The translations under genes and the position numbers were made by a program. Below, piece by piece: positions 1 to 64,000 of a stretch of 64,000 nt of DNA (its first letter is position 1; the number at the start of each line of letters is the position of its first letter). The stretch is from Actinomycetes bacterium (GTDB taxonomy: Bacteria; Actinomycetota; Acidimicrobiia; Acidimicrobiales; Acidimicrobilacustridaceae). The notes under the pieces are model-generated. The model was not told where the DNA came from and did not search any database. It saw nothing but the letters and a program-made list of their open reading frames with translations. The DNA lies in the NCBI GenBank assembly GCA_029782145.1, contig JAKOVH010000031.1, forward strand, positions 1 to 64,000, in the 5' to 3' direction.

Positions 1-383
1 CGTTCCTCGAGACCTTCACCGGACCTCGCTGGGAGGCGCTGGCCGCCCGGGGAGCCAGGGTCCAGCGGCCGCTGTGGGCGTCGACGTCGACCAAGAACCC
101 CGCCTACCCCGACACGCTCTACGTCGACACGCTCATCGGGCCGGACACGGTCAACACCATGCCGGAGTCCACCCTCGCCGACTACGACGACCACGGGGTG
201 CTCGAGCGCACCATCGACGCCGATCCGACGGCGGCACGCGAGGTCCTCGACCGGTTGGCCGCCGTCGGCGTCGACCTCGCCGACGTCACGGCCACCCTCG
301 AGGACGAGGGCGTGGCCTCGTTCTCGAGCTCCTTCGACGACCTGCTCGGCTCCCTCTCGGCGAAGGCGGCCGACCTGGCATGA
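1..383 (+). CDS. tal: Transaldolase, C-terminal part (5' end outside window)
   Basis: Transaldolase transfers a dihydroxyacetone unit between sugar phosphates in the non-oxidative pentose phosphate pathway, in the cytosol. Only the last ~126 residues are visible; the frame opens at base 3. The segment PLWASTSTKNPAY followed by YVDTLIGPDTVNTMP is typical of the end of the transaldolase barrel in the actinobacterial type, and the tail is helical and acidic. The stop overlaps the start of 6-phosphogluconolactonase (ATGA), so the two are co-translated pentose-phosphate genes. Assignment is firm from the motif and neighbour; total length and N-terminal catalytic residues cannot be judged here. Confidence 0.93.
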   Translation, partial: FLETFTGPRWEALAARGARVQRPLWASTSTKNPAYPDTLYVDTLIGPDTVNTMPESTLADYDDHGVLERTIDADPTAAREVLDRLAAVGVDLADVTATLEDEGVASFSSSFDDLLGSLSAKAADLA

Positions 384-1048
384 ACGGCGAGGTCGTCGTC
401 GTCGAGGACGTGGCCGGGGCGTTCTCGGCGCGGGTGGTCGAGGCGTTCCTCGCCCGCCCCAACGACGGCTTCTCCGTCGCCCTGTCCGGCGGCGACACCG
501 CCCGCCGGTGCTACGAGCGCCTGGCCGCCGAGGCGGTCGACACGATCGACTGGTGGAAGGTCGACGTCTACTGGGGCGACGAGCGCTGCGTGCCGCCCGA
601 CGACCCGGACTCCAACTACCGGCTGGCCCGCGAGGCGCTGCTCGAGCGGGTCGGCGTGGCCAACGCCACCTTCCCGATGCGCTGCGAGGAGGGCGCGGAG
701 CCGTACCAGCTGCGGGTCGGTGAGCTCGGCCGCTTCGACCTGGTCCACCTCGGCCTCGGTCCCGACGGCCACACGGCGTCGCTGTTCCCGGAGTCCCCGG
801 CGCTGGCCGCCGACCCCGGTCGCCTGGTCGTGCTCAACGACGACCCGCTCGGGCACAACCCGCATCGACGCATGACGCTCACCTTCGGAGGGATCGCCCG
901 CGCCCGCCTGGTGCTGTTCACCGTCGTGGGCGAGGCCAAGCGCGAGGCCTTCGCCCGGGTCCGGGCGGGCGACCCGACGGCGCCGGCCAGCCGGGTCCAC
1001 GCCGACCGGGTGGTGTGGCTGGTCGACCCCGCGGCCGCCGGCGACTGA
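380..1048 (+). CDS. pgl: 6-phosphogluconolactonase
   Basis: Hydrolyses 6-phosphoglucono-1,5-lactone to 6-phosphogluconate in the oxidative pentose phosphate pathway (cytosolic). The 222-residue protein has the family's ordered motifs: ALSGGDTARRCYE near residue 37, YWGDERCVPPDDPDSNY near 65-80, and LGLGPDGHTASLFP near 124. Length is close to the usual ~230-250. The ATG at 380 overlaps the transaldolase stop and fits the family's N-terminus; a longer in-frame reading from 74 would run through the transaldolase gene and encode Arg-rich nonsense. It is probably the last gene of a pentose-phosphate operon, ending at the hairpin around 1124-1174. Confidence 0.95.
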   Translation: MNGEVVVVEDVAGAFSARVVEAFLARPNDGFSVALSGGDTARRCYERLAAEAVDTIDWWKVDVYWGDERCVPPDDPDSNYRLAREALLERVGVANATFPMRCEEGAEPYQLRVGELGRFDLVHLGLGPDGHTASLFPESPALAADPGRLVVLNDDPLGHNPHRRMTLTFGGIARARLVLFTVVGEAKREAFARVRAGDPTAPASRVHADRVVWLVDPAAAGD

Positions 1049-1075
1049 CGCCCGGCCCCTCCCCGGAGCCCCTCG

Positions 1076-1126
1076 AGCTGGTTCCCCGTCGAAGCTGGTA
1101 CCCCGTCGGGGTTGGTACCCCGTCGA
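1076..1126. repeat. Three tandem 17-bp repeats
   Basis: Units at 1076-1092, 1093-1109 and 1110-1126 share the pattern AGCTGGTWCCCCGTCGR with one to three differences. A fourth, decayed unit from 1127 runs into the perfect palindrome at 1124-1174. They lie in the 129-bp gap between the convergent pgl and alcohol dehydrogenase genes. Confidence 0.8.
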
Positions 1127-1174
1127 AGCTGGTTCCGAACGTTCCGGTTCCCGGAACGTTCGGAACCAGCTTCG
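1124..1174. terminator. 24-bp perfect hairpin, bidirectional terminator candidate (palindromic family copy 1)
   Basis: Arms 1124-1147 and 1151-1174 are perfectly complementary, with a 3-nt loop (TTC). The hairpin sits between convergent pgl and alcohol dehydrogenase genes and ends 3 bases before the latter's stop codon. No U-tract follows on either strand, which is common for GC-rich actinobacterial terminators. A related hairpin occurs at 63544-63588. Confidence 0.75.
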
Positions 1175-1177
1175 GGG

Positions 1178-2269
1178 TCAGAGGGTGACCACGGTGCGGA
1201 TGCCGCGGCCGGCGCGCATGTCGTCGAAGCCCTCGTTGATCTCGTCGAGGGGCCGACGGGAGGAGATCATGCCCTCGAGGTCGAGCCGACCGCTCGCCCA
1301 CAGCGAGAGCAGGCGGGGCACCTCGCGATGCGGGTTGGCCGAGCCGAAGACGCAGCCGAGGAGCTTCTTCTCGCCCATGACGTGACCAGCAGCGGAGATC
1401 GTGAGCTCGCCGGCGCCGGCGCCGACACCCACCCCGACCGTCGTGCCGCCCCGTCGGGTGGCCGCCAGCCCCGCTCCGAGCAGCGCGGGGCTGCCGGCCG
1501 CGTCGAAGGCGTAGTCGACGCCGACGCCGCCGGTGAGCTGCTGGCACGCCTCGACCACGTCGACGTCGGACGGGTCCACGGCGTCGGTGGCGCCGAAGCG
1601 GCCGGCCGCGTGGCGCCGCTCGGCCACCGGGTCGCTCACGATGATGCGGGACGCTCCGGCCAGCCGGGCCCCTTGCACGACGGAGACCCCGACGCCGCCG
1701 AGGCCCATGACCAGCACCGTCGCGCCCTCCTCGACCTTCGCCGTGTTGAGCACGGCCCCGACGCCGGTCTGCACCGCGCAACCGACCACGGCGGCCACGT
1801 CGAGCGGCACCTCGGAGCCGATCCTCACCGCGCCGGCCTCGGTGGTGACGACGTGCTGGCCGAAGCCGCCGACACCGAGTCCCCGGTAGACCGGCGCGCC
1901 GTCGCGCGACAGCGGCGTGGTGCCGTCGGGGAAGACCCCGGCGAGGGCCACCATGGCCGACTCGCAGATCGACTCCTCGCCCCGCACGCACCAGTAGCAG
2001 CGGCCGCACGGCGCCAGCGGTGCGAGCAGCACGGCATCGCCCGGGGCCAGCGTGGTGACGCCGACGCCGACCTCCTCCACCACGCCGGCGGCCTCGTGGC
2101 CGAGCACGACAGGCAGGAGCCCGCCGGCTCCCATGATCGTCAGGTCGCTGTGGCACAGCCCGCAGTGGGCGACCCGCACCCGCACCTGCCCGGGCCGGAG
2201 GGGGGCGACCTCGACGTCGGCCACGACCTCGAGCGGCCGACCGACCTGCTCCAACAGCGCTGCGCGCAT
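1178..2269 (-). CDS. Zinc-dependent alcohol dehydrogenase (MDR family)
   Basis: Medium-chain NAD(P)-dependent alcohol dehydrogenase, 363 residues. Catalytic zinc ligands are visible: C39 (in CGLCHSD), H58 with E59 (GHEAAG) and C163 (VGCAVQTG). The structural zinc lobe has C88, C91, C94 and C102 (CGRCYWC...C). The Rossmann motif VMGLGGVGVSVV lies near 187. The overall layout resembles class III or NDMA/mycothiol-type enzymes of actinobacteria; the alcohol or aldehyde substrate cannot be told from sequence. The ATG at 2269 is preceded by a strong ribosome site (GAGGAGGGA, 7 nt spacing), so this transcript has a leader. It converges on pgl and is divergent from fbiC. Confidence 0.93.
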   Translation of the reverse strand: MRAALLEQVGRPLEVVADVEVAPLRPGQVRVRVAHCGLCHSDLTIMGAGGLLPVVLGHEAAGVVEEVGVGVTTLAPGDAVLLAPLAPCGRCYWCVRGEESICESAMVALAGVFPDGTTPLSRDGAPVYRGLGVGGFGQHVVTTEAGAVRIGSEVPLDVAAVVGCAVQTGVGAVLNTAKVEEGATVLVMGLGGVGVSVVQGARLAGASRIIVSDPVAERRHAAGRFGATDAVDPSDVDVVEACQQLTGGVGVDYAFDAAGSPALLGAGLAATRRGGTTVGVGVGAGAGELTISAAGHVMGEKKLLGCVFGSANPHREVPRLLSLWASGRLDLEGMISSRRPLDEINEGFDDMRAGRGIRTVVTL

Positions 2270-2406
2270 CTGACGTTCCCTCCTCGCTCGCCGACGGGCG
2301 CCCGCTGGGGGGCCGGCCGCCGTGGACTGCGACCGACGCTACCCACCGCGCCGGGCCCGACCGGGCGCTCCGACGGTGACGGCCCGGCCACCGTGCGCCG
2401 GACCGG

Positions 2407-2412
2407 TATCGT
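2407..2412 (+). promoter_or_regulatory. -10 hexamer TATCGT, leaderless start of fbiC
   Basis: TATCGT ends 6 nt before the ATG at 2419, so transcription should begin at or next to the start codon. No ribosome-binding site or clear -35 box is seen. Confidence 0.55.
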
Positions 2413-2418
2413 GCCCGC

Positions 2419-4761
2419 ATGCCGCGTGCCCTGGACGGTCCGCTCGAGTCGCTGATGGCCGAGGCCCGGGCGGTGCGCGACGCCGCCCACGGCACCCGGG
2501 TGACCTACTCGCCGAAGGTGTTCATCCCCCTCACCATGCTGTGCCGCGACCGCTGCGGCTACTGCACGTTCGCCCAGCCGCCCGCCCGGCTCGAGTTGCC
2601 CTTCCTCACCGCCCAGCAGGTCGTCGCCCTGGCGCGCGCCGGTGCCCGCGTGGGCTGCCACGAGGCCCTCTTCACCCTGGGCGAGGCCCCCGAGGAGCGC
2701 TACCCCGTCGCCGCCGAGTGGCTCGCCGAGCACGGCTACGCCAGCACCGTCGACTACCTCGTCGCCATGGCGCAGCTGGTCCTCGACGAGACCGGCCTGC
2801 TCCCCCACGCCAACGCCGGGGCCCTCTCGGCCGACGAGCTCGCCCGGCTCCGCACCGTCTCGCCCTCCCAGGGGATGATGGTCGAGACGCTCCGCTCCGA
2901 CCTGCCCTGCCACCGGGGCGCCCCGGACAAGGCGCCCGAGCGCCGCCTCGCCACCCTCGAGGCCGCCGGGCAGCTCGCCATCCCGTTCACCACCGGCATC
3001 CTGGTGGGCATCGGCGAGTCGCGGGCCGACCGGATCGCCGCCCTGGAGGCCATCGCCGCGTCGCACCGGCGCCACGGCCACGTGCAGGAGGTCATCGTCC
3101 AGAACTTCCTGCCCAAGCCGGGCACGGCCATGCACGCGGAGCCACCGTGCCCGCAGCACGACTACCTCGACGCCATCGCCCTGGCCCGCCTGATCCTCCC
3201 GCCTGAGGTGCACCTCCAGGCGCCCCCCAACCTCTCCGACGACTTCGGCGTGCTGCTCGACGCCGGCATCGACGACTGGGGCGGGGTCTCGCCCGTCACC
3301 GCCGACCACGTCAACCCCGAGCGGCCCTGGCCCGACCTCGACCGGCTGCGCGACGCCACCGAGGCCCGGGGCATGGTGCTCGCCCCGAGGCTCACCGCCC
3401 ACCCCGAGTACGTCCTCGAGCCCGAGCGGTGGATCGACGAAGGGCTGCGCTTCGCGGTGATGGACCGCTCCGACGCCGAAGGTCTCGGGCGCGACGACCC
3501 CGGCGCGATCTTCGTGCAGCGCCTCACCCCCGCCTCACCCGAGCAGGTCGACGACGGCGTCGAGGTCCTGCAGATCGGCCCCCGCTCCACCGCCTGGTAC
3601 TCGGGCGCCAACGTGGCGCCGCCCGTGCTGGTGCCGGCACCGGGGAGGGCCACCGGGGCGGTCAGGGAGGTGCTCGACGGGGTGCTGCTCGGCCAGGCGG
3701 TCGGCCTCGACGAGATCGTCACCCTCTTCGGCGCCCGCGGGCCAGAGCTCGCGGCAGTGGCCGAGGTGGCCGACGAGCTGCGCCGTACGGTCAACGGCGA
3801 CGTCGTGACCTACGTGCACAACCGCAACATCAACTACACCAACGTGTGCACGTTCAAGTGCCGCTTCTGCGGGTTCAGCAAGGGACCGCTGTCGTTCAAC
3901 CTGCGGGGCACGCCGTACCTGCGCACCCTCGACGACATCGCCGAGCGCACCCGGGAGGCCGCCGAGCTGGGCGCCACCGAGGTGTGCCTGCAGGGCGGCA
4001 TCCACCCCGACTTCGACGGCGACTACTACATCGACGTCACCCGGGCGGTGAAGGCAGCGGCACCCGACATCCACGTGCACGGCTTCACCGCCCTCGAGGT
4101 CACCGAGGGCGCTCGCCGCCTCGGCGAGCCGCTCGACCGGTACCTGCGCCGGCTGATGGACGCCGGCCTGCGCACGTTGCCGGGCACGGCAGCGGAGATC
4201 CTCGACGACGAGATCCGCGCCGTCATCTGCCCGGACAAGATCACCACCGACGAGTGGCTCGAGGCGCATCGCACGGCCCACTCCGTCGGGCTCCGGTCGA
4301 ACATCACGATCATGTTCGGGTCGGTGGAGCAGCCCGTGCACTGGGCCCGCCACATCCTGCGCACGCGCGACCTGCAGGCCGAGACGGGCGGCTTCACGGA
4401 GTTCGTGCCGCTGCCGTTCGTGCACATGGCGACCCCGCTCTACCTCCAGCGGCGGTCTCGCCGGGGGCCGACGTTCCGGGAGGCCGTGCTCATGCACGCC
4501 GTGCCGCGCATCGCGTACCACGGGCTCATCGACAACATCCAGACCTCGTGGGTGAAGCTCGGCCCGCTGGGCGCCCGCCAGGCCCTGCAGGCCGGGGCCA
4601 ACGACGTCGGCGGCACCTTGATGGACGAGAACATCAGCCGGGCCGCCGGCGCCGACCACGGCCAGATGATGCAGCCCGACGACTTCCGGGCCCTCGTCGA
4701 GCCGCTGGGCCGCACCCTCGAGCAGCGCACCACCCTCTACGGCCGCCTGGCCGTCGTCTGA
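2419..4761 (+). CDS. fbiC: FO synthase, fused CofG-CofH (coenzyme F420 biosynthesis)
   Basis: Makes 7,8-didemethyl-8-hydroxy-5-deazariboflavin (FO), the F420 chromophore, from tyrosine and 5-amino-6-ribitylamino-uracil by two radical-SAM reactions. The 780-residue protein has both halves fused, as in actinobacteria. The N-terminal CofG half carries a CxxxCxxC cluster motif at C42, C46 and C49 (CRDRCGYC). The CofH half carries a second at C477, C481 and C484 (CTFKCRFC). Other CofH signatures include CLQGGIHPDF and the C-terminal ENISRAAGADHG. Both [4Fe-4S] motifs are intact and no frameshift is seen. The ATG at 2419 is supported by a -10 hexamer 6 nt upstream. A LOG-family gene follows after one base and is probably co-transcribed. 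Confidence 0.97.
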   Translation: MPRALDGPLESLMAEARAVRDAAHGTRVTYSPKVFIPLTMLCRDRCGYCTFAQPPARLELPFLTAQQVVALARAGARVGCHEALFTLGEAPEERYPVAAEWLAEHGYASTVDYLVAMAQLVLDETGLLPHANAGALSADELARLRTVSPSQGMMVETLRSDLPCHRGAPDKAPERRLATLEAAGQLAIPFTTGILVGIGESRADRIAALEAIAASHRRHGHVQEVIVQNFLPKPGTAMHAEPPCPQHDYLDAIALARLILPPEVHLQAPPNLSDDFGVLLDAGIDDWGGVSPVTADHVNPERPWPDLDRLRDATEARGMVLAPRLTAHPEYVLEPERWIDEGLRFAVMDRSDAEGLGRDDPGAIFVQRLTPASPEQVDDGVEVLQIGPRSTAWYSGANVAPPVLVPAPGRATGAVREVLDGVLLGQAVGLDEIVTLFGARGPELAAVAEVADELRRTVNGDVVTYVHNRNINYTNVCTFKCRFCGFSKGPLSFNLRGTPYLRTLDDIAERTREAAELGATEVCLQGGIHPDFDGDYYIDVTRAVKAAAPDIHVHGFTALEVTEGARRLGEPLDRYLRRLMDAGLRTLPGTAAEILDDEIRAVICPDKITTDEWLEAHRTAHSVGLRSNITIMFGSVEQPVHWARHILRTRDLQAETGGFTEFVPLPFVHMATPLYLQRRSRRGPTFREAVLMHAVPRIAYHGLIDNIQTSWVKLGPLGARQALQAGANDVGGTLMDENISRAAGADHGQMMQPDDFRALVEPLGRTLEQRTTLYGRLAVV

Positions 4762-4762
4762 C

Positions 4763-5824
4763 GTGCCCAATCGACGATCCCGGTACCGCACCGGCGACGA
4801 GGCCCTCGACCAGCAGATCGTCGACCTGCTGGAGGCCGCCGGCGTGCACCGCGACGCCGACCTGGTGTTCGAGATGCTCGTCTCGGCCACCCGGATGGGG
4901 CGCGAGGCGGTCGACCGCGGCGACCTGAAGCTGGTGAACGCCGCCCTCAAGGAGCTGCGCTACTCGTTCCTGGTGTTCGAGCCCTACCGCCGGGTGCGCA
5001 AGGTGTCGATCTTCGGGTCGGCCCGCACCAAGGTCGACGATCCCGGATACCGCGTGGCACGCGACTTCGGGCGGGCCATGGCCGACCGGGGCTGGATGGT
5101 CATCACCGGCGGTGGACCCGGGATCATGGAGGCCGGCATCGACGGCGCCGGCGCCGACCGGGCCTTCGGCGTCAACATCGTGCTGCCCTTCGAGCAGGAG
5201 CCCACGCCCCTGCTGGTCGGTGACCCCAAGCTGATCAACTTCCGGTACTTCTTCACGCGCAAGCTCAGCTTCATGAAGGAGTCCTCCGCCTTCGCCATGC
5301 TCCCGGGCGGCTTCGGCACCCTCGACGAGACCTACGAGCTGCTGACCCTCATGCAGACGGGGCGCACCCCGATCGTGCCGGTGGTGCTCATCGAGCCGCA
5401 GGGATCGACGTACTGGGAGAGCTGGCTGCACTTCACCGAGACCGAGCTGGCCGGACGATCGCTGATCTCGCCCGAGGACCTCTCGCTCGTGCGGATCTGC
5501 CCGACGATCGACGAGGCGGTCCGGGAGATCTGCGCGTTCTACGCCCGGTACCACTCGATGCGCTTCGTGGGGCGACGCCTGGTGCTGCGGCTCACGTCGC
5601 CGGTCGACGACGACGAGCTCGACGCGCTCAACCGCGAGTTCGCCGACATCATCGCCGGCTCCCCCATCGAGCGCACCGAGGCCTCGGCCGGCGAGGTCGA
5701 CGACGACGACGTGCCGGGCCTGCCCCGCATCGCCCTCGGCTTCGACCGGCGCAGCTTCGCCCGGCTCCGCCACCTGATCGACCGGCTCAACGAGCAGGCG
5801 GCCCCGGCCCTGCCGAGCACCTGA
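4763..5824 (+). CDS. LOG-family (TIGR00730) Rossmann-fold protein
   Basis: Member of the 'lysine decarboxylase-like' LOG family, whose studied members hydrolyse cytokinin riboside 5'-monophosphates or other nucleoside monophosphates. Diagnostic motifs are present: GGGPGIMEAG at residues 116-125 and PGGFGTLDE at 181-189. The protein (353 residues) is much longer than the usual ~190, with an ~80-residue helical N-terminal extension (ELRYSFLVFEPYRRVRK) and ~110 extra C-terminal residues, matching a large actinobacterial subgroup. The GTG start lies one base after the fbiC stop, implying coupling. No link to F420 is known to me; the substrate is unknown. Confidence 0.88.
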   Translation: MPNRRSRYRTGDEALDQQIVDLLEAAGVHRDADLVFEMLVSATRMGREAVDRGDLKLVNAALKELRYSFLVFEPYRRVRKVSIFGSARTKVDDPGYRVARDFGRAMADRGWMVITGGGPGIMEAGIDGAGADRAFGVNIVLPFEQEPTPLLVGDPKLINFRYFFTRKLSFMKESSAFAMLPGGFGTLDETYELLTLMQTGRTPIVPVVLIEPQGSTYWESWLHFTETELAGRSLISPEDLSLVRICPTIDEAVREICAFYARYHSMRFVGRRLVLRLTSPVDDDELDALNREFADIIAGSPIERTEASAGEVDDDDVPGLPRIALGFDRRSFARLRHLIDRLNEQAAPALPST

Positions 5825-5845
5825 GGCTCGCCCGGGCGGGCTCAG
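5821..5845. terminator. GC-rich hairpin between convergent genes
   Basis: CTGAG...CTCAG arms surround a self-complementary CGCCCGGGCG core and overlap the stop codons of both convergent genes. There is no U-tract. Plausible bidirectional terminator. Confidence 0.45.
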
Positions 5846-6051
5846 CCCCCGAGGTCGAGGTCGTCGGGTTCGCGCAGCAAGGCGATGGCCTTCTCGACCG
5901 CCCGCCGGGCCCGGGTGAGGCGCCGCTCGTCGACCGGGAGCTCGTGGCCACCGGCGTCGATCGACTCCCGGAGCCGCACGATGGCCAGGTCGGCCAGCTC
6001 CTCGGCGATGCCCTGCAGCCGCTCGCGGATGTCGTCGAACTCCCCTGCCAT
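5842..6051 (-). CDS. Small helical protein of unknown function
   Basis: A 69-residue protein, MAGEFDDIRERLQGIAEELADLA..., predicted almost wholly alpha-helical with heptad-like spacing and highly charged (about half D, E, R, K). No domain recognised; similar small helical proteins are common next to housekeeping genes in actinobacteria. The ATG at 6051 is preceded by a CACCAT hexamer 6 nt upstream, consistent with a leaderless transcript. A much longer open frame extends upstream to 7104 but is antisense to the next genes and has no protein character. It converges on the LOG-family gene. That it is a gene rests on codon bias and start context. Confidence 0.65.
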   Translation of the reverse strand: MAGEFDDIRERLQGIAEELADLAIVRLRESIDAGGHELPVDERRLTRARRAVEKAIALLREPDDLDLGG

Positions 6052-6057
6052 GCCCCC

Positions 6058-6063
6058 ATGGTG
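6058..6063 (-). promoter_or_regulatory. -10-like hexamer CACCAT, leaderless start
   Basis: CACCAT (minus strand) lies 6 nt before the ATG at 6051, the spacing seen at many starts in this window. Confidence 0.4.
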
Positions 6064-6186
6064 CCCCACCGGGTGTGACAGCGCGCCCGGATAGCCTGAA
6101 CCGCCGCACCCCGCCCGCCGCTCCGGCCCGGGACCGGTCGCCGCCGCGACCACGTCCGAGCCACCGAACAGGAACCCCCCACGCGC

Positions 6187-6948
6187 ATGCCGCCCCTCCC
6201 GCCGACCGACCCCGACGACGACGTCCACGAGTGGCTGTCGTTCGACGTCGAGGGCGACACCTACACCTTCGACGTCACCTGGCTCACCAGCAACTGGAGC
6301 TGCATCTACGGCGTCGGGTGCCCGGGCATCGGCGAGGAGCCGGCCCCCGAGCTGGAGCTGGGCTGTTGCAGCTGGGGCGCCCACTTCACCGACAAGGCCG
6401 ACCGCAAGCGCACCCGGCGGCGGGCGGCCGAGATGGGCGCCGACGAGTGGCAGCTGCGCGACACCGCCGAGCGCCTGGGCGGGCCCATCGAGAAGAACGA
6501 CGACGGCGCATGGGTCACCAAGGTCGTCGACGGTGCGTGCATCTTCTTGAACCGCGCCGACCACCCCGGCGGCGCCGGCTGCGCCTTCCACCAGGCGGCC
6601 GTGCGACGAGGCGAGAGCTACCTCGATTGGAAGCCGGCGGTGTGCTGGCAGGTGCCGATGCGCCTCGACTACCACCGCGACGACAACGACCACCTCACCT
6701 ACATCCTGCGGGAGTGGAAGCGACGCGACTGGGGCGAGGGAGGTGCCGACTTCCACTGGTGGTGCACGGAGGACCCGCTCGCCTTCGTCGGCATCGAGCC
6801 CGTCTACCGGACCTGCGCCGACGACATCGTCGCCCTGGTGGGAGAGGAGCCCTACCGCCGACTGGCCGAGCTGCTCGACCGGCGGGGCCGCGAGGTGCTG
6901 TTGCCCCATCCCGCGCTCAACCGGAGGGCTCCGACGGCCGACAAGTGA
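6187..6948 (+). CDS. Cysteine-rich YkgJ/DUF3109-like putative metal-binding protein
   Basis: A 253-residue cytosolic protein with nine cysteines (C39, C45, C60, C61, C118, C132, C153, C193, C210) and many Trp residues. The order C-x5-C...CC...CIFL...GCAFH...KPAVCWQVP...WWC resembles the YkgJ/DUF3109 'cysteine cluster' families, thought to bind zinc or an iron-sulfur cluster, but this is pattern-level resemblance and no reaction is known. It begins a tight unit: 7 bases separate it from the McrB-like ATPase, which is followed by the McrC-like gene. The start has no good ribosome site. It could be a regulator or cofactor-bearing member of that unit, or just a co-transcribed neighbour. Confidence 0.7.
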   Translation: MPPLPPTDPDDDVHEWLSFDVEGDTYTFDVTWLTSNWSCIYGVGCPGIGEEPAPELELGCCSWGAHFTDKADRKRTRRRAAEMGADEWQLRDTAERLGGPIEKNDDGAWVTKVVDGACIFLNRADHPGGAGCAFHQAAVRRGESYLDWKPAVCWQVPMRLDYHRDDNDHLTYILREWKRRDWGEGGADFHWWCTEDPLAFVGIEPVYRTCADDIVALVGEEPYRRLAELLDRRGREVLLPHPALNRRAPTADK

Positions 6949-6955
6949 AGGGCCT

Positions 6956-7891
6956 ATGCGTTCCTTCACCTCCACCGAGCTGCAACGCGCCGCCGACGAA
7001 GCGGGGATGCTGTTCCCGGAGTACGTCCTGGAGCAGCTGGTCGCCGCCATCGACGCCGGGAAGCACGTCATCCTCACCGGGCCGCCCGGCACCGGCAAGA
7101 CCACCCTGGCCTACATCGCGGCGGACGTCGCACGGCAGGCCATGTTCTGCACCGGCTACCTCCCGACCACCGCGACCAGCGAGTGGACGACCTTCGAGAC
7201 CATCGGCGGCCTCCAGCCGACACCCGACGGGCTGATCTACCGTCCCGGGCTGTTCATCGACGCCATCGAGTCGGGGCGCTGGCTGGTCATCGACGAGCTG
7301 AACCGCTCCAACTTCGACCGGGCCTTCGGCCAGCTCTTCACCGTGCTGTCCGGGTCGGCGGTGGTGCTGCCGTTCAAGCGCAAGGGCACCCCCGACCCCA
7401 TCTCGCTGGTGCCCGCCGGCATCGAGCCGCCGGAGAAGACCGACGTCATCCGGGTGTCGGCGAACTGGCGCATCATCGCCACCATGAACGTGTTCGACAA
7501 GAACCTGCTGTTCGACATGAGCTACGCGCTGATGCGGCGGTTCGCGTTCATCGAGGTGGGCACGCCCTCCGAGTCGGCCTACGAGAAGCTGCTGCAGGGC
7601 CCCGGCGGGATCGTCGCCAAGCTCCTGCCGCTGCGGGAGTTCACCGACCTCGGCCCCGCGGTGTACATCGACGCGGCCCGCTACGCGGCCCGTCGCGCCA
7701 AGGACGGCCCCACCGACTCGCGCCTCGTGTACGAGGTGTTCTACGCCTACTTCCTGCCGCAGTTCGAGGGCATGGAGGACCGGCGGGCCACCACGCTGTA
7801 CCGCACGGTGGCCCAGCACCTCGACGCCCCGGAGCGGTCCGAGGCGCAACGAACGATCCGCGAGGTGCTCGGCGTCGAACTGGCGGTCTGA
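6956..7891 (+). CDS. McrB-like AAA+ ATPase
   Basis: A 311-residue AAA+ NTPase of the McrB/MoxR-like group. Walker A is at 42-49 (GPPGTGKT) and Walker B at 109-115 (WLVIDEL, followed by N116 R117). The McrB-type sensor ATMNVFDKN lies at 175-183, with the RRF arginine pair at 194-195. In McrBC, the McrB ring couples nucleotide hydrolysis to DNA translocation and recruits McrC. Here there is no N-terminal DNA-recognition domain: the AAA+ core begins at residue ~20. The start at 6956 follows GAAGGG with a short spacer. The next gene starts 3 bases after the stop. All catalytic motifs look intact; the target is unknown. Confidence 0.9.
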   Translation: MRSFTSTELQRAADEAGMLFPEYVLEQLVAAIDAGKHVILTGPPGTGKTTLAYIAADVARQAMFCTGYLPTTATSEWTTFETIGGLQPTPDGLIYRPGLFIDAIESGRWLVIDELNRSNFDRAFGQLFTVLSGSAVVLPFKRKGTPDPISLVPAGIEPPEKTDVIRVSANWRIIATMNVFDKNLLFDMSYALMRRFAFIEVGTPSESAYEKLLQGPGGIVAKLLPLREFTDLGPAVYIDAARYAARRAKDGPTDSRLVYEVFYAYFLPQFEGMEDRRATTLYRTVAQHLDAPERSEAQRTIREVLGVELAV

Positions 7892-7894
7892 GCG

Positions 7895-8890
7895 GTGCTC
7901 GTCGCCAACGACGGCGAGGTGTTCGCCCGGTTGCACGGCCGCCTCGCCCGACCGTTCGAGGTGATCGGCACGCTGTCGGCGCTCGTCGGCCAGCCGCCGA
8001 CGGCGGTCGCCCAGGGCGTGGGGGTGGCGATGGCCACGTCGCTGGAGGCCCAGCGCCTGCTCGAGTCGATGCCGACGACCGTGCGCAGCCTGGCCACGTC
8101 CCTGCAGACCCACAACGCCCGGTGCATCGGCGAGCTTCGGGGCCCGGTGCTGTGGAGCGAGACGATGTCGGCCCGGGCCTCGAGCTTCGGGGATCGGGAC
8201 CTGTTCATCTGCTCCACCCCGTCGCGGGCCTACGACATCGACGAGAACCGCATCCTGGTGGCGGCGCTGCGCACGGTGCGCGACGCCGGCCGGGCCGCCA
8301 CCGACGGGGTCGCCGGGCCCCTCGAGGACCCGGTGCTGCGCCTGGCCCGGCGGGTCGGCGGCGAGGCCGCCCACTGGATGGACCACCCGTCGCTGGCGCC
8401 CATCACCCAGGTGCGCCCCAACCCCCGGGCGGTGCGCCGCACCCGTTCCGGCAAGAACCGGCGGACCTACGAGCCGGCCCTCGCCGTGATCGACCGGGCC
8501 GGCGAGCCCATCTCCGCCGAGGAGGCCGCCCGCTGGTGCCGACCGGTCGTGCGGGCCCGCCACCGCGTGATCATGGGGCTCGTCGACCGGCTGGAGAAGG
8601 CGGCGCGCCGCCACGTCCCCGACTTCCGCGCCGAGCACGGCGTCCTGCTGGCCGGGCCGTTGCAGTTCCACGCCGGGCGCTCCGACGGCGCCGGACTGGC
8701 CGGGGTGATGCTCGGCCCGCTGCTCATCGACGTGCCGTCCGATCCGTCGATCACGAGCCGGGACGAGGCGGAGGCCGACGTGGCCCGGCGCAGCGAGGGC
8801 CGTCCGTCGTTGGCCGTGCTCGAGGAGGCCGACCTCGACCGGGCCCTCGCCATGGCGGTGCAGCTCGCCGGCAGCGCCCGCCTCGCCTGA
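7895..8890 (+). CDS. McrC/DUF2357-like partner protein without recognisable nuclease
   Basis: A 331-residue protein. Residues 81-90 (LRGPVLWSET) and 113-125 (YDIDENRILVAAL) match the core I associate with McrC and DUF2357 proteins, in which a GxIdW...T segment is followed by D-x-x-ENR-LL. McrC-type proteins normally continue into a PD-(D/E)xK nuclease with a D...ExK signature. I find none here: the C-terminal ~130 residues (FRAEHGVLLAGPLQF..., LIDVPSDP) lack it. A GTG start lies three bases after the ATPase stop, so the two are coupled. Likely the stimulatory or bridging partner of the AAA+ ring, with the effector activity absent or elsewhere. Homology is by eye and needs profile confirmation. 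Confidence 0.72.
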   Translation: MLVANDGEVFARLHGRLARPFEVIGTLSALVGQPPTAVAQGVGVAMATSLEAQRLLESMPTTVRSLATSLQTHNARCIGELRGPVLWSETMSARASSFGDRDLFICSTPSRAYDIDENRILVAALRTVRDAGRAATDGVAGPLEDPVLRLARRVGGEAAHWMDHPSLAPITQVRPNPRAVRRTRSGKNRRTYEPALAVIDRAGEPISAEEAARWCRPVVRARHRVIMGLVDRLEKAARRHVPDFRAEHGVLLAGPLQFHAGRSDGAGLAGVMLGPLLIDVPSDPSITSRDEAEADVARRSEGRPSLAVLEEADLDRALAMAVQLAGSARLA

Positions 8891-8935
8891 CGGGGCCGGG
8901 TCAACCGTCGCGCCGCACCGGCCGTGGTACGCGGC

Positions 8936-10783
8936 TCAGGCGCTGGCCCGCTTGCCGGCCCGGCGCCGGTCGGGCTCCTTGAGCAGCCGCTTGCGGATGC
9001 GCAGCGACTGCGGTGTGACCTCGACGAGCTCGTCGTCGGCGATGAACTCGATCGCCGTCTCGAGGGTGACCTCTCGGGGCGGCACCAGCTTGATCGCCTC
9101 GTCGGAGGCGTGCGTGCGGATGTTGGTCTTCTGCTTCTCGCGCACCACGTTGACGACCATGTCGTCGGGCCGGGCGTTCTCGCCCACGACCATGCCCTCG
9201 TAGACCGCCTCGCCGGGACCGACGAACAGCTCGCCCCGCTGCTGGAGGTTGTCGAGGGCGTAGCCGGTGGTGGTGCCCTCTCGGTCGGCGATCATGGCGC
9301 CGCCCTTGCGCGACGGCAGCTCGCCCACCCAGGGGGTCCAGCCGGCGTGGTGCTGGTGCATCAAGGCGGTGCCCCGGGTGGCGGTGAGCAGCTGCGACCG
9401 GAAGCCGATGAGGCCCCGAGACGGCGCCTCGACGGTCACGATGGTGCGGCCGGTGTCGCCCGGGCGCAGGTCGGTGACGCGCCCCTTGCGCGGCGCCAAC
9501 GCCTGGGTGACGGTGCCCACGTGCTCGTCGGGCACGTCGATGACGGCCCGCTCGAGCGGCTCGTGGCGGGTGCCGTCGATGTCGCGGACGATGACCTCGG
9601 GGCGGCTCACCTGCAGCTCGTAGCCCTCGCGCCGCATGGTCTCGATGAGCACGGCCAGCTGCAGCTCCCCACGGCCGGCCACCTCGATGACGTCGGGTGA
9701 GCCGGTCTGCTCGACGCGGATCGACACGTTGCCGAGCACCTCGCGGTCGAGGCGCTCGCGCAGGTGGCGCGACGTGAGGTAGGTGCCCTCCTTGCCGGCC
9801 AGCGGCGAGGTGTTCACCCCGAAGGTCATGCGCAGCACCGGCTCGTCGACGCTGAGGCGAGCCAGCGGCACCGGGTTGGCGGGGTCGGCCAGGGTGTCGC
9901 CGATCTCGACCTCGGGGAAGCCGGCGACGACGAACAGGTCGCCGGCGGCGATCTCGTCGACCTCGAGGCGGCCGATGCCCGAGAACGCCATGAGCTGGGT
10001 GAGCTTGCGCTTCAGGGGGGCCTGGCCCTCGTCCTCCTCGCACAGGGCGACCTGCTCGCCGCGGCGCAGCGTGCCCTGCACCACCCGGCCGATGGCCAGG
10101 CGGCCGAGGTAGTCGGAGGCGTCGAGGTTGGTGACGATGCCCTGCAGCGGCGCCGCGGGGTCGCCCTGGGGGGCCGGCACGGTGTCGACGATGGCCTCGA
10201 ACAGCGGCGTCAGGTCGTCGTCGTCGCCGGGCGTGCCGACACCGGAGACGGCCCGCCCGTCACGGGCCACGGCCGAGACGATCGGGAACTCGATGGCGTC
10301 CTCGTCGGCGTCGAGGTCGAGGAAGAGCTGGTAGATCTCGTCGAGGACCTCGTCGGGCCGGGCATCGGCCCGGTCGACCTTGTTGAGCACGACCACGGCC
10401 GGCAGGCCACCGGCCAGGGCCTTCGACAGCACGTAGCGGGTCTGCGGGAGCGGCCCCTCGGCGGCGTCGACGAGCAGCACCACGCCGTCGACCATGGTCA
10501 GGGCCCGCTCGACCTCACCACCGAAGTCGGAGTGGCCGGGCGTGTCGACGAGGTTGATCCGGATGCCGTTCCAGTCGACCGACGCCGCCTTGGCCAAGAT
10601 GGTGATGCCCCGCTCGCGCTCCTGGTCGTTGGAGTCCATGACCCGGTCGACCACGGCCTGGTGCTCGCCGAACACCCCCGTGGCCCGCAGGAGGGCGTCG
10701 ACGAGGGTGGTCTTGCCGTGGTCGACGTGGGCGACGAGCGCGACGTTGCGGAGCGCGTGGGGGGAAGGTTCGCTGGGGGGCAC
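8936..10783 (-). CDS. typA: Translational GTPase BipA/TypA
   Basis: Ribosome-binding GTPase involved in 50S assembly and stress adaptation. The 615-residue protein has the full G-domain set: G1 AHVDHGKTT at 18-26, switch I ERERGITI near 55-62, G3 DTPGH at 80-84 and G4 NKVD at 134-137. Elongation-factor domain II, EF-G-like III/V domains and the BipA-specific C-terminal domain follow ([23 protein letters not shown] region). Length is normal. The GTG at 10783 starts directly before the conserved [15 protein letters not shown]; a TAGAGT hexamer 9 nt upstream suggests a nearly leaderless mRNA. Monocistronic, convergent with the McrC-like gene. Confidence 0.97.
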
Positions 10784-10792
10784 GAAGAGGTG

Positions 10793-10798
10793 ACTCTA
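10793..10798 (-). promoter_or_regulatory. -10 hexamer TAGAGT upstream of typA
   Basis: TAGAGT (minus strand) with 9 nt to the GTG start at 10783. The spacing is at the long end of the leaderless pattern here. Confidence 0.4.
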
Positions 10799-10833
10799 CC
10801 GGGCGGGCGGCACGACCCGCTCCGGCCGGGTGC

Positions 10834-11022
10834 CTACCGGGGCCAGGCGCCCTCGTCGGCGTCCTTGTCGTACATGCACCACGACGCGTGGTCGTGCCCC
10901 GGATCGGCGCCGCACTCCGGACACGGCTCGGCGTCGCGCGCGTCGAGGATCGCGTCGAGGTTGTCGTTCGTGCGCTTGAGTGCTCGGGCTTCTTCGAAGC
11001 GCCGATGTCGCCCCTTCTTCAC
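10834..11022 (-). CDS. Small zinc-knuckle protein of unknown function
   Basis: A 62-residue protein: a basic helical N-terminus (VKKGRHRRFEEARALKR) followed by CPECG at 34-38 and an H-x-H...WC ending, a likely single zinc site (C34, C37, H43 or H45, C49). No enzymatic domain. I start it at the GTG at 11022, which has GGGAG 7 nt upstream. An in-frame ATG at 11088 would add 22 residues and has a TAGGTT -10 placed for leaderless initiation, but the codons between 11022 and 11088 have atypically A/T third positions. The transcript may therefore start at 11088 and translation at 11022. Divergent from the alpha-glucosidase. Confidence 0.68.
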   Translation of the reverse strand: MKKGRHRRFEEARALKRTNDNLDAILDARDAEPCPECGADPGHDHASWCMYDKDADEGAWPR

Positions 11023-11094
11023 GGGCCAACTCCCGTCCGGTGTGAGTGCCGCTGCAGTGTACCCGGGGGCACCTGCCGACCGATGCATGGCCCG

Positions 11095-11104
11095 AACCTA
11101 GGAT
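11095..11104. promoter_or_regulatory. Overlapping divergent -10 hexamers around CCTAGG
   Basis: TAGGAT on plus (11099-11104) lies 6 nt before the GTG of the alpha-glucosidase. TAGGTT on minus (complement of 11095-11100) lies 6 nt before an ATG at 11088. The two hexamers share two base pairs, so RNA polymerase cannot occupy both at once. Confidence 0.5.
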
Positions 11105-11110
11105 CGGGCG

Positions 11111-12664
11111 GTGACCACGCTCCCGTGGTGGACCGCCGCGGTGGTCTACCAGATCTACCCCCGATCGTTCTGCGACAGCGATGGCGACGGTGTCGGCGAT
11201 CTGCCCGGCATCCGGTCCAGGCTCGACCACCTGGTGCGCCTCGGGGTCGACGCCATCTGGCTGTCGCCCTTCTACCGGTCGCCCATGAAGGACTTCGGCT
11301 ACGACGTGAGCGACCACTGCGACGTCGACCCGGTGTTCGGCACCCTGGCCGACATCGACGCGCTCATCGCCGAGTGCCACGCCCACGACATCCGGGTGCT
11401 GGTCGACCTGGTGCCCAACCACACGTCGGACCAGCACGAGTGGTTCCAGGCGTCCCGCTCCTCGCTCGACGACCCCAAGCGCGACTGGTACGTGTGGCGC
11501 GATCCCGCCCCCGACGGGGGCCCGCCCAACAACTGGGTGGCCGCCTTCCGGCCCGAGCCGGCGTGGACCTTCGACGAGGCCACCGGGCAGTACTACCTGC
11601 ACCTGTTCCTGCCCGAGCAACCCGACCTCGACTGGGCGAACCCCGAGGTGGTCGAGGCCATGCACGACGTGGTGCGCTTCTGGCTCGACCGCGGGGTCGA
11701 CGGGTTCCGCATCGACGTGGTGCACGGCATCGGCAAGGACCCGGCGCTCGCCGACGACCCCGACGAGGTCGTCGGCATCCCCCACACCGCCCTCAACGAC
11801 CGTCCCGAGACCCACCCCCACCTGCGGGAGCTGCGCCGCCTGATCGACAGCTACCCGGGCGAGCGGATGATGGTGGGTGAGGTCTACCTGCTCGACACCC
11901 ACCTCGTGGCGCCGTACTACGGCCGGGGCGACGAGCTGCACCTGTCGTTCAACTTCCCCCCGCTCTACACGCCCTGGGACGCCGAGCGATGGCGCGAGCA
12001 GATCGAGACGACCACCGGGCTGCTCGACCCCATCGGCGCCTGGCCCACGTGGGTGCTGTCCAACCACGACAACCGCCGGCACCGCACCCGCTACGGCGGC
12101 TCCGAGCCCCGGGCCCGGGCGGCCGCGCTGCTGCTGCTCGGCCTGCGGGGCACGCCGTTCCTGTACGCCGGCGAGGAGCTCGGACTCCTCGACGCCGAGG
12201 TGCCTCCCGAGCGGGTGGTCGACCCCGGCGGCCGCGACGGCTGCCGGGCCCCGCTGCCGTGGGACCCGACCCACCGCCACGGGTGGCCCAGCGAGCCGTG
12301 GTTGCCGTTCCCGCCGGAGGCCGACACCCACAGCGCCGCCGACGAGTGGGCCGACCCCCGCTCGACCCTCCACCTCTACCAGAGGTCGATGCTCGCCCGC
12401 CGGGCGTCGACCGCCCTGCGCTGGGGCGACCAGCGGCTCCTCACCTGCCCGGTCGGCGTGCTCGGCTGGGTGCGCTCCCACGGTGCCGAGCAGCGGGCCG
12501 TGCTGGTGAACTTCACCGCCGACCCGGTCGACCTGGAGGGCACGGAGGCCTTCGGCGCCACCGCCGGCTGGGTGGTCGAGGTGGCGAGCGACGGGGCCGC
12601 GGAGGGCACCACGTTCCGTGGTCGGTTGGCGGGCGACCAGGCGCTGTGGCTGCGACCGCGCTGA
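11111..12664 (+). CDS. GH13 alpha-glucosidase / oligo-1,6-glucosidase-type enzyme
   Basis: Glycoside hydrolase family 13 protein, 517 residues, intracellular (no signal peptide), predicted to release glucose from alpha-linked oligosaccharides. The (beta/alpha)8 barrel starts WWTAAVVYQIYPRSF, with a domain B insertion. Catalytic residues are in place: nucleophile D202 (GFRIDVVHG), acid/base E257 (VGEVYL) and transition-state stabiliser D320 (LSNHDN). A short C-terminal beta domain ends the chain. QIYPRSF and DLVPNHTSDQHEWF place it in the oligo-1,6-glucosidase/alpha-glucosidase subgroup, but trehalose- or sucrose-active relatives cannot be excluded. The GTG start sits 6 nt after a TAGGAT hexamer. 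It ends at a hairpin shared with the convergent RNase D gene. Confidence 0.93.
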   Translation: MTTLPWWTAAVVYQIYPRSFCDSDGDGVGDLPGIRSRLDHLVRLGVDAIWLSPFYRSPMKDFGYDVSDHCDVDPVFGTLADIDALIAECHAHDIRVLVDLVPNHTSDQHEWFQASRSSLDDPKRDWYVWRDPAPDGGPPNNWVAAFRPEPAWTFDEATGQYYLHLFLPEQPDLDWANPEVVEAMHDVVRFWLDRGVDGFRIDVVHGIGKDPALADDPDEVVGIPHTALNDRPETHPHLRELRRLIDSYPGERMMVGEVYLLDTHLVAPYYGRGDELHLSFNFPPLYTPWDAERWREQIETTTGLLDPIGAWPTWVLSNHDNRRHRTRYGGSEPRARAAALLLLGLRGTPFLYAGEELGLLDAEVPPERVVDPGGRDGCRAPLPWDPTHRHGWPSEPWLPFPPEADTHSAADEWADPRSTLHLYQRSMLARRASTALRWGDQRLLTCPVGVLGWVRSHGAEQRAVLVNFTADPVDLEGTEAFGATAGWVVEVASDGAAEGTTFRGRLAGDQALWLRPR

Positions 12665-12666
12665 GC

Positions 12667-12701
12667 CCGGCCCGCAGCGCTCGCGTCAGCGCAGCGGCCG
12701 G
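12667..12701. terminator. Hairpin between convergent alpha-glucosidase and RNase D genes
   Basis: Arms 12667-12681 and 12688-12701 pair over 13 positions with one bulge and one mismatch, leaving a 6-nt loop. The right arm begins in the RNase D stop codon. No U-tract. Confidence 0.55.
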
Positions 12702-13861
12702 TGCGAGCGCTCCTCGATGACCAGCTCCCCGTCGCCGGCGAAGGCCACGGCGGCCTCGCCGTGGAGCAGGCGCCGGATCGGCTCACCCACGATCTCGGCC
12801 CTCCATCCCGTGGCCAGCCGGGCGTCGGCGTCGCCGCGCAGCAGCGCCTCCAGGTCGTTGCGGGTGGCCAGCAGGCTGGTGTCGAGCTCGATGTCGCGAG
12901 CCAGCTGGGAGACCCACGACGAGATGAGCCCCACGGCCGGCCGCAGGTCGCGGTCGAGCCCGCCGTTCGACGACTCGTCCGACGACGGCACCGGGCCCTC
13001 GACACCGGCCTTCACGGCCGTGAGGAGGTCGTCGACGACGTCGTCGCGCAGGCCCCGGTCGAAGCCCCGCACCCGCTCGAGGTCCGCCCGGCTGCGCGGC
13101 GGGCGCTGCGCGATGCCGACCACCGCCATGTCCGACAGCACGTAGCGCACCGGGATGTCGAGGCTGGCCGCCCGGCGCTCGCGCCACGCGGCCACCGACC
13201 GGACCACCGCCCGGGCCCGGCCCTTGAGCTGGCGGGCCTCCTTGATGCGACGCCACGCCTCGTCGGGATCGCGGGGGCCGCGGCTGCGGCGCCGCTGCAG
13301 CTCGCACTCGGCGGCGGCCCACTGCAGGCGCTGGCGCTGCTCGAGCTGGCTCACCAGGCGGGCGTGGACCTCCAACAGGTGGGCCACGTCGTTGGCCGCG
13401 TACTCCAGCTGGTGGGCCGTGAGGGGCCGTTGGAGCCAGTCGGTGAGGCGATCGCCCTTGGCGACGCGCACCCCGAGCAGCCGCTCGTAGACCGACGCGA
13501 GCGACGGCGTGCTCATGCCCACGAACCCGGCCGCCACCTGGGTGTCGAACAGCTGCGACGGCACCGTGCCGCAGGCCAGCTCGAGGATCTCGAGGTCCTG
13601 GTCGGCGGCGTGCAGCACCGCCACCCCGGGCCCGTCGAGCACCTCGGCGAAGGGCGCGACGTCGACCGCCAACGGGTCGACGAGCACCAGCTCCCCGGGC
13701 CAGGCCAGCTGCAGCAGCGCCAGCTTCGGGTAGTAGGTGCGCTCGCGGTGGAACTCGGTGTCGAGGGCGTAGACCGGCTCGGGCCGGAGCGCCTCGATGA
13801 CGGCCGCCAGGCCCGCCTCGGTGTCGACGACTCGATGGGCCGGCGCCACGGCGGCGCTCAC
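12686..13861 (-). CDS. rnd: Ribonuclease D (DEDDy 3'-5' exoribonuclease)
   Basis: 3'-5' exoribonuclease acting on tRNA and other structured RNA 3' ends. The 391-residue protein carries the three exonuclease motifs: Exo I with D34 and E36 (ALDTEF), Exo II around H84-D89 (HAADQD) and Exo III with Y154 and D158 (YAANDV), the tyrosine marking the DEDDy class. An HRDC domain follows at ~200-290 (WRRIKEARQLKGRARAVVRSVAAWRE), then a second helical HRDC-like region. The GTG start overlaps the stop of the MobA-rhodanese gene (GTGA), making this the last gene of a long minus-strand run. It lacks ribosome-site evidence because it is coupled. Confidence 0.94.
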   Translation of the reverse strand: MSAAVAPAHRVVDTEAGLAAVIEALRPEPVYALDTEFHRERTYYPKLALLQLAWPGELVLVDPLAVDVAPFAEVLDGPGVAVLHAADQDLEILELACGTVPSQLFDTQVAAGFVGMSTPSLASVYERLLGVRVAKGDRLTDWLQRPLTAHQLEYAANDVAHLLEVHARLVSQLEQRQRLQWAAAECELQRRRSRGPRDPDEAWRRIKEARQLKGRARAVVRSVAAWRERRAASLDIPVRYVLSDMAVVGIAQRPPRSRADLERVRGFDRGLRDDVVDDLLTAVKAGVEGPVPSSDESSNGGLDRDLRPAVGLISSWVSQLARDIELDTSLLATRNDLEALLRGDADARLATGWRAEIVGEPIRRLLHGEAAVAFAGDGELVIEERSHRPLR

Positions 13862-14808
13862 ACCGGGTCGGGCCCGGTGACCAGCGGCCGCCCGGACTCG
13901 GACCAGGCCTTGGTGCCGCCGGCGACGTTGGTGGCGTCGAGGCCGTTGGCCCGCAGGAACTGCACGGCCCGGGCGCTGCGCCCGCCGACGTGGCAGATCA
14001 CGTAGACCGGCGCTTCGGCCGGGAGCTCACCGATCCGGTCGGGCACCGAGGTGAGCGGCATGGGCAGGGCGCCGCGCACGTGCCCGGCCGTGTACTCGTC
14101 GAGCTCACGCACGTCGACGACCAACGCGCGCTCGGACATGGCGCGTTCCAGCGCGTCGATGTCGACCTCGGGCACGTCGGGCACGTGTGGTTCCTGTTCG
14201 CTCGGGAGGTGGCGGCCAGCGTAGCGGCGGAGGTCGTCCGGGGAGTCGACGTCGGCGAGCTCCACCGCCGGCAAGCCGGGGACGGTGACGACCCCGACGC
14301 GCCCGAGCAGCCGCCTCGGGGCCCGCTCCCCCGCGGCGAAGCCCGCCTCCAGGACGGCCCGCGCCACCGACACCCGCCAGCACGCCGTGAGCGGCTGCTC
14401 CCGGGAGCCGACCACGGCCACGGCCACGCCGGCCTCGGGAGCGGCGGCCAGCGCCTCGACCAGCGCCCGGGGCACGCCCGGCCCGATGCCCGGCATGTCG
14501 CAGGCCAGGACCACCACCAGGTCGACCGGGTCGGCCCCGGGCACGCTCGAGGCGCCGAGCGCGGTGACGATGCCTCCGAGCGGGCCCTCGCCGGGGTAGC
14601 GGTCGGCGCGCCAGGCCACCCCGGCCCGCTCGATGCGCGCCCGGTCTCCCCCGACCGCCACCACCTCCAGCGCCCCGGCGGCGCGCAGGGCGTCGGCGGT
14701 GACGGCCACCAGGGGCCGTCCGGGGTCGACCTCCACGAGAGCCTTGTCGCGGCCCATGCGTCGGGACGCCCCGCCCGCCAGGACCGCACCCCGGAACGTT
14801 GGGGTCAC
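13858..14808 (-). CDS. MobA-like nucleotidyltransferase fused to a rhodanese domain
   Basis: Two-domain protein, 316 residues. Residues 1-~200 are a MobA-type molybdenum cofactor guanylyltransferase: LAGGASRRMGRDKA at 10-23, GEGPLGGI near 73-80 and ACDMPG at 102-107. It would attach GMP to molybdopterin. Residues ~213-316 are a single rhodanese domain with VDVRELDEYTAGHVRGA and the active-site loop ICHVGGRSA, where C272 is the persulfide-forming residue. Both active sites look intact. The fusion suggests coupling of sulfur transfer to cofactor maturation, but it could be a convenience fusion. Start GTG overlaps the upstream stop and its own stop overlaps RNase D. No other Mo-cofactor gene is in the window. 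Confidence 0.9.
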   Translation of the reverse strand: MTPTFRGAVLAGGASRRMGRDKALVEVDPGRPLVAVTADALRAAGALEVVAVGGDRARIERAGVAWRADRYPGEGPLGGIVTALGASSVPGADPVDLVVVLACDMPGIGPGVPRALVEALAAAPEAGVAVAVVGSREQPLTACWRVSVARAVLEAGFAAGERAPRRLLGRVGVVTVPGLPAVELADVDSPDDLRRYAGRHLPSEQEPHVPDVPEVDIDALERAMSERALVVDVRELDEYTAGHVRGALPMPLTSVPDRIGELPAEAPVYVICHVGGRSARAVQFLRANGLDATNVAGGTKAWSESGRPLVTGPDPV

Positions 14809-16049
14809 GAGGGTGGGACGGCACCGTAGGTCGCGTCGCGCCCTGCGCCGGTGCGGTCGGTGGCGGCCGCCTCGGCGAGGTCGGCGAGGAACCGCTCGAC
14901 CACGCGGGCGTGGTAGGGCGACACCATCAGGTGGAGCCCGCCCTGCTGGCGGTCGAGGTGCCAGCCCCGCTCGTCCATCACGTCGCCGACGGCGCCGATG
15001 TCGAGCACCGAGCTGGCGAGCTCGAACACCGACAGGTCGGGCTCACCGGTGACCGCCAGGCCGGGCACGGCGTCGACGCCCTGGCGGAAACGACGGGTGG
15101 TGTCGCGCACAACGCGCGCCTTGGCGAGGTACCCGTCGGCCCCCAGGTGGCGGATGGTGGCCCAGGCGCCGGCGATGGGCGCTGCCGGTCGGGTGCCGGC
15201 GGTGGTGGCCGAGCCGTAGAGGCCGCCCGGCCAGTCGTCGAAGACGAACCACTGGCGGCGCACCATGGCGGGGTCGCGGTAGAGCACGACGCTGGCGCCC
15301 TTGAAGGCGTAGCCGTACTTGTGCACGTCGGCCGAGAGCGACGTCACCCCTGGCACGCGGAAGTCCCACGGGCCCACCGGCTCGCCGAGGCGCTCCCAGA
15401 ACGGCAGCAGCCACCCGCCGAGGCAGGCGTCGACGTGGCAGAGGACCCCTCGGCGCTCGGCCAGGGCGGCGATCTCGGTGACGGGGTCGATGACGCCGAA
15501 GGGGTAGCACGGCGCCGACGCCACGAGCAGCACGGCTCGCTCGTCGAGGGCGGACGCCATGGCCTCGACGTCGGCCCGCAGATCGGGCCCGGTGCCGACG
15601 CGGCGCTGCTCGACGCCGAGGTAGTGGCAGGCCTTGGCGAACGCCGGGTGAGCGGTTCGGGCCGTGACGATGGCGGGCCGGTCGACGCCCTGCTCGGCGG
15701 CCCACTGCCGGGCGGTGTGCACGGCCAGGAAGATGCTCTCGGTGCCCCCGCTCGACATGGTGCCGCCACCGCCGGCGAGCCCGGTGACCGCCGCCGCGGC
15801 CGCGACGACCTCCTGCTCCATGCGCCCGAGGCTCGGGAAGGCGAACGGGTTGAGGGCGTTCTCGGCGAGGAACCGCCGGCCGATCTCGTCGTGGAGCCGG
15901 GTCAGCTCGGGGTCGTCGGCGTTGTACACGAGGCTGAACGTGCGGCCCCCTCGCCAGTCGGCGTCGCCCTCCGTGAGCTCGTCGACCTCGCCGAGGAGCT
16001 CCTCGACGCCTCGGCCGGCGGCCGGCAACGCCGGCCCGAACCCGTCCAC
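14805..16049 (-). CDS. PLP-dependent group II decarboxylase / sphingosine-phosphate-lyase-like protein
   Basis: Pyridoxal-phosphate fold-type I enzyme, 414 residues, of the family joining amino acid decarboxylases and sphingosine-1-phosphate lyase. MSSGGTES at 98-105 is the phosphate cup, HVDACLGG at 205-212 the cofactor-stacking Asp segment, and K244 in SADVHKYGY the Schiff-base lysine. SLVYNADDPELTRLHDEIGRRFLAENALNPFAFPS resembles the S1P-lyase/MfnA side rather than classic glutamate decarboxylase. The substrate is unknown: a carbon-carbon lyase or amino acid decarboxylase are both possible. I chose GTG 16049, five bases after the DUF3151 stop, with GAGGA upstream; longer readings overlap that gene. 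Its stop overlaps the MobA-rhodanese start. Confidence 0.88.
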   Translation of the reverse strand: MDGFGPALPAAGRGVEELLGEVDELTEGDADWRGGRTFSLVYNADDPELTRLHDEIGRRFLAENALNPFAFPSLGRMEQEVVAAAAAVTGLAGGGGTMSSGGTESIFLAVHTARQWAAEQGVDRPAIVTARTAHPAFAKACHYLGVEQRRVGTGPDLRADVEAMASALDERAVLLVASAPCYPFGVIDPVTEIAALAERRGVLCHVDACLGGWLLPFWERLGEPVGPWDFRVPGVTSLSADVHKYGYAFKGASVVLYRDPAMVRRQWFVFDDWPGGLYGSATTAGTRPAAPIAGAWATIRHLGADGYLAKARVVRDTTRRFRQGVDAVPGLAVTGEPDLSVFELASSVLDIGAVGDVMDERGWHLDRQQGGLHLMVSPYHARVVERFLADLAEAAATDRTGAGRDATYGAVPPS

Positions 16050-16053
16050 CGCG

Positions 16054-16512
16054 CTACCGGTCCTCGCCGGCCAGCTCGGCGGGCGGCCAGGCCGGGTCGC
16101 ACTGGCGGAGGAACAGCTCGCAGCGCTCGGCTTCATCGTGCTCGCCGATCGCCGCCGCCTGGCGAGCCAGCCCGGCGAGGCAGCGCAGGAAGCCGCGGTT
16201 CGACGGGTGCTGCCAGCGGACGTAGCCCGAACCCCTCCAGCCGTTGGCCCGCAGCGCGTCGAGGCCGCGGTGGTAGCCGACGCGGTAGGCGGCGTAGACC
16301 TCCACATCGTCGCGGCCGCAGTCGCCGAGGGCGGCCCAGGCCTCGCTCCAGCGCGGATGGGCCGCCACGACGGCGGCGACGGCCGCTCGGCGCTCTGCCT
16401 CCGGGCGGGCCAGGGCCTGCTCGAGGACGTGACGGGCCTCCGGTGACGGCGGCGGCAGGACGGTCTCGGGCGGGCCCGACGGGTTGAGGGAGACGGGTCG
16501 TGGTTCGCTCAC
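16054..16512 (-). CDS. DUF3151 family protein
   Basis: A 152-residue cytosolic protein of an actinobacteria-restricted family of unknown function. The family's hallmark runs in order: a helical segment RHVLEQALARPEAERRAAVAAVVAAHPRWSEAWAALG, then AYRVGYHRGLDALRANGWRGSGYVRWQHPSNRGFLRCLAGL. The helices look like TPR-type pairs. The GTG start at 16512 lies 7 nt after a TAGCGT hexamer whose first three bases are the stop codon of the upstream hydrolase, so the gene appears to have its own leaderless promoter inside an otherwise continuous run. Confidence 0.92.
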   Translation of the reverse strand: MSEPRPVSLNPSGPPETVLPPPSPEARHVLEQALARPEAERRAAVAAVVAAHPRWSEAWAALGDCGRDDVEVYAAYRVGYHRGLDALRANGWRGSGYVRWQHPSNRGFLRCLAGLARQAAAIGEHDEAERCELFLRQCDPAWPPAELAGEDR

Positions 16513-16519
16513 GGCGCCC

Positions 16520-16525
16520 ACGCTA
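16520..16525 (-). promoter_or_regulatory. -10 hexamer TAGCGT that includes the upstream gene's stop codon
   Basis: Minus-strand TAGCGT, 7 nt before the DUF3151 GTG. Its TAG is the in-frame stop of the alpha/beta hydrolase. Confidence 0.45.
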
Positions 16526-17329
16526 GAGGGCGGGCCGGCTCGCCGGCCGCGCCTCGTGCGCCCGCTCGAGGCCGCGCCGCACGAGGGCGGCGAAGTCCTC
16601 CGGGTGGCTGGTGTGGGCACCGTGGCCGGCTCCCTCGAGCAGCACCAGCTCGGCCCCGGGGATCTGCTCGGACAGCACCGCACCGGCCCGCCGCCGGTAC
16701 TCGTCGGCGTCGGCGCCTCGCGAGATCGTGGTCGGCACCGAGATCTCGACCGGCACGAAGGGGGCCGACCTCCGCACGGTCGACAGCTCGGCCACGAGGG
16801 CGGCGCCCTCCTCGCGCCGGCGCTGCCGGGTGGCCTCGGGGAGCGAGGCCCACACCTCGGCGCCCGCCACCCGCCGCATGAAGCGCTCGGCGGCGACGGC
16901 CGGCTCGTCCTCCTCGAGCGGGCCGGTGCCCGGTCCGCGGCGGGGCCACCAGTCGGTCCACGACAGCGGCGACTCGTAGGCCACCACGGCCGCGACCAGG
17001 TCGGGGCGCCGGTGGGCGGCGGCCAGGGCGATGGTGCCGCCGAGGCTGTGGCCGGCGACGACTGCGGGCTCCTCCCGCTCGGACGCGACGCGCTCGAGCA
17101 CGGCGAGCAGGTCGGCGACGTGGCCCTCGATGTCGACGGGTTCTCCGGCGGCGGATCGGCCGTAGCCACGGCGGTCGTAGACCCACCAGTCGACGTCGGG
17201 CAGCAGCCGCGTGACCCGCAGGAAGGCAGCGCCGCGGTCCATGGCGCCGTGGACGAAGACCACCGGTGGCCCGTCGGGCCGGCCGCCCCGGCCGAGGTGC
17301 AGGCCCTCGGCGCCCACCGACCGTTGCAC
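16523..17329 (-). CDS. Alpha/beta hydrolase
   Basis: A 268-residue alpha/beta-fold hydrolase without signal peptide. VVFVHGAMDRG (oxyanion hole, near 23-33), nucleophile elbow AGHSLGG (serine near residue 95), a catalytic Asp in the region after ISVPTTISRGAD, and His in GAGHGAHTSHPEDF near the end are all visible. The cap region is rich in Trp and Arg (ESPLSWTDWWPRR). It could be an esterase, lipase or epoxide-hydrolase-like enzyme; the substrate cannot be inferred. The GTG start is 2 bases after the pyruvate kinase stop, so it is read on the pyk transcript. Confidence 0.9.
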   Translation of the reverse strand: MQRSVGAEGLHLGRGGRPDGPPVVFVHGAMDRGAAFLRVTRLLPDVDWWVYDRRGYGRSAAGEPVDIEGHVADLLAVLERVASEREEPAVVAGHSLGGTIALAAAHRRPDLVAAVVAYESPLSWTDWWPRRGPGTGPLEEDEPAVAAERFMRRVAGAEVWASLPEATRQRRREEGAALVAELSTVRRSAPFVPVEISVPTTISRGADADEYRRRAGAVLSEQIPGAELVLLEGAGHGAHTSHPEDFAALVRRGLERAHEARPASRPAL

Positions 17330-17331
17330 GT

Positions 17332-18768
17332 CTAAGGGATGTGGACGATCCGGACGGTGTCGGTCACCCGGCCCCGGTAGATGCCCGACCCGCCGAGCAC
17401 CACCACGAGGTCACCCGGGTGGACCTCGCCCAGGGCGACGGCCTGGTCGACGGCGTGCTGAGCCTGCTCCTCCTCGGTCATCCCCGGGTCGTCGAGCAGG
17501 TACGGGGTGGTGCCCCAGCTCATCGACAGCTGGTGCACGGTGCGGGGGTTCGTCGAGAAGCCGAGGATCTTCGCCCGGGGCCGGAAGCGGGCGATGGACC
17601 GCACGGTGAAGCCGCTGCGGGAGAGGCAGATGATGGCCGCCGCCTTGATCTCGCTGGCCGCCCGCTGGGCCGCCGAGGTCATGGCGTTGGTGATGGCGGT
17701 CTCCACGTCGTCGGTGGGCTCGAGGTGGAGGGTGGACAGCCACTGCGGCCAGCCCCCGTAGTCGAACTCCTCGTCGGCCCGCTCGGCGATGCGGGCCATC
17801 ACGTCGACGACGTGCACCGGGTCGTTCCCGATGGCCGTCTCCCCCGAGAGCATCACGGTGGAGCTGCCGTCGAACACGGCGTTGGCCACGTCGGAGGCCT
17901 CGGCGCGGGTGGGGCTCGGGGCGTGCACCATCGACTCGAGCATCTGGGTGGCGGTGATGACGGGCCGACCGACGGCGATGCAGCGCCGGATGATCTCCTT
18001 CTGCAGGTGCGGCAGGTCCTCGATGGGGAACTCCGAGCCGAGGTCGCCACGCGCCACCATGACCGCGCCGGAGGCCTCCACGATGGCGTCGAGGTTCTCG
18101 AAGGCGGCACGGGTCTCGATCTTGGCGACGACCAGCGGCCCCCGCGGGCTGGGCTCGACGCCGATGCGGCGCACGTCGTGGGCCGACCGCACGAACGACA
18201 GGGCGAGCATGTCGACCCCGACCTCGACGAAGGCGTCGGCGAGCCGCAGGTCCTCGGGGGTCGGCGTTGTGAGCCGCAGGCGATCGGACGGGATGTGGAT
18301 GCCGGGCCGGCCGGTGAGGTGGCCGCCGTGGATGACCCGCACGCCGATGCGGTCGCCCTGACGGCCGAGGGCCTGGACCTGCACGGCACCGTCGCCGAAG
18401 GTGAGAAGGTCGCCCTCGTGGACGTCGGTGAGCAGGTCGTCGTAGTCCACCTCGACCACCTCGGGCGTGCTCGTGCCCCGTCCCGGGGTGAGGAAGAGCT
18501 CCTGGCCCTCCAGCAGCGAGATGCCCGCCTCGGGCATGTGCCCCACCCGCACCTTTGGCCCGGGCAGGTCGACGAGGATGCCGACCGGCCGGCCCAGGTC
18601 GTGGGCGACGCGCCGGATGCGGTGGTAGCGCTCCAGCGCCAGCTCGACCGACTCGTGGGAGAGGTTGATCCGGGCGATGTCCATCCCGGCCTGGATGAGG
18701 CCCTTGAGGGTGCGCTCGTCCTCCGACGCAGGGCCGATGGTGGCGATGATCTTCGTCCGGCGAGCCAT
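17332..18768 (-). CDS. pyk: Pyruvate kinase
   Basis: Converts phosphoenolpyruvate and ADP to pyruvate and ATP, the last step of glycolysis. The 478 residues match the family's usual length. Seen in order: RTKIIATIGPAS and ARINLSHES (A domain start), the B-domain insertion, VAKIETRAAFENLD, VARGDLG, ITATQMLESM (active-site lysine/threonine helices), AVFDGSSTVMLSGETA, and an allosteric C domain ending in a beta strand. The ATG at 18768 gives the canonical N-terminus; an upstream start at 18801 would add 11 non-conserved residues. A TAGCGT hexamer 8 nt before the ATG suggests a leaderless promoter, so pyk can lead the six-gene run down to RNase D. Confidence 0.97.
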   Translation of the reverse strand: MARRTKIIATIGPASEDERTLKGLIQAGMDIARINLSHESVELALERYHRIRRVAHDLGRPVGILVDLPGPKVRVGHMPEAGISLLEGQELFLTPGRGTSTPEVVEVDYDDLLTDVHEGDLLTFGDGAVQVQALGRQGDRIGVRVIHGGHLTGRPGIHIPSDRLRLTTPTPEDLRLADAFVEVGVDMLALSFVRSAHDVRRIGVEPSPRGPLVVAKIETRAAFENLDAIVEASGAVMVARGDLGSEFPIEDLPHLQKEIIRRCIAVGRPVITATQMLESMVHAPSPTRAEASDVANAVFDGSSTVMLSGETAIGNDPVHVVDVMARIAERADEEFDYGGWPQWLSTLHLEPTDDVETAITNAMTSAAQRAASEIKAAAIICLSRSGFTVRSIARFRPRAKILGFSTNPRTVHQLSMSWGTTPYLLDDPGMTEEEQAQHAVDQAVALGEVHPGDLVVVLGGSGIYRGRVTDTVRIVHIP

Positions 18769-18776
18769 GGCGCCCA

Positions 18777-18782
18777 ACGCTA
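18777..18782 (-). promoter_or_regulatory. -10 hexamer TAGCGT, leaderless start of pyk
   Basis: Minus-strand TAGCGT with 8 nt to the ATG at 18768; it lies in the 73-bp gap after the SirB1-like gene. Confidence 0.5.
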
Positions 18783-18841
18783 CCGGTCCCCGCACCGCCA
18801 CCGGTGGCCATGGTGCGAGGGGGGACGCGGGCTCCCCGTCG

Positions 18842-19627
18842 TCAGTTCAGGCGCGAACGGAGCCGGTCGGCGGCGTGGCGGTAGCTGCCGGCCACCGGTC
18901 CCGGCGCCTCGAGGGCGAGGCCGTCGAGCCACCGGCCGGCCGCCGCGAACTCCCCCGCCGCGGCCAAGGCGTGGGCGACCTCGGCGCGGTCCTCGAGCGA
19001 CGCGCCCGGCACCGCGGCGCGCAGCCGCAGGGCCCACAGGCGGCTGCGAGCGTCGCGCCGGGCGCCGAAGACGGCGACCAGGTTGTTGAGCATGCGCACC
19101 ACGATCGTGTGGGCGCCGACCGGGCTCAGCATCGCCGGAGCGAACGTGGCGTCGGCGCCGTGCAGCGCGTGGAACAGGGCGCGGGCGCCGGCCCGGTCGA
19201 GCACCTGGCCGCCGGCGTAGGGGTCGACGAAGAGGTCCTCGTCGTGGGCGTCGCGCACGAGGAAGTGCCCGGGCATGCCGACGCCCACGAGCTCGACGCC
19301 TCGCCGCTGGGCCACGGCGATGGTGAGCACCGACAACGTGATCGGGATGCCCCGCCGGGTGGCGACGACGCGGTCGAGGTAGGAGTTGGCCGGGTCGTAG
19401 TAGTCGTCGACGTTGCCTCGGAAGCCCAGCCGCCCGAACAGCTGGCCGAGCACCGCCGGGAGGGTGTCGTCGTCGCAGCCTGCCGCCAGCCGGTCGAGGG
19501 CGCGGAGCTCGGCCTCGACGTCGAGGTCGGGCCGGGCGTGGGCGGCGACGAGCAGCGCCGCCCGGTCGAGCGCCACCTCCGCCTCGGGCCGGGCGACGAG
19601 CTCGGCGAAGGCGGCGGTCGGGTCCAC
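18842..19627 (-). CDS. SirB1/transglutaminase-like protein (COG2912 type)
   Basis: A 261-residue cytosolic protein of the SirB1 N-terminal (transglutaminase-like) family. The diagnostic stretch is DDYYDPANSYLDRVVATRRGIPITLSVL, followed by VGMPGHFLV and DLFVDPYAGG. In true transglutaminases a Cys-His-Asp triad sits here; the His of GHFLV and Asp of FVDP are kept but no cysteine is seen in the SYLD segment, so it is probably non-catalytic. A helical tail of TPR-like repeats (AEVAHALAAAGEFAAAGRWLDGL) follows. Start GTG 19627 has TACCCT 7 nt upstream. Divergent from GDPD; likely upstream member of the pyk run. Function unknown. Confidence 0.85.
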   Translation of the reverse strand: MDPTAAFAELVARPEAEVALDRAALLVAAHARPDLDVEAELRALDRLAAGCDDDTLPAVLGQLFGRLGFRGNVDDYYDPANSYLDRVVATRRGIPITLSVLTIAVAQRRGVELVGVGMPGHFLVRDAHDEDLFVDPYAGGQVLDRAGARALFHALHGADATFAPAMLSPVGAHTIVVRMLNNLVAVFGARRDARSRLWALRLRAAVPGASLEDRAEVAHALAAAGEFAAAGRWLDGLALEAPGPVAGSYRHAADRLRSRLN

Positions 19628-19634
19628 CGGAGCG

Positions 19635-19640
19635 AGGGTA
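19635..19640 (-). promoter_or_regulatory. -10 hexamer TACCCT, leaderless start of SirB1-like gene
   Basis: Minus-strand TACCCT, 7 nt before GTG 19627, back-to-back with the GDPD promoter. Confidence 0.5.
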
Positions 19641-19675
19641 CCGGGAGCGCCGAGCGGCGGCGCCGGCGTCGGCCC

Positions 19676-19681
19676 TACCGT
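19676..19681 (+). promoter_or_regulatory. -10 hexamer TACCGT, leaderless start of GDPD gene
   Basis: TACCGT ends 6 nt before the GTG at 19688; it decides this start over longer readings. Confidence 0.55.
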
Positions 19682-19687
19682 GACGGC

Positions 19688-20458
19688 GTGGACCGCCCTG
19701 CGCCGTGCCCGTTCCTCGACCATCCCGGACCGATCCCGTTCGCCCACCGGGGCGGGGCCGGCGAGTGGCCGGAGAACACCATGCCGGCCTTCGCCGGGGC
19801 GGTCGCCCTCGGCTACCGCTACGTCGAGACCGACGTGCACGCGACCGCCGACGGGGTGGTGCTCGCGTTCCACGACGACCACCTCGACCGCGTCACCGAC
19901 CGCACGGGCGCCATCGCCGAGCTGCCCTGGAGCGAGGTGCGCCAGGCCCGCGTCGACGGGCGCGAGCCCATCCCCCTGCTGGAGGAGCTGCTCGCCACGT
20001 GGCCCGAGCTGCGAGTGAACATCGACCCCAAGCACGACGCCGTGGTCGAGCCGCTGGCGTCGGTGCTGGTGCGCGCCGGCGCCATCGACCGGGTGTGCGT
20101 CGGGTCGTTCTCCGAGCGCCGCCTCGAACGGCTGCGCTCCATGCTCGGCCCCGAGCTGTGCACCTCGCTCGGGCCGGCTGCGGTCGCCCGCCTGCGGGCG
20201 GCCAGCTTCGGCCTCGGGCACCGCCGACCCGACGGCTGCTGCGTCCAGGTGCCGCTGCACGCCAAGGGCGTCACCATCGTCGACGACCGCCTGGTGCGCA
20301 CCGCGCACCGCCTCGGCCTGGCCGTGCACGTGTGGACGATCGACGACCCGGTGACGATGCACCGCCTGCTCGACCTCGGCGTCGACGGCATCATGACCGA
20401 CCGCCCGGCGGTGCTGCGCGACGTCCTCGAGCGCCGCGGCCAGTGGTTCCCCGCCTGA
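19688..20458 (+). CDS. Glycerophosphodiester phosphodiesterase
   Basis: Hydrolyses glycerophosphodiesters from phospholipid turnover to glycerol 3-phosphate and an alcohol. The 256-residue protein has the GDPD metal and catalytic signatures: H20-R21 with E30-N31 (AHRGGAGEWPENT), E47 and D49 (YVETDVH), then H62-D63-D64. Strands RVNIDPKHD and VHVWTIDDP complete the TIM barrel, ending MTDRPAVL. No signal peptide, so it acts in the cytosol. GTG 19688 was chosen because a TACCGT hexamer lies exactly 6 nt upstream; the open frame extends much further back but antisense to the SirB1-like gene. Confidence 0.94.
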   Translation: MDRPAPCPFLDHPGPIPFAHRGGAGEWPENTMPAFAGAVALGYRYVETDVHATADGVVLAFHDDHLDRVTDRTGAIAELPWSEVRQARVDGREPIPLLEELLATWPELRVNIDPKHDAVVEPLASVLVRAGAIDRVCVGSFSERRLERLRSMLGPELCTSLGPAAVARLRAASFGLGHRRPDGCCVQVPLHAKGVTIVDDRLVRTAHRLGLAVHVWTIDDPVTMHRLLDLGVDGIMTDRPAVLRDVLERRGQWFPA

Positions 20459-20483
20459 CCGCCATCTCCCTCCCACCCGTTCC

Positions 20484-20523
20484 TGTGCCCGATCCTGTCC
20501 CTGGAGGGACCGATCCGGGCACA
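20484..20523. terminator. Imperfect hairpin between convergent genes
   Basis: TGTGCCC-GATC..GTCCCT (20484-20502) pairs with AGGGAC.GATC.GGGCACA (20505-20523). The right arm is also the first part of the tandem repeat that follows. Confidence 0.55.
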
Positions 20524-20612
20524 AGTTGGCGGTGGTCGGAGCAGGATCCGGGCACAGGTTGGCGGTGGGTCAGAGCAGGATCCGGGCACAGGTTGGCGGT
20601 GGGTCAGAGCAG
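20512..20612. repeat. Three tandem 33/34-bp repeats containing the 3' end of the GlcD-type gene
   Basis: Units at 20512-20544 (33 bp), 20545-20578 and 20579-20612 (34 bp each) start GATCCGGGCACA and end GTGGGTCAGAGCAG. The second and third are identical and the first differs at a few positions. The third unit contains the last codons and the TGA stop of the downstream minus-strand gene; the outer copies therefore look like duplicated gene ends. Confidence 0.85.
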
Positions 20613-21983
20613 GACGTGGGGGTTGAGGGTGCCGTTGGGGTCGAGGGCTCGCTTCACGGCACGGAAGACGTCGAGCTCGGCGGCGCTGCGCTGGCGGACC
20701 AGCCACCGGCGCTTGGCCGTGCCGATGCCGTGCTCGGCGCTGATCGAGCCACCCGAGGCCACCACCAGGCCCAGCACGGCGTCGTCGACCGAGTCGTCGT
20801 CGGGGTCGACGCCGGTGACGTTCACGTGCACGTTGCCGTCGCCGACGTGGCCGAACAGCCAGCACGCCGCCCCCGGCGCCACCCGCTCGACGACGCGGGG
20901 CACCTCCTCCACGAACCTCGCCAGCGCGCCGAGCGGCACGGTGACGTCGAGCTTGTGGGGCGGGCCCAGCGTGGCGATCGCCGACGTGTGCTCCTCTCGG
21001 TAGGCCCACAGCGCGGCCCGGCGGGCGGCGTCGGTGGCCACCGCCACGTCGAGCGGCGCCGGGCCGGCATGCAGCGCCTCCGCCAGGGCGTCGGTCGGGT
21101 CGGCGCGGCCCGACGCCTCGTAGAGCACGTAGACCGGGTGGTCGTTAGGGAAGGGTGCCGGCCGGCCGGACACCGCTCGCACCAGCGCCATCCCGTCGCC
21201 GAGGACCAGCTCCGCCGCGTCGAGCGCGTCGAGGTGGCGGCGCAGCGAGGCCGTGGCCGAGACGGCCTCGGCGACGCTCGCGAACGCGCAGAGGGCCACC
21301 ACGGTGTGCGCCGGCGCCGGGACCAGCGCCAGCCGGGCGGCGGTGATCACCGCCAGCGTGCCCTCCGACCCGCACAGCAGGCCGGGCAGGTCGTAGCCGG
21401 TGTTGTCCTTGGTGAGCCCGCTCAGGTGGCTGAGCACCCGCCCGTCGGCGGTGACGGCCTCGACGCCCACCACCTGACGGCGGGTCGGGCCCCAGCGCAG
21501 CACGTGCACCCCGCCCGCGTTGGTGGCGATGGTGCCGCCCACCGTCGCGGTGTCGCGGGCGGCGAGGTCGACGGGGTAGGCCAGCCCGGCCGCGGCGGCG
21601 TGGCGCTGCAGGGCGGCCAGGGTGACGCCCGCACCCACCGTGACCTGCGAGGCCACCTCGTCGACCGGCCCGAGCTGGTCGAGCCGGCGCAGCGACAGCA
21701 CCACCTCGCCGTGGAGCGGGACGCTGCCGCCGACCAGTCCGGTGTTGCCGCCCTGGGGCACGACCGCGACCCCGGCGGCGTCGCACGCGGCGACCACCGC
21801 CGCCACCTCCGCCGTGCTCCCCGGCCGCACCACCGCCGGGGTGGCACCGCGGAACCGGCCCGTCCAGTCGACCTCGTGGCCCGCCCGCAGGTCGGGCTCG
21901 ACCACCAGGTGGCGGGGTCCCACGATGGCGCCGAGCACCTGGGCGAGCCCGCCGGGGAGGGCCGCGGCGGCAGGGCTCGACAT
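20604..21983 (-). CDS. FAD-binding oxidoreductase, GlcD / D-lactate dehydrogenase type
   Basis: Flavoprotein of the VAO/PCMH family, 459 residues, oxidising a 2-hydroxyacid (glycolate, D-lactate or D-2-hydroxyglutarate). The N-terminal FAD-binding half has VPQGGNTGLVGGS, GLAYPVDLAARDTATVGGTIATNAGG and LLCGSEGTLAVIT. The C-terminal half has the family's HVGDGNVHVNV and SISAEHGIGTAKR substrate/metal motifs. The latter pair favours D-lactate or D-2-hydroxyglutarate dehydrogenase over other members. No iron-sulfur GlcF partner is nearby. The ATG at 21983 has CACGAT 6 nt upstream. Its last two codons and stop lie in a tandemly repeated 34-bp unit. Confidence 0.93.
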   Translation of the reverse strand: MSSPAAAALPGGLAQVLGAIVGPRHLVVEPDLRAGHEVDWTGRFRGATPAVVRPGSTAEVAAVVAACDAAGVAVVPQGGNTGLVGGSVPLHGEVVLSLRRLDQLGPVDEVASQVTVGAGVTLAALQRHAAAAGLAYPVDLAARDTATVGGTIATNAGGVHVLRWGPTRRQVVGVEAVTADGRVLSHLSGLTKDNTGYDLPGLLCGSEGTLAVITAARLALVPAPAHTVVALCAFASVAEAVSATASLRRHLDALDAAELVLGDGMALVRAVSGRPAPFPNDHPVYVLYEASGRADPTDALAEALHAGPAPLDVAVATDAARRAALWAYREEHTSAIATLGPPHKLDVTVPLGALARFVEEVPRVVERVAPGAACWLFGHVGDGNVHVNVTGVDPDDDSVDDAVLGLVVASGGSISAEHGIGTAKRRWLVRQRSAAELDVFRAVKRALDPNGTLNPHVLL

Positions 21984-21989
21984 GCACCC

Positions 21990-21995
21990 ATCGTG
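21990..21995 (-). promoter_or_regulatory. -10-like hexamer CACGAT, leaderless start of GlcD-type gene
   Basis: Minus-strand CACGAT, 6 nt before ATG 21983. Confidence 0.45.
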
Positions 21996-22032
21996 GCCCG
22001 TGACCGACGACCGACGAAAGGTTGGTCTCCCG

Positions 22033-23421
22033 ATGGCCGATGATGTGGTCGTGGCCCGGCCCCTCCGTCTCGCGCGCCCGCGCTTGCGTGTCGCCGCCGT
22101 CGCCCTCCTGGCGCTGGTGGGCACGGTGGGCGCGGCCCTGCCCGGCGCGGGGCCGGCGGCCGCCCAGGAGTCGATCGTCATCGACGATCCGCGCCTCGAC
22201 CCCTCCCTGGCCGGTGTGCAGGTCGACGGCGACGGCTACCGCAAGGCCCTCGCCGCCTGGCGGGTCGCCGACGCCCACCGGGCCGACGCCGAGGCCCGCC
22301 TGGCCACCGCCACCGCCGAGACCGACTCGCTGACCGCCGAGCAGGACCGCCTCACCGCCGAGATCGACGACGCCGGCCAGCGCGGGGAGGCGGCGCGCGT
22401 CGAGCTCGAGGCGCGCCGGCGCTCGCTGCGGACCGTGGCCGTGGAGACCTACGTCCAGGGCCGCGAGCGTGGCACCGACGACCTGCTCCGCGGCGCAGGG
22501 CAGGCCAGCGAGACCGCCCGCCAGGACACCTTCGTCGACGACATCGCCGAGCGGCGGGCCGAGCAGGTGCGCGCGGCGAGGGCGACGATCGACGACACCG
22601 ACGCCACCATCGCACGCGACACCGCCTCGCGAGCCACGGTGCAGGAGCGCCTGGCCGTCGCCACGTCGCTGCGCGACGAGCTCGCCCAAAAGGTCGCCGC
22701 GGTGCGCGGCGCCGCCGCCAACGCCCGCCGCAGCCTGGCCGACTGGCGCCTGGCGGCCGACGTGGCGGGCACCGACCTGCCCCTCGTGGCCCTCGACGCC
22801 TACGTGAAAGCCGCGGCGCGCACCGCCATGGAGAATCCCGACTGCGGCCTGCGCTGGACGGGCCTGGCCGGCATCGGGAAGGTCGAGAGCGGGCACGGGT
22901 CCTTCGCCGGTTCACGGTTGACGGCGAACGGCTCGACCAGCCAGCCGATCGTCGGCATCCCCCTGGACGGCACGAACAACACCGCCGCCATCGGCGACAC
23001 CGACGGCGGCGCGCTCGACGGTGACCCCGACGTCGACCGGGCCGTGGGCCCGATGCAGTTCATCCCCGGCTCGTGGCGGACGATGGGCCGTGACGGCAAC
23101 GGCGACGGGAAGGCCGATCCCTCCAACATCTACGACGCCGCGCTGGCCGCGGCCGGCCTGCTGTGCCGCGCCGGCGGCTCGAACCTCGACGCCGACGCCG
23201 GCCTGCGCCGGGCGGCCCTGGGGTACAACAACTCGGCGTCGTACGCCGACCTCGTCGTGCGCACCGCCCGCGGCTACGCCGAGCGGGAGGCCACCATCAT
23301 CCCGCCGCCTCCGCCCCCGCCACCAGCGGTGGCCCCGCCGAGCACGCCGGCCGACCTCGCCGCCGGGGCGAGCGCCGCGGCCGCCCCTACGGCCGATGCC
23401 GCAGCCGCCCCGGCGGGCTGA
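22033..23421 (+). CDS. Secreted coiled-coil lytic transglycosylase (MltB/SLT_2-like)
   Basis: Exported 462-residue cell-wall enzyme. A basic N-terminus and hydrophobic segment (VAAVALLALVGTVGAALPGAG) ending ...AAAQES form a signal peptide. Residues ~70-250 are a long alpha-helical coiled coil of the RipA/NlpC-associated type. Residues ~265-420 are an MltB-like lysozyme fold with catalytic Glu in GIGKVESGHGSF, then RAVGPMQFIPGSWR and LGYNNSASYADLV. A DGNGDGKADPSN loop resembles a calcium site. The end is Pro/Ala-rich (run of eight prolines). It likely cleaves peptidoglycan glycan strands. The ATG at 22033 has AAAGG upstream; the long in-frame extension before it is antisense to the GlcD-type gene. 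Confidence 0.9.
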   Translation: MADDVVVARPLRLARPRLRVAAVALLALVGTVGAALPGAGPAAAQESIVIDDPRLDPSLAGVQVDGDGYRKALAAWRVADAHRADAEARLATATAETDSLTAEQDRLTAEIDDAGQRGEAARVELEARRRSLRTVAVETYVQGRERGTDDLLRGAGQASETARQDTFVDDIAERRAEQVRAARATIDDTDATIARDTASRATVQERLAVATSLRDELAQKVAAVRGAAANARRSLADWRLAADVAGTDLPLVALDAYVKAAARTAMENPDCGLRWTGLAGIGKVESGHGSFAGSRLTANGSTSQPIVGIPLDGTNNTAAIGDTDGGALDGDPDVDRAVGPMQFIPGSWRTMGRDGNGDGKADPSNIYDAALAAAGLLCRAGGSNLDADAGLRRAALGYNNSASYADLVVRTARGYAEREATIIPPPPPPPPAVAPPSTPADLAAGASAAAAPTADAAAAPAG

Positions 23422-23441
23422 GCGAGGCCGCCCGGCGGTTA

Positions 23442-23470
23442 TTGACACCGTGGCAACGCCCTCGTAGCGT
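23442..23470 (+). promoter_or_regulatory. Consensus sigma-70/HrdB-type promoter of the peptide ABC operon
   Basis: A perfect -35 TTGACA (23442-23447), 17-bp spacer and -10 TAGCGT (23465-23470) precede the operon by ~70 bp, giving a leadered mRNA. This is the only textbook -35/-10 pair noticed in the window. Confidence 0.75.
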
Positions 23471-23542
23471 GCGCCCGACTGTGGCGACCGTCACACGACG
23501 CGTCGCCTCGCTCTCCCGCCGTTGCCGACCGAGGGGCCGCCG

Positions 23543-24496
23543 ATGCGATTCGTCCGCCAGAAGCTGCTGCAGCTCGTCGTCGTGCTGCTCTGCGTGACGT
23601 TCCTGTCCTTCCTGCTCCTCAACCTGCTGCCCGGCGACACGGCCGAGCGGATCTGCGCGGGCGCCGGGGGCCAGGAGTGCGTCGACCAGAAGCGGGCCGA
23701 GCTCCACCTCGACGACCCGATCCCCGTGCGCTACGTGCGCTGGCTCGGCAGCGCGGTGACCGGCGACCTCGGCTCGTCGGCCCGCAACGCCCAACCAGTC
23801 TGGGAGGCCCTCACCCAGCGCATGCCGGTCACCCTCGAGCTGCTCGTGTACTCGCAGTTCCTCGCCCTCGTGGTGGCGATCCCGCTCGGGCTCGTCGCCG
23901 CCCAGCGCGCCGGCGGGGTGTTCGACAGGGTGTCCACCACCGTGCTGTTCGGGCTGCTGTCGGTGCCGAACTTCATGCTGGCCCTGGTCCTCATCTTGAT
24001 CTTCCCGGTGAACCTCAAGCTGTTCCAGGCCACCGGCTACACCGAATTCACCGACGACCCGCTCAAGAGCCTGGGCTCGCTGTTCCTGCCGGCGCTGACC
24101 CTCGCCGTCGCCGAGATGGCCGTCTACATGCGCCTCCTGCGCACCGACATGATCGCCACGCTGCAGGAGGACTACATCACCATGGCCAAGGCCAAGGGCA
24201 TGCCGCCGCGCCGGGTGCTGCTGCGCCACGCCTTCAAGCCCTCGAGCTTCTCGCTGGTCACCGTGATGGGCCTCAACTTCGGCCGGCTCATCGGCGGCAC
24301 CTTGCTGATCGAGGTCATCTTCGGCATCAACGGCCTCGGCAAGTACACCGTCGACGGCATCCTCGGGCGCGACTACATCCCGGTGCAGGGAGCCGTGCTC
24401 GTCATCGCCGTCGGCTACGTCCTCATCAACTTCGCCATCGACATGCTCTACGCCGTGCTCGACCCCAGGATCCGCCATGCCCGCGCCCTCGCCTGA
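23543..24496 (+). CDS. Peptide ABC transporter permease, DppB/OppB type
   Basis: Inner-membrane permease, 317 residues with six predicted transmembrane helices, of a dipeptide/oligopeptide (or nickel) importer. The N-terminal FVRQKLLQLVVVLLCVTFLSFLLLNLLPGDTA is the standard OppB opening. The EAA loop that docks the ATPase is EDYITMAKAKGMPPRRVLLRHAFKPS. The periplasmic loop carries an unusual insert with two cysteines (ERICAGAGGQECVDQK). The ATG at 23543 follows GAGGGG with a 6-nt spacer; an upstream TTG would add seven residues. It is the first gene of a four-gene operon behind a strong promoter. Confidence 0.93.
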   Translation: MRFVRQKLLQLVVVLLCVTFLSFLLLNLLPGDTAERICAGAGGQECVDQKRAELHLDDPIPVRYVRWLGSAVTGDLGSSARNAQPVWEALTQRMPVTLELLVYSQFLALVVAIPLGLVAAQRAGGVFDRVSTTVLFGLLSVPNFMLALVLILIFPVNLKLFQATGYTEFTDDPLKSLGSLFLPALTLAVAEMAVYMRLLRTDMIATLQEDYITMAKAKGMPPRRVLLRHAFKPSSFSLVTVMGLNFGRLIGGTLLIEVIFGINGLGKYTVDGILGRDYIPVQGAVLVIAVGYVLINFAIDMLYAVLDPRIRHARALA

Positions 24497-25463
24497 CCCG
24501 CTCCACGGCGCCCGCCCGACGGGCGGGTCGATCTTCGCCGACAGCGGCGACCTCGCCACCGAGATCAGCGACATCGCCGACGGCGACGCCGCCGCCCTCG
24601 AAGCGCTGCACGAGCTCGACCCCGACCAGGTCCGCGGCCCCCGGGCCGGAAAGCGGCTGGGCCTGGCGTTCTGGATCGCCGCTGGCTGGTTCGCCCTCGT
24701 CAGCCTGGCCGCCCTGCTGGCCCCGATCCTGCCCATCGACGACCCGAACAAGACCGTCGCCCGGCCCCGGCTGGCGCCCAGCGCCAGCCACTGGTTCGGC
24801 ACCGACGCCCTCGGCCGCGACATCTTCAGCCGCACGGTGTGGGGCGGACGGATCTCGATCACCGTCGGCATCGCCTCCATCGTGTTCGGCCTGCTCATCG
24901 GCGGCACCGTCGGGCTGGTCGCCGGCCACTTCCGCGGCAAGGTCGAGGCCGTCCTGATGCTGATCGTCGACGTGCTGTTGTCGTTCCCCGCCCTGTTGCT
25001 GGCGCTGGCCATCGTCTCGTTCCGCGACCAGCGCGACGTGCCCACCATCGTGCTCGCCATCGGCGTGGTGTCGATCGCGCCGGTGGCCCGGCTGGTGCGG
25101 GCCAACACCCTCGTGTACTCCCAACGGGAGTTCGTCACCGCCGCCCGTTCGCTCGGCGCCGGCAACTGGCGGATCGTCACCCGTGAGGTGCTCCCCAACG
25201 TGATCTTCCCGATCATGTCCTTCGCGGTGATCGCGGTGGCGGTGGCCATCGTCGCCGAGGGCGGGCTGGCCTTCCTCGGCCTCTCGGTGCCGCCTCCGAC
25301 CGCCACGTGGGGCGGGATGATCTCCGACGGGCGCAACCTCCTCGAGAACGCCTGGTGGATCAGCATGATGCCCTGCCTGATCCTGTTCCTCACCGTGCTG
25401 TCGCTGAACCTGGCCGGCGACCGGCTGCGGGAGTACTTCGACATCAAGGAGGGCGGGCTGTGA
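24477..25463 (+). CDS. Peptide ABC transporter permease, DppC/OppC type
   Basis: Second permease subunit, 328 residues. A soluble, acidic N-terminal extension of ~60 residues precedes the first helix (LGLAFWIAAGWFALVSLAALL), followed by the OppC motif HWFGTDALGRDIFSRTVWGGRISI. The EAA loop is REFVTAARSLGAGNWRIVTREVLPN, and the chain ends NLAGDRLREYFDIKEG, typical of the family. The start overlaps the preceding gene by 20 bp, so synthesis is coupled. Together with DppB it forms the translocation pore. Confidence 0.94.
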   Translation: MPAPSPDPLHGARPTGGSIFADSGDLATEISDIADGDAAALEALHELDPDQVRGPRAGKRLGLAFWIAAGWFALVSLAALLAPILPIDDPNKTVARPRLAPSASHWFGTDALGRDIFSRTVWGGRISITVGIASIVFGLLIGGTVGLVAGHFRGKVEAVLMLIVDVLLSFPALLLALAIVSFRDQRDVPTIVLAIGVVSIAPVARLVRANTLVYSQREFVTAARSLGAGNWRIVTREVLPNVIFPIMSFAVIAVAVAIVAEGGLAFLGLSVPPPTATWGGMISDGRNLLENAWWISMMPCLILFLTVLSLNLAGDRLREYFDIKEGGL

Positions 25464-26614
25464 GCGCCCGGCGCATCGTCACCGCCGAGGCGGGCGAGCA
25501 CCCCGACCGCCGCGCCACCCTCCTCGAGGTCGTCGACCTCTCCACGCGCTTTCGCACCGGGCGGGGCGTCGTGCACGCCGTCGACGGCGTGTCGTTCACC
25601 CTCGACAGGGGCAAGACCCTCGGCGTGGTGGGCGAGTCCGGCTCGGGCAAGACCGTGCTCTCCCGGTCCGTCATGGGCCTGCTCCCGAGCCGCAACGTCA
25701 TCCGCAGCGGTCACGTCTTCTACGAGGGCACCGACATCATCGGCTTCGACCAGAAGCGCATGAGCCGGGTCTGGGGTGCCGAGATGGCCATGGTCTTCCA
25801 GGACCCGATGACCTCGCTGAACCCGGTGCTGAAGATCGGCACCCAGATCACCGAGTCCCTGCGCCACCACCTGCGCGTCGACAAGTCCGATGCCCGCGAC
25901 ACCGCCGTGGCCCTGCTCACCTCGGTCGGCATCCCGTCTCCCGAGCAGCGCCTCGACGACTACCCGCACCAGCTCTCGGGCGGCATGCGCCAGCGGGTCA
26001 CCATCGCCATCGCCCTGGCGTGCGGGCCCAAGGTGCTCTTCGCCGACGAGCCCACCACCGCCCTCGACGTCACCGTGCAGGCCCAGATCCTCGACCTGCT
26101 CGCCGAGCAGCAGCGCGAGCGCCACATGGCGATGATCCTGGTGAGCCACGACCTCGGCGTGGTGGCCGGCCGCACCGACGAGATCATGGTGATGTACGGC
26201 GGCCGGGTGGTCGAGCAGGCCCCCACGTCGGTGCTGTTCAACGACGTGAAGATGCCCTACACGGAGGCCCTGCTGCGGTCGATCCCCCGCATCGAGCACG
26301 CCAGCCACCAGCGCCTGGAGGCCATCCCCGGCCGACCGCCGAAGCTCGTGTCGCCGCCGCAGGGCTGCAACTTCGCGCCGCGCTGCCGCTACGTGCAGTC
26401 GAAGTGCCTCGAGGAGACGCCGCCGCTGGTGCCCGCCGGCGACCCCAGCCACCGGTTCCGCTGCTGGTTCCCGGTGGGCACCCCCGAGGGCGCCGAGGCC
26501 CTCGCCCGCAACGAAGCGGCCGGTGTGCCCGTCGGCCTGCCCGCCACCGCGCCGCCCGCCGCGGCGTCAGGGGCCACCAGCACCGCATCCGCCCACACCA
26601 CCGAGGAGCCCTGA
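25460..26614 (+). CDS. Peptide ABC transporter ATP-binding protein, DppD/OppD type
   Basis: Cytosolic ATPase subunit, 384 residues. Walker A is GESGSGKT, Q-loop [16 protein letters not shown] signature LSGGMRQRV, Walker [13 protein letters not shown], and the switch His is in SHDLG. The C-terminal oligopeptide-transporter region carries the family's four cysteines ([15 protein letters not shown]...FRCWF), which in relatives bind an iron-sulfur cluster. A Pro/Ala/Thr-rich tail of ~40 residues is extra. The GTG start overlaps the previous stop (GTGA). Confidence 0.94.
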
Positions 26615-27699
26615 TGGCCGGCACGGGAACGGCGCACCTGCGCGGCACCGACGAGGCGCTGCTGCGGGCCGAGAACCTGGTCGTCGAGTTCCCCGTCGGC
26701 CGCACCGGCCTCAAGGTCAACGCCGTGTCGGGTGTGAGCCTCGACGTGCTGCCCGGCGAGACGCTGGGCCTGGTCGGTGAGTCCGGCTCGGGCAAGTCGA
26801 CCACCGGTCGGGCGCTCATGCAGATGCCGCGACCGACCGCAGGGCGCGTCAGCTTCGACGGGCGGATCCTCTCCGAGCTCGACGCCGCCGAGCTGCGCAA
26901 GGTCCGGCCCGAGATGCAGATGATCTTCCAGGATCCCATCTCGTCGCTGAACCCTCGCCGCGCGGTCGACGAGATCGTCGCCGAGCCGCTGAAGATCTGG
27001 AGGCGGGGCACGTCCGCCGAACAGCACCGCCAGGTCGAGGAGACCCTCGAGGCGGTCGGCATCGACCCCGACACGGCGCGGGGCCGGCGGCCCCACCAGT
27101 TCTCCGGTGGGCAGTGCCAGCGGATCTGCATCGCCCGTGCGCTCATGCTCGATCCCAAGCTGCTGATCTGCGACGAGCCGGTCTCGGCGCTCGACGTGTC
27201 GGTCCAGGCCCAGATCCTCAACCTGCTGCACGACCTCAAGCAGCGCTACGGGCTCACCATGCTCTTCATCGCCCACGACCTGGCCGTGGTGAAGAACGTG
27301 AGCGACCGGGTCGCGGTCATGTACCTGGGCAAGCTGTGCGAGGTCGGCACCCCCGACCAGCTCTACGAGCGGCCGGCCCACCCCTACACCGCCGCCCTCC
27401 TCGCCGCCATCCCCGTGCCCGACCCCGAGATCCGGCCCGCGGGCGGCACGCGCCTCTCCGGCGAGCTCCCCTCGCCCGTGGCCCCGCCGAGCGGCTGCCG
27501 GTTCCGCACTCGCTGCCCGCTCGCCCAGGACCTCTGCGCCCAGGTCGAGCCCACCATGCGGGAGGTCAGCCCCGGCCACCACGTCGCCTGCCACTTCCCC
27601 CTGCAGGAGGTCGCCGAGCCCACGGAGGCCACCACCGCCGCCGCCGAGGCGTCACCCGACGCCGGCCGTCCGGATCCCCGAGGGAACGGCGCCGGCTGA
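26614..27699 (+). CDS. Peptide ABC transporter ATP-binding protein, DppF/OppF type
   Basis: Second ATPase, 361 residues. Walker A GESGSGKS, Q-loop MIFQDPISSLNPR, Walker B LLICDEPVSALD and switch His (AHDLA) are intact. The ABC signature reads FSGGQCQRICIARAL, with Cys where Arg/Lys is usual (GGQRQR), an odd substitution. The C-terminal cysteine region (GCRFRTRCPLAQDLC...HVACHF) is present. The start overlaps the DppD stop (TGATG). No solute-binding protein gene is in or next to this operon, so it must use one encoded elsewhere or act differently. Confidence 0.94.
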   Translation: MAGTGTAHLRGTDEALLRAENLVVEFPVGRTGLKVNAVSGVSLDVLPGETLGLVGESGSGKSTTGRALMQMPRPTAGRVSFDGRILSELDAAELRKVRPEMQMIFQDPISSLNPRRAVDEIVAEPLKIWRRGTSAEQHRQVEETLEAVGIDPDTARGRRPHQFSGGQCQRICIARALMLDPKLLICDEPVSALDVSVQAQILNLLHDLKQRYGLTMLFIAHDLAVVKNVSDRVAVMYLGKLCEVGTPDQLYERPAHPYTAALLAAIPVPDPEIRPAGGTRLSGELPSPVAPPSGCRFRTRCPLAQDLCAQVEPTMREVSPGHHVACHFPLQEVAEPTEATTAAAEASPDAGRPDPRGNGAG

Positions 27700-27714
27700 G
27701 CCGGCCGCCGGGCG

Positions 27715-28404
27715 ATGTCCAGGACCGCCGCGACGAGGGCGCGCACCCGCCTCGACCCCAGCGTCCGCCGGGCGTCGATCCTCGACGCGGCCGAGGTCGT
27801 CTTCTCCGGCCGCAACCCGGCCGACGTCACCTTCGAGGAGATCGCCGAGGCCGCCTCGGTGTCGCGCGGGCTCGTCTACAACTACTTCGGTGACAAGGCG
27901 GGGCTCATCGCCGCCCTCTACCTGCGCACGTTCGAGCGCCTCGACGCCGCCCTGCTGGCCAGCCTCGACGCCCTGGGGCCGGCCGACGGCGGCCGCCCCG
28001 ACGGGATCGCCGCGCTCGAGGCCGTCGTGCGCACCTACCTCTGCTTCGCGCACGACAACCAGGCGGCGTGGCGCCTCATCGGCGCCGCCGAGGCCACCGC
28101 CCACCCGGCGGTGAAGGCGGCGCGCCGGGAGCGGTTCCGGCGCATGGCCGAGGCCTGGGGCGGCTCCCAGGGCGCCCTGGTGCTGGCGGGCGGCATCGTC
28201 GGGCTGCTCGAGGGCGCCACCCTGTCGTGGCTCGACCGCACCGACGTGCCCGTCGAGACGGCCACCGACGTCCTCACCCGGATGCTGTGGGGAGGGGTCA
28301 GCGACCTGAGCAGCCACGGCGACCTGCGGCTGCCCCCCCACTCGTTCGACCGCACCACCTTCGTACCCCGACCCGGCCTGCTCGCCGAGGCACCGGCCGG
28401 CTGA
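27715..28404 (+). CDS. TetR-family transcriptional regulator
   Basis: A 229-residue repressor-type regulator. The N-terminal helix-turn-helix spans ~19-64 (RRASILDAAEVVFSGRNPADVTFEEIAEAASVSRGLVYNYFGDKAGLI), a clear TetR match. The all-helical ligand and dimer domain is unassignable, with Trp residues (AAWRLIGAAEA, MAEAWGG). It follows DppF by 15 bp and is probably on the same transcript, so it may autoregulate the importer, but no operator was recognised near the promoter at 23442. It converges on alkA with a 12-bp gap. Confidence 0.92.
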   Translation: MSRTAATRARTRLDPSVRRASILDAAEVVFSGRNPADVTFEEIAEAASVSRGLVYNYFGDKAGLIAALYLRTFERLDAALLASLDALGPADGGRPDGIAALEAVVRTYLCFAHDNQAAWRLIGAAEATAHPAVKAARRERFRRMAEAWGGSQGALVLAGGIVGLLEGATLSWLDRTDVPVETATDVLTRMLWGGVSDLSSHGDLRLPPHSFDRTTFVPRPGLLAEAPAG

Positions 28405-28416
28405 GCCGGCGAGGCG

Positions 28417-29040
28417 TCACTCGGGCGTCGTCGTGTCGACGGCCCGCCAGCAGTACCAGGCCACCACGCTGCGCCACGGCCGGTAGGGCTCCCCGAGGGC
28501 CTCGAGCTCGGCCGGCGCGGGCGGCTCCGCCAGGCCCCACGCCCGAGCGAACCCGACGCGCACGCCGAGGTCGCCGGTGGGCCACACGTCGACACGGTGC
28601 AGGGTGAACAGCAGGAACATCTGCGCCGTCCAGGGGCCGATCCCGCGCACGCGGGTCAGGTGGGCGACGACCTCGTCGTCGGGCAGGCGCCCGATGCGCT
28701 CGAGCGCCACCCGGCCGTCGACGACGTGCTCGGCGAGGTCGCGGATCGACGCCACCTTCGCTCGCGACAGGCCCGCCGCGGCGAGGTCCCCATCGGGGAC
28801 GGCCAGCACCGCAGCGGCGGTGAACTGGCCGGGCACGAGGGCTCGCGCCCGGCCCCAGATGGTGCTGGCGGCGCGCCCGGCCAGCTGCTGGAAGGCGATG
28901 GAGCGGGCCAGCTGCTCGAAGCGCTGCGACGCCCGGGGCGGTGGCGGGAGGTGCATGGGGCCGTGACGCTGCACCAGCCGGGCCATCACCGGGTCGCGCT
29001 CGGCGAGGGCCAGGCTGATCTCGCGATGCGGTCTCGGCAC
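28417..29040 (-). CDS. DNA-3-methyladenine glycosylase II (AlkA-like)
   Basis: Base-excision repair glycosylase removing alkylated purines. The 207-residue helix-hairpin-helix protein has its HhH at 131-142 (VRGIGPWTAQMF) and the catalytic aspartate D157 (PTGDLGVR). FEQLARSIAFQQLAGRAASTIWGR is the usual DNA-binding helix. It lacks the N-terminal beta domain of E. coli AlkA, like the shorter Mag-type enzymes. The GTG start at 29040 has TAGGCT 8 nt upstream and is divergent from the cyclophilin gene with overlapping promoter regions. Confidence 0.92.
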   Translation of the reverse strand: MPRPHREISLALAERDPVMARLVQRHGPMHLPPPPRASQRFEQLARSIAFQQLAGRAASTIWGRARALVPGQFTAAAVLAVPDGDLAAAGLSRAKVASIRDLAEHVVDGRVALERIGRLPDDEVVAHLTRVRGIGPWTAQMFLLFTLHRVDVWPTGDLGVRVGFARAWGLAEPPAPAELEALGEPYRPWRSVVAWYCWRAVDTTTPE

Positions 29041-29048
29041 GAGCGGCG

Positions 29049-29054
29049 AGCCTA
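29049..29054 (-). promoter_or_regulatory. -10 hexamer TAGGCT, leaderless start of AlkA gene
   Basis: Minus-strand TAGGCT, 8 nt before GTG 29040. Confidence 0.5.
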
Positions 29055-29073
29055 GGCGCCACGGCCCCTGTGC

Positions 29074-29079
29074 CACGAT
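29074..29079 (+). promoter_or_regulatory. -10-like hexamer CACGAT, leaderless start of cyclophilin gene
   Basis: CACGAT with 6 nt to ATG 29086. It lies within 20 bp of the opposing AlkA -10, so the two promoters must compete for space. Confidence 0.45.
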
Positions 29080-29085
29080 GGCGCC

Positions 29086-29565
29086 ATGCCGAACCCTCCC
29101 GCCATGGACATCGACGAGAACACCATCTACCGGGTGACCATCACCACCGAACGCGGTGAGATCGTGATGGACCTCGACCCGCGCATCGCCCCCACGACGG
29201 TGAACAACTTCGTCGTCCTCGCCCGCCAGGGCTTCTACGACGGACTGACCTTCCACCGCGTCGAGCCGGGCTTCGTCATCCAGGGCGGCTGCCCGGAGGG
29301 CAGCGGTCGCGGCGGCCCCGGCTACCGCTTCGACGACGAGCCGGTGCAGGGCAACTACCGCCAGGGGGCGGTGGCCATGGCCAACGCCGGCCCCAACACC
29401 AACGGCTCGCAGTTCTTCATCTGCCTCGAGGACCTCACCGGCCGCCTGCCCAAGCAGTACAACCTGTTCGGCCACGTGGTCTCGGGCATGGACGCCGTGC
29501 AGGGCACCAAGCGCGGCGACGTCATGCAGAGCGTCACCATCGAAGAGCGCCCCATCGAGGGCTGA
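29086..29565 (+). CDS. Cyclophilin-type peptidyl-prolyl cis-trans isomerase
   Basis: Cytosolic prolyl isomerase, 159 residues, assisting protein folding. Cyclophilin motifs run in order: TTVNNFVVLARQGFYDGLTFHRVEPGFVIQGG (with the active-site Arg in FHRV), GYRFDDE, AMANAGPNTNGSQFFI (substrate pocket Gln and Phe) and YNLFGHVVSGMD. There is no signal peptide. The ATG at 29086 is 6 nt after a CACGAT hexamer. It is followed by a strong hairpin and is monocistronic. Confidence 0.96.
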   Translation: MPNPPAMDIDENTIYRVTITTERGEIVMDLDPRIAPTTVNNFVVLARQGFYDGLTFHRVEPGFVIQGGCPEGSGRGGPGYRFDDEPVQGNYRQGAVAMANAGPNTNGSQFFICLEDLTGRLPKQYNLFGHVVSGMDAVQGTKRGDVMQSVTIEERPIEG

Positions 29566-29600
29566 CCCTCGGACCGGCCCCGCTCGTGGGGCCACGCGAA

Positions 29601-29645
29601 CCTGCCCGCGAGGCGCGCGCCCCCGGCGTGCGCCTCGCGGGCAGG
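29601..29645. terminator. 16-bp hairpin between convergent cyclophilin and zinc-ribbon genes
   Basis: CCTGCCCGCGAGGCGC (29601-29616) is perfectly complementary to 29630-29645 with a 13-nt GC-rich loop. Bidirectional terminator candidate without U-tract. Confidence 0.7.
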
Positions 29646-29662
29646 AACGCGTCGGGAGCCGG

Positions 29663-29854
29663 TCAGTCCTTGGTGGCGACCGCGTTGGGGACGACGTTCA
29701 TCTTGGGCTCGTAGGCCGCCACCTCGACGTCGCGCTGATCGCCGCCCAGGGTGGCCCGCAGCTCCTGCCGGCAGTCGTCGCACGGCCCGTAGAACCGCGC
29801 CGTGGCCGGGTGCCCGCAGCGGGGGCAGGTGATGTCGAGCGGTTCGCTGTCCAC
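29663..29854 (-). CDS. Small zinc-ribbon protein
   Basis: A 63-residue protein with two CxxC knuckles, C10-C13 (CPRCG) and C25-C28 (CDDC), forming a single zinc ribbon, followed by a helical/basic stretch and a conserved-looking end (AAYEPKMNVVPNAVATKD). Similar one-domain ribbons occur in many actinobacteria with no assigned role. The GTG at 29854 has CACGAT 7 nt upstream, which fixes this start; the open frame otherwise extends to 31024, antisense to the ABC genes. Divergent from the LolD-type ATPase. Confidence 0.82.
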   Translation of the reverse strand: MDSEPLDITCPRCGHPATARFYGPCDDCRQELRATLGGDQRDVEVAAYEPKMNVVPNAVATKD

Positions 29855-29861
29855 GACCCCG

Positions 29862-29867
29862 ATCGTG
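29862..29867 (-). promoter_or_regulatory. -10-like hexamer CACGAT, leaderless start of zinc-ribbon gene
   Basis: Minus-strand CACGAT, 7 nt before GTG 29854. Confidence 0.45.
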
Positions 29868-30000
29868 CCACGCCGACGCACCACGCTCCACGATGGGCCG
29901 GCGGCCGCGGCCGGGTGGTCGCCGACGTCGCGCCACCGGGGCCGTGACCGGGCGCAGCACCGGATGTGACCGGGGTGCTCCTGGTGGCGGTCGAGGAAGC

Positions 30001-30074
30001 CACGCTTCGGTGTCCTCAGGACCTTCGTCCCTTTGATGCGCCGCGCGACGCCGACAGCGTTGAGCCGAAGCGTG
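30001..30074. promoter_or_regulatory. 10-bp inverted repeat flanking the presumed ABC-operon promoter
   Basis: CACGCTTCGG at 30001-30010 and its exact complement CCGAAGCGTG at 30065-30074 flank 54 bp in the 237-bp gap between the zinc-ribbon and ABC genes. It could be a pair of operator half-sites or the arms of a leader stem. Function unknown. Confidence 0.35.
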
Positions 30075-30091
30075 TACGAGGAGGTCGGACG

Positions 30092-30782
<691 letters not shown>

Positions 30783-30808
<26 letters not shown>

Positions 30809-31130
30809 GATCGACACGCTCCGCATCTCGGTCGACGACGCGGTCGAGCTGTACGAGCAGAGCGTCGCACCCCGCCTGAGGGAGCAGCCCGGCTTCGAGG
30901 GCGCGTACGTGCTGGCCACCCCGGCCGGCCGGGGCGTCATCATCACCTTCTGGGACACCCCCGAGCACGCCGACGCCAGCCAGGGCGCCGGCTGGTACTC
31001 CGGGGTCCTGGAGGAGTTCGCCACCTTGTTCCGCTCGCCGCCCGGTCGGGAGCGCTACGAGGTGCGGCTGGCCATGCCGCCCGCGGTCCCGGGCGCCGTG
31101 CCGCCGCTGGAGGAGGACCTCCGGTCATGA
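30783..31130 (+). CDS. ABM-like small protein (putative dimeric alpha/beta barrel)
   Basis: A 115-residue protein that looks like the antibiotic biosynthesis monooxygenase/ferredoxin-like dimeric barrel fold. It has alternating beta strands ([38 protein letters not shown]) and a helix with [16 protein letters not shown], the 'P-G-F' turn seen in ABM proteins. No heme or metal residues stand out. It is wedged between the ATPase (26-bp overlap) and the permease (ATGA overlap), so it is made in step with them. It may be a regulatory or sensor subunit, but this is inference. Confidence 0.68.
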
Positions 31131-34087
31131 GCCGGGTGTTCGGCCTCCCCGCCGGCCCGCTCGCCGTGACGCTTGCGCTCGTGCTCGCCGCCGCTCTCGG
31201 TGCCGTCGCGGTCCTCGCCCTGCGCAACCTGGTCTTCCTGCGCATGGGCGTGCGCAACATCCCCCGCCGCCGAGGCCGCACCGTGCTGATCGTCACCGGC
31301 CTCATGCTCGGCACGAGCATCATCGCCGCCGCGCTGCTCACCGGCGACACCATGGCGAGCGCCGTGCGCTCCTCGGCCGTGCGCTCCCTCGGCGCGATCG
31401 ACGAGACGGTCACGGCGGGGACGGACGCCTCGATCACCGGCACCGAGGTGGTCACCGCCACCAAGCCCTACTTCGACGCCGCCCCCGCCGTGGCAGCCAT
31501 GGACGCAGCAGCAGCGTCGCTGCCGGTCGACGGCGTGGCCGCCGCCATCATGGAGCCGGTCGCCGCCCAGCACGCCGCCGCCGGGCGGACCGAGCCCCGG
31601 CTCGGCCTGCTCGCACCGGACCCGGCCCGAGCCGGTGCGCTCGGCCTGGGGGACGTGTCGGGGCTGGCCGACGACGAGGTGCTGCTCACCGACAAGGCGG
31701 CCGAGGAGCTGCGCGCCCCGCCCGGCAGCACCATCGCCGTCCTGGTCGCCGACCGGGTGGCCGAGGTCCGGGTCGCCGGCGTCGGTCCCTACCACGGCAC
31801 CGGCACGGCTGACGGGCTCGGCGTGCTCATGTCCCTCCCCGCGGCCCAGCGCCTGCTCGACCGCCCCGGCGCGGTGAACCACGTGCTCGTGTCGAACACG
31901 GGCGGGGAGACCGAGGGTGCGCGCTCGACCGGCCGCGTCGAACCGGCACTGGACGCTGCACTGGCGCCGCTCGGCCTCGACGCCCAGCCCGCCAAGCAGG
32001 ACGCGCTCGACGACGCCGCCGCCACCGGCGACGCCTTCGTGCAGCTCTTCACCACCTTCGGCACGTTCTCCATGGCCGCCGGGGTGCTGCTCATCTTCCT
32101 GATCTTCGTGATGCTCGCCGCCGAGCGGCGACCAGAGATGGGCATGGCCCGCGCCGTGGGGATCCAGCGTCGCCACCTCGTGCAGACGTTCCTGTTCGAG
32201 GGGACCGTCTACGACCTGGCGGCCGCCGTCGTCGGCGTCGCCCTCGGCGTGGCCGTGTCCTACGTGATGGTCCGTGCCGTCGCCCGCACCTTCACGGGCG
32301 AGGGCCTCGATCCCGGCTACACGATCTCGGCCCGCAGCCTGTGGATCTCGTTCGCGCTCGGCGTGCTGCTCACCCTCGTCGTGGTCACGCTCTCGGCGTG
32401 GCGGGTGAGCCGGCTCAACATCGTGAGCGCCATCCGTGACCTCCCGGAGCCGGCCGAGCGCCGCCGCCGCCGGGGCCGCTGGGCGCTGGTCGCCGTCGGG
32501 CTGGTCATCGGGGTCCTGATGGCGGTGGCGGGTGCGAGCGGCCAGGCGTTCCTGCCCTGGATGCTCGGCGTGTCGATCGTGCTCATGGCCATCGTGCCCA
32601 TCGTGCGACTGCTGGGTGTGGGCGACCGCGCCGCCTACACCGCCGCCGGCGGATCGCTCGTCGTGCTGTGGCTGCTGCCGCTCGGGTTCTTCGACCGGTT
32701 CTTCGGCGAGATGTCGATGGACTTCACCATCTGGGTGGTCGGTGGGCTCATCCTCGTCGTCGCCGCCACCTGGCTCATCACCTACAACGCCGACGTGCTG
32801 CTCGGGGCGGTGGCCTGGCTGGCGTCACCGTTCGCTCGGCTCCGACCCGTGGCCAAGATGGCGGTGGCCTACCCGCTCAAGAGCCGGTTCCGCACCGCAG
32901 TCACCCTGTCGATGTTCATGCTGGTCGTGTTCACTCTGGTGACCGGCTCGACGATCCCCGCCGCCTTCACCCGCGCCTTCGACGACGTCGGGCGCTTCGG
33001 CGGTGGCTTCGACGTGCGGGTCACCACCGCGCCGGCCGCGTCGGTGGGCGACCTGCGCGCCGACCTCCCGCCGGACGTCGCCAGCGACGTGGAGGTCGAC
33101 GCCGCCCAGTCCTTCGTCCCGGTCGAGGCCGCGCAGGACGGCACCGGGCGGCCCTTCGAGCGCTACCCGTTGCGGGGCCTCGACCAGAGCTTCCTCGACC
33201 ACACCACCTACGAGTTCTCCGCCATGGCTCCCGGCTACGCCTCGGACGCCGCGGTGTGGGCGGCGCTCGCCGCCGACCCCAGCCTGGCCGTCGTCGACTC
33301 CTTCGTGGCACCCCGCCGGGCCAAGTGGGGGTTCGGGGCCATGCCTGCGTTCCAGCTCAGCGGCTTCTACGTGGAGGACGGCACCTTCGACCCCGTGCCC
33401 GTGACGGTGCACGACCCGCTGACGGGGACGACGATGCCTCTCACCGTCATCGCGGTGCTCAACGACAGCGCGCCGTTCACCATGGCCGGCATCACGCTCA
33501 ACCAGGCGGCCCTGGCGCCGTTCGGCGATCGGGCGGTGCCGACCGTCCACCACCTCGCGGTTCACCCCGGTGCAGACCCGACGGCCGTCGCGGACGCGGT
33601 GGAGAGCTCGCTGCTCGCGCGCGGCGCAGAGGCCAAGACCTACGCCGCCATCCTCCATGACGCGGTGGCGGCCAACATGCTGTTCATCCAGCTGGTGCAG
33701 GGCTTCATGGGCCTCGGCCTGATCGTCGGCGTCGCCGCCCTCGGGGTGGTCAGCGCCCGGTCGGTGGTGGAGAGGCGCCAGCAGCTGGGGATGCTGCGCG
33801 CCATCGGCTTCCAACCGGAGATGATCCGCCGGACGCTGCTGGCCGAGACGTCCATCGTGGCGGGGAGCGCCATCGTGGTGGGGACGGTCCTCGGGCTCGT
33901 GCTCTCGTACAACGTCATCGCCGACTCGCAGAGCCAGCCCGGCTACCAGCACCTCACCTTCGCGGTGCCGTGGCTGAACCTGGTGGTGATCTTCGGCACG
34001 GTCATCGTGGCCGCCCTGCTGACCACGGCGGTCGCCGCCCGCCCGGCCACGCACCTGTACCCCGCGGAGGCGCTGCGGTACCAGTAG
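31127..34087 (+). CDS. FtsX/MacB-type ABC transporter permease (986 aa)
   Basis: Large membrane permease with two FtsX units. TM1 lies at ~13-35 and TM2 at ~53-70 (RRGRTVLIVTGLMLGTSIIAAALL), followed by an extracytoplasmic domain to ~305. A first FtsX block lies at ~315-430 (FGTFSMAAGVLLIFLIFVMLAAERRPEMGMARAVGIQRRHLVQTFLFEG), further helices to ~570, and a second extracytoplasmic domain at ~600-845. A final FtsX block follows (FMGLGLIVGVAALGVVSARSVVERRQQLGMLRAIGFQPEMIRRTLLAE). The duplicated architecture is that of actinobacterial exporters for lipids or peptides. No obvious substrate clue. The start overlaps the ABM-like stop (ATGA). Confidence 0.93.
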   Translation: MSRVFGLPAGPLAVTLALVLAAALGAVAVLALRNLVFLRMGVRNIPRRRGRTVLIVTGLMLGTSIIAAALLTGDTMASAVRSSAVRSLGAIDETVTAGTDASITGTEVVTATKPYFDAAPAVAAMDAAAASLPVDGVAAAIMEPVAAQHAAAGRTEPRLGLLAPDPARAGALGLGDVSGLADDEVLLTDKAAEELRAPPGSTIAVLVADRVAEVRVAGVGPYHGTGTADGLGVLMSLPAAQRLLDRPGAVNHVLVSNTGGETEGARSTGRVEPALDAALAPLGLDAQPAKQDALDDAAATGDAFVQLFTTFGTFSMAAGVLLIFLIFVMLAAERRPEMGMARAVGIQRRHLVQTFLFEGTVYDLAAAVVGVALGVAVSYVMVRAVARTFTGEGLDPGYTISARSLWISFALGVLLTLVVVTLSAWRVSRLNIVSAIRDLPEPAERRRRRGRWALVAVGLVIGVLMAVAGASGQAFLPWMLGVSIVLMAIVPIVRLLGVGDRAAYTAAGGSLVVLWLLPLGFFDRFFGEMSMDFTIWVVGGLILVVAATWLITYNADVLLGAVAWLASPFARLRPVAKMAVAYPLKSRFRTAVTLSMFMLVVFTLVTGSTIPAAFTRAFDDVGRFGGGFDVRVTTAPAASVGDLRADLPPDVASDVEVDAAQSFVPVEAAQDGTGRPFERYPLRGLDQSFLDHTTYEFSAMAPGYASDAAVWAALAADPSLAVVDSFVAPRRAKWGFGAMPAFQLSGFYVEDGTFDPVPVTVHDPLTGTTMPLTVIAVLNDSAPFTMAGITLNQAALAPFGDRAVPTVHHLAVHPGADPTAVADAVESSLLARGAEAKTYAAILHDAVAANMLFIQLVQGFMGLGLIVGVAALGVVSARSVVERRQQLGMLRAIGFQPEMIRRTLLAETSIVAGSAIVVGTVLGLVLSYNVIADSQSQPGYQHLTFAVPWLNLVVIFGTVIVAALLTTAVAARPATHLYPAEALRYQ

Positions 34088-34296
34088 CGCTGGGTGCCTC
34101 CGGCTCGCGGTCCTCGACCCCTTTGGGGGGGCAGGATGCCGTCGCCTCACAGGCGACCTGGCGAAATGCACAGCGGGTGCGGCGTTGACCCCAGTGAAGA
34201 CACAGGGTTGTCCTCTTCCTCCCCACAGGGGTCGTTCCGTACGGTGCTCGTGCGGCACCGCCCCTCCCCCGTCGGCGCCGCAGGGAGGAGACCCCG
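34088..34296. other. 209-bp gap upstream of the 80-aa gene
   Basis: No open frame with protein character on either strand. It contains a G7 run (near 34123-34132) and, at its end, the ribosome site of the next gene (GGAGGAGA). I see no convincing -35/-10 pair or strong hairpin. Confidence 0.5.
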
Positions 34297-34539
34297 ATGA
34301 CCGCCTACGAGATCACCCTGAAGGACCAGGCCCCCGAGCGCATCGAGGGCGCCGACGCCTACGCGCAGGAGGGCCAGCTCACCACGTTCTTCCGCACCGC
34401 CTCCGACCGGCAGGTCGTCGACTGCTGGAGCGTCCGGCTGGCCAGCTTCCGCACCACCGAGATCCTCGCCGTGCGGCGCATCGAGGACGCCGTGGTCGCG
34501 GAGGATCTGGCGCCCGTGCCCTCGTTGCGCTCGGCGTGA
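34297..34539 (+). CDS. Small protein of unknown function (80 aa)
   Basis: An 80-residue soluble protein, MTAYEITLKDQAPERIEGADAYAQEGQLTTFFRT..., predicted beta-rich (LTTFFRTA, QVVDCWSVRLASFRTTEILAVRRI) with an acidic start. It resembles short beta-barrel or SH3-like accessory proteins in pattern only; no family recognised. It has a good ribosome site (GGGAGGAGA, ~6 nt spacing) and typical codon bias, which support a real gene. It converges on a GT-C glycosyltransferase gene across a small hairpin. Confidence 0.7.
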   Translation: MTAYEITLKDQAPERIEGADAYAQEGQLTTFFRTASDRQVVDCWSVRLASFRTTEILAVRRIEDAVVAEDLAPVPSLRSA

Positions 34540-34559
34540 CGCCGGCACGGGCGCCGGCG
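34540..34559. terminator. Short GC hairpin between convergent genes
   Basis: CGCCGGC (34540-34546) and GCCGGCG (34553-34559) form a 7-bp stem with a 6-nt loop directly after the stop of the 80-aa gene. No U-tract. Confidence 0.4.
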
Positions 34560-34585
34560 GACCACCCTGACAGGCAGTTCGCCGG

Positions 34586-35704
34586 CTAAGGGACGTAGGC
34601 GCCGAGCCAGGCCAGCGAGCTCAGCGCCACCAGCCCGCCACCGAGGACCGTGGTGAGGACCTTGTCGACACGGGGATCGCGCGCGGCCACCGCCAACGTG
34701 AGCGCCAGCGGGAAGGCGTTGAGTCCGTAGCGCTCGAGCGAGTTGAGGTTCTCCGCGCCGAGGGCGGCGAGCAGCACCAGGGCGGCGAAGGCGCCGTACG
34801 ACGCCGGCCACCACCGGAAGGTGAGCACCACGAGCACGATGAAGGCGATGGCGAACGGCACGTGGAGCCCGTCGGAGAACCGTTCGGGCCCGACCATCTG
34901 GTGCAGCCCCTCCCACAGGCGCCGCAACGGGTCGATCGTGTCGCCCCGCAACGGCCCCTGGGTGGTGAACGGCAGCCGGAAGTCGCCGTAGGTCGCGCCG
35001 ACCCACGCCAGGTAGCCGGCGGAGCCCAGGAACGGGGACGCCACGGCGGCCAGGCCCGCGGCCCGCTCGTCGTGGTGGGCCGAGCGCCACACCCGGGCCA
35101 GCTCGATGGCCGCGGGCACGGCGAGCACGACGCCCAGCGGGCGGCTGGCCCCGGCGACCAGCCCTGCCGCGACGGCCCACCACCACCGCCGGCTGCGGAA
35201 CGCCCAGAAGGCGACGACCGCGGCGAGCAGCCACAGCGCCTCGGCGTAGGCCCACGCCAGGACCAGCCCGCCCGGGAACAGGCAGACCATCCACACCGAC
35301 CGGTCGGCCAAGGCCGTGTTGCCCCGCTCGAAGCGCACCAGCCGGCGCACGGCGACGGCGAGGGCGAGGGCCGCCACGTTGGCGATGAGCACGAGCGCCA
35401 CGTCGACCCGGCCGGCGGTGAGGACGGACAGGCCCTTGCCGAGGAGCGGGAAGAGGGGGAAGAAGCGCAGGCCCTCGTCGGGCAGGGCGCGGTAGCCGTG
35501 CACGGCGATGTCGCGGTACCACGTGCCGTCCCAGGCGACGAGGCCCTCGCTGAGGGCGGTGGGCTCGTTCGACGGCACCAGCCTGTCGGCGGCGGCGACG
35601 GCCACGACGTAGCCGGCCGCCAGCAGGGCCCGAGCCGTGAGCCACGGCACCAGCACGGCTCGGAGGTCGTCGAGCAGCGCGGCGAGGCCACGGCGGGCGG
35701 TCAC
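34586..35704 (-). CDS. GT-C membrane glycosyltransferase, PIG-V-like mannosyltransferase
   Basis: Polytopic membrane protein, 372 residues with about ten hydrophobic helices. The first extracytoplasmic loop has WDGTWYRDIAVHGY, with the acidic residue expected of polyprenyl-phosphate-sugar-dependent GT-C enzymes, then FFPLFPLLGKGLS. Both are typical of bacterial PIG-V/mannosyltransferase-like proteins. It probably adds a sugar to a lipid or protein on the outer face of the membrane. The GTG at 35704 is 7 bases after the stop of the GT39-type gene, so the two form an operon. Donor and acceptor are unknown. Confidence 0.86.
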   Translation of the reverse strand: MTARRGLAALLDDLRAVLVPWLTARALLAAGYVVAVAAADRLVPSNEPTALSEGLVAWDGTWYRDIAVHGYRALPDEGLRFFPLFPLLGKGLSVLTAGRVDVALVLIANVAALALAVAVRRLVRFERGNTALADRSVWMVCLFPGGLVLAWAYAEALWLLAAVVAFWAFRSRRWWWAVAAGLVAGASRPLGVVLAVPAAIELARVWRSAHHDERAAGLAAVASPFLGSAGYLAWVGATYGDFRLPFTTQGPLRGDTIDPLRRLWEGLHQMVGPERFSDGLHVPFAIAFIVLVVLTFRWWPASYGAFAALVLLAALGAENLNSLERYGLNAFPLALTLAVAARDPRVDKVLTTVLGGGLVALSSLAWLGAYVP

Positions 35705-35711
35705 GAGGGCC

Positions 35712-37307
35712 TCACGAGGTGGCCGGGAACCAGTTCAGGTAGCCGTGCTCGAAGTAGGTGCTCGACTGGTCGACGAGGACCTGGCCGGAACGGGCCGCGC
35801 CGATGGTGTTGAGCATCGCCTCGCAGTCGCCCTCGAACGTCTTGTACTCGCTGTTCCAGACCACGAAGATCCCCCGGTCCGGCCCCGCCTCCTCGAGCAC
35901 CCGCCGGGCGAACGCCGCCGGGTCGGCCGCGTCGTTGCGCTCCTTGTAGTCGACCCAGTCGACGAGCGAGGGGTCGGCGAAGGTCGGGTAGGAGACCTGG
36001 CGCACGTCGGCGGTGACCGCCCGGTTGCCGGCCGGGCCGAGCTGGTCGGGGCAGTACACCACGACGTCGCCCGGCTGGGCGTTGGCGTCGATCGCCGCGC
36101 CGATCTGCCCCGCCTGGGTCCGCGTGTCGGCCACGTTCCAGAGGGCGCCGAAACCGAGGTAGGCGCACAGCACCAGCAGCGCACCGAAGCGCACCCAGCG
36201 GCCCAGGAAGCGGGTGAGCCCGGCGGCCACCAGCAGGGCGATGAACGGCACGACGACCGCGGCGTAGCGGGTGGCGAAGGCGCCGCGGGCGAGCAGCCCC
36301 ATGCCGATGCCGATGCCGAAGGTGAGCACCGCCACGACCGCCTCGGGACGCAGCTGGGGCACGGTGCGCAGGTCGAGCTCGATGCGCCGGGCGTCACGAC
36401 CCCGGCCGAACAGGGCGAGGGCGATGAACACCGCGGTGATGATGGCGAAGAAGGCACCGTCGCTGTAGAGGCCCGCTCCGAAGTCGCTGAGGGTGTAGGC
36501 CAGTGCGACCGTGGGTCGCATGGGGCTCGCCCACGGCGTGCCGGTGTGGGCGGACTGGTAGAGCATCGAGGGCAGCCACGGCACGAACAGCAGGCCGCCC
36601 ACCACGAGGGCCCCCGCCAGCTTCAGCGCGGTGGCCCGCACGGCCCGGTCGTCGGCCCGCCACGCCCGCCACAGCGCCAGCAGGCCCGTGGCCCCCAGCA
36701 GCCAGATCGCCCAGTAGTGGGTGTAGAGCAGCGCGGCGGCCACCACCGCCACGCCGGCCAGGCGCCACAGGTCGTCGCGGCCGCGGCGCAGCACGTCGTC
36801 GACCAGCAGGTAGCCGGCGAAGGCGAGCAGCATCACCAGCGCGTACATGCGGGCCTCGTCGGAGTACCGCACGGCGAACGGCGAGAGGGCCACGACCGTG
36901 ACGGTCAGCCAGCCGAGCAGCGGGCCTCCCCGGCGGCGACCGGCGATCCACGCCAGCGGGAGGGCGAGCAGGCCGAACACGCCCGAGAGCGCCCGCACGG
37001 CGACGTCGCCGGTGCCGAACAGGTCGCTCCACACGTGCAGGAGCAGGTAGTAGAGCGGCGGGTGGCCGTCGTGGCGCAGCCAGCGCAGGATGTCGCCGGC
37101 CGGCAGCTGGGCGATGTCGACGCTGAGCGCCTCGTCGAGCCACAACGAGGAGGTGGTGACGAACCGCAGCACACCGCCGGCCACCAGCGCCACGATCCCC
37201 ACCGCGACGATCTCCACCGGCGCCGAGCGGTCGTCAAAGCCCACGTCGGACCGGTCGTCGTCGTCGTCGGCGACGTCGGCGGTGCGGCCGCCCTCGGTCG
37301 TGTGCAT
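35712..37307 (-). CDS. GT-C membrane glycosyltransferase, GT39/GT83-like
   Basis: Polytopic 531-residue membrane protein. After an acidic cytosolic start, TM1 is followed by the catalytic-loop signature LWLDEALSVDIAQLPAGDILRWLRHDGHPPLYYLLLHVW, the D-E...HPPLYY pattern of ArnT/PMT-like polyprenyl-phosphate glycosyltransferases. YSDEARMYALVMLLAFAGYLL is another family segment. About eleven helices precede a ~130-residue soluble C-terminal domain. I start it at ATG 37307 because a TACAGT hexamer lies 8 nt upstream; an ATG at 37355 would add 16 residues (MPPPREL...). Divergent from the UGM-like gene. Confidence 0.88.
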   Translation of the reverse strand: MHTTEGGRTADVADDDDDRSDVGFDDRSAPVEIVAVGIVALVAGGVLRFVTTSSLWLDEALSVDIAQLPAGDILRWLRHDGHPPLYYLLLHVWSDLFGTGDVAVRALSGVFGLLALPLAWIAGRRRGGPLLGWLTVTVVALSPFAVRYSDEARMYALVMLLAFAGYLLVDDVLRRGRDDLWRLAGVAVVAAALLYTHYWAIWLLGATGLLALWRAWRADDRAVRATALKLAGALVVGGLLFVPWLPSMLYQSAHTGTPWASPMRPTVALAYTLSDFGAGLYSDGAFFAIITAVFIALALFGRGRDARRIELDLRTVPQLRPEAVVAVLTFGIGIGMGLLARGAFATRYAAVVVPFIALLVAAGLTRFLGRWVRFGALLVLCAYLGFGALWNVADTRTQAGQIGAAIDANAQPGDVVVYCPDQLGPAGNRAVTADVRQVSYPTFADPSLVDWVDYKERNDAADPAAFARRVLEEAGPDRGIFVVWNSEYKTFEGDCEAMLNTIGAARSGQVLVDQSSTYFEHGYLNWFPATS

Positions 37308-37315
37308 GGGGCGGG

Positions 37316-37321
37316 ACTGTA
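37316..37321 (-). promoter_or_regulatory. -10 hexamer TACAGT, leaderless start of GT39-like gene
   Basis: Minus-strand TACAGT, 8 nt before ATG 37307; it argues against the longer start at 37355. Confidence 0.5.
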
Positions 37322-37380
37322 CCGCCGGGCGCGGAAGCTCCCGGGGAGGGGGCATGGGGCACCGCGCGGAGCGGCTTCAG

Positions 37381-37386
37381 TACACT
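37381..37386 (+). promoter_or_regulatory. Possible -10 TACACT upstream of the UGM-like gene
   Basis: TACACT lies 30 bp before ATG 37417, compatible with a short leader, but no -35 is visible. A weaker GAAAGT hexamer 6 nt before the ATG is the leaderless alternative. Confidence 0.3.
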
Positions 37387-37416
37387 CGCCCGGTCCCTCG
37401 CGTCGAAAGTGCCACG

Positions 37417-39042
37417 ATGACCGTTCCCGCCGAGCCCACCTCCTCCACCGCCTCTGGCGCGCCGGCCGCCAGCCCACAGGTGGTCGTGATCGGAGCGGGT
37501 CCGGCCGGCCTCACGGCCGCCTACGAGCTGGCCCGCCACGACGTCAGCAGCACCGTCCTCGAGGCCGACGACATGGTGGGCGGCATCTCCCGCACCGTCG
37601 AGCGCGACGGCTGGCGCTTCGACCTCGGCGGCCACCGCTTCTTCACCAAGGTCCAGCCCGTCGAGGACTTCTGGCACGAGATCCTCCCCGACGAGGACTT
37701 CCTCCAGCGGCCCCGCATGAGCCGCATCTACTACGACGGCAAGTTCTTCGACTACCCGCTCAAGGCCTCCAACGCCCTCACCAACCTGGGCATCGGCGAG
37801 GCCGTGCTGTGCGTCCTGTCGTACTTCTGGGCCCGGCTGGTCACGTCGTTCCGGAAGGTGATCGGCCGCCCGCTCACCGACGACAGCCTCGAGGACTGGA
37901 TCACCTCGCGCTTCGGCAAGCGCCTCTACACGCACTTCTTCAAGACCTACAACGAGAAGGTCTGGGGGGTGCCGGCCAGCAAGCTGCAGGCCGACTGGGC
38001 GGCCCAGCGCATCAAGAACATGTCGCTCTGGAACGCCGGGGTGAACGCGGTGCTCGACTCGCTGCCGGACTCGATGTCGTTCCTCAAGAAGGGCAAGGCC
38101 ACCGACATCACCTCGCTCATCGAGGAGTTCCAGTACCCCAAGTACGGCCCCGGGATGATGTGGGAGGTCTGCCGCGACAAGGTCGAGGCGGGCGGGTCCA
38201 AGGTGCTCATGGAGACCAAGGCGGTGAAGGTCCGCCACGAGAACGACCGGGCGGTGGCCGTCGTCGCCGAGCACGCCGGCGTGCAGACCGAGTACCCCTG
38301 CACCGAGGTCATCTCCTCGATGCCGATGTCGCAGCTGCTGCTAGCGATGGACCCGCCGCCACCGCCCGACGTGCTGGCCGCCGCCCACGACCTGCGCTAC
38401 AGAGACTTCCTGACCGTCGCCCTGGTGGTGCCCGACGAGGGCATCTTCCCGGACAACTGGATCTACATCCACTCGCCGGACGTCAAGGTCGGGCGCATCC
38501 AGAACTTCGGGTCGTGGTCCCCCTACATGGTCAAGCAAGGCCGCACCTGCCTCGGCATGGAGTACTTCGTGTTCGAGGGCGACGAGTACTGGTCGATGGC
38601 CGACGAGGACCTCGTGGCCCTCGGCACGGTCGAGCTGGGCAAGATCGGCCTGGTCGACCCGTCCGCCGTGGAGGCCGGGTACGTGGTGCGGGTGCCGAAG
38701 GCCTACCCGTTCTACGACGAGCGCTACAAGGCCAACGTCGCCCGCATGCGGGAGTGGCTGGCCGACTGCGCCCCCAACGTGCACCCGGTGGGCCGCAACG
38801 GCATGCACCGGTACAACAACCAGGACCACTCGATGTACACCGCCATGCTGACGGTGGAGAACATCGTGGCGGGCACCGCCCACGACGTGTGGGAGGTGAA
38901 CGTCGAGGAGGAGTACCACGAGGAGAAGGCACCGGCCGAGGCCGGTGGCGGCGGCGGCGAGAAGGGCACCGGCCGCGACGCCCCCGTCATCCCGCGCGAC
39001 GCCTTCGGCCCCGACCACCCCGTGAACCGGCCCGGGAGCTGA
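37417..39042 (+). CDS. FAD-dependent oxidoreductase, UDP-galactopyranose-mutase/amine-oxidase-like
   Basis: Flavoprotein of 541 residues. The dinucleotide-binding motif VVVIGAGPAGLTAAYELARH lies near 23-42, followed by LEADDMVGGISRTVERDGWRFDLGGHRFFTK, the pattern of UDP-galactopyranose mutase-like and protoporphyrinogen-oxidase-like proteins. NNQDHSMYTAMLTVENI near the C-terminus is the FAD-contacting end. A charged/Gly-rich tail of ~40 residues (EEEYHEEKAPAEAGGGGG) is probably disordered. Its neighbours are glycosyltransferases, so a role in sugar-nucleotide or lipid-linked sugar conversion is likely. No classical Glf arginine could be placed by eye, so the substrate is open. Confidence 0.87.
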   Translation: MTVPAEPTSSTASGAPAASPQVVVIGAGPAGLTAAYELARHDVSSTVLEADDMVGGISRTVERDGWRFDLGGHRFFTKVQPVEDFWHEILPDEDFLQRPRMSRIYYDGKFFDYPLKASNALTNLGIGEAVLCVLSYFWARLVTSFRKVIGRPLTDDSLEDWITSRFGKRLYTHFFKTYNEKVWGVPASKLQADWAAQRIKNMSLWNAGVNAVLDSLPDSMSFLKKGKATDITSLIEEFQYPKYGPGMMWEVCRDKVEAGGSKVLMETKAVKVRHENDRAVAVVAEHAGVQTEYPCTEVISSMPMSQLLLAMDPPPPPDVLAAAHDLRYRDFLTVALVVPDEGIFPDNWIYIHSPDVKVGRIQNFGSWSPYMVKQGRTCLGMEYFVFEGDEYWSMADEDLVALGTVELGKIGLVDPSAVEAGYVVRVPKAYPFYDERYKANVARMREWLADCAPNVHPVGRNGMHRYNNQDHSMYTAMLTVENIVAGTAHDVWEVNVEEEYHEEKAPAEAGGGGGEKGTGRDAPVIPRDAFGPDHPVNRPGS

Positions 39043-39052
39043 GGTCCCCTCG

Positions 39053-40240
39053 GTGACCACCCCTGGCCCGGCGAGCGTCGCCGACGTCGCCGCGCTCGCC
39101 GAGGAGGCCGGCCTGCGGCGCGTGCACGTGCTGGCGTGGCGCGACCTCGTCGACATCGAGGCCGGCGGCTCGGAGGTCCACGCCGCCAAGGTGCTGGCCC
39201 TGTGGGCCGAGGCCGGGCTCGACATCGTCATGCGCACGTCGTACGCCCAGGGCCACCCCTACGAAGGCGACCGCGACGGCTACCACGTCGTGCGCAAGCA
39301 CGGCCGGTTCATGGTCTTCCCCACCGCCGTGGTGAGCGAGCTGGCGGGCGGCCACGGCGCCCGCGACGGCATCGTCGAGATCTGGAACGGCGTGCCGTTC
39401 CTCACGCCCCTCTGGGCCCGCGGCCCCAGGATCGCCTGGCTCCACCACGTCCACCGCGACATGTGGGACATGGTCCTCGAGCCCGACCTGGCCCGCGCCG
39501 GCAAGTTCTTCGAGCACCGCCTCGCCCCTCCCCTCTACCGCCGCACGCCGATCGTCACCCTGTCGGAGTCGTCCCGCCAGGAGCTGATCGACTACCTCGG
39601 GCTCGACGCGGCGATGATCTCGGTCGCACCGCCGGGCATCGACGAGCGCTTCACCCCGGCGGGCGACAAGAGCCCGGTGCCGCTGGTCGTGTCGGTCGGC
39701 CGGCTCATGCCGTCGAAGCGCTTCGACGAGCTCGTCCGCATCGCCACGGAGGTCCGCCGCGAAGTGCCCGACCTGCGGGTGGTGATCGTGGGCGACGGCT
39801 ACGAGCGGCCCACCCTCGAGGCCCAGGTGGCCGAGCTCGGTGCCCAGAGCTGGATCCGCATCGCCGGCAAGGTCTCCGACGAGGAGCTGCTCTCGCTCTA
39901 CCGGCGGGCGTGGGTCGTGGCCAGCTCCTCGATCGCCGAGGGGTGGGGCATGACCCTCACCGAGGCGGCGGCCTGCGGCACACCGTCGGTGGCCACCGAC
40001 ATCGCCGGGCACCGCGACGCCGTGGCCGTGGGCCAGTCCGGGCTGCTCTCCCCCGACAGCCGGGGCATGGCGCGCGACCTCACCGCCGTGCTCACCGACG
40101 TCGAGCTGCGGGCCAAGCTGTCCGACGGCGCCCTGCGCCACGCCGCCACCCTGACCTGGCCGGCCACGGCGCTCGGGGCGTTCGCGCCGCTCGCCCTCGA
40201 CGCCATCCGCCGCCGCCGGCGCCGCGGCCGAAGCCGATGA
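39053..40240 (+). CDS. Glycosyltransferase family 4 protein
   Basis: GT-B fold retaining glycosyltransferase, 395 residues, cytosolic or membrane-associated. The N-terminal domain begins RVHVLAWRDLVDIEAGGSEVHAAKVLALWAEAGLDI, whose GGSE loop is the usual acceptor-side motif. The C-terminal domain has VVSVGRLMPSKRFDELV (donor phosphate contacts) and the E-x7-E motif in SIAEGWGMTLTEAAACGTPSVATD. A basic tail ends the protein. The GTG start has GAGGT 7 nt upstream, 10 bp after the UGM-like stop. Its stop overlaps the hydrolase start (ATGA). Confidence 0.93.
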   Translation: MTTPGPASVADVAALAEEAGLRRVHVLAWRDLVDIEAGGSEVHAAKVLALWAEAGLDIVMRTSYAQGHPYEGDRDGYHVVRKHGRFMVFPTAVVSELAGGHGARDGIVEIWNGVPFLTPLWARGPRIAWLHHVHRDMWDMVLEPDLARAGKFFEHRLAPPLYRRTPIVTLSESSRQELIDYLGLDAAMISVAPPGIDERFTPAGDKSPVPLVVSVGRLMPSKRFDELVRIATEVRREVPDLRVVIVGDGYERPTLEAQVAELGAQSWIRIAGKVSDEELLSLYRRAWVVASSSIAEGWGMTLTEAAACGTPSVATDIAGHRDAVAVGQSGLLSPDSRGMARDLTAVLTDVELRAKLSDGALRHAATLTWPATALGAFAPLALDAIRRRRRRGRSR

Positions 40241-40920
40241 GCGCGCCGCCCGTCGTGCTGGTCCACGGGCTGGCCACCTCCTCGGCGCGCACCTGGGGCG
40301 ACAACGGCTGGCTCGACCTGCTCGCCGACGCCGGCCGCCAGGCGGTCCCCCTCGACCTCATGGGCCACGGCAGCGCGCCCCGCCCCACCGACCCGGCGGC
40401 CTACGACGAGCTCGAAGAGGAGATGCTCACCCGCTTCCCGGAGGGGCCGGTCGACGCCATCGGGTTCTCCCTCGGGGCCCGCAGCCTGCTGGTGGCGGCG
40501 TCACGCCACCCGGAGCGGTTCCACTCGCTGGTCGTCGCGGGCGTGGGCGCCAACCTCTTCCGCGACCAGGCCGAGGGCCGGGTCATCGCCGAGGTGTTCC
40601 GGGGCGAGGTCGAGCCCGACGACCCCACGGCGCGCTACTTCGCCGCGCTCGCCGAGGCACCCGACCAGGACGCGGTGGCGCTGGCGGCGCTGATGAGCCG
40701 GCCCAACCCGGCGCCGCTCACCGACGAGGGCCTGGCCCGCATCACCTGCCCGGTGCTCGTGGTCATCGGCGACCGCGACTTCGCCGGCCCGGCCGACCCC
40801 TTGGTCGAGAAGCTGCCCGACCCCCGCCTGGTGGTGCTGCGCAACGTCGACCACTTCGCCACGCCCAAGGACTTCGGGTTCATCGACGCCGCCCTGGGGT
40901 TCCTCGGCGCCGCCCCCTAG
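40237..40920 (+). CDS. Alpha/beta hydrolase
   Basis: A 227-residue compact alpha/beta hydrolase. The oxyanion motif VVLVHGLATSSART lies at ~6-19, the nucleophile elbow IGFSLGARS near 74-82, an acid in VVIGDRDFAGPADP and the His in NVDHFATPKDF near the end. The small cap suggests an esterase-like role. It is co-translated with the GT4 gene and followed 3 bases later by a HAD nucleotidase. Its link to glycan synthesis is contextual only. Confidence 0.9.
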   Translation: MSAPPVVLVHGLATSSARTWGDNGWLDLLADAGRQAVPLDLMGHGSAPRPTDPAAYDELEEEMLTRFPEGPVDAIGFSLGARSLLVAASRHPERFHSLVVAGVGANLFRDQAEGRVIAEVFRGEVEPDDPTARYFAALAEAPDQDAVALAALMSRPNPAPLTDEGLARITCPVLVVIGDRDFAGPADPLVEKLPDPRLVVLRNVDHFATPKDFGFIDAALGFLGAAP

Positions 40921-40923
40921 CCG

Positions 40924-41622
40924 ATGGCGGACTTCGTCCTCGGGGTGGACCTCGACGGCGTGTGCGCCGACCACGCCAGCGCCTTCCGCCGGGTCGTGGC
41001 CGGCGAGCGGGGGATCGACGAGACCGACCTGGCGCCCCAGCAGACCTGGGACTTCACCGAGTGGGGGCTCGACCGGGCCGACTTCGAGCGCCTGCACCGC
41101 GCCGGCGTGCTCGAGCACCACATGTTCCGCACCATGCCGGCCGTTCCCGGCGCGGCCGAGGCGCTGTGGCGCCTGTCCGACGCCGGGGTCTGGATCCGCC
41201 TCATCACCCACCGGCTGTACACCAACTGGGGCCACGCCGTGGCCGTCGCCGACACCGTCGCCTGGCTCGACGAGCACGCCATCCCCTACCGGGACCTGTG
41301 CTTCCTCGGCGACAAGCCGCAGGTCGAGGCCGACGCCTACGTCGACGACGCCCCGCACAACGTGGTGTCGCTGCGGGCCACGGGCTCGCCGGTGCTGGTG
41401 TTCGACCAGCCCTACAACGCCGAGCTCGACGGGCCCCGGGCCGCCGGCTGGGCCGAGGTCGAGGAGTGGGTGCTCGACCGCATGGCCGCGGCCGGTCGGG
41501 CCGTGCAGGCGCCCATGCCGCTGCCCGAGGCGGCCACGCAGCGGCTCCGGGCGCACCTCACCACCGAAGCCGGCGGGGCTCACACCGCCACGGCCGCTCC
41601 GCCCGACGCCGCCGACCGGTAG
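40924..41622 (+). CDS. HAD-like 5'(3')-deoxyribonucleotidase-type phosphatase
   Basis: HAD-superfamily hydrolase of the NT5C (cytosolic 5',3'-nucleotidase) type, 232 residues. Motif I is GVDLDGVCADH (nucleophile Asp and +2 Asp near 8-10), motif II lies in LITHRL, and motif III/IV around FLGDKPQVEADAYVDDAPHN. These proteins dephosphorylate nucleoside monophosphates, but many actinobacterial members are untested. An Ala/Thr/Pro-rich tail follows the fold. The last 43 bp overlap the convergent Gfo/Idh/MocA gene on the other strand. Confidence 0.86.
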   Translation: MADFVLGVDLDGVCADHASAFRRVVAGERGIDETDLAPQQTWDFTEWGLDRADFERLHRAGVLEHHMFRTMPAVPGAAEALWRLSDAGVWIRLITHRLYTNWGHAVAVADTVAWLDEHAIPYRDLCFLGDKPQVEADAYVDDAPHNVVSLRATGSPVLVFDQPYNAELDGPRAAGWAEVEEWVLDRMAAAGRAVQAPMPLPEAATQRLRAHLTTEAGGAHTATAAPPDAADR

Positions 41623-42593
41623 GCCGCGTCGGCCACCACGTGGGCCCGCAGGGCCACCCCGAAGCCCGGCTCGGCCCGCCCACCGGCGGCCACGGCCTCC
41701 ACGAACGCCACGTCCGGGTTGCGGGCGGCGATGCCGAGCCGGCTCGCCTCGGCGACCAGCTCCTCGTCGGCGAGCGAGCCCTCGTCGCCGTCGGGGCCCG
41801 TCCACGACACCGGCCCGAAGAGGTCGTCGGCCAGCACCAGGAAGGCGTTCTCGCAGAGCACCTCGATGCGGCGCGAGCTGGGCCGGGCCAGCACGTCGTG
41901 CCACACCGAGGTCAACGTGGCCAGGCCCCCGCCGGCCAGCTCCATCTGCACCACGGCCACGTCCTCGATGCCCTCGATCCGGTGGAACGCGGCGGTGCGG
42001 GCCGCGACGGAGCGAATCGGCCCGACCAGCCACTCGAGGATGTCGAGGTCGTGGATCGAGTGCTCGAGCAGCGTGCCCGAACCGGCCCGGGCCGGGTCGG
42101 CTCGCCAGGTCGACCCGTACTGCCCCTGGACGGGCAGGTACTGGTCGTCGCGGAACACGACGCTCATCACCCGCCCCGTGCCCGGCCGCCCGACGAGGTG
42201 GCGCAGGTGGCGCAGGCCCGGGTAGTCCCGCAGCACCAGCCCGACCTGGTTCACCACCCCGGCGCGCTCGACGGCCTCGGTCATGGCACGAGCGGACGCC
42301 AGGTCGACGGCGAGGGGCTTCTCGCAGAACACCGGCAGCCCGGCGGCCACGACCTGCGCGACCAGCCGCGGGTGCTCCGAGGTCCAGGTGCACACGTAGA
42401 CCGCGTCGACCACCTCGAGCAGCTCTCGCTCACCGACCACCCGGGCGCCGTGGGCCGCGGCCAGGGCCTCGGCCCGGGCGGCATCGGGGTCGTGGACGGC
42501 GACGAGGGCGGCGTCGGCCCCGCCGAGGCGCAGCATGCCGAGGTGGTGGGCGGCGATGAAGCCGGCGCCGTAGAAGCCGAGACGGACCGTCAC
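41580..42593 (-). CDS. Gfo/Idh/MocA-family oxidoreductase
   Basis: NAD(P)-dependent sugar or inositol dehydrogenase-type protein, 337 residues. The Rossmann motif GFYGAGFIAAHHLGML is at the N-terminus and the catalytic EKPLAVD lysine segment near residue 92. GSGTLLEHSIHDLDILEWLVG is the family's substrate-binding helix, with the conserved H-x-x-D. The GTG start at 42593 lies 7 nt after TAGGGT. Given the adjacent glycosyltransferases, a sugar-nucleotide modification is plausible, but the substrate is unknown. Its 3' end overlaps the HAD gene by 43 bp. Confidence 0.92.
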   Translation of the reverse strand: MTVRLGFYGAGFIAAHHLGMLRLGGADAALVAVHDPDAARAEALAAAHGARVVGERELLEVVDAVYVCTWTSEHPRLVAQVVAAGLPVFCEKPLAVDLASARAMTEAVERAGVVNQVGLVLRDYPGLRHLRHLVGRPGTGRVMSVVFRDDQYLPVQGQYGSTWRADPARAGSGTLLEHSIHDLDILEWLVGPIRSVAARTAAFHRIEGIEDVAVVQMELAGGGLATLTSVWHDVLARPSSRRIEVLCENAFLVLADDLFGPVSWTGPDGDEGSLADEELVAEASRLGIAARNPDVAFVEAVAAGGRAEPGFGVALRAHVVADAAYRSAASGGAAVAV

Positions 42594-42600
42594 GGGCGGC

Positions 42601-42606
42601 ACCCTA
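42601..42606 (-). promoter_or_regulatory. -10 hexamer TAGGGT, leaderless start of Gfo/Idh/MocA gene
   Basis: Minus-strand TAGGGT, 7 nt before GTG 42593. Confidence 0.5.
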
Positions 42607-42638
42607 CGCTCGGTGCGAGGCGTCGCCCGACGCGGCGG

Positions 42639-42644
42639 TACCGT
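42639..42644 (+). promoter_or_regulatory. -10 hexamer TACCGT, leaderless start of small membrane protein gene
   Basis: TACCGT, 7 nt before ATG 42652. It forms a divergent leaderless pair with the -10 at 42601. Confidence 0.5.
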
Positions 42645-42651
42645 TCGGCCC

Positions 42652-42942
42652 ATGGCCGAGGTGGGCAGGTTGTTCTGGGCGATCGCCGTGACCGCCGTCC
42701 TCTGCGTGCCGCTCGCCGTGTCGGTGTGGGCGCTGCTCGACTGCGTCCGCCACCCCCAGTGGGCGTGGGCCCTCTCGGGCCGCCGTCAGGTGGTGTGGCT
42801 GGTCGCCATCCTGTTCGGCTTCGTGTCGGTCGTCGGCGGTCTGGTGATCTCCGGCTGGTACCTGCTGTGGGTGCGCCCGGTCGTGGCCGCGGCGGAACGG
42901 GGCCCGGTCGCCGACCGCGGCCGTCGGGCCGGGGGCGCCTGA
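42652..42942 (+). CDS. Small two-TM membrane protein
   Basis: A 96-residue membrane protein with two hydrophobic helices (~8-30 and ~47-72) joined by a basic loop (DCVRHPQWAWALSGRRQ) and a basic, Ala/Gly-rich tail. The pattern resembles DUF2516-like or phospholipase-D-nuclease-N-type small membrane proteins, whose role is unknown. The start at ATG 42652 is set by the TACCGT hexamer 7 nt upstream. It converges on the conservon. Confidence 0.78.
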   Translation: MAEVGRLFWAIAVTAVLCVPLAVSVWALLDCVRHPQWAWALSGRRQVVWLVAILFGFVSVVGGLVISGWYLLWVRPVVAAAERGPVADRGRRAGGA

Positions 42943-42949
42943 GCCGCTC

Positions 42950-43600
42950 CTAGACGGCGCTGGCCCGCAGCAGCGCGTGCTGCACCAGCTCGAGCAGGGC
43001 CAGCTTGGTGCGGCCCCGGTCGCGTGCGTCGGTGGTGATCATGGGCACGTCCGCGGGCACGGCCAGCGCCTCGCGGACGTCCTCGAGCTGGTGCTGCTGC
43101 TCGCCGTGGAACAGGTTCACGGCCACGATGAACGGCACCCCGTTGCGCTCCATGTAGTCGACGGCGGGGAAGCAGTCGGCCAGGCGGTTGGTGTCGACCA
43201 GCACGACCGCGCCGATGGCGCCACGGATCAGGTCGTCCCACATGAACTGGAACCGGTCCTGCCCCGGGGTGCCGAACAGGTACAGCACCAGGTCCTCGCC
43301 CAGGGTGATGCGGCCGAAGTCCATGGCCACCGTGGTGGAGGTCTTGCCGGTGTTGGTGCCGCCGGTCTCGTCGATGCCCTCGGCGACCTTGGTCATGGCC
43401 GCTTCGGTGGTGAGCGGCTCGATCTCGGAGATGGAGCCGACGAACGTGGTCTTCCCGACGGCGAAGCCGCCGGCCACGATGATCTTCACCGGCAGCGGCG
43501 CGCTCGAGGTCGAGGCGCTCGACGCCGGCGCGGACGACGAGGCGGCGCCCGGACCGGTCACAGCGGTGGTGGCGGCGATGTCAGAGGGACTGGAGGCCAT
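42950..43600 (-). CDS. cvnD: Conservon GTPase (CvnD-type, MglA-like ATP/GTP-binding protein)
   Basis: Small Ras-like GTPase of 216 residues, the output switch of the Cvn system. Walker A is GGFAVGKTT at 44-52 and the switch/G3 element GTPGQDRF lies at 110-117. VLVDTNRLADCF and VAVNLFHG stand in for the G4 region, typical of this group. An unusual Ser/Ala-rich leader (~35 residues) precedes the fold. In conservons CvnD is controlled by the roadblock and DUF742 partners upstream. Its start overlaps the DUF742 gene by 20 bp. Last gene of the operon. Confidence 0.93.
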   Translation of the reverse strand: MASSPSDIAATTAVTGPGAASSSAPASSASTSSAPLPVKIIVAGGFAVGKTTFVGSISEIEPLTTEAAMTKVAEGIDETGGTNTGKTSTTVAMDFGRITLGEDLVLYLFGTPGQDRFQFMWDDLIRGAIGAVVLVDTNRLADCFPAVDYMERNGVPFIVAVNLFHGEQQHQLEDVREALAVPADVPMITTDARDRGRTKLALLELVQHALLRASAV

Positions 43601-43964
43601 CGAGGACCCTTTCGAGCAGCTGGCGGTCCGGGCGGTCGCCGGTCCGGGTGTGGTCAGGGGCGGAGGCGGTCAGCAGGCCTTCGTCGACCATGTCCCCGAC
43701 GAGGACACGGACGACGCCGAGGGGGAGTCGGAGGTGGGCGGAGATCTCGGCGACCGAGATCGACCCGACGCAGCGGGTGAGGATCTGGCGCCGCTCGAGC
43801 GCGAGGGTCGGCATGGTGGCCCGGCCGGTGGCCGTCACCTGGATCAACGCCTCGAACGGCAGGTCGGCAGCGCCTCGGGTCCGCCCGCCCGTGAGCACGT
43901 AGGAGCGGACGCGCAGGCCCGACGACGCGCCGTCGGAGCCGAAGGGCGCGCCCGTCGGGCTCAT
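43581..43964 (-). CDS. cvnC: DUF742 conservon protein (CvnC-type)
   Basis: A 127-residue DUF742 protein. The core has RVRSYVLTGGRTRGAADLPFEALIQVTATG, LALERRQILTRCVGSISVAEISAHLRLPLGVVRVLVGDMVDEGLL (a winged-helix-like segment) and the C-terminal DRQLLERVLDGLQSL characteristic of the family. CvnC proteins are DNA-binding-fold adaptors in the four-component Cvn systems. The ATG at 43964 overlaps the roadblock stop (ATGA). A longer in-frame reading exists but runs antisense-like into the neighbour. Confidence 0.93.
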   Translation of the reverse strand: MSPTGAPFGSDGASSGLRVRSYVLTGGRTRGAADLPFEALIQVTATGRATMPTLALERRQILTRCVGSISVAEISAHLRLPLGVVRVLVGDMVDEGLLTASAPDHTRTGDRPDRQLLERVLDGLQSL

Positions 43965-44389
43965 CGCGGGAGCGCCGCCTGGAGCTCGGCGCGGATCTCG
44001 GGGGTCAGCACCCCGCCGGCGCGGTCGACGAGCACGGCCATCTCGTAGCCGACCAGGCCGACGTCGCACTCCGCCTCGGCGACGCACGCCAGGCAGGACC
44101 CGTCGCTGATGCCGGTCACGAACAAGAAGGCGTTCTCCATCTCGATGATGACCTCGTTCACCGCGCCGCCGCCGAAGCGGCCGGCGGCGCCGTAGGCGAG
44201 GCCGATGAGCCCCGACGCCACCGCGGCGAAGCGGTCGGCCGACTCACGGTCGAGGCCGGCCGAGGCGGCGATGGGCAGGCCGTCGGAGGACACCACGACC
44301 GCCTCGGAGACGCCGGGGACCTTCTCGGCGAAGTTCTGCACCAGCCAGTTGAGGTTCCTGGCGGCGGCACTGAGCTCCATCATGGTCAT
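43961..44389 (-). CDS. cvnB: Roadblock/LC7 conservon protein (CvnB-type)
   Basis: A 142-residue roadblock/LC7-domain protein that in conservons acts on the CvnD GTPase. The fold is recognisable from LNWLVQNFAEKVPGVSEAVVVSSDGLPIAAS (helix, strand, turn), ADRFAAVASGLIGLAYGA, VNEVIIEMENAFLFVTGISDGSCLACVAE and VGLVGYEMAVLVDRAG. Length is usual. Start and stop overlap the kinase and DUF742 genes by 4 bp each, so the three proteins are made stoichiometrically. Confidence 0.94.
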   Translation of the reverse strand: MTMMELSAAARNLNWLVQNFAEKVPGVSEAVVVSSDGLPIAASAGLDRESADRFAAVASGLIGLAYGAAGRFGGGAVNEVIIEMENAFLFVTGISDGSCLACVAEAECDVGLVGYEMAVLVDRAGGVLTPEIRAELQAALPR

Positions 44390-46884
44390 TCCTCTTCACC
44401 TCGGGTCGTGGGGTCGGAGCCGGTGGGGCCGGCAGGGCCGTTGGGTTCGCCAGAGCTGCTGGGCCCTGTGGGTTCGGTCGTGCGCCCACGGTCGAGGCCG
44501 GAGCGGTACCGCGACAGCATCCGTCGGACCTCCTCGGGCGAGCGGGCCGTGCGGGTGACGGCCCGGCCGGCGGCGGGAGCGGTCCCGGAGCTCGCGGTGG
44601 CGCCGGGCGTGCGCCGCACCAGCCCCGCCGCGGTCAGCGACGGCGCCGCGGGCGCCGGTGCCGGCGCCTCGGGGGCGGCCACGGGCGCGGCGGCCGGTGA
44701 CGTGGAGGTGTCGTCGGAGGGGTCGGCGCCGCGGCGCATCGGCAGCCCGGACGGACCGGGAGACGGGACCTCGACCGGCACCATCGGCTCCCCGACCGGC
44801 GCCGGGGCGTCGCTGCTGGCCGACTCCGCCGGTGCCCCGGCGCCGACCGGGACGGCGGCGGGGCGGGCGGGCCGGCGGGTGCGGGTGGGTCGGCCACCGA
44901 CGGAGGCCATGACCTCGAGCGGCGACGGCGCCGGCTGGGCCTCCTCGCCGGGGTACTCCACCAGCCCGTAGGGCAGCTCGACGGTGGCCACGATGCCGCC
45001 GTCGTCGCGGGCGGCGAGCTGGACGCTGAGCCCGTAGCGGGCGGCGAGGCGGCCGACGACGGTGAGGCCGAGGGACCGGCTCAGGGCGAGGCCGACCATG
45101 GGCGGGTGGGCCAGGTGGTGGTTGGCCTCGTCGAGCTGCTCGGCGCTCATCCCGATGCCCCGGTCGGCGACGGTGAGGACGTAGCCGTTGCGGTCGTCGT
45201 AAGCGCCGAGCACCTCCACGCTCGTGTGGGGCGGCGAGGCGTTGGTGGCGTTCTCCATGAGCTCGGAGAGCAGGTGGGCCAGGTCGGCGGCCACGTTGGC
45301 GGCGACGGTGGCGTCGTCGAGGGCGAGCAGGTGCACCCGCTGGAAGTCCTCGACCTCACCGATGGCGACGCGCACCACGTCGGCGACCGGGACCGGCTTG
45401 CCCCGGCGGCGGGGCGGGTCCGCTCCCGCCATGACGAGCAGCGACTCGGCGTTGCGGCGCATCCGCGTGGCCAGGTGGTCGAGCTTGAACAGGTTGTCGA
45501 GCTGGTCGGGGTCGCGCTCGTTGGACTCGAGCTGGTCGATGAACTCGATCTGGCGGTCGAGCAGGCTCTGGTTGCGCCGGGCCAGGTTCACGAAGATGTC
45601 GCCGATCCCCTTGCGCAGCAGGCGGCTCTGCTCCTCGGCCACGTCCACGGTCACGGCCTGGATCGAGTTGAAGGCGGCGGCCAGCTCGCCGATCTCGTCG
45701 TGGGAGTCGACCTCGATCGGCGTGAGCGTCTCGGCGATGCTCTCGGCGTCTTCGTCCTCGGGGTTGCGCAGCTGCTCGACGAGCGCCGGCAGCTGCTCGT
45801 TGGACAGCGTGCCCGCCGCCTTGGTGAGCCGGTTCAGCGGTCGGGTGATCGAGCGGGCGACGACCACGGCGATGGCGAAGGCGATGGCCAGGCCGCCGGC
45901 GCCGGCCAGCAGGTAGAGCGTCACCGACTGCGACGCCGCCTGCTCCTGCGAGCGCGCCTCGTCGACGACCTGCTTGGTGAGCGCGGTGTCGACGTTCGAC
46001 AGGCCGTTGAGGGCGCCGAGGCTCGTGGAGAGGGTCTCGTCGGCGCTGATCAGCAGGCGGTTGCCGTCGTTGCCCTGCTGCATGATCTGGGCGGCGACGT
46101 CCTGGTAGCGCAGGGCGCCCTCGGCGTTGGTGACGGCCTGCTTCTGCTGCGGGGTGGCGCCGCTGCGGCTCAGGTTGTCGGTGCTGCGGGCGTAGGCCTG
46201 GGTCGCCTTCGAGGCCCGGTCGTAGGACTCGCAGTCGTTGCGCACGTCCGGGCACACCACGCCGGACCGGTCGGTGAACCCGCCGGCCTCGGCGGCGGCG
46301 ACCAGCAGGGTCGCCTGGGCGTTCTGAGCCTCCCGGATCTGCTCGACGCGTGCCATGGCGTCGAGGCCCCGCAGCAGCGTCGGGTCGTTGGCCTCACCGG
46401 CGAGCGAGGCGTTCACGCCCACGAACGAGCCGATGACGTCGCCGAACAGCTCGGCCACCGCGTAGGGCTGGGTCAGGCTGCTGTCGACGGCGCCGCGGAG
46501 GCCGCGGAGGCTGTTCAGGCGGTTGCGGGCCAGGTTGGCGTTGACGGCGAGCGACCCGTCCTTGGGACCGGGGTCGAGCTGTTCGAGCGCCTGCTGGTAG
46601 CGGGCCACGGCGGCGTCGGTGCGCACCCGCTGCTCGTCGAGCTCGGTGCGGCCGGCCTGGCCCCGGCTGCCGGTGTAGACGGCCGAACGCAGCTGCTCGA
46701 TCTGCAGCTGGTTCACGAGGTCGGTGCCCACCAGGGCGAAGGAGCTGAGGCTCTCCACCCGTGCCGCGTCGGCGGCGCTGGCGCGCCGGTCCCGGACCCC
46801 GACGCCCACGAGGGCGACGATGACGACGATCGGCGCCAGCAGGATCGCGAAGAGCTTGGTACCGACCTTCAGGTTTCGCAGCAT
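44386..46884 (-). CDS. cvnA: Conservon sensor histidine kinase with nitrate-sensor-like domain (CvnA-type)
   Basis: Membrane sensor kinase, 832 residues. TM1 at ~10-30, an extracytoplasmic nitrate/nitrite-sensing-like helical domain at ~40-318 and TM2 at ~321-343, followed by HAMP (RSITRPLNRL). The dimerisation/phospho-acceptor helix has H470 (LFKLDHLATRMRRN). The HATPase domain has N545 in ELMENATNASPP and the G1 box DRGIGMS at 574-580. The last ~190 residues are Pro/Ala/Thr/Ser-rich and probably disordered. Like other CvnA proteins it may bind ATP without a classic response regulator. The ATG at 46884 has CGAGGG upstream. It heads the cvnABCD operon. Confidence 0.94.
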   Translation of the reverse strand: MLRNLKVGTKLFAILLAPIVVIVALVGVGVRDRRASAADAARVESLSSFALVGTDLVNQLQIEQLRSAVYTGSRGQAGRTELDEQRVRTDAAVARYQQALEQLDPGPKDGSLAVNANLARNRLNSLRGLRGAVDSSLTQPYAVAELFGDVIGSFVGVNASLAGEANDPTLLRGLDAMARVEQIREAQNAQATLLVAAAEAGGFTDRSGVVCPDVRNDCESYDRASKATQAYARSTDNLSRSGATPQQKQAVTNAEGALRYQDVAAQIMQQGNDGNRLLISADETLSTSLGALNGLSNVDTALTKQVVDEARSQEQAASQSVTLYLLAGAGGLAIAFAIAVVVARSITRPLNRLTKAAGTLSNEQLPALVEQLRNPEDEDAESIAETLTPIEVDSHDEIGELAAAFNSIQAVTVDVAEEQSRLLRKGIGDIFVNLARRNQSLLDRQIEFIDQLESNERDPDQLDNLFKLDHLATRMRRNAESLLVMAGADPPRRRGKPVPVADVVRVAIGEVEDFQRVHLLALDDATVAANVAADLAHLLSELMENATNASPPHTSVEVLGAYDDRNGYVLTVADRGIGMSAEQLDEANHHLAHPPMVGLALSRSLGLTVVGRLAARYGLSVQLAARDDGGIVATVELPYGLVEYPGEEAQPAPSPLEVMASVGGRPTRTRRPARPAAVPVGAGAPAESASSDAPAPVGEPMVPVEVPSPGPSGLPMRRGADPSDDTSTSPAAAPVAAPEAPAPAPAAPSLTAAGLVRRTPGATASSGTAPAAGRAVTRTARSPEEVRRMLSRYRSGLDRGRTTEPTGPSSSGEPNGPAGPTGSDPTTRGEEE

Positions 46885-46949
46885 GGAGTGGCCCTCGGGA
46901 GCTGAGGGGCAGGCACGCTGGCGCGCCCGCCCCCACTGTCGGTGTGGCC

Positions 46950-46969
46950 GTCGGGTCGGTCGACCCGAC
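46950..46969. promoter_or_regulatory. 20-bp palindrome in the cvnA upstream region (operator candidate)
   Basis: GTCGGGTCG-GT-CGACCCGAC: 9-bp arms with a 2-bp centre, 66 bp upstream of the cvnA ATG in the 289-bp divergent gap to the RDD gene. It is shaped like a dimeric-regulator operator; no regulator identified. Confidence 0.45.
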
Positions 46970-46976
46970 GAGTCGC

Positions 46977-47010
46977 CTCAAGTGATCGGCGTCTCAGCCG
47001 CCGACTTGAG
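46977..47010. promoter_or_regulatory. Long stem-loop in the cvnA/RDD divergent gap
   Basis: CTCAAGT...CGGCG pairs with CGCCG...ACTTGAG: 7 + 5 bp with a 3-nt bulge and a 7-nt loop. It could be an operator or an RNA element in either leader. Confidence 0.4.
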
Positions 47011-47084
47011 CAGCTGGGCCCTGCAGGTCCGCTCAGGTGGTCCCGCCGCGGCGTGGTGGTGACGGCTACGTTGTCGCCGAAGCA

Positions 47085-47140
47085 GGCGATCGGGGGACCC
47101 AGCAGTGCTCGCCCGCAGGCCGGTCCCCGTCACGCTGCTG
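47085..47140 (+). promoter_or_regulatory. Interleaved stems in the RDD gene leader
   Basis: Three perfect pairings interleave: GGCGA 47085-47089 with 47109-47113, GGGGACC 47093-47099 with 47122-47128, and CAGCAG 47100-47105 with 47135-47140. They cannot all form as simple nested stems, so a pseudoknot or alternative folds are possible if this region is transcribed. Confidence 0.35.
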
Positions 47141-47162
47141 ACCGAGTAGCGGCCCACCCCAT

Positions 47163-47241
47163 CAGGAGACGACATGAGTGACACCTCGCAGGGGCCCGGC
47201 TGGTGGCAGGCCTCCGACGGCAAGTGGTACCCGCCCGAGTC
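47163..47241 (+). repeat. 79-bp repeat, copy 1 (ribosome site plus N-terminal tag)
   Basis: Identical to 47791-47869 except for one base. It covers CAGGAGACGAC, the ATG and codons for the first ~22 residues. Confidence 0.95.
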
Positions 47242-47758
47242 GGCCCCCGGTGGCGCTGCTCAGGCGAGCCCCATGGCCGGCGCGGCGGGCCTGCCCGCCA
47301 ACCAGTTCGGTGAGCTGGCCGACTGGGGCACCCGCGCCATCGGGCTCATCATCGACTGGGCGCTGCTCTTCGTGATCGTCTTCGTCGGGTTCATCGTGGC
47401 GATCATCCTCGGTGCGATCTCCGACGCCCTCGGCGTCCTGGTCGGCGCCCTCTTCTACCTCGTGGCCGCCTTCGGCTCGCTGTACATGGGCTACTTGGTC
47501 GGCCAGAAGGGCCGCAGCCCGGGCATGTCGATCATGGGCCTGCGCTGCGTGAGCGAGGAGACCGGCCAGCTGATCGGCGGCGGCATGGGCGTCGTTCGCA
47601 CCATCGCCCACTTCGTCGACTCGCTCATCTGCTACATCGGTTGGCTCTTCCCGCTCTGGGACGTCAAGCGCCAGACCATCGCCGACAAGCTCGTGAAGAC
47701 CGTCGTGCTGGCGAACCAGCCGAAGGAGAGCTTCAGCATCGACCTGCTCAAGCCCTGA
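47174..47758 (+). CDS. RDD-family membrane protein with Acidimicrobiia-type N-terminal tag
   Basis: A 194-residue membrane protein. Residues 1-25 form the tag MSDTSQGPGWWQASDGKWYPPES, related in look to DUF2510. After a short linker, residues ~52-190 are an RDD domain: ADWGTRAIGLIIDW (first helix with R and D), a long double helix region, GQKGRSPGMSIMGLRCV, and the third helix ending FPLWDVKRQTIADKLVKTVVL (second RD pair). RDD proteins are proposed transporters or antiporters; the role here is unknown. Strong ribosome site AGGAG 5 nt before the ATG. Its paralogue-tagged neighbour starts 43 bp downstream. Confidence 0.9.
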   Translation: MSDTSQGPGWWQASDGKWYPPESAPGGAAQASPMAGAAGLPANQFGELADWGTRAIGLIIDWALLFVIVFVGFIVAIILGAISDALGVLVGALFYLVAAFGSLYMGYLVGQKGRSPGMSIMGLRCVSEETGQLIGGGMGVVRTIAHFVDSLICYIGWLFPLWDVKRQTIADKLVKTVVLANQPKESFSIDLLKP

Positions 47759-47790
47759 CGGTCATCCTCCCGATCAGCACACGACCGCAC

Positions 47791-47869
47791 CAGGAGACGA
47801 CATGAGTGACACCTCGCAGGGGCCCGGCTGGTGGCAGGCCTCCGACGGCAAGTGGTACCCACCCGAGTC
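47791..47869 (+). repeat. 79-bp repeat, copy 2
   Basis: Second copy of the repeat at 47163-47241 with one mismatch; includes the ribosome site and N-terminal tag of the next gene. Confidence 0.95.
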
Positions 47870-48530
47870 CGCCCCCGGCGGGGGCGGCGGCGCCACCGGC
47901 GGCTACGGCCTCGCCGGCGGTGGGGGCGAGTTCAACATCGGTGACGCGCTGAGCTACGGCTGGAACAAGTTCGTCCAGTACATCGGCCAGATCATCCTGA
48001 TCGTGCTGGTGATCTTCGTGGTGCAGGCGGTGTTCATCGGCCTGTCCCAGGTGACGTCGAGCGGCGGCGGGGTGGGTCGCATCGTCGTCGCCCAGGCCAT
48101 CACGCTCGTCGGCTGGGTGATCGGGCTCGTCCTGCAGGCCGGCCTGATCCGCGCCGGGCTGGCCATCACCCGAGGGCAGGAGCCGCAGGTCGGCATGCTG
48201 TTCGAGACGGCGAACATCGGCTCGTTCATCGTCGCCACCATCCTCGTCGGCCTGCTGTTCTTCGTCGGCTTCCTGGCGTGCTGCGTCGGAGCGATCGTCG
48301 TGGGCATCTTCACGCTGTTCTACGGCTACTTCGTGATCGACCGCAGCGCCCAGCCGGCGGACTCCATCAGCAAGAGCTTCACCCTGGTGAAGGACAACTT
48401 CGGCACGGTGCTGCTGTTCGCCATCGTGGTGTTCCTCCTCAATGTGGTGACCTGCGGCCTGGCCGTGGGTGTCACCCAGATCTCCACGGCCTACGCCTAC
48501 AAGCGCCTGACCGGCCAGCCGATCACCTGA
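47802..48530 (+). CDS. Tagged polytopic membrane protein of unknown function
   Basis: A 242-residue protein starting with the same 23-residue tag as the RDD protein, then a Gly-rich linker and ~190 residues with four to five hydrophobic helices. The segment FNIGDALSYGWNKFVQYIGQIILIVLVIFVVQAVF and the later ADSISKSFTLVKDNFGTVLLFAIVVFLLN resemble DUF975/'glycerophosphoryl diester phosphodiesterase membrane domain' proteins, where SY(G)W-x-K-F helices repeat. Function unknown. The ATG has AGGAG 5 nt upstream, inside the 79-bp repeat. DUF4190 follows after 4 bases. Confidence 0.85.
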   Translation: MSDTSQGPGWWQASDGKWYPPESAPGGGGGATGGYGLAGGGGEFNIGDALSYGWNKFVQYIGQIILIVLVIFVVQAVFIGLSQVTSSGGGVGRIVVAQAITLVGWVIGLVLQAGLIRAGLAITRGQEPQVGMLFETANIGSFIVATILVGLLFFVGFLACCVGAIVVGIFTLFYGYFVIDRSAQPADSISKSFTLVKDNFGTVLLFAIVVFLLNVVTCGLAVGVTQISTAYAYKRLTGQPIT

Positions 48531-48534
48531 GCCG

Positions 48535-49023
48535 GTGACCGACCCGGGCGACTCCCGCGCCGGCGACGCCCACCACCCGGTCCCCCCGGGCGGCTGGGCC
48601 CCGCCCACGGGTCGGCAGCCCCCACCCCCACCCTCGACCCCTGCGGGGGCGGCACCGCCGCCCCCGCCTGCCGGGTACGGTCAGCCGATCGCACCTGGAT
48701 ACCCGGCGACCCCACCCGTCTACCCGGCGACGACCGCGTACGCCTACGGCTACGGCTACGTCGCGCCCCGCACCGACGGGCTGGCGGTGGCATCGCTCGT
48801 GTGCGGCATCGCGTCGATCGTGGTCTGTGGCCTCGGAGTGGTCCTCGGCGTGCTGGGCCTGGTCTTCGGGCTGGTGTCGATGAACCGCATCCGCCGCGAG
48901 CCCACCCGCCTCACCGGACGCGGCCTTGCCCTCGCCGGCGCCATCTGCGGCGGCGTGGGCCTGGCCGGTTGGGCCATCTACTGGGTCGTCGTCGTGGTGA
49001 GCCTGGCCAGCGGCTCCTCCTGA
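48535..49023 (+). CDS. DUF4190-domain membrane protein
   Basis: A 162-residue protein: a ~75-residue Pro/Gly/Tyr-rich cytosolic tail (PPPPPAGYGQPIAPGYP, TAYAYGYGYVAP) followed by two transmembrane helices of a DUF4190 domain (GLAVASLVCGIASIVVCGLGVVLGVLGLVFGLVSMNRIRR...GRGLALAGAICGGVGLAGWAIYWVVV). Such proteins are frequent in actinobacteria and of unknown function, often near cell-envelope genes. The GTG start is 4 bases after the previous stop, completing a three-gene membrane-protein operon. It converges on gltD. Confidence 0.9.
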   Translation: MTDPGDSRAGDAHHPVPPGGWAPPTGRQPPPPPSTPAGAAPPPPPAGYGQPIAPGYPATPPVYPATTAYAYGYGYVAPRTDGLAVASLVCGIASIVVCGLGVVLGVLGLVFGLVSMNRIRREPTRLTGRGLALAGAICGGVGLAGWAIYWVVVVVSLASGSS

Positions 49024-49068
49024 GCCGACGCACGCTGGGATGGCTCGGCGCCAGCCCAGCGGGCGAGC

Positions 49069-50532
<1,464 letters not shown>

Positions 50533-50548
50533 GGCGTCGTCCTCTCCC

Positions 50549-53500
50549 TCAGACCCGGGCGGCGGCCATGACCGCCTCGACCGGGTCACGGCCCTCGGCG
50601 AGCGCTTCTCGCTCGGCGACGAGGACCCGCTTGTAGTCCTTCGGCATGACCTTCACGAACGTGCCGACGGCGTCGTCCCACCTGTCGAGCAGGCGGCCGG
50701 CCACGGTGGAGCCGGTCTCGGCGGCGTGGCGCTCGACGCGGTCGCGCAGCCAGAGCCGGTCGTCGTCGTCGAGGCCCTCGAGGTCGACCATCTCGGGGTT
50801 CACCCGGGCGGGGAAGGTGCCGTCGGGGTCGAGCACGTAGGCGATGCCGCCGGACATGCCGGCGCCGAAGTTGCGGCCGGTGCCGCCGAGCACCACGACG
50901 CGGCCGCCCGTCATGTACTCGCACGCGTGGTCGCCCACGCCCTCCACGATGGCGACGGCGCCGCTGTTGCGCACGCAGAAGCGCTCACCCACGACGCCCC
51001 GCAGGAACACCTCGCCGCCGGTGGCGCCGTAGAGGATGACGTTGCCGGCGATGATGTTGTCCTCGGCGACGAAGGGCGAGTCGGCCGGCGGGCGCACGAC
51101 GATGCGGCCTCCCGACAGGCCTTTGCCCGTGTAGTCGTTGGCGTCGCCGACCAGGCGCAGGGTGATGCCCCGGGGCAGGAAGGCGCCGAAGCTCTGCCCG
51201 GCCGAGCCGTCGAGGTCGATGACGATGGTGTCGTCGGGCAGCCCGGCGCCGCCGTGGCGGCGGGTGAGCTCCGCGCCGAGCATGGTGCCGACCGTGCGGT
51301 TCACGTTGCGGATCGGCAGGGCGATGCGCACCGGCTCGCCGTGCTCGAGCGCAGGCGTGGCCCGGGCGATGAGCTCGTTGTCGAGCGCCTTGTCGAGCCC
51401 GTGGTCCTGGCTCGCCACCCGGCGCCGGCTCGCACCCTCGGGCAGCTCGGGCACGTGCAGGATGGGGCTGAGGTCGAGGCCGGCCGCCTTCCAGTGGTCG
51501 AGCGCGGCCCGGGTGTCGATCATCTCGGCGTGGCCGATCGCCTCGTCGAGCGAGCGGAAGCCCAGCTCGCCGAGCAGCTCGCGCACCTCCTCGGCGATGT
51601 ACTCGAAGAAGTTCACGACGAACTCGGGCTTGCCCGTGAACCGCTTGCGCAGCTCCGGGTTCTGGGTGGCCACGCCGACGGGGCAGGTGTCGAGGTGGCA
51701 GACCCGCATCATCACGCAGCCCGACACGACGAGCGGGGCGGTGGCGAAGCCGAACTCCTCGGCGCCGAGCAGGGCGGCGATGACGACGTCACGGCCGGTC
51801 TTGAGCTGGCCGTCGACCTGCACCACGATGCGGTCGCGCAGGTCGTTGAGCAGCAGCGTCTGCTGGGTCTCGGCCAGGCCGAGCTCCCACGGGGCGCCGG
51901 CGTGCTTGAGCGACGTGAGCGGCGAGGCGCCGGTGCCGCCGTCGTGGCCGGAGATGAGCACCACGTCGGCGTGGGCCTTCGACACGCCCGCGGCGACGGT
52001 GCCGACCCCGACCTCGGCCACCAGCTTCACGTGGACCCGCGCCCGGTCGTTGGCGTTCTTGAGGTCGTGGATGAGCTGGGCCAGGTCCTCGATGGAGTAG
52101 ATGTCGTGGTGCGGCGGGGGCGAGATGAGGCCCACTCCGGGGGTGGAGTGCCGGGTCTGGGCGATCCAGGGGTAGACCTTGTGCCCCGGCAGCTGCCCGC
52201 CCTCACCGGGCTTGGCGCCCTGGGCCATCTTGATCTGGATGTCGTCGGCGTTGACCAGGTACTCGCTGGTGACGCCGAACCGGCCGGACGCGACCTGCTT
52301 GATGGCCGAGCGCTTCGAGTCGCCGTTGGGCAGGACCTCGAAGCGGATCGGGTCCTCGCCGCCCTCTCCGGTGTTGGACTTGCCGCCCAAGCGGTTCATG
52401 GCGATGGCGAGGGTCTCGTGGGCCTCGGCCGAGATCGAGCCGTACGACATGGCGCCCGTGGAGAAGCGCCGGACGATGTCGCTGACCGGCTCGACCTCCT
52501 CGAGCGGGACCGCCGGGCGCTCCCCCACCTTCAGCTCGAACAGGCCCCGCAGCGTGGCCAGCTGGCGGGACTGGTCGTCGACGCGCCTCGTGTACTCCTT
52601 GAACACGTCGTAGCGGCCGGTGCGGGTGGAGTGCTGGAGCTTGTAGACCGTCTCGGGGTTGAACAGGTGGTACTCGCCCTCGCGGCGCCACTGGTACTCG
52701 CCGCCGACCTCCAGGGTGCGGTGCGCCCGCTCGGTGGGGTTCGGCGGGAACGCCAGACGGTGCCTGGCCGCCACCTCGTCGGCGAGCTGGTCGAGGCCGA
52801 TCCCGCCGAGGCGGCTCACCGTGCCGGTGAAGAACTCCTCGACGAGGTCGTGGGAGAGCCCGACGGCTTCGAAGATCTGGGCGCCGGTGTAGGAGGCGAC
52901 GGTGGAGATGCCCATCTTCGACATCACCTTGAGCACGCCCTTGCTCACCGCCTTGATGTAGTTGGCGATGGCCTTGGTGGGGTCGTGCAGCTCGTTGAGC
53001 CCCTCGGCGATGCGGTCCTCGATGGTCTCGAACGCCAGGTAGGGGTTGATGGCGGCGGCGCCGTAGCCGAGCAGCAGGCACATGTGGTGCACCTCGCGGG
53101 CGTCGCCCGTCTCGACCACCAGGCCGACCTGGGTGCGGGTCTTCTCGCGGATGAGGTGGTGGTGCACCGCGGAGGTGGACAGCAGCGAGGGGATGGGGGC
53201 CATCTCCTCGTCGGAGTCACGGTCGGACAGCACCAAGATGGTGGCCCCGGCGTCGATGGCGTCGGTGGCCCGACGGCGGACCTGGTCGAGCGCCTTGCGC
53301 AGGCCCTCACCACCGGCGGCCACGGGGTAGAGGCACGGGATCACGACGGAGCGGAAGTCGCTGTGACCGTCGTAGTCGTCGATGTGCAGCAGCTTGTCGA
53401 GCTCGGTGTTGTCGATGACCGGCCGCGGCACGTAGATCTGCCGGCACGACGACGGCTGGGGGTTGAGCAGGTTGCCCTCGGGCCCGAGGGTGCCGCCGAG

Positions 53501-55111
53501 GGCCGTCACCAGCTCCTCACGGATGGCGTCGAGCGGCGGGTTGGTGACCTGCGCGAACAGCTGGGAGAAGTAGTCGAACAGCAGCCGGGGGCGCTGCGAC
53601 AGCACGGCGATCGGCGTGTCGGTGCCCATCGACCCGATCGGCTCGGCGCCGGTGCGGGCCATGGGGTCGAGGATGATCTTGAGCTCCTCGGTGGTGTAGC
53701 CGAACACCTGCTGGCGGCGGACCACCGACTGGTGGGGGCGCAGCGTGTGGGGCCGCGAGGGCAGCGCGTCGAGCTCGACCTGGTTGGCGGCCAGCCACTC
53801 GCCGTAGGGGTGCTTGTCGGCCAGGCGCTGCTTGATCTCGTCGTCGCCGATGATGCGCCCCTCGGTGGTGTCGACGAGGAACATGCGACCCGGCTGCAGG
53901 CGGCCCTTCTGCACCACCTTGGCCGGCTCGACGTCGATCACGCCGACCTCCGAGGCCATGATCACGAGGTCGTCGCTGGTGACCCAGTAGCGCGACGGCC
54001 GCAGGCCGTTGCGGTCGAGCACGGCGCCGATCACCGTGCCGTCGGTGAAGGCGATCGACGCCGGGCCGTCCCACGGCTCCATGAGCGAGGCGTGGTAGCG
54101 GTAGAAGTCGCGCTTGGCGCGCGGCATCGAGGGCTGGTGCTCCCAGGCCTCGGGGATCATCATCAGCACGGCGTGGGGCAGCTCGTAGCCGCCCATGTGC
54201 AGCAGCTCGAGGGCCTCGTCGAAGGTCGCCGAGTCGGAGGCGTCCGGGGTGCAGATGGGGAAGATGCGGTCGAGGTCGCCGGGCAGCAGGTTCGACTGCA
54301 GCAGCGCCTCCCGGGCCCGCATCCAGTTGCGGTTGCCCTGCACCGTGTTGATCTCGCCGTTGTGGGCGACGTAGCGGAACGGGTGGGCCAGCGGCCACGA
54401 CGGGAACGTGTTGGTGCTGAACCGTGAGTGCACGAGGGCCAACGCCGACTCGACCCGGGGGTCGCGCAGGTCGGGGAAGAACTCCGGCAGCTGCGCGGTG
54501 GTGAGCATGCCCTTGTAGACGAAGGTGCGCGACGACAGCGACGGGAAGTACACGCCGCCCTCGGCCAGGCTGCCGAGCTCGTGCTCGATGCGCTTGCGCA
54601 CGATGTAGGCCCGGCGCTCGAGGGAGTCGCCGGCCAGGCCGTCGCCGACGATGAACGGCTGGCGGAACGACGGCTCGACGCTGCGGGCCATCGAGCCGAC
54701 CATCGAGTCGTCGAAGGGCACGTCGCGCCACCCGAGGACCCGGAGGCCCTCGCTGGCCGCGATCTTCTCGATGGCCTCGGCCGCCTCGGCCGCCTTGGTC
54801 GCGTCGGCGGGCAGGAAGGCGATGCCGGTCGCGTAGTGCCCCTCCTGCGGGAGCGGGAAGTCGACGACCTCCCGGAAGAAGCGATCGGGGACCTGGACCA
54901 AGATGCCGGCGCCGTCGCCGGTGTTGGGCTCGGCGCCGGCGGCACCCCGGTGGTCGAGGTTGCACAGCGCGCTGATGCCGTGCTCGACGATCTGGTGGCT
55001 GCGGAGCCCCTTCATGTGCACCACGAAGTTCACGCCACAGGCGTCGTGCTCGAAGCGGGGGTCGTAGAGGCCCTGGGGCGCGGGCTGACCAGCGAGGCGA
55101 TCCAGCGACAT
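50549..55111 (-). CDS. gltB: Glutamate synthase large (alpha) subunit
   Basis: Catalytic subunit, 1520 residues. A 24-residue propeptide is cut to expose C25 (DACGVNFV) as the N-terminal nucleophile of the class II glutaminase domain (to ~430). The central domain and the FMN/2-oxoglutarate barrel follow ([19 protein letters not shown] region). The 3Fe-4S cysteines are near residues 1130-1145 ([14 protein letters not shown]), and the C-terminal GXGXG beta-helix ([20 protein letters not shown]) ends the chain. Length is normal for GltB. The ATG at 55111 has AGGAAG upstream. Genes run gltB-gltD, a standard nitrogen-assimilation operon. Confidence 0.97.
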
Positions 55112-55285
55112 GCGTCTTCCTACACAGGCGAGGAGGCCGCCCGTGAGCGAGGGCAGCCGGGTGGGTACGACCACGGGCCGCGGGGACGACGCTGGCCCCG
55201 GCGTGGAGGCGCCGAGGGTACACGGGCACCACCCACCGGGGCCATTCCGGCGGCCCGTCGCTCGCGCCGCCGCCGTGCCCGCCGG

Positions 55286-55291
55286 TAGGGT
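55286..55291 (+). promoter_or_regulatory. -10 hexamer TAGGGT, leaderless start of M18 aminopeptidase gene
   Basis: TAGGGT, 8 nt before GTG 55300. Confidence 0.5.
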
Positions 55292-55299
55292 CCGGAGCC

Positions 55300-56658
55300 G
55301 TGGCCCCGGACCCGACGCCCACCCCCCGCCCGACCGCAGCCGCCCTCGACGTGGCGCTCGACCTGGGCGCCTTCATCTCGGCGGCGCCCTCGCCCTACCA
55401 CGCCGCGTCCGAGGTGGCCCGACGCCTGGCCGGCGCCGGGTTCCGCCCGGTCGACGAGGCCGCCCCGTGGCCGACCGCCCCCGGGCGCCACGTGCTGGTG
55501 CGCGGCGGCACCGTCGTGGCGTGGGCCACCGACGGCGGCCGCTCCCCTCGCGCCGGGTTCCGCATCGTCGGCGCCCACACCGACTCGCCGAACCTGCACG
55601 TGCGGCCCCGGCCCGACACGGGCGCGGCCGGCTTCCGCCAGCTCGGCGTCGAGGTCTACGGCGGCGCCCTGCTCAACTCCTGGCTCGACCGCGACCTCGG
55701 CCTCTCCGGGCGGGTGGCGGTGGCCGGCCCCGGCGGGCGCCCGGAGCTGCGCCTGTTCCGCGCCGACGAGCCCCTGCTGCGGGTGCCCCAGCTGGCCATC
55801 CACCTCGACCGGGGGGTGAACGCCGACGGGCTCAGGCTCGACCCCCAGGCCCACATGGTGCCGATCTGGGGCACGGGCACGGCGAGAGAGGGCGACTTCG
55901 CCGGGTTCCTGGCCGAGCGGGTCGGTGCCCGCGTCGGCGACGTCGTCGGCTGGGACGCCATGGTCCACGACCTCACCCCGCCCGCCTTGCTCGGCACCGA
56001 CCGCTCGCTGCTCGCCGCGCCCCGCATCGACAACCTGCTGTCGTGCCACGCCGGCACCGCCGCGCTCGCCCGGCTCGTCGAGGACGGCGCGGATGCCGGC
56101 GGGCCGGTGCCGGTGGTGTGCCTGTTCGACCACGAGGAGGTCGGCAGCGAGTCGGCCACCGGCGCCGGGAGCACGGTGCTGCCCACCGTGCTCGAGCGCA
56201 TCGCCCTCGCCGCCGGGCTCGACCGCGACGGCTGGTTCGCCGCCCTCGCCTCGTCGGTGTGCCTGTCGGCCGACGGCGCCCACGCGACCCACCCGAACTA
56301 CACCGGCCGCCACGAGCCGGGGCACCTCGTCGCCGTCAACCACGGGCCGGTGCTCAAGCACAACGCCAACGTGCGCTACGCCACCGACGCGGCCGGAGCG
56401 GCGCTCGTCCACACCGCCGCCCGCGCCGCCGGGGTCGAGCTGCAGCACTTCGTGACCCGCGGCGACATGCCGTGCGGCTCCACCATCGGGCCCGTCACGG
56501 CCGCCCGCCTCGGCATCCCGACCGTCGACGTCGGGGTGGCCCAGCTGTCCATGCACTCGGCTCGGGAGCTGTGCGGTGCGGCCGACCCGGCGGCCTTCGC
56601 CGCCCTGCTCACCCGCTTCCTCGCCCTGCCGTCGACGAGCGTCGACGTCGTCCCGTGA
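55300..56658 (+). CDS. M18-family aspartyl aminopeptidase
   Basis: Cytosolic zinc aminopeptidase, 452 residues, removing N-terminal (often acidic) residues. The metal-binding motifs are in order: first His/Asp in [12 protein letters not shown] (near 89-100), bridging acid in [12 protein letters not shown] (near 275), and the last His in [14 protein letters not shown] near 418. [11 protein letters not shown] is another family hallmark. Length is usual for PepC/ApeB types. The GTG start follows TAGGGT by 8 nt; the stop overlaps the lipoprotein start (GTGA). Confidence 0.94.
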
Positions 56659-57188
56659 CCCCACGAGCCGCCGTCACCCGGCGCCGGGCCGTCCTGGCGA
56701 CACCCGCGCTCGCCGCCCTGCTCATGGCCGCTGTGGCGGGGTGCGGCGGCAGCGACGGCGGCGGCGCGGGAAGCGACCCACCCACCTCGGTCACCCTGCC
56801 GTCGTCGCTGAGCGTGCCCGCCACCGGGCCCGGCGGCGGGCCGGCCACCAGCACCACGACCACCACGGTGGAGGTGCCGCCGACGAACCCCGCCGCCGAG
56901 GGCGCTCCGGTCATCACGTCGCTGCGGGCCGAGCCGTCCGACCCCTCCTGCCCCGCCGGCGCCACACCGGTCACCGTCACCTTCACCGTGGAGCCCGAGC
57001 CGCCGGTGCGGGTCTTCACCTTCATCGTCGACGGCACGAAGGTCGGTGCCTCCAACGACGCCCAGCCCGCCACCGTCGGCGCGCTGCCCTGCGACGGGGC
57101 CATCCACTCGGTGCTGTTCATCGCCACCGGCTTCGACGCCCTCTCGTCGACCCAGGCGGTGGCCGTCCGGGCGCCCGGGCTGCCCTGA
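56655..57188 (+). CDS. Lipoprotein of unknown function
   Basis: A 177-residue secreted lipoprotein. A basic start (RAAVTRRRAVLATPALAALLMAAVAGC) gives a signal peptide with lipobox AVAGC, the cysteine near residue 30 being lipidated. A Gly/Ser/Thr/Pro linker (STTTTTVEVPPTNP) is followed by one ~100-residue beta-rich domain with two cysteines (SCPAGATPVTVTFTVEPEPPVRVFTF...LPCDGAIHSVLFIATGFD), an Ig-like fold by appearance. The GTG start overlaps the aminopeptidase stop. Possible substrate-binding or envelope role; no family recognised. Confidence 0.85.
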   Translation: MTPRAAVTRRRAVLATPALAALLMAAVAGCGGSDGGGAGSDPPTSVTLPSSLSVPATGPGGGPATSTTTTTVEVPPTNPAAEGAPVITSLRAEPSDPSCPAGATPVTVTFTVEPEPPVRVFTFIVDGTKVGASNDAQPATVGALPCDGAIHSVLFIATGFDALSSTQAVAVRAPGLP

Positions 57189-57194
57189 GCCGCC

Positions 57195-57791
57195 GTGGAC
57201 CTGGCCGAGGCGCTCGAGGTCCTGCAGCTGCGGCCGGGCACGCCGATGCCCGAGGTGCGCCTGGCCTACCGCAGCCTCGTGCGTGCCGCCCACCCCGACC
57301 TGGCCGCGCCCGGCGCCGACCGGTCGGCCGCCACCGCCCGCACCGCCCGCATCACCACCGCCTTCGCTGTGGTGCGCCGCGCCGTGCTCGACGCCGGCAC
57401 CGACACGGTGCCCGAGCCACCACCACCGCCCGCGGCTGCTCGCGCGCCCGAGGAGCCACGGCGCCCGCGGCCGTGGGAGGTCGACGCTGTCGAGGCCGAC
57501 AGCGACGGCGACACCATCGCCATCGCCGCACCGCCGGGCGAGGCCTACCAGCTGCTGCTCGAGGCCGGCGCCCGCATCGGCGGCATCGGCTACGTCGACC
57601 GCCGCCTCGGCATCCTCGAGCTGATCGTGCGCTTCGAGGGCGGCCCGTCGTGCTCGGTGCTGATCACCCTCCAAGGCCGGGCGTTCGGCACCGACGCCTT
57701 CTGCACGATGGACTCGATCGAGGCGGCGCCCACCCCCGCGCTGCGGCCCGTCGTCGAGGCGCTCGTCGAGGAGCTGACCCGCCGGGCCTGA
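57195..57791 (+). CDS. J-domain-like protein with unknown C-terminal domain
   Basis: A 198-residue protein. Residues 1-~70 resemble a J-domain: EALEVLQLRPGTPMPEVRLAYRSLVRAAHPDLA includes the HPD tripeptide that stimulates DnaK. A Pro/Ala linker leads to a ~100-residue alpha/beta domain (DTIAIAAPPGEAYQLLLEAGARIGGIGYVDRRLGILELIVRFEGGPSCSVLITLQGRA...) not recognised by me, repeated in character in other actinobacterial J-proteins. No zinc-finger or C-terminal DnaJ domain, so it is an Hsp40-like cochaperone of restricted type. The GTG start is 6 bases after the lipoprotein stop. Confidence 0.75.
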   Translation: MDLAEALEVLQLRPGTPMPEVRLAYRSLVRAAHPDLAAPGADRSAATARTARITTAFAVVRRAVLDAGTDTVPEPPPPPAAARAPEEPRRPRPWEVDAVEADSDGDTIAIAAPPGEAYQLLLEAGARIGGIGYVDRRLGILELIVRFEGGPSCSVLITLQGRAFGTDAFCTMDSIEAAPTPALRPVVEALVEELTRRA

Positions 57792-57864
57792 CGAGCACCA
57801 CCCCGGCACTCGGGGGTCGCCAGGTGTGGCAGCCTGAAGGCGTCGGAGCCACGAGGGAGGTCCC

Positions 57865-58752
57865 ATGAACGACCAGCAGTACGAGAAGGTCAAGTCCGCC
57901 GACGGGTTCATCGCCGCGCTCGACCAGAGCGGCGGGAGCACGCCCAAGGCGCTCAAGCTCTACGGCCTCGACGAGTCGTCCTACTCGAACGAGGACGAGA
58001 TGTTCGACCGCATCCACGAGATGCGCAGCCGGATCATCACCAGCACGGCCTTCGGGGGCGACCGCATCCTCGGGGCGATCCTGTTCGAGATGACCATGGA
58101 GCGCCAGATCGAGGGCCAGGGCTCGGCCGAGTACCTGTGGGAGCGCAAGCAGGTCGTGCCGTTCCTGAAGGTCGACAAGGGGCTGGCCGACGAGGCCGAC
58201 GGCACCCAGTTGATGAAGCCCATCCCGAACCTCGACGAGCTGTGCCAGCGGGCGGTCGGCCACGGCGTGTTCGGCACCAAGATGCGCTCGGTCATCAAGG
58301 TCGCCAACGAGGCCGGCGTCGAGGCCAACGTGGCCCAGCAGTTCGAGTTCGGCAAGCAGATCCTCGGCCACGGCCTGGTGCCCATCATCGAGCCCGAGGT
58401 CGACATCAAGAGCCCGTCGAAGGCCGAGGCCGAGGCCCAGCTCAAGGCCCGGATCCTCGCCGAGCTCGAGGGCGTCGCCGAGGGCCAGGTCATCATGCTC
58501 AAGCTCACCCTGCCCGAGCAGGACGACTTCTACTCCGAGCTGGTCGCCCACCCGAAGGTCCTGCGCGTGGTGGCCCTGTCGGGCGGCTACACCCGCGAGG
58601 AGGCCAACGCCCGCCTGGCCCGCAACCACGGCGTGATCGCCAGCTTCTCCCGGGCGCTCACCGAGGGCCTCACCGCCCAGCAGAGCGACGCCGAGTTCGA
58701 CGCCGCCCTCGACGCCGCCATCGGCAGCATCTTCGAGGCCTCGCGGACCTGA
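57865..58752 (+). CDS. fda: Class I fructose-bisphosphate aldolase
   Basis: Cleaves fructose 1,6-bisphosphate to dihydroxyacetone phosphate and glyceraldehyde 3-phosphate by a Schiff-base mechanism. The 295-residue protein follows the short bacterial class I type (as in Staphylococcus): [14 protein letters not shown] near 18-31, [10 protein letters not shown] near 98-107, PIIEPEVDI and [10 protein letters not shown] with the probable Schiff-base K213, then [13 protein letters not shown]. Strong ribosome site GGGAGG before the ATG. Followed by a long hairpin; monocistronic. It complements pyruvate kinase elsewhere in the window. Confidence 0.95.
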
Positions 58753-58779
58753 CCCGGACCGGGCCCGGCACCCGCCCCG

Positions 58780-58821
58780 CCGCGCGCCACCCGGCAGCTC
58801 GCGCTGCCCGGGGGCGCGCGG
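58780..58821 (+). terminator. Strong GC hairpin after fda
   Basis: CCGCGCGCC.CCC.GGCAGC (58780-58798) pairs with 58803-58821 over ~18 bp with one mismatch and a TCGC loop. It is followed by a repeated GCGCGCGGTG motif. Likely terminator for fda. Confidence 0.65.
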
Positions 58822-58887
58822 TGGCGCGCGGTGGCGCGAGGATGCCCTGACACCCACACCCGCAGCTCCCCTCCAGGAGGTTCCCCC

Positions 58888-59313
58888 ATGGCCACCACCC
58901 GACGTGCGACCACCCAGTGGTCCGGCTCGCTGCTCGAAGGCGCCGGCCGGGTGACCCTCGAGTCGTCGGGGCTGGGCACCTACGACGTGACCTGGCCGTC
59001 GCGCGCCGAGGAGCCCAACGGGCGGACCAGCCCCGAGGAGCTCATCGCCGCCGCGCACTCGAGCTGCTACTCGATGGCGTTCTCCAACGCGCTGGCCAAG
59101 GCCGGGCACGCCCCCGAGAAGCTCGAGACCACCGCCGACGTGACCTTCCAGCCGGGCGAGGGGATCACCGGCATCCACCTCACCGTGGTCGGCACCGTGC
59201 CGGGCCTCGGCGCCGACGAGTTCGGGCGCATGGCCGAGGAAGCCAAGGTCGGCTGCCCGGTCAGCAAGGCGCTCACCGGCACCACCATCACCCTCGACGC
59301 CCGCCTGGCCTGA
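58888..59313 (+). CDS. OsmC-family peroxiredoxin
   Basis: OsmC/Ohr-superfamily organic hydroperoxide reductase, 141 residues. The two redox cysteines are present: C60 in AAAHSSCYSMAFS (peroxidatic) and C123 in VGCPVSKAL (resolving). The spacing and sequence match the OsmC rather than Ohr branch. The ATG at 58888 has AGGAGG 6 nt upstream (leadered mRNA). Stand-alone gene after the fda terminator; stress control is likely but no regulator is seen nearby. Confidence 0.95.
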   Translation: MATTRRATTQWSGSLLEGAGRVTLESSGLGTYDVTWPSRAEEPNGRTSPEELIAAAHSSCYSMAFSNALAKAGHAPEKLETTADVTFQPGEGITGIHLTVVGTVPGLGADEFGRMAEEAKVGCPVSKALTGTTITLDARLA

Positions 59314-59404
59314 CCCGGCGCGCTCCCCCATCCGCGCGCGCGGCGGCACCCACCGCGACAATCGGGTCGCCAGGAGGACCGCCGCACCACAGGGGGATGC
59401 GCCG

Positions 59405-60004
59405 ATGGCCGTCACCACCAGGGCCTGGATGCTCGACCCGGTCGAGTTCCACCGCGACTTCGAGGCGCTGCTCGCCTCACCGGGCGGCCTGGTGGCCGTC
59501 CGCGACAGGGCGGCCGAGCTCTGGGACAGCGACGACCCGGTGGTGCGCTCCTACGTCGAGCTGCTCGTGGTGAGCGGGCCCGAGGACTGGCGCTGCGCCT
59601 GCGAGGACACCCACCTGGTCGAGTGGTACCAGGTGATGATGGCCCCGTACCTCATCCCGACGCGCTCGCTGCGCTCCCCCGACGCAGTGCGCAGCGGGTT
59701 GCCCCTCCTGGGCTGGCACGCCGCCGAGGCCCGCCGCCTCGCCCGGGGCCGCGAGCTGCTGGCCCTCGCCGAGCGCCACCTCGGCGAGGGCGTGCTCGAC
59801 CGGCTCCGACCGCGGTTCGGGTGGTCCCAGAAGGGCTGGCTCGACCACGACGACCTCGTCGACGCCCTCGACCGCCTGCGCCGCCTCGACCGGCAGCTGT
59901 TCAAAGGTCGCTCGGAGCTGGTGCCGGTGGTGGAGGACGCCTTCGAGGTGTTCGAGGCGGCGACCACCAAGCCCGACCACGTGCTGGTGACCCTCACCGA
60001 GTAG
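59405..60004 (+). CDS. Protein of unknown function (199 aa)
   Basis: A 199-residue soluble, mostly helical protein with many Trp and Arg residues (VEWYQVMMAPYLIPTRSLRSPDAVRSGLPLLGWHAAEARRLARGRELLALAERH). A DDLVDALDRLRRLDRQLF helix is followed by an acidic end. Cysteines are few (CACED near 61). I recognise no family; conserved-looking blocks and a ribosome site (AGGGGG) support that it is real. It converges on the aldehyde dehydrogenase gene across a hairpin. Function unassigned. Confidence 0.72.
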   Translation: MAVTTRAWMLDPVEFHRDFEALLASPGGLVAVRDRAAELWDSDDPVVRSYVELLVVSGPEDWRCACEDTHLVEWYQVMMAPYLIPTRSLRSPDAVRSGLPLLGWHAAEARRLARGRELLALAERHLGEGVLDRLRPRFGWSQKGWLDHDDLVDALDRLRRLDRQLFKGRSELVPVVEDAFEVFEAATTKPDHVLVTLTE

Positions 60005-60006
60005 CC

Positions 60007-60065
60007 CCGCTGCGCCCACCACCCGCCGTTCGCCGTTCGCCGATCGGCTGGTGGCCGCTCAGCGG
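60007..60065. terminator. Long stepped hairpin between convergent genes
   Basis: CCGCTG/CAGCGG, CCACCA/TGGTGG and GCCG/CGGC stems stack with small internal loops, with the loop at 60029-60044. It covers the aldehyde dehydrogenase stop codon. Bidirectional terminator candidate. Confidence 0.55.
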
Positions 60066-61624
60066 GAGCGGCGCAACGCTCGCAGCTTGGCCCCCACACC
60101 CCGACGGTGGCGCAGGATGAGCCCGGCGCGCGAGCCGCCGGCCAGCCACGACGGGAGCGGGAACCACCACGGCTCTCGCGACAGCCCGCCCCGGTCGACG
60201 AGGACCGACTTGGCCACGCTGAACTCGCGCAGGGCCTGCAGGCCGTGCACCCGCCCGATGCCCGACTCCTTCACCCCGCCGAAGGGCAGGTCCGCCACGC
60301 CGTAGGAGACGATGGCGTCGTTGACGCACACGTTGCCGGCCTCGATGCGCCGGGCGATGGCTTCGCCCTTGGCCAGATCACGGGTCCACACCGAGGAGTT
60401 GAGCCCGTAGGTGGAGTCGTTGGCGAGGCGGAGGGCCTCGTCGGTGTCGCCCACCTTCATGATCGGCAGGACCGGCCCGAAGGTCTCGTCGCGCATGATC
60501 TCCATGTCGTGGTCCACGTCGACCAGCACGGTCGGCTCGAACCACAGGCCCTCCCGGCCCGGCACCCGCCGGCCGCCGGTGAGGGCCCGAGCCCCCTTGG
60601 CCAGCGCGTCGACGAGGTGGCGCTCGACCGTCTCGAGCTGCGGCGGGAACGTCATCGAGCCGAGGTCGGAGGACGGGCCCACCCCCTGGCGGATGGCGCG
60701 GGTGCGCTCGACCACACGGTCGACGAAGTCGTCGTACACGGGAGCCTCGACGTAGACCCGTTCCACCGACGCGCACGTCTGACCGCAGTTCTGGAACGCG
60801 CCCCACACCGCGCCGGCCGAGGCGCGGTCGAGGTCGGCGTCGGCGCACACGATCATCGGGTCCTTGCCGCCGAGCTCGAGCAGCACCGGCGTGAGCGTGT
60901 CGGCCGCCGCGGCCATGACCTTGCGGCCGGTGCGCGCCGAGCCGGTGAAGCAGACCCTCTGGACACCGGCGCGCACGAGGGCCTCACCGGTCGCGCCGCC
61001 GCCGGTGACCACCTGGACGATGCCCTCGTAGGGCCCGCCCGCCGCCGTGTCGGCGAACAGGTCGCCGATGAGCAGGCCGGTGAACGGGGTGATCTCCGAG
61101 GGCTTCAGCACCACCGTGTTGCCGGCGAACAGGGCCGTGACCACCGGGGTCATCGAGAGCGTGAACGGGTAGTTCCACGGGCTGATGACACCGACCACCC
61201 CCATGGGCTCGAAGGTGCGGGTGGCTCGCTTGTGCCCGAGCATGCCCGTGCGGGCCCGCTCCGGCTTCAGCGCCTTGGCGCCGTGCTTGGCGTAGTAGGC
61301 GATGGTCTCGGTGACGACCATGACCTCGTTCACCAGCGCCTCGGCCGGGAGCTTGCCCGTCTCGCGCACGATGACGTCGGTGACCTCGTCGACGCGGTCG
61401 AGTAGCTGGTCGCGAACCCGCAGGAGGTGCTCGGTGCGCTCGACGAACGACAGCCGGCCCCACCGGGTGAACGCGTCGCGGGCGTCGGCGACGGCTTCGG
61501 CCACCTCGGCGGGCCCCTGGTCGGGGATCGACCCGATGATCGTGCCCGAGCGGGGATCGTGGACGTCGATGCGTCCTCTCGAGGAGCTCTCGGGCGGTCC
61601 CGGTCGGGGCTCGACGGTGGTCAT
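60059..61624 (-). CDS. Aldehyde dehydrogenase (NAD(P)+-dependent)
   Basis: Oxidises an aldehyde to the acid. The 521-residue protein has the catalytic set N151 (SPWNYPF), E250 (LLELGGKDPM) and nucleophile C284 (NCGQTCASVERV). Cofactor motifs TPFTGLL and FTGSARTGRKV are present. It resembles succinate-semialdehyde or broad-range aldehyde dehydrogenases, with a C-terminal basic extension (RGVGAKLRALRRSR) beyond the usual end. The ATG at 61624 has GGAGGT upstream, and a TAACCT hexamer at 61673-61678 gives a ~45-nt leader. Substrate unknown. Confidence 0.94.
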   Translation of the reverse strand: MTTVEPRPGPPESSSRGRIDVHDPRSGTIIGSIPDQGPAEVAEAVADARDAFTRWGRLSFVERTEHLLRVRDQLLDRVDEVTDVIVRETGKLPAEALVNEVMVVTETIAYYAKHGAKALKPERARTGMLGHKRATRTFEPMGVVGVISPWNYPFTLSMTPVVTALFAGNTVVLKPSEITPFTGLLIGDLFADTAAGGPYEGIVQVVTGGGATGEALVRAGVQRVCFTGSARTGRKVMAAAADTLTPVLLELGGKDPMIVCADADLDRASAGAVWGAFQNCGQTCASVERVYVEAPVYDDFVDRVVERTRAIRQGVGPSSDLGSMTFPPQLETVERHLVDALAKGARALTGGRRVPGREGLWFEPTVLVDVDHDMEIMRDETFGPVLPIMKVGDTDEALRLANDSTYGLNSSVWTRDLAKGEAIARRIEAGNVCVNDAIVSYGVADLPFGGVKESGIGRVHGLQALREFSVAKSVLVDRGGLSREPWWFPLPSWLAGGSRAGLILRHRRGVGAKLRALRRSR

Positions 61625-61672
61625 TGGTCGGACACCTCCGTGCCGGCGCCGCGGCGGCACCGGCCCGCGCGG

Positions 61673-61678
61673 AGGTTA
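61673..61678 (-). promoter_or_regulatory. Possible -10 TAACCT for the aldehyde dehydrogenase gene
   Basis: Minus-strand TAACCT ~48 bp before ATG 61624, giving a leadered mRNA with a ribosome site, unlike the leaderless genes. Confidence 0.35.
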
Positions 61679-61697
61679 CCGCCCGGTCGGCGCGGCC

Positions 61698-62114
61698 CTA
61701 CGGGCGGGAGCGGGCGGTGAGGGCCGCCACCCCGGCCACCGCCGAGTAGGTGAGGCCCACACCCCAGAACCACGGATCGGCCGGGTGCAGCAGATAGCGC
61801 CCGAAGCCGACGCCCAGGCCCAGGCCCTGCAGGGCGCCGAGCACGGCCTGCCGGTTCGGCGCGTAGCCCCACCAGCCCCGGTGCTCGCCCACGAACTCGA
61901 CCAGCGCCGGCAGGGGCAGCAGCACCAGCGCCAGCTGCGACCACGGGCTCGCCAGCGCCCAGCCGGCCACGGCCAGGGCAGCCACCGCGAAGGCGATCGG
62001 GTACATCACGAGGCAGCGACGGCACACGTGACGGCCCGCCACCACCGCGCAGCGGTCGTACTGGTCGGGCCAGTGGTGGGCCAACCAGATGGGGGTGGTC
62101 CGCGTGCCCTTCAC
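61698..62114 (-). CDS. DUF2085-like small membrane protein
   Basis: A 138-residue membrane protein. The start has a histidine/cysteine segment (HHWPDQYDRCAVVAGRHVCRRCLVMYP) like the CARC-G-Y region of DUF2085 proteins, then four hydrophobic stretches with EFVGEHRGWWGYAPNRQAVLGALQGLGLGVG, a known DUF2085 pattern. Possible metal binding at the cytosolic side; function unknown. The GTG start overlaps the LCP stop (GTGA), so it is expressed with the LCP gene. Confidence 0.82.
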   Translation of the reverse strand: MKGTRTTPIWLAHHWPDQYDRCAVVAGRHVCRRCLVMYPIAFAVAALAVAGWALASPWSQLALVLLPLPALVEFVGEHRGWWGYAPNRQAVLGALQGLGLGVGFGRYLLHPADPWFWGVGLTYSAVAGVAALTARSRP

Positions 62115-63466
62115 GCCGCCAGGCCCGCGATCACCCCGGCCGCCGTCGGCTGCAGGTCGAGCACGGCGGCGCCGCCCGTGGTGGTGCGCGGCGTGACGGG
62201 CAGGCTCACCGGCTGCGGGTCGATGCCCTTCATGCGCCATCCGAAGCGCAGGGCGTCGAGGTACCCGAGGGTGGTGTCGACCTTCATGCCGGACCCGAGC
62301 GCACCAGGGACCCGCAGCAGGGCGATGGGGTTGCGCTCGCCGCCGATCTCGTCCATGAGGGCGGTGAGGAACGCCCGCTGGCGCTCGGTGCGGCCGATGT
62401 CGGCGGTGGGGTCGGTCACCCACCGGCCGTCGATGAGCTCGGTGTAGTAGCGGCTGCGCACGTAGGCGAGCGCCTGGGAGCCGTCGAGGTGGTTCCGCCC
62501 GGCCTGGTCGACGTAGAGGCCGGAGTGGTCGTCCTTGGCCGGGTGCGGGAAGTCGATGGTGATCCCGCCGACCGCGTCGACGAGCTCGGCGAAGCTCACG
62601 AAGTTGATCTCGAGGTAGTGGTCGACGGGGATGCCGAGCTGCTCGACGGCGGTGACGAGGTTGGCCGGGCCGGCGGCGAAGGTGGAGTTGATGCGGCCCT
62701 TCTGGCCCGTGGCCGGGTCGGTGACCCACAGGTCCCGCGGCACGGACACGAGCTGGGCGCCGGAGCCCTCGAGGTGCAGGACCATGATCGTGTCGGTGCG
62801 AGCGCCCGACACGCCCTCGGAGAGGAAGGCACCCGCGTTGGGGTCGCTGGCCGAGATGCCCTCCCGGGAGTCGGTGCCGACCACCAGGTAGTTGGTGCCC
62901 TTGCGCCCGCCCCGAGGGCTGAGCGTCGCCACGTCGACCTTGGGGATGCGCGAGTACTGCCACCAGCCGAAGGCGAACACCATGACCGGTAGGAGGACCA
63001 CCAGCGCCACCGCGACGGCCACGACGGTGCGGGGCCGAACCCGGCGCAGGCGGCGCCCGATCCCGCCGCCGCCCGGGCCACCCGGAGCGCCCGTGCGGGC
63101 CGACGGCGACGGTGGGGGCGGTGGCGGCGCGGCAGCCCCGCCGGCCCCCGCGACCGATGGCGGCGCGGCCACCGGGGCGGCGTCGGCGACACGGTTCGAG
63201 GAGCCGAGGACCTGGCGGCCCCTCGCCCCGGGGATGCCAGACCCGGGCGGCGCAGGCGGGGCGGGCGAGGCCGGTGGCGCGGCAGGGGCCGCTGGTGCGG
63301 CCGGCGCGGGAGCGAGGCCGGCTGCACCCGCCGCCGGCGGCGGCATCGACGCATCCACGACGACACGGCGCGGCTCGGCGCGGCGGGAGCGCCCGAGGAC
63401 GCGTCGGCCCTGCTCGTCGTGGTCGGCCTCAGCCACGACGGGTCGTGGCGTCGGAGGCGGCGGCAC
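62111..63466 (-). CDS. LytR-CpsA-Psr (LCP) family cell-wall ligase
   Basis: Membrane-anchored enzyme that transfers polyprenyl-phosphate-linked glycopolymers onto peptidoglycan. The ~140-residue cytosolic start is Pro/Ala-rich and disordered, then one transmembrane helix (VAVAVALVVLLPVMVFAFGWW). The LCP domain follows: NYLVVGTDSREG, RTDTIMVLHLEG, VSVPRDLWV and INSTFAAGP, ending DIGRTERQRAFLTALM. The conserved Arg/Asp residues are intact. GTG 63466 is the longest protein-like start; GTG 63436 is also possible. The upstream promoter points at an out-of-frame ATG (see findings). Confidence 0.92.
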   Translation of the reverse strand: MPPPPTPRPVVAEADHDEQGRRVLGRSRRAEPRRVVVDASMPPPAAGAAGLAPAPAAPAAPAAPPASPAPPAPPGSGIPGARGRQVLGSSNRVADAAPVAAPPSVAGAGGAAAPPPPPPSPSARTGAPGGPGGGGIGRRLRRVRPRTVVAVAVALVVLLPVMVFAFGWWQYSRIPKVDVATLSPRGGRKGTNYLVVGTDSREGISASDPNAGAFLSEGVSGARTDTIMVLHLEGSGAQLVSVPRDLWVTDPATGQKGRINSTFAAGPANLVTAVEQLGIPVDHYLEINFVSFAELVDAVGGITIDFPHPAKDDHSGLYVDQAGRNHLDGSQALAYVRSRYYTELIDGRWVTDPTADIGRTERQRAFLTALMDEIGGERNPIALLRVPGALGSGMKVDTTLGYLDALRFGWRMKGIDPQPVSLPVTPRTTTGGAAVLDLQPTAAGVIAGLAA

Positions 63467-63485
63467 GGGAGGCGGCGTCCGGCAT
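63429..63485 (-). CDS. Putative 18-codon leader ORF overlapping the LCP start
   Basis: ATG at 63485 opens an 18-residue frame (MPDAASRAAASDATTRRG) that ends in TGA at 63429-63431. It runs past GTG 63466 and ends 3 bases after GTG 63436 of the LCP gene, in a different frame. A TACCAT hexamer sits 7 nt before its ATG, the leaderless layout seen elsewhere here. It may be translated as a coupling leader peptide; no protein evidence. Confidence 0.3.
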   Translation of the reverse strand: MPDAASRAAASDATTRRG

Positions 63486-63492
63486 GGCGGCG

Positions 63493-63498
63493 ATGGTA
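63493..63498 (-). promoter_or_regulatory. -10 hexamer TACCAT upstream of the LCP gene
   Basis: Minus-strand TACCAT, 7 nt before the out-of-frame ATG at 63485. Confidence 0.45.
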
Positions 63499-63543
63499 GG
63501 GCGGTCCGCGCTCACGTCCGCGGCAGCCCCGGCCCCTTGCCAG

Positions 63544-63588
63544 AGCTGGTTCTGTTCGTTGCGGTTCCCGGAACGAACAGAACCAGCT
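63544..63588. terminator. 21-bp hairpin, terminator candidate (palindromic family copy 2)
   Basis: Arms 63544-63564 and 63568-63588 pair with a single mismatch around the same TTC loop as 1124-1174. The central bases differ from copy 1 but remain paired. It lies 15 bp after the stop of the partial methyltransferase gene. Confidence 0.7.
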
Positions 63589-63602
63589 TCGGAAGGTCGG
63601 GA

Positions 63603-64000
63603 TCAGGCCGGCGGCCGGTGGTGCAGGACGCCGGTGACGACCATGTGGCGGTCGGCGACCACGACGAGCTCCAGCTCCTCGTCGAGGCCGGCATCGACGA
63701 GCTGCCGGCGGACCTCCTCGGGCCGGTAGGCGGCCCGCAGCGACGCCCGGAAGTCGTCCTGCAGCACGACGGACTCGCCCGCGGCGTGGGTGGCCACCAG
63801 CTCGTCGACGGCGTCGTCGTCGACGGGGCGCAGCAGGTCGACGACGTGCACCACGGCGCCGGGTGCGGCCAGCTGCTGCACGGTGCGCCACAGCGCGGCC
63901 GGCTCGGCGAGGTGGTGCAGGAGGCTGTTCGACACCACCACGTCGAACCGGCCGAGCTCGGCGAGCGCGGCGGGCGCGGCCGGCAGGCGCAGCGCCACCA
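63603..64000 (-). CDS. Class I SAM-dependent methyltransferase, C-terminal part (start beyond window)
   Basis: The last ~132 residues of a Rossmann-fold methyltransferase; the 5' end lies past base 64000. FDVVVSNSLLHHLAEPAALWRTVQQLAAPGAVVHVVDLLRP covers motif II/III (post-I acidic strand and the H-H-L-x-E-P helix), and the rest is the usual beta-sheet end (DDFRASLRAAYRPEEVRRQLVDAGL...MVVTGVLH). The SAM-binding GxGxG motif is outside the window, so substrate and full length cannot be judged. It ends before the palindromic hairpin, whose right arm starts 15 bp downstream of the stop. Confidence 0.85.
   Translation of the reverse strand, partial: VALRLPAAPAALAELGRFDVVVSNSLLHHLAEPAALWRTVQQLAAPGAVVHVVDLLRPVDDDAVDELVATHAAGESVVLQDDFRASLRAAYRPEEVRRQLVDAGLDEELELVVVADRHMVVTGVLHHRPPA

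Follow-up and report, generated by a model that had tools for sequence, protein, structure and literature searches.

The closest described counterpart of the element reported here is DUF2510 (Pfam PF10708), a short, tryptophan-rich actinobacterial module that, like the tag considered below, lies at the N terminus or in tandem and is found together with DUF4328 or DUF4190. Its consensus differs from that of the tag, reading GWYPDP...RWWDGxxWT over 35 positions. For the DNA that encodes such modules the nearest precedent is concerted evolution by gene conversion, in which copies within one genome resemble each other beyond the levels given by codon bias and by comparison between genomes, in spite of unrelated flanks. 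In this study we examined a locus that invites both comparisons, located in the window, that is, the whole 64,000-nucleotide stretch of DNA from a member of the Acidimicrobilacustridaceae that was analyzed.

Two adjacent genes of the window open with the same 79-bp repeat (Table 1). The copies were compared within the window and differ at a single position, 47233/47861, which is the third base of Pro-20; further mismatches follow beyond the repeat at 47242/47870 and then at 47251/47879, and an extended alignment of 112 bp retains 101 identical positions. They are direct repeats placed 628 bp apart from start to start, and the 11 bp before the ATG (CAGGAGACGAC) are the same in both. Residues 1-27 (MSDTSQGPGWWQASDGKWYPPESAPGG) are 100% identical between the two proteins, which are unrelated afterwards. 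This confirms the original prediction of near-identical 5' ends on unrelated membrane proteins and extends the shared protein segment, which had been placed at about 22-25 residues, to residue 27. The pattern GWWx6WYxP has four matches in the 4.2-Mb genome, comprising the two window copies and two tandem units of one protein of ~515 aa on another contig; a reversed control pattern has none, and for a related pattern no matches are expected in the shuffled window. The second of the two window proteins, hereafter MEM, clusters with 20 other tagged proteins.

Table 1. Coordinates of the repeat, the tagged genes and their neighbors in the window.
Feature	Coordinates	Strand	Evidence
Module copy 1, comprising 11 upstream bases (Shine-Dalgarno AGGAG), 22 codons and a further 2 bases	47163..47241	+	
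Module copy 2, one mismatch relative to copy 1	47791..47869	+	
Tag of the RDD protein, 27 residues shared with its neighbor (MSDTSQGPGWWQASDGKWYPPESAPGG)	47174..47254	+	
Tag of the next membrane protein (MEM), same 27 residues	47802..47882	+	
RDD-family membrane protein, tagged, 194 aa	47174..47758	+	Pfam RDD, E 2.9e-14
MEM, polytopic membrane protein, tagged, 242 aa	47802..48530	+	without a Pfam match of its own
Product of the third slot gene, a DUF4190 protein with a proline-rich N terminus and no tag	48535..49023	+	
NIT-HAMP-HATPase sensor kinase (conservon CvnA-like), divergent, left border of the slot	44386..46884	-	
gltD-like oxidoreductase, convergent, bounding the slot on the right	49069..50589	-	

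The tagged genes occupy a conserved slot between the conservon kinase and gltD. Among 20 hand-chosen loci, 18 of them distinct (L065 and L066 repeat L045 and L048), tblastn located the kinase in 12 of the 18, gltD in 14, both in 9 and neither in 1, several of the loci ending early. The contents of the slot vary and include RDD with MEM, RDD with DUF4190 (a run of N lying between them), two MEM genes with DUF4190, and MEM alone. The DUF4190 gene in this position is tagged in genomes G033 and G036, and at L068, which lies outside the family, the slot holds an RDD gene without the tag. The kinase heads a complete conservon-like cluster (42950-46884, reverse strand) of NIT-HAMP-HATPase kinase, Roadblock/LC7, DUF742 and GTPase-like proteins, the last assigned by eye.

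Beyond this locus, the tag appears as a conserved protein module, GWWxAsDGxWYPP, and not as a start module private to the pair. Within the family, the pattern was present in 35 of 37 genomes, and within the class a related pattern was present in 26 of 198 (all 6 of those drawn from the same family and 20 elsewhere), which bears out the earlier expectation that the tag recurs in Acidimicrobiia. A stricter pattern that includes the following residues was found in 6 of the 198 class genomes, all from the same family. Outside the class, 2 of 136 genomes from a phylum-wide draw of 149 gave matches, both in one family; in a family outside the class, tag-like tandem units occur near 3223292-3228652 of G333:C1 (L232, L234). 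The tagged genes compiled in this way number 89 from the family and 21 from elsewhere, and the 87 proteins scanned further comprise 66 of the 89 together with the 21, a selection that omits one short piece and 12 genomes similar to one another within a single genus.

Over 95 distinct units of 17 residues, the motif G-W-W-x-A-x-D-G-x-W-Y-P-P is nearly invariant, and G, W, W, A, W, Y and the last P do not vary at all. The search pattern itself fixed G, W, W, W, Y and the last P, so that the independent part of this conservation consists of A (95/95) and of D and G of the turn (94 each). Two or three units, arranged in tandem and some of them internal, are carried by 12 of the 87 proteins. Among initial tags, the codon for Ser-2 is AGY in 82 of 82 and that for Ser-5 is TCN in 48 of 48; this combination is as common descent would give, although AGY at Ser-2 could also arise if this codon type is favored generally next to the start. 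The tags apparently form an undescribed group of small modules present on many proteins of one bacterial class: no Pfam or NCBIfam model covers the tag, a sequence search of PDB chains with the tag gave no match, and searches of a literature collection with the tag (GWWQASDGKWYPP, GWWQASDGKW) or with Acidimicrobiia and tryptophan-rich as terms returned no paper on it.

The proteins that carry the tag are a heterogeneous group. Pfam partners among the 87 include DUF4190 (11), DUF4328 (7), RDD (7), TM2 (4), SHOCT (4), DUF7847 (2), DUF6264 (2) and a protein kinase (1), with others found singly, and BLAST clustering of the 75 tagged proteins longer than 150 aa produced 26 clusters, 16 of which are single proteins. 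As to whether all tagged proteins are membrane proteins, a question raised with the original prediction, most are: a transmembrane segment is predicted in 77 of 87, and the linker between tag and first segment averages 20% proline and 14% glycine (n=77). The remaining 10 exclude a tag restricted to the membrane, seven of them falling in one related cluster and one, L061, being cut by a contig end. In that cluster (L042, L062, L127, L128, L133, L136 and L164), six of the seven members have two or three units. The tagged protein kinase (L056 in G027, 1141-2781, reverse strand) contains long proline-rich stretches and a C-terminal hydrophobic segment.

Several observations bear on whether selection acts on the protein or on the DNA. 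We compared 86 copies that have a start, using only pairs with at least 14 comparable codons. Synonymous identity between genomes averaged 0.476 (1383 pairs, maximum 0.889) when pairs within genus g2 were left out and 0.493 (1725 pairs) when they were included, and unlinked copies of one genome averaged 0.485 (32 pairs, maximum 0.79). Synonymous sites are thus near saturation while the tag protein is fixed, so that selection acts on the protein. These values weigh against a translation-start cassette, that is, an element selected as a ribosome site with early codons that ensure expression, which we regard as very improbable. Such a cassette would agree with the location of most copies at the very N terminus, with the uniform AGY at codon 2 wherever it encodes serine and with the purine-rich site before 81% of 57 copies. 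Upstream of these 57 copies, however, conservation is confined to purines at about -13 to -6, as in any Shine-Dalgarno site, and the internal second and third copies have no start sites. The same two points lead us to abandon the earlier description of the repeat as a start module of ribosome site plus tag.

The window pair nevertheless exceeds the similarity given by codon bias. Of its 18 synonymous codons 17 are identical, against 11.1 to 11.6 expected from codon bias as estimated from codon usage in the window (P 0.00066, or 0.0014 with another gene set); the genome mean GC3 is near 0.94 in the tested codons. It had been argued that purifying selection on protein alone would not keep synonymous sites identical, which is overstated, as codon bias alone accounts for about 11 of the 18. 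Could two old copies then be alike through protein conservation and the strong codon bias of a high-GC genome, with no exchange between them? Other adjacent pairs do lie at the level that bias predicts, and the AGT at codon 2, a codon rare in the genes of the window, is common at that position among tags (21 of 86 copies); because of this, a codon-frequency product of 2.5e-6 was set aside as evidence. We nonetheless consider this explanation unlikely, in view of the P values above, the 11 identical non-coding bases upstream and the shared residues 23-27. Also against it, a quartet analysis that included the congener G022 gave 9 sites uniting the copies of one genome and 1 uniting those of one gene, the outcome that gene conversion would produce; the comparison is weaker as a test of orthologues because the MEM gene of G022 is not an orthologue of the window MEM body: the two bodies share 31% identity and belong to different subfamilies, whereas the G022 body shares 48% with that of G035. 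Bodies in the slot thus change while the tags stay alike. The RDD tag of G022 is as close to the MEM tag of G035 (16 of 18) as to its own neighbor.

Similar excess was found for an adjacent pair in G022 (16 of 18 codons, P 0.0027), for the MEM/DUF4190 pair of G033 (12 of 15, P 0.0089) and for tandem units in G081 (15 of 17, P 5.6e-5). Together with the window pair (genome G000) these make 4 of 12 adjacent pairs below P 0.01 versus 0 of 17 unlinked pairs (Fisher P 0.02), drawn from eight genomes in which copies lie next to each other or in tandem, so that pairs sharing a genome are not independent. The other 8 of the 12 are at the codon-bias level without excess identity, which rules out general concerted evolution across the family. 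The normal synonymous divergence that had been proposed as the mark of a chance resemblance thus occurs elsewhere. The copy in the unlinked ~515 aa protein of the same genome matches the window copies at 7 and 6 of 13 codons, with 8.1 expected, and is no more similar to them than codon bias predicts. Homogenization is episodic and not general.

A further alternative is recent de novo tagging, in which one gene newly received the module from its neighbor. The tract of 79-90 bp within unrelated flanking DNA would suit such an event, as would the third slot gene, DUF4190, which has a tag in certain genomes and none here, and locus L171, where a whole module including its ATG has been duplicated in tandem. 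RDD orthologues in G022, G026, G034, G036 and L067 are tagged at the same place, however, as are MEM relatives in many genomes, and we regard this alternative as highly unlikely. Both host genes appear to have been tagged before the exchange, the RDD tag being old by its distribution. Because RDD orthologues elsewhere are tagged, new tagging agrees less well with the data than does local homogenization by gene conversion; of the two origins proposed at the outset, recent duplication or gene conversion, the data favor the latter and disfavor newly tagged genes. The donor was probably MEM, judging from the 11 upstream bases: those before the RDD gene of the window are shared with the MEM genes of both the window and G022, whereas the RDD gene of G022 has others. 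As a separate observation, the RDD gene at L171 (G081, reverse-strand coordinates 1360-1587) has its tag, including Met, duplicated in-frame with a 114-bp period and 14 mismatches in 114, next to an RDD gene with a diverged tag.

On balance, we lean toward the interpretation that the repeat encodes a conserved hairpin module whose two window copies were recently homogenized, likely by gene conversion. In AlphaFold models of both the RDD and the MEM protein, residues 11-12 and 18-19 form short strands and residues 21-23 a helical turn; pLDDT is 74 (RDD) and 72 (MEM) in the tag block and 30-49 in the linker, so the hairpin is predicted with moderate confidence. The RDD model was built from 10 sequences (mean pLDDT 79) and the MEM model, which is poor, from 3 (mean 53), and a PDB fold search with the RDD model gave no match at E <0.001. 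The repeated 5' end would accordingly encode a beta-hairpin rich in tryptophan (GPGWWQASDGKWYPPE) and, after it, a flexible, proline- and glycine-rich linker. This module would form the N terminus of otherwise unrelated proteins and lie in the cytoplasm, a placement suggested by the fact that it is also fused to SHOCT proteins, which are soluble, and to a protein kinase. We infer that the hairpin may be a docking tag through which various membrane proteins meet a common partner or one another. The neighboring copies would then have been homogenized recently, most likely by gene conversion between the direct repeats, as an episodic by-product of linkage that does not explain why the tag exists. 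In the RDD domain, a conserved intra-membrane site is reported to face the cytoplasmic side (PMC12419801).

A module of 16 residues that is near-invariant on proteins that are 20-30% identical or unrelated points to a shared partner. From gene order, one might guess at proteins of the conservon. A broader proposal, which we hold to be quite unlikely, is that the tag constitutes a cytoplasmic docking code of Acidimicrobiia with a common receptor, plausibly in the adjoining conservon. If true, one hairpin would recruit interchangeable RDD, MEM, DUF4190, TM2 and DUF4328 proteins as well as multivalent soluble proteins, its receptor would plausibly be found among the sensor kinase, Roadblock, DUF742 and GTPase proteins beside the slot, and local gene conversion would keep the tags alike and help to swap bodies in the slot.

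In comparison with known systems, we classify the tag as a module of its own, whose mode of action is probably similar to that of DUF2510. The DUF2510 Pfam model (cut-off 24 bits) matched neither the window proteins nor the bare tag, and DUF2510 was absent among the 17 families matched in the 87 tagged proteins (E 0.001). The two modules have partners in common: DUF4328 and DUF4190 occur in 7 and 11 of the 87 tagged proteins and in 3 and 1 of 34 DUF2510 proteins, the latter drawn by motif from 44 loci. These shared partners, the tandem arrangement and the short tryptophan-rich repeats would also suit a tag that is a degenerate or permuted DUF2510 domain and no separate module, which we consider not very likely. 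In addition to the lack of Pfam matches, a comparison of the profiles with hhalign was non-significant (probability 10.6% local and 0.1% global, from profiles of 17 and 26 columns, lengths at which such a comparison can decide little), and 21 of the 37 family genomes contain DUF2510 as well as the tag. A search of the same literature collection on DUF2510 and PF10708 found no paper.

Other likenesses are more distant. The designed tryptophan zipper trpzip2, a 12-mer, is a tryptophan-rich hairpin with a polar-Gly turn and tryptophans on both strands, as the tag may be, for which two models predict hairpin strands. WW and GYF domains are also small tryptophan/tyrosine modules that work with proline-rich segments, but they are larger, with three or more strands, and neither had a Pfam match on the tag. 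The window pair departs from usual concerted evolution in its tract of less than 100 bp, its episodic character and its location in an N-terminal module of non-homologous genes; linked copies of this kind make it possible to measure gene conversion on a shared module below 100 bp. The tag provides a defined small target toward what ties RDD, DUF4190, TM2 and DUF4328 together, and the same tie among partner proteins is a question that DUF2510 also raises.
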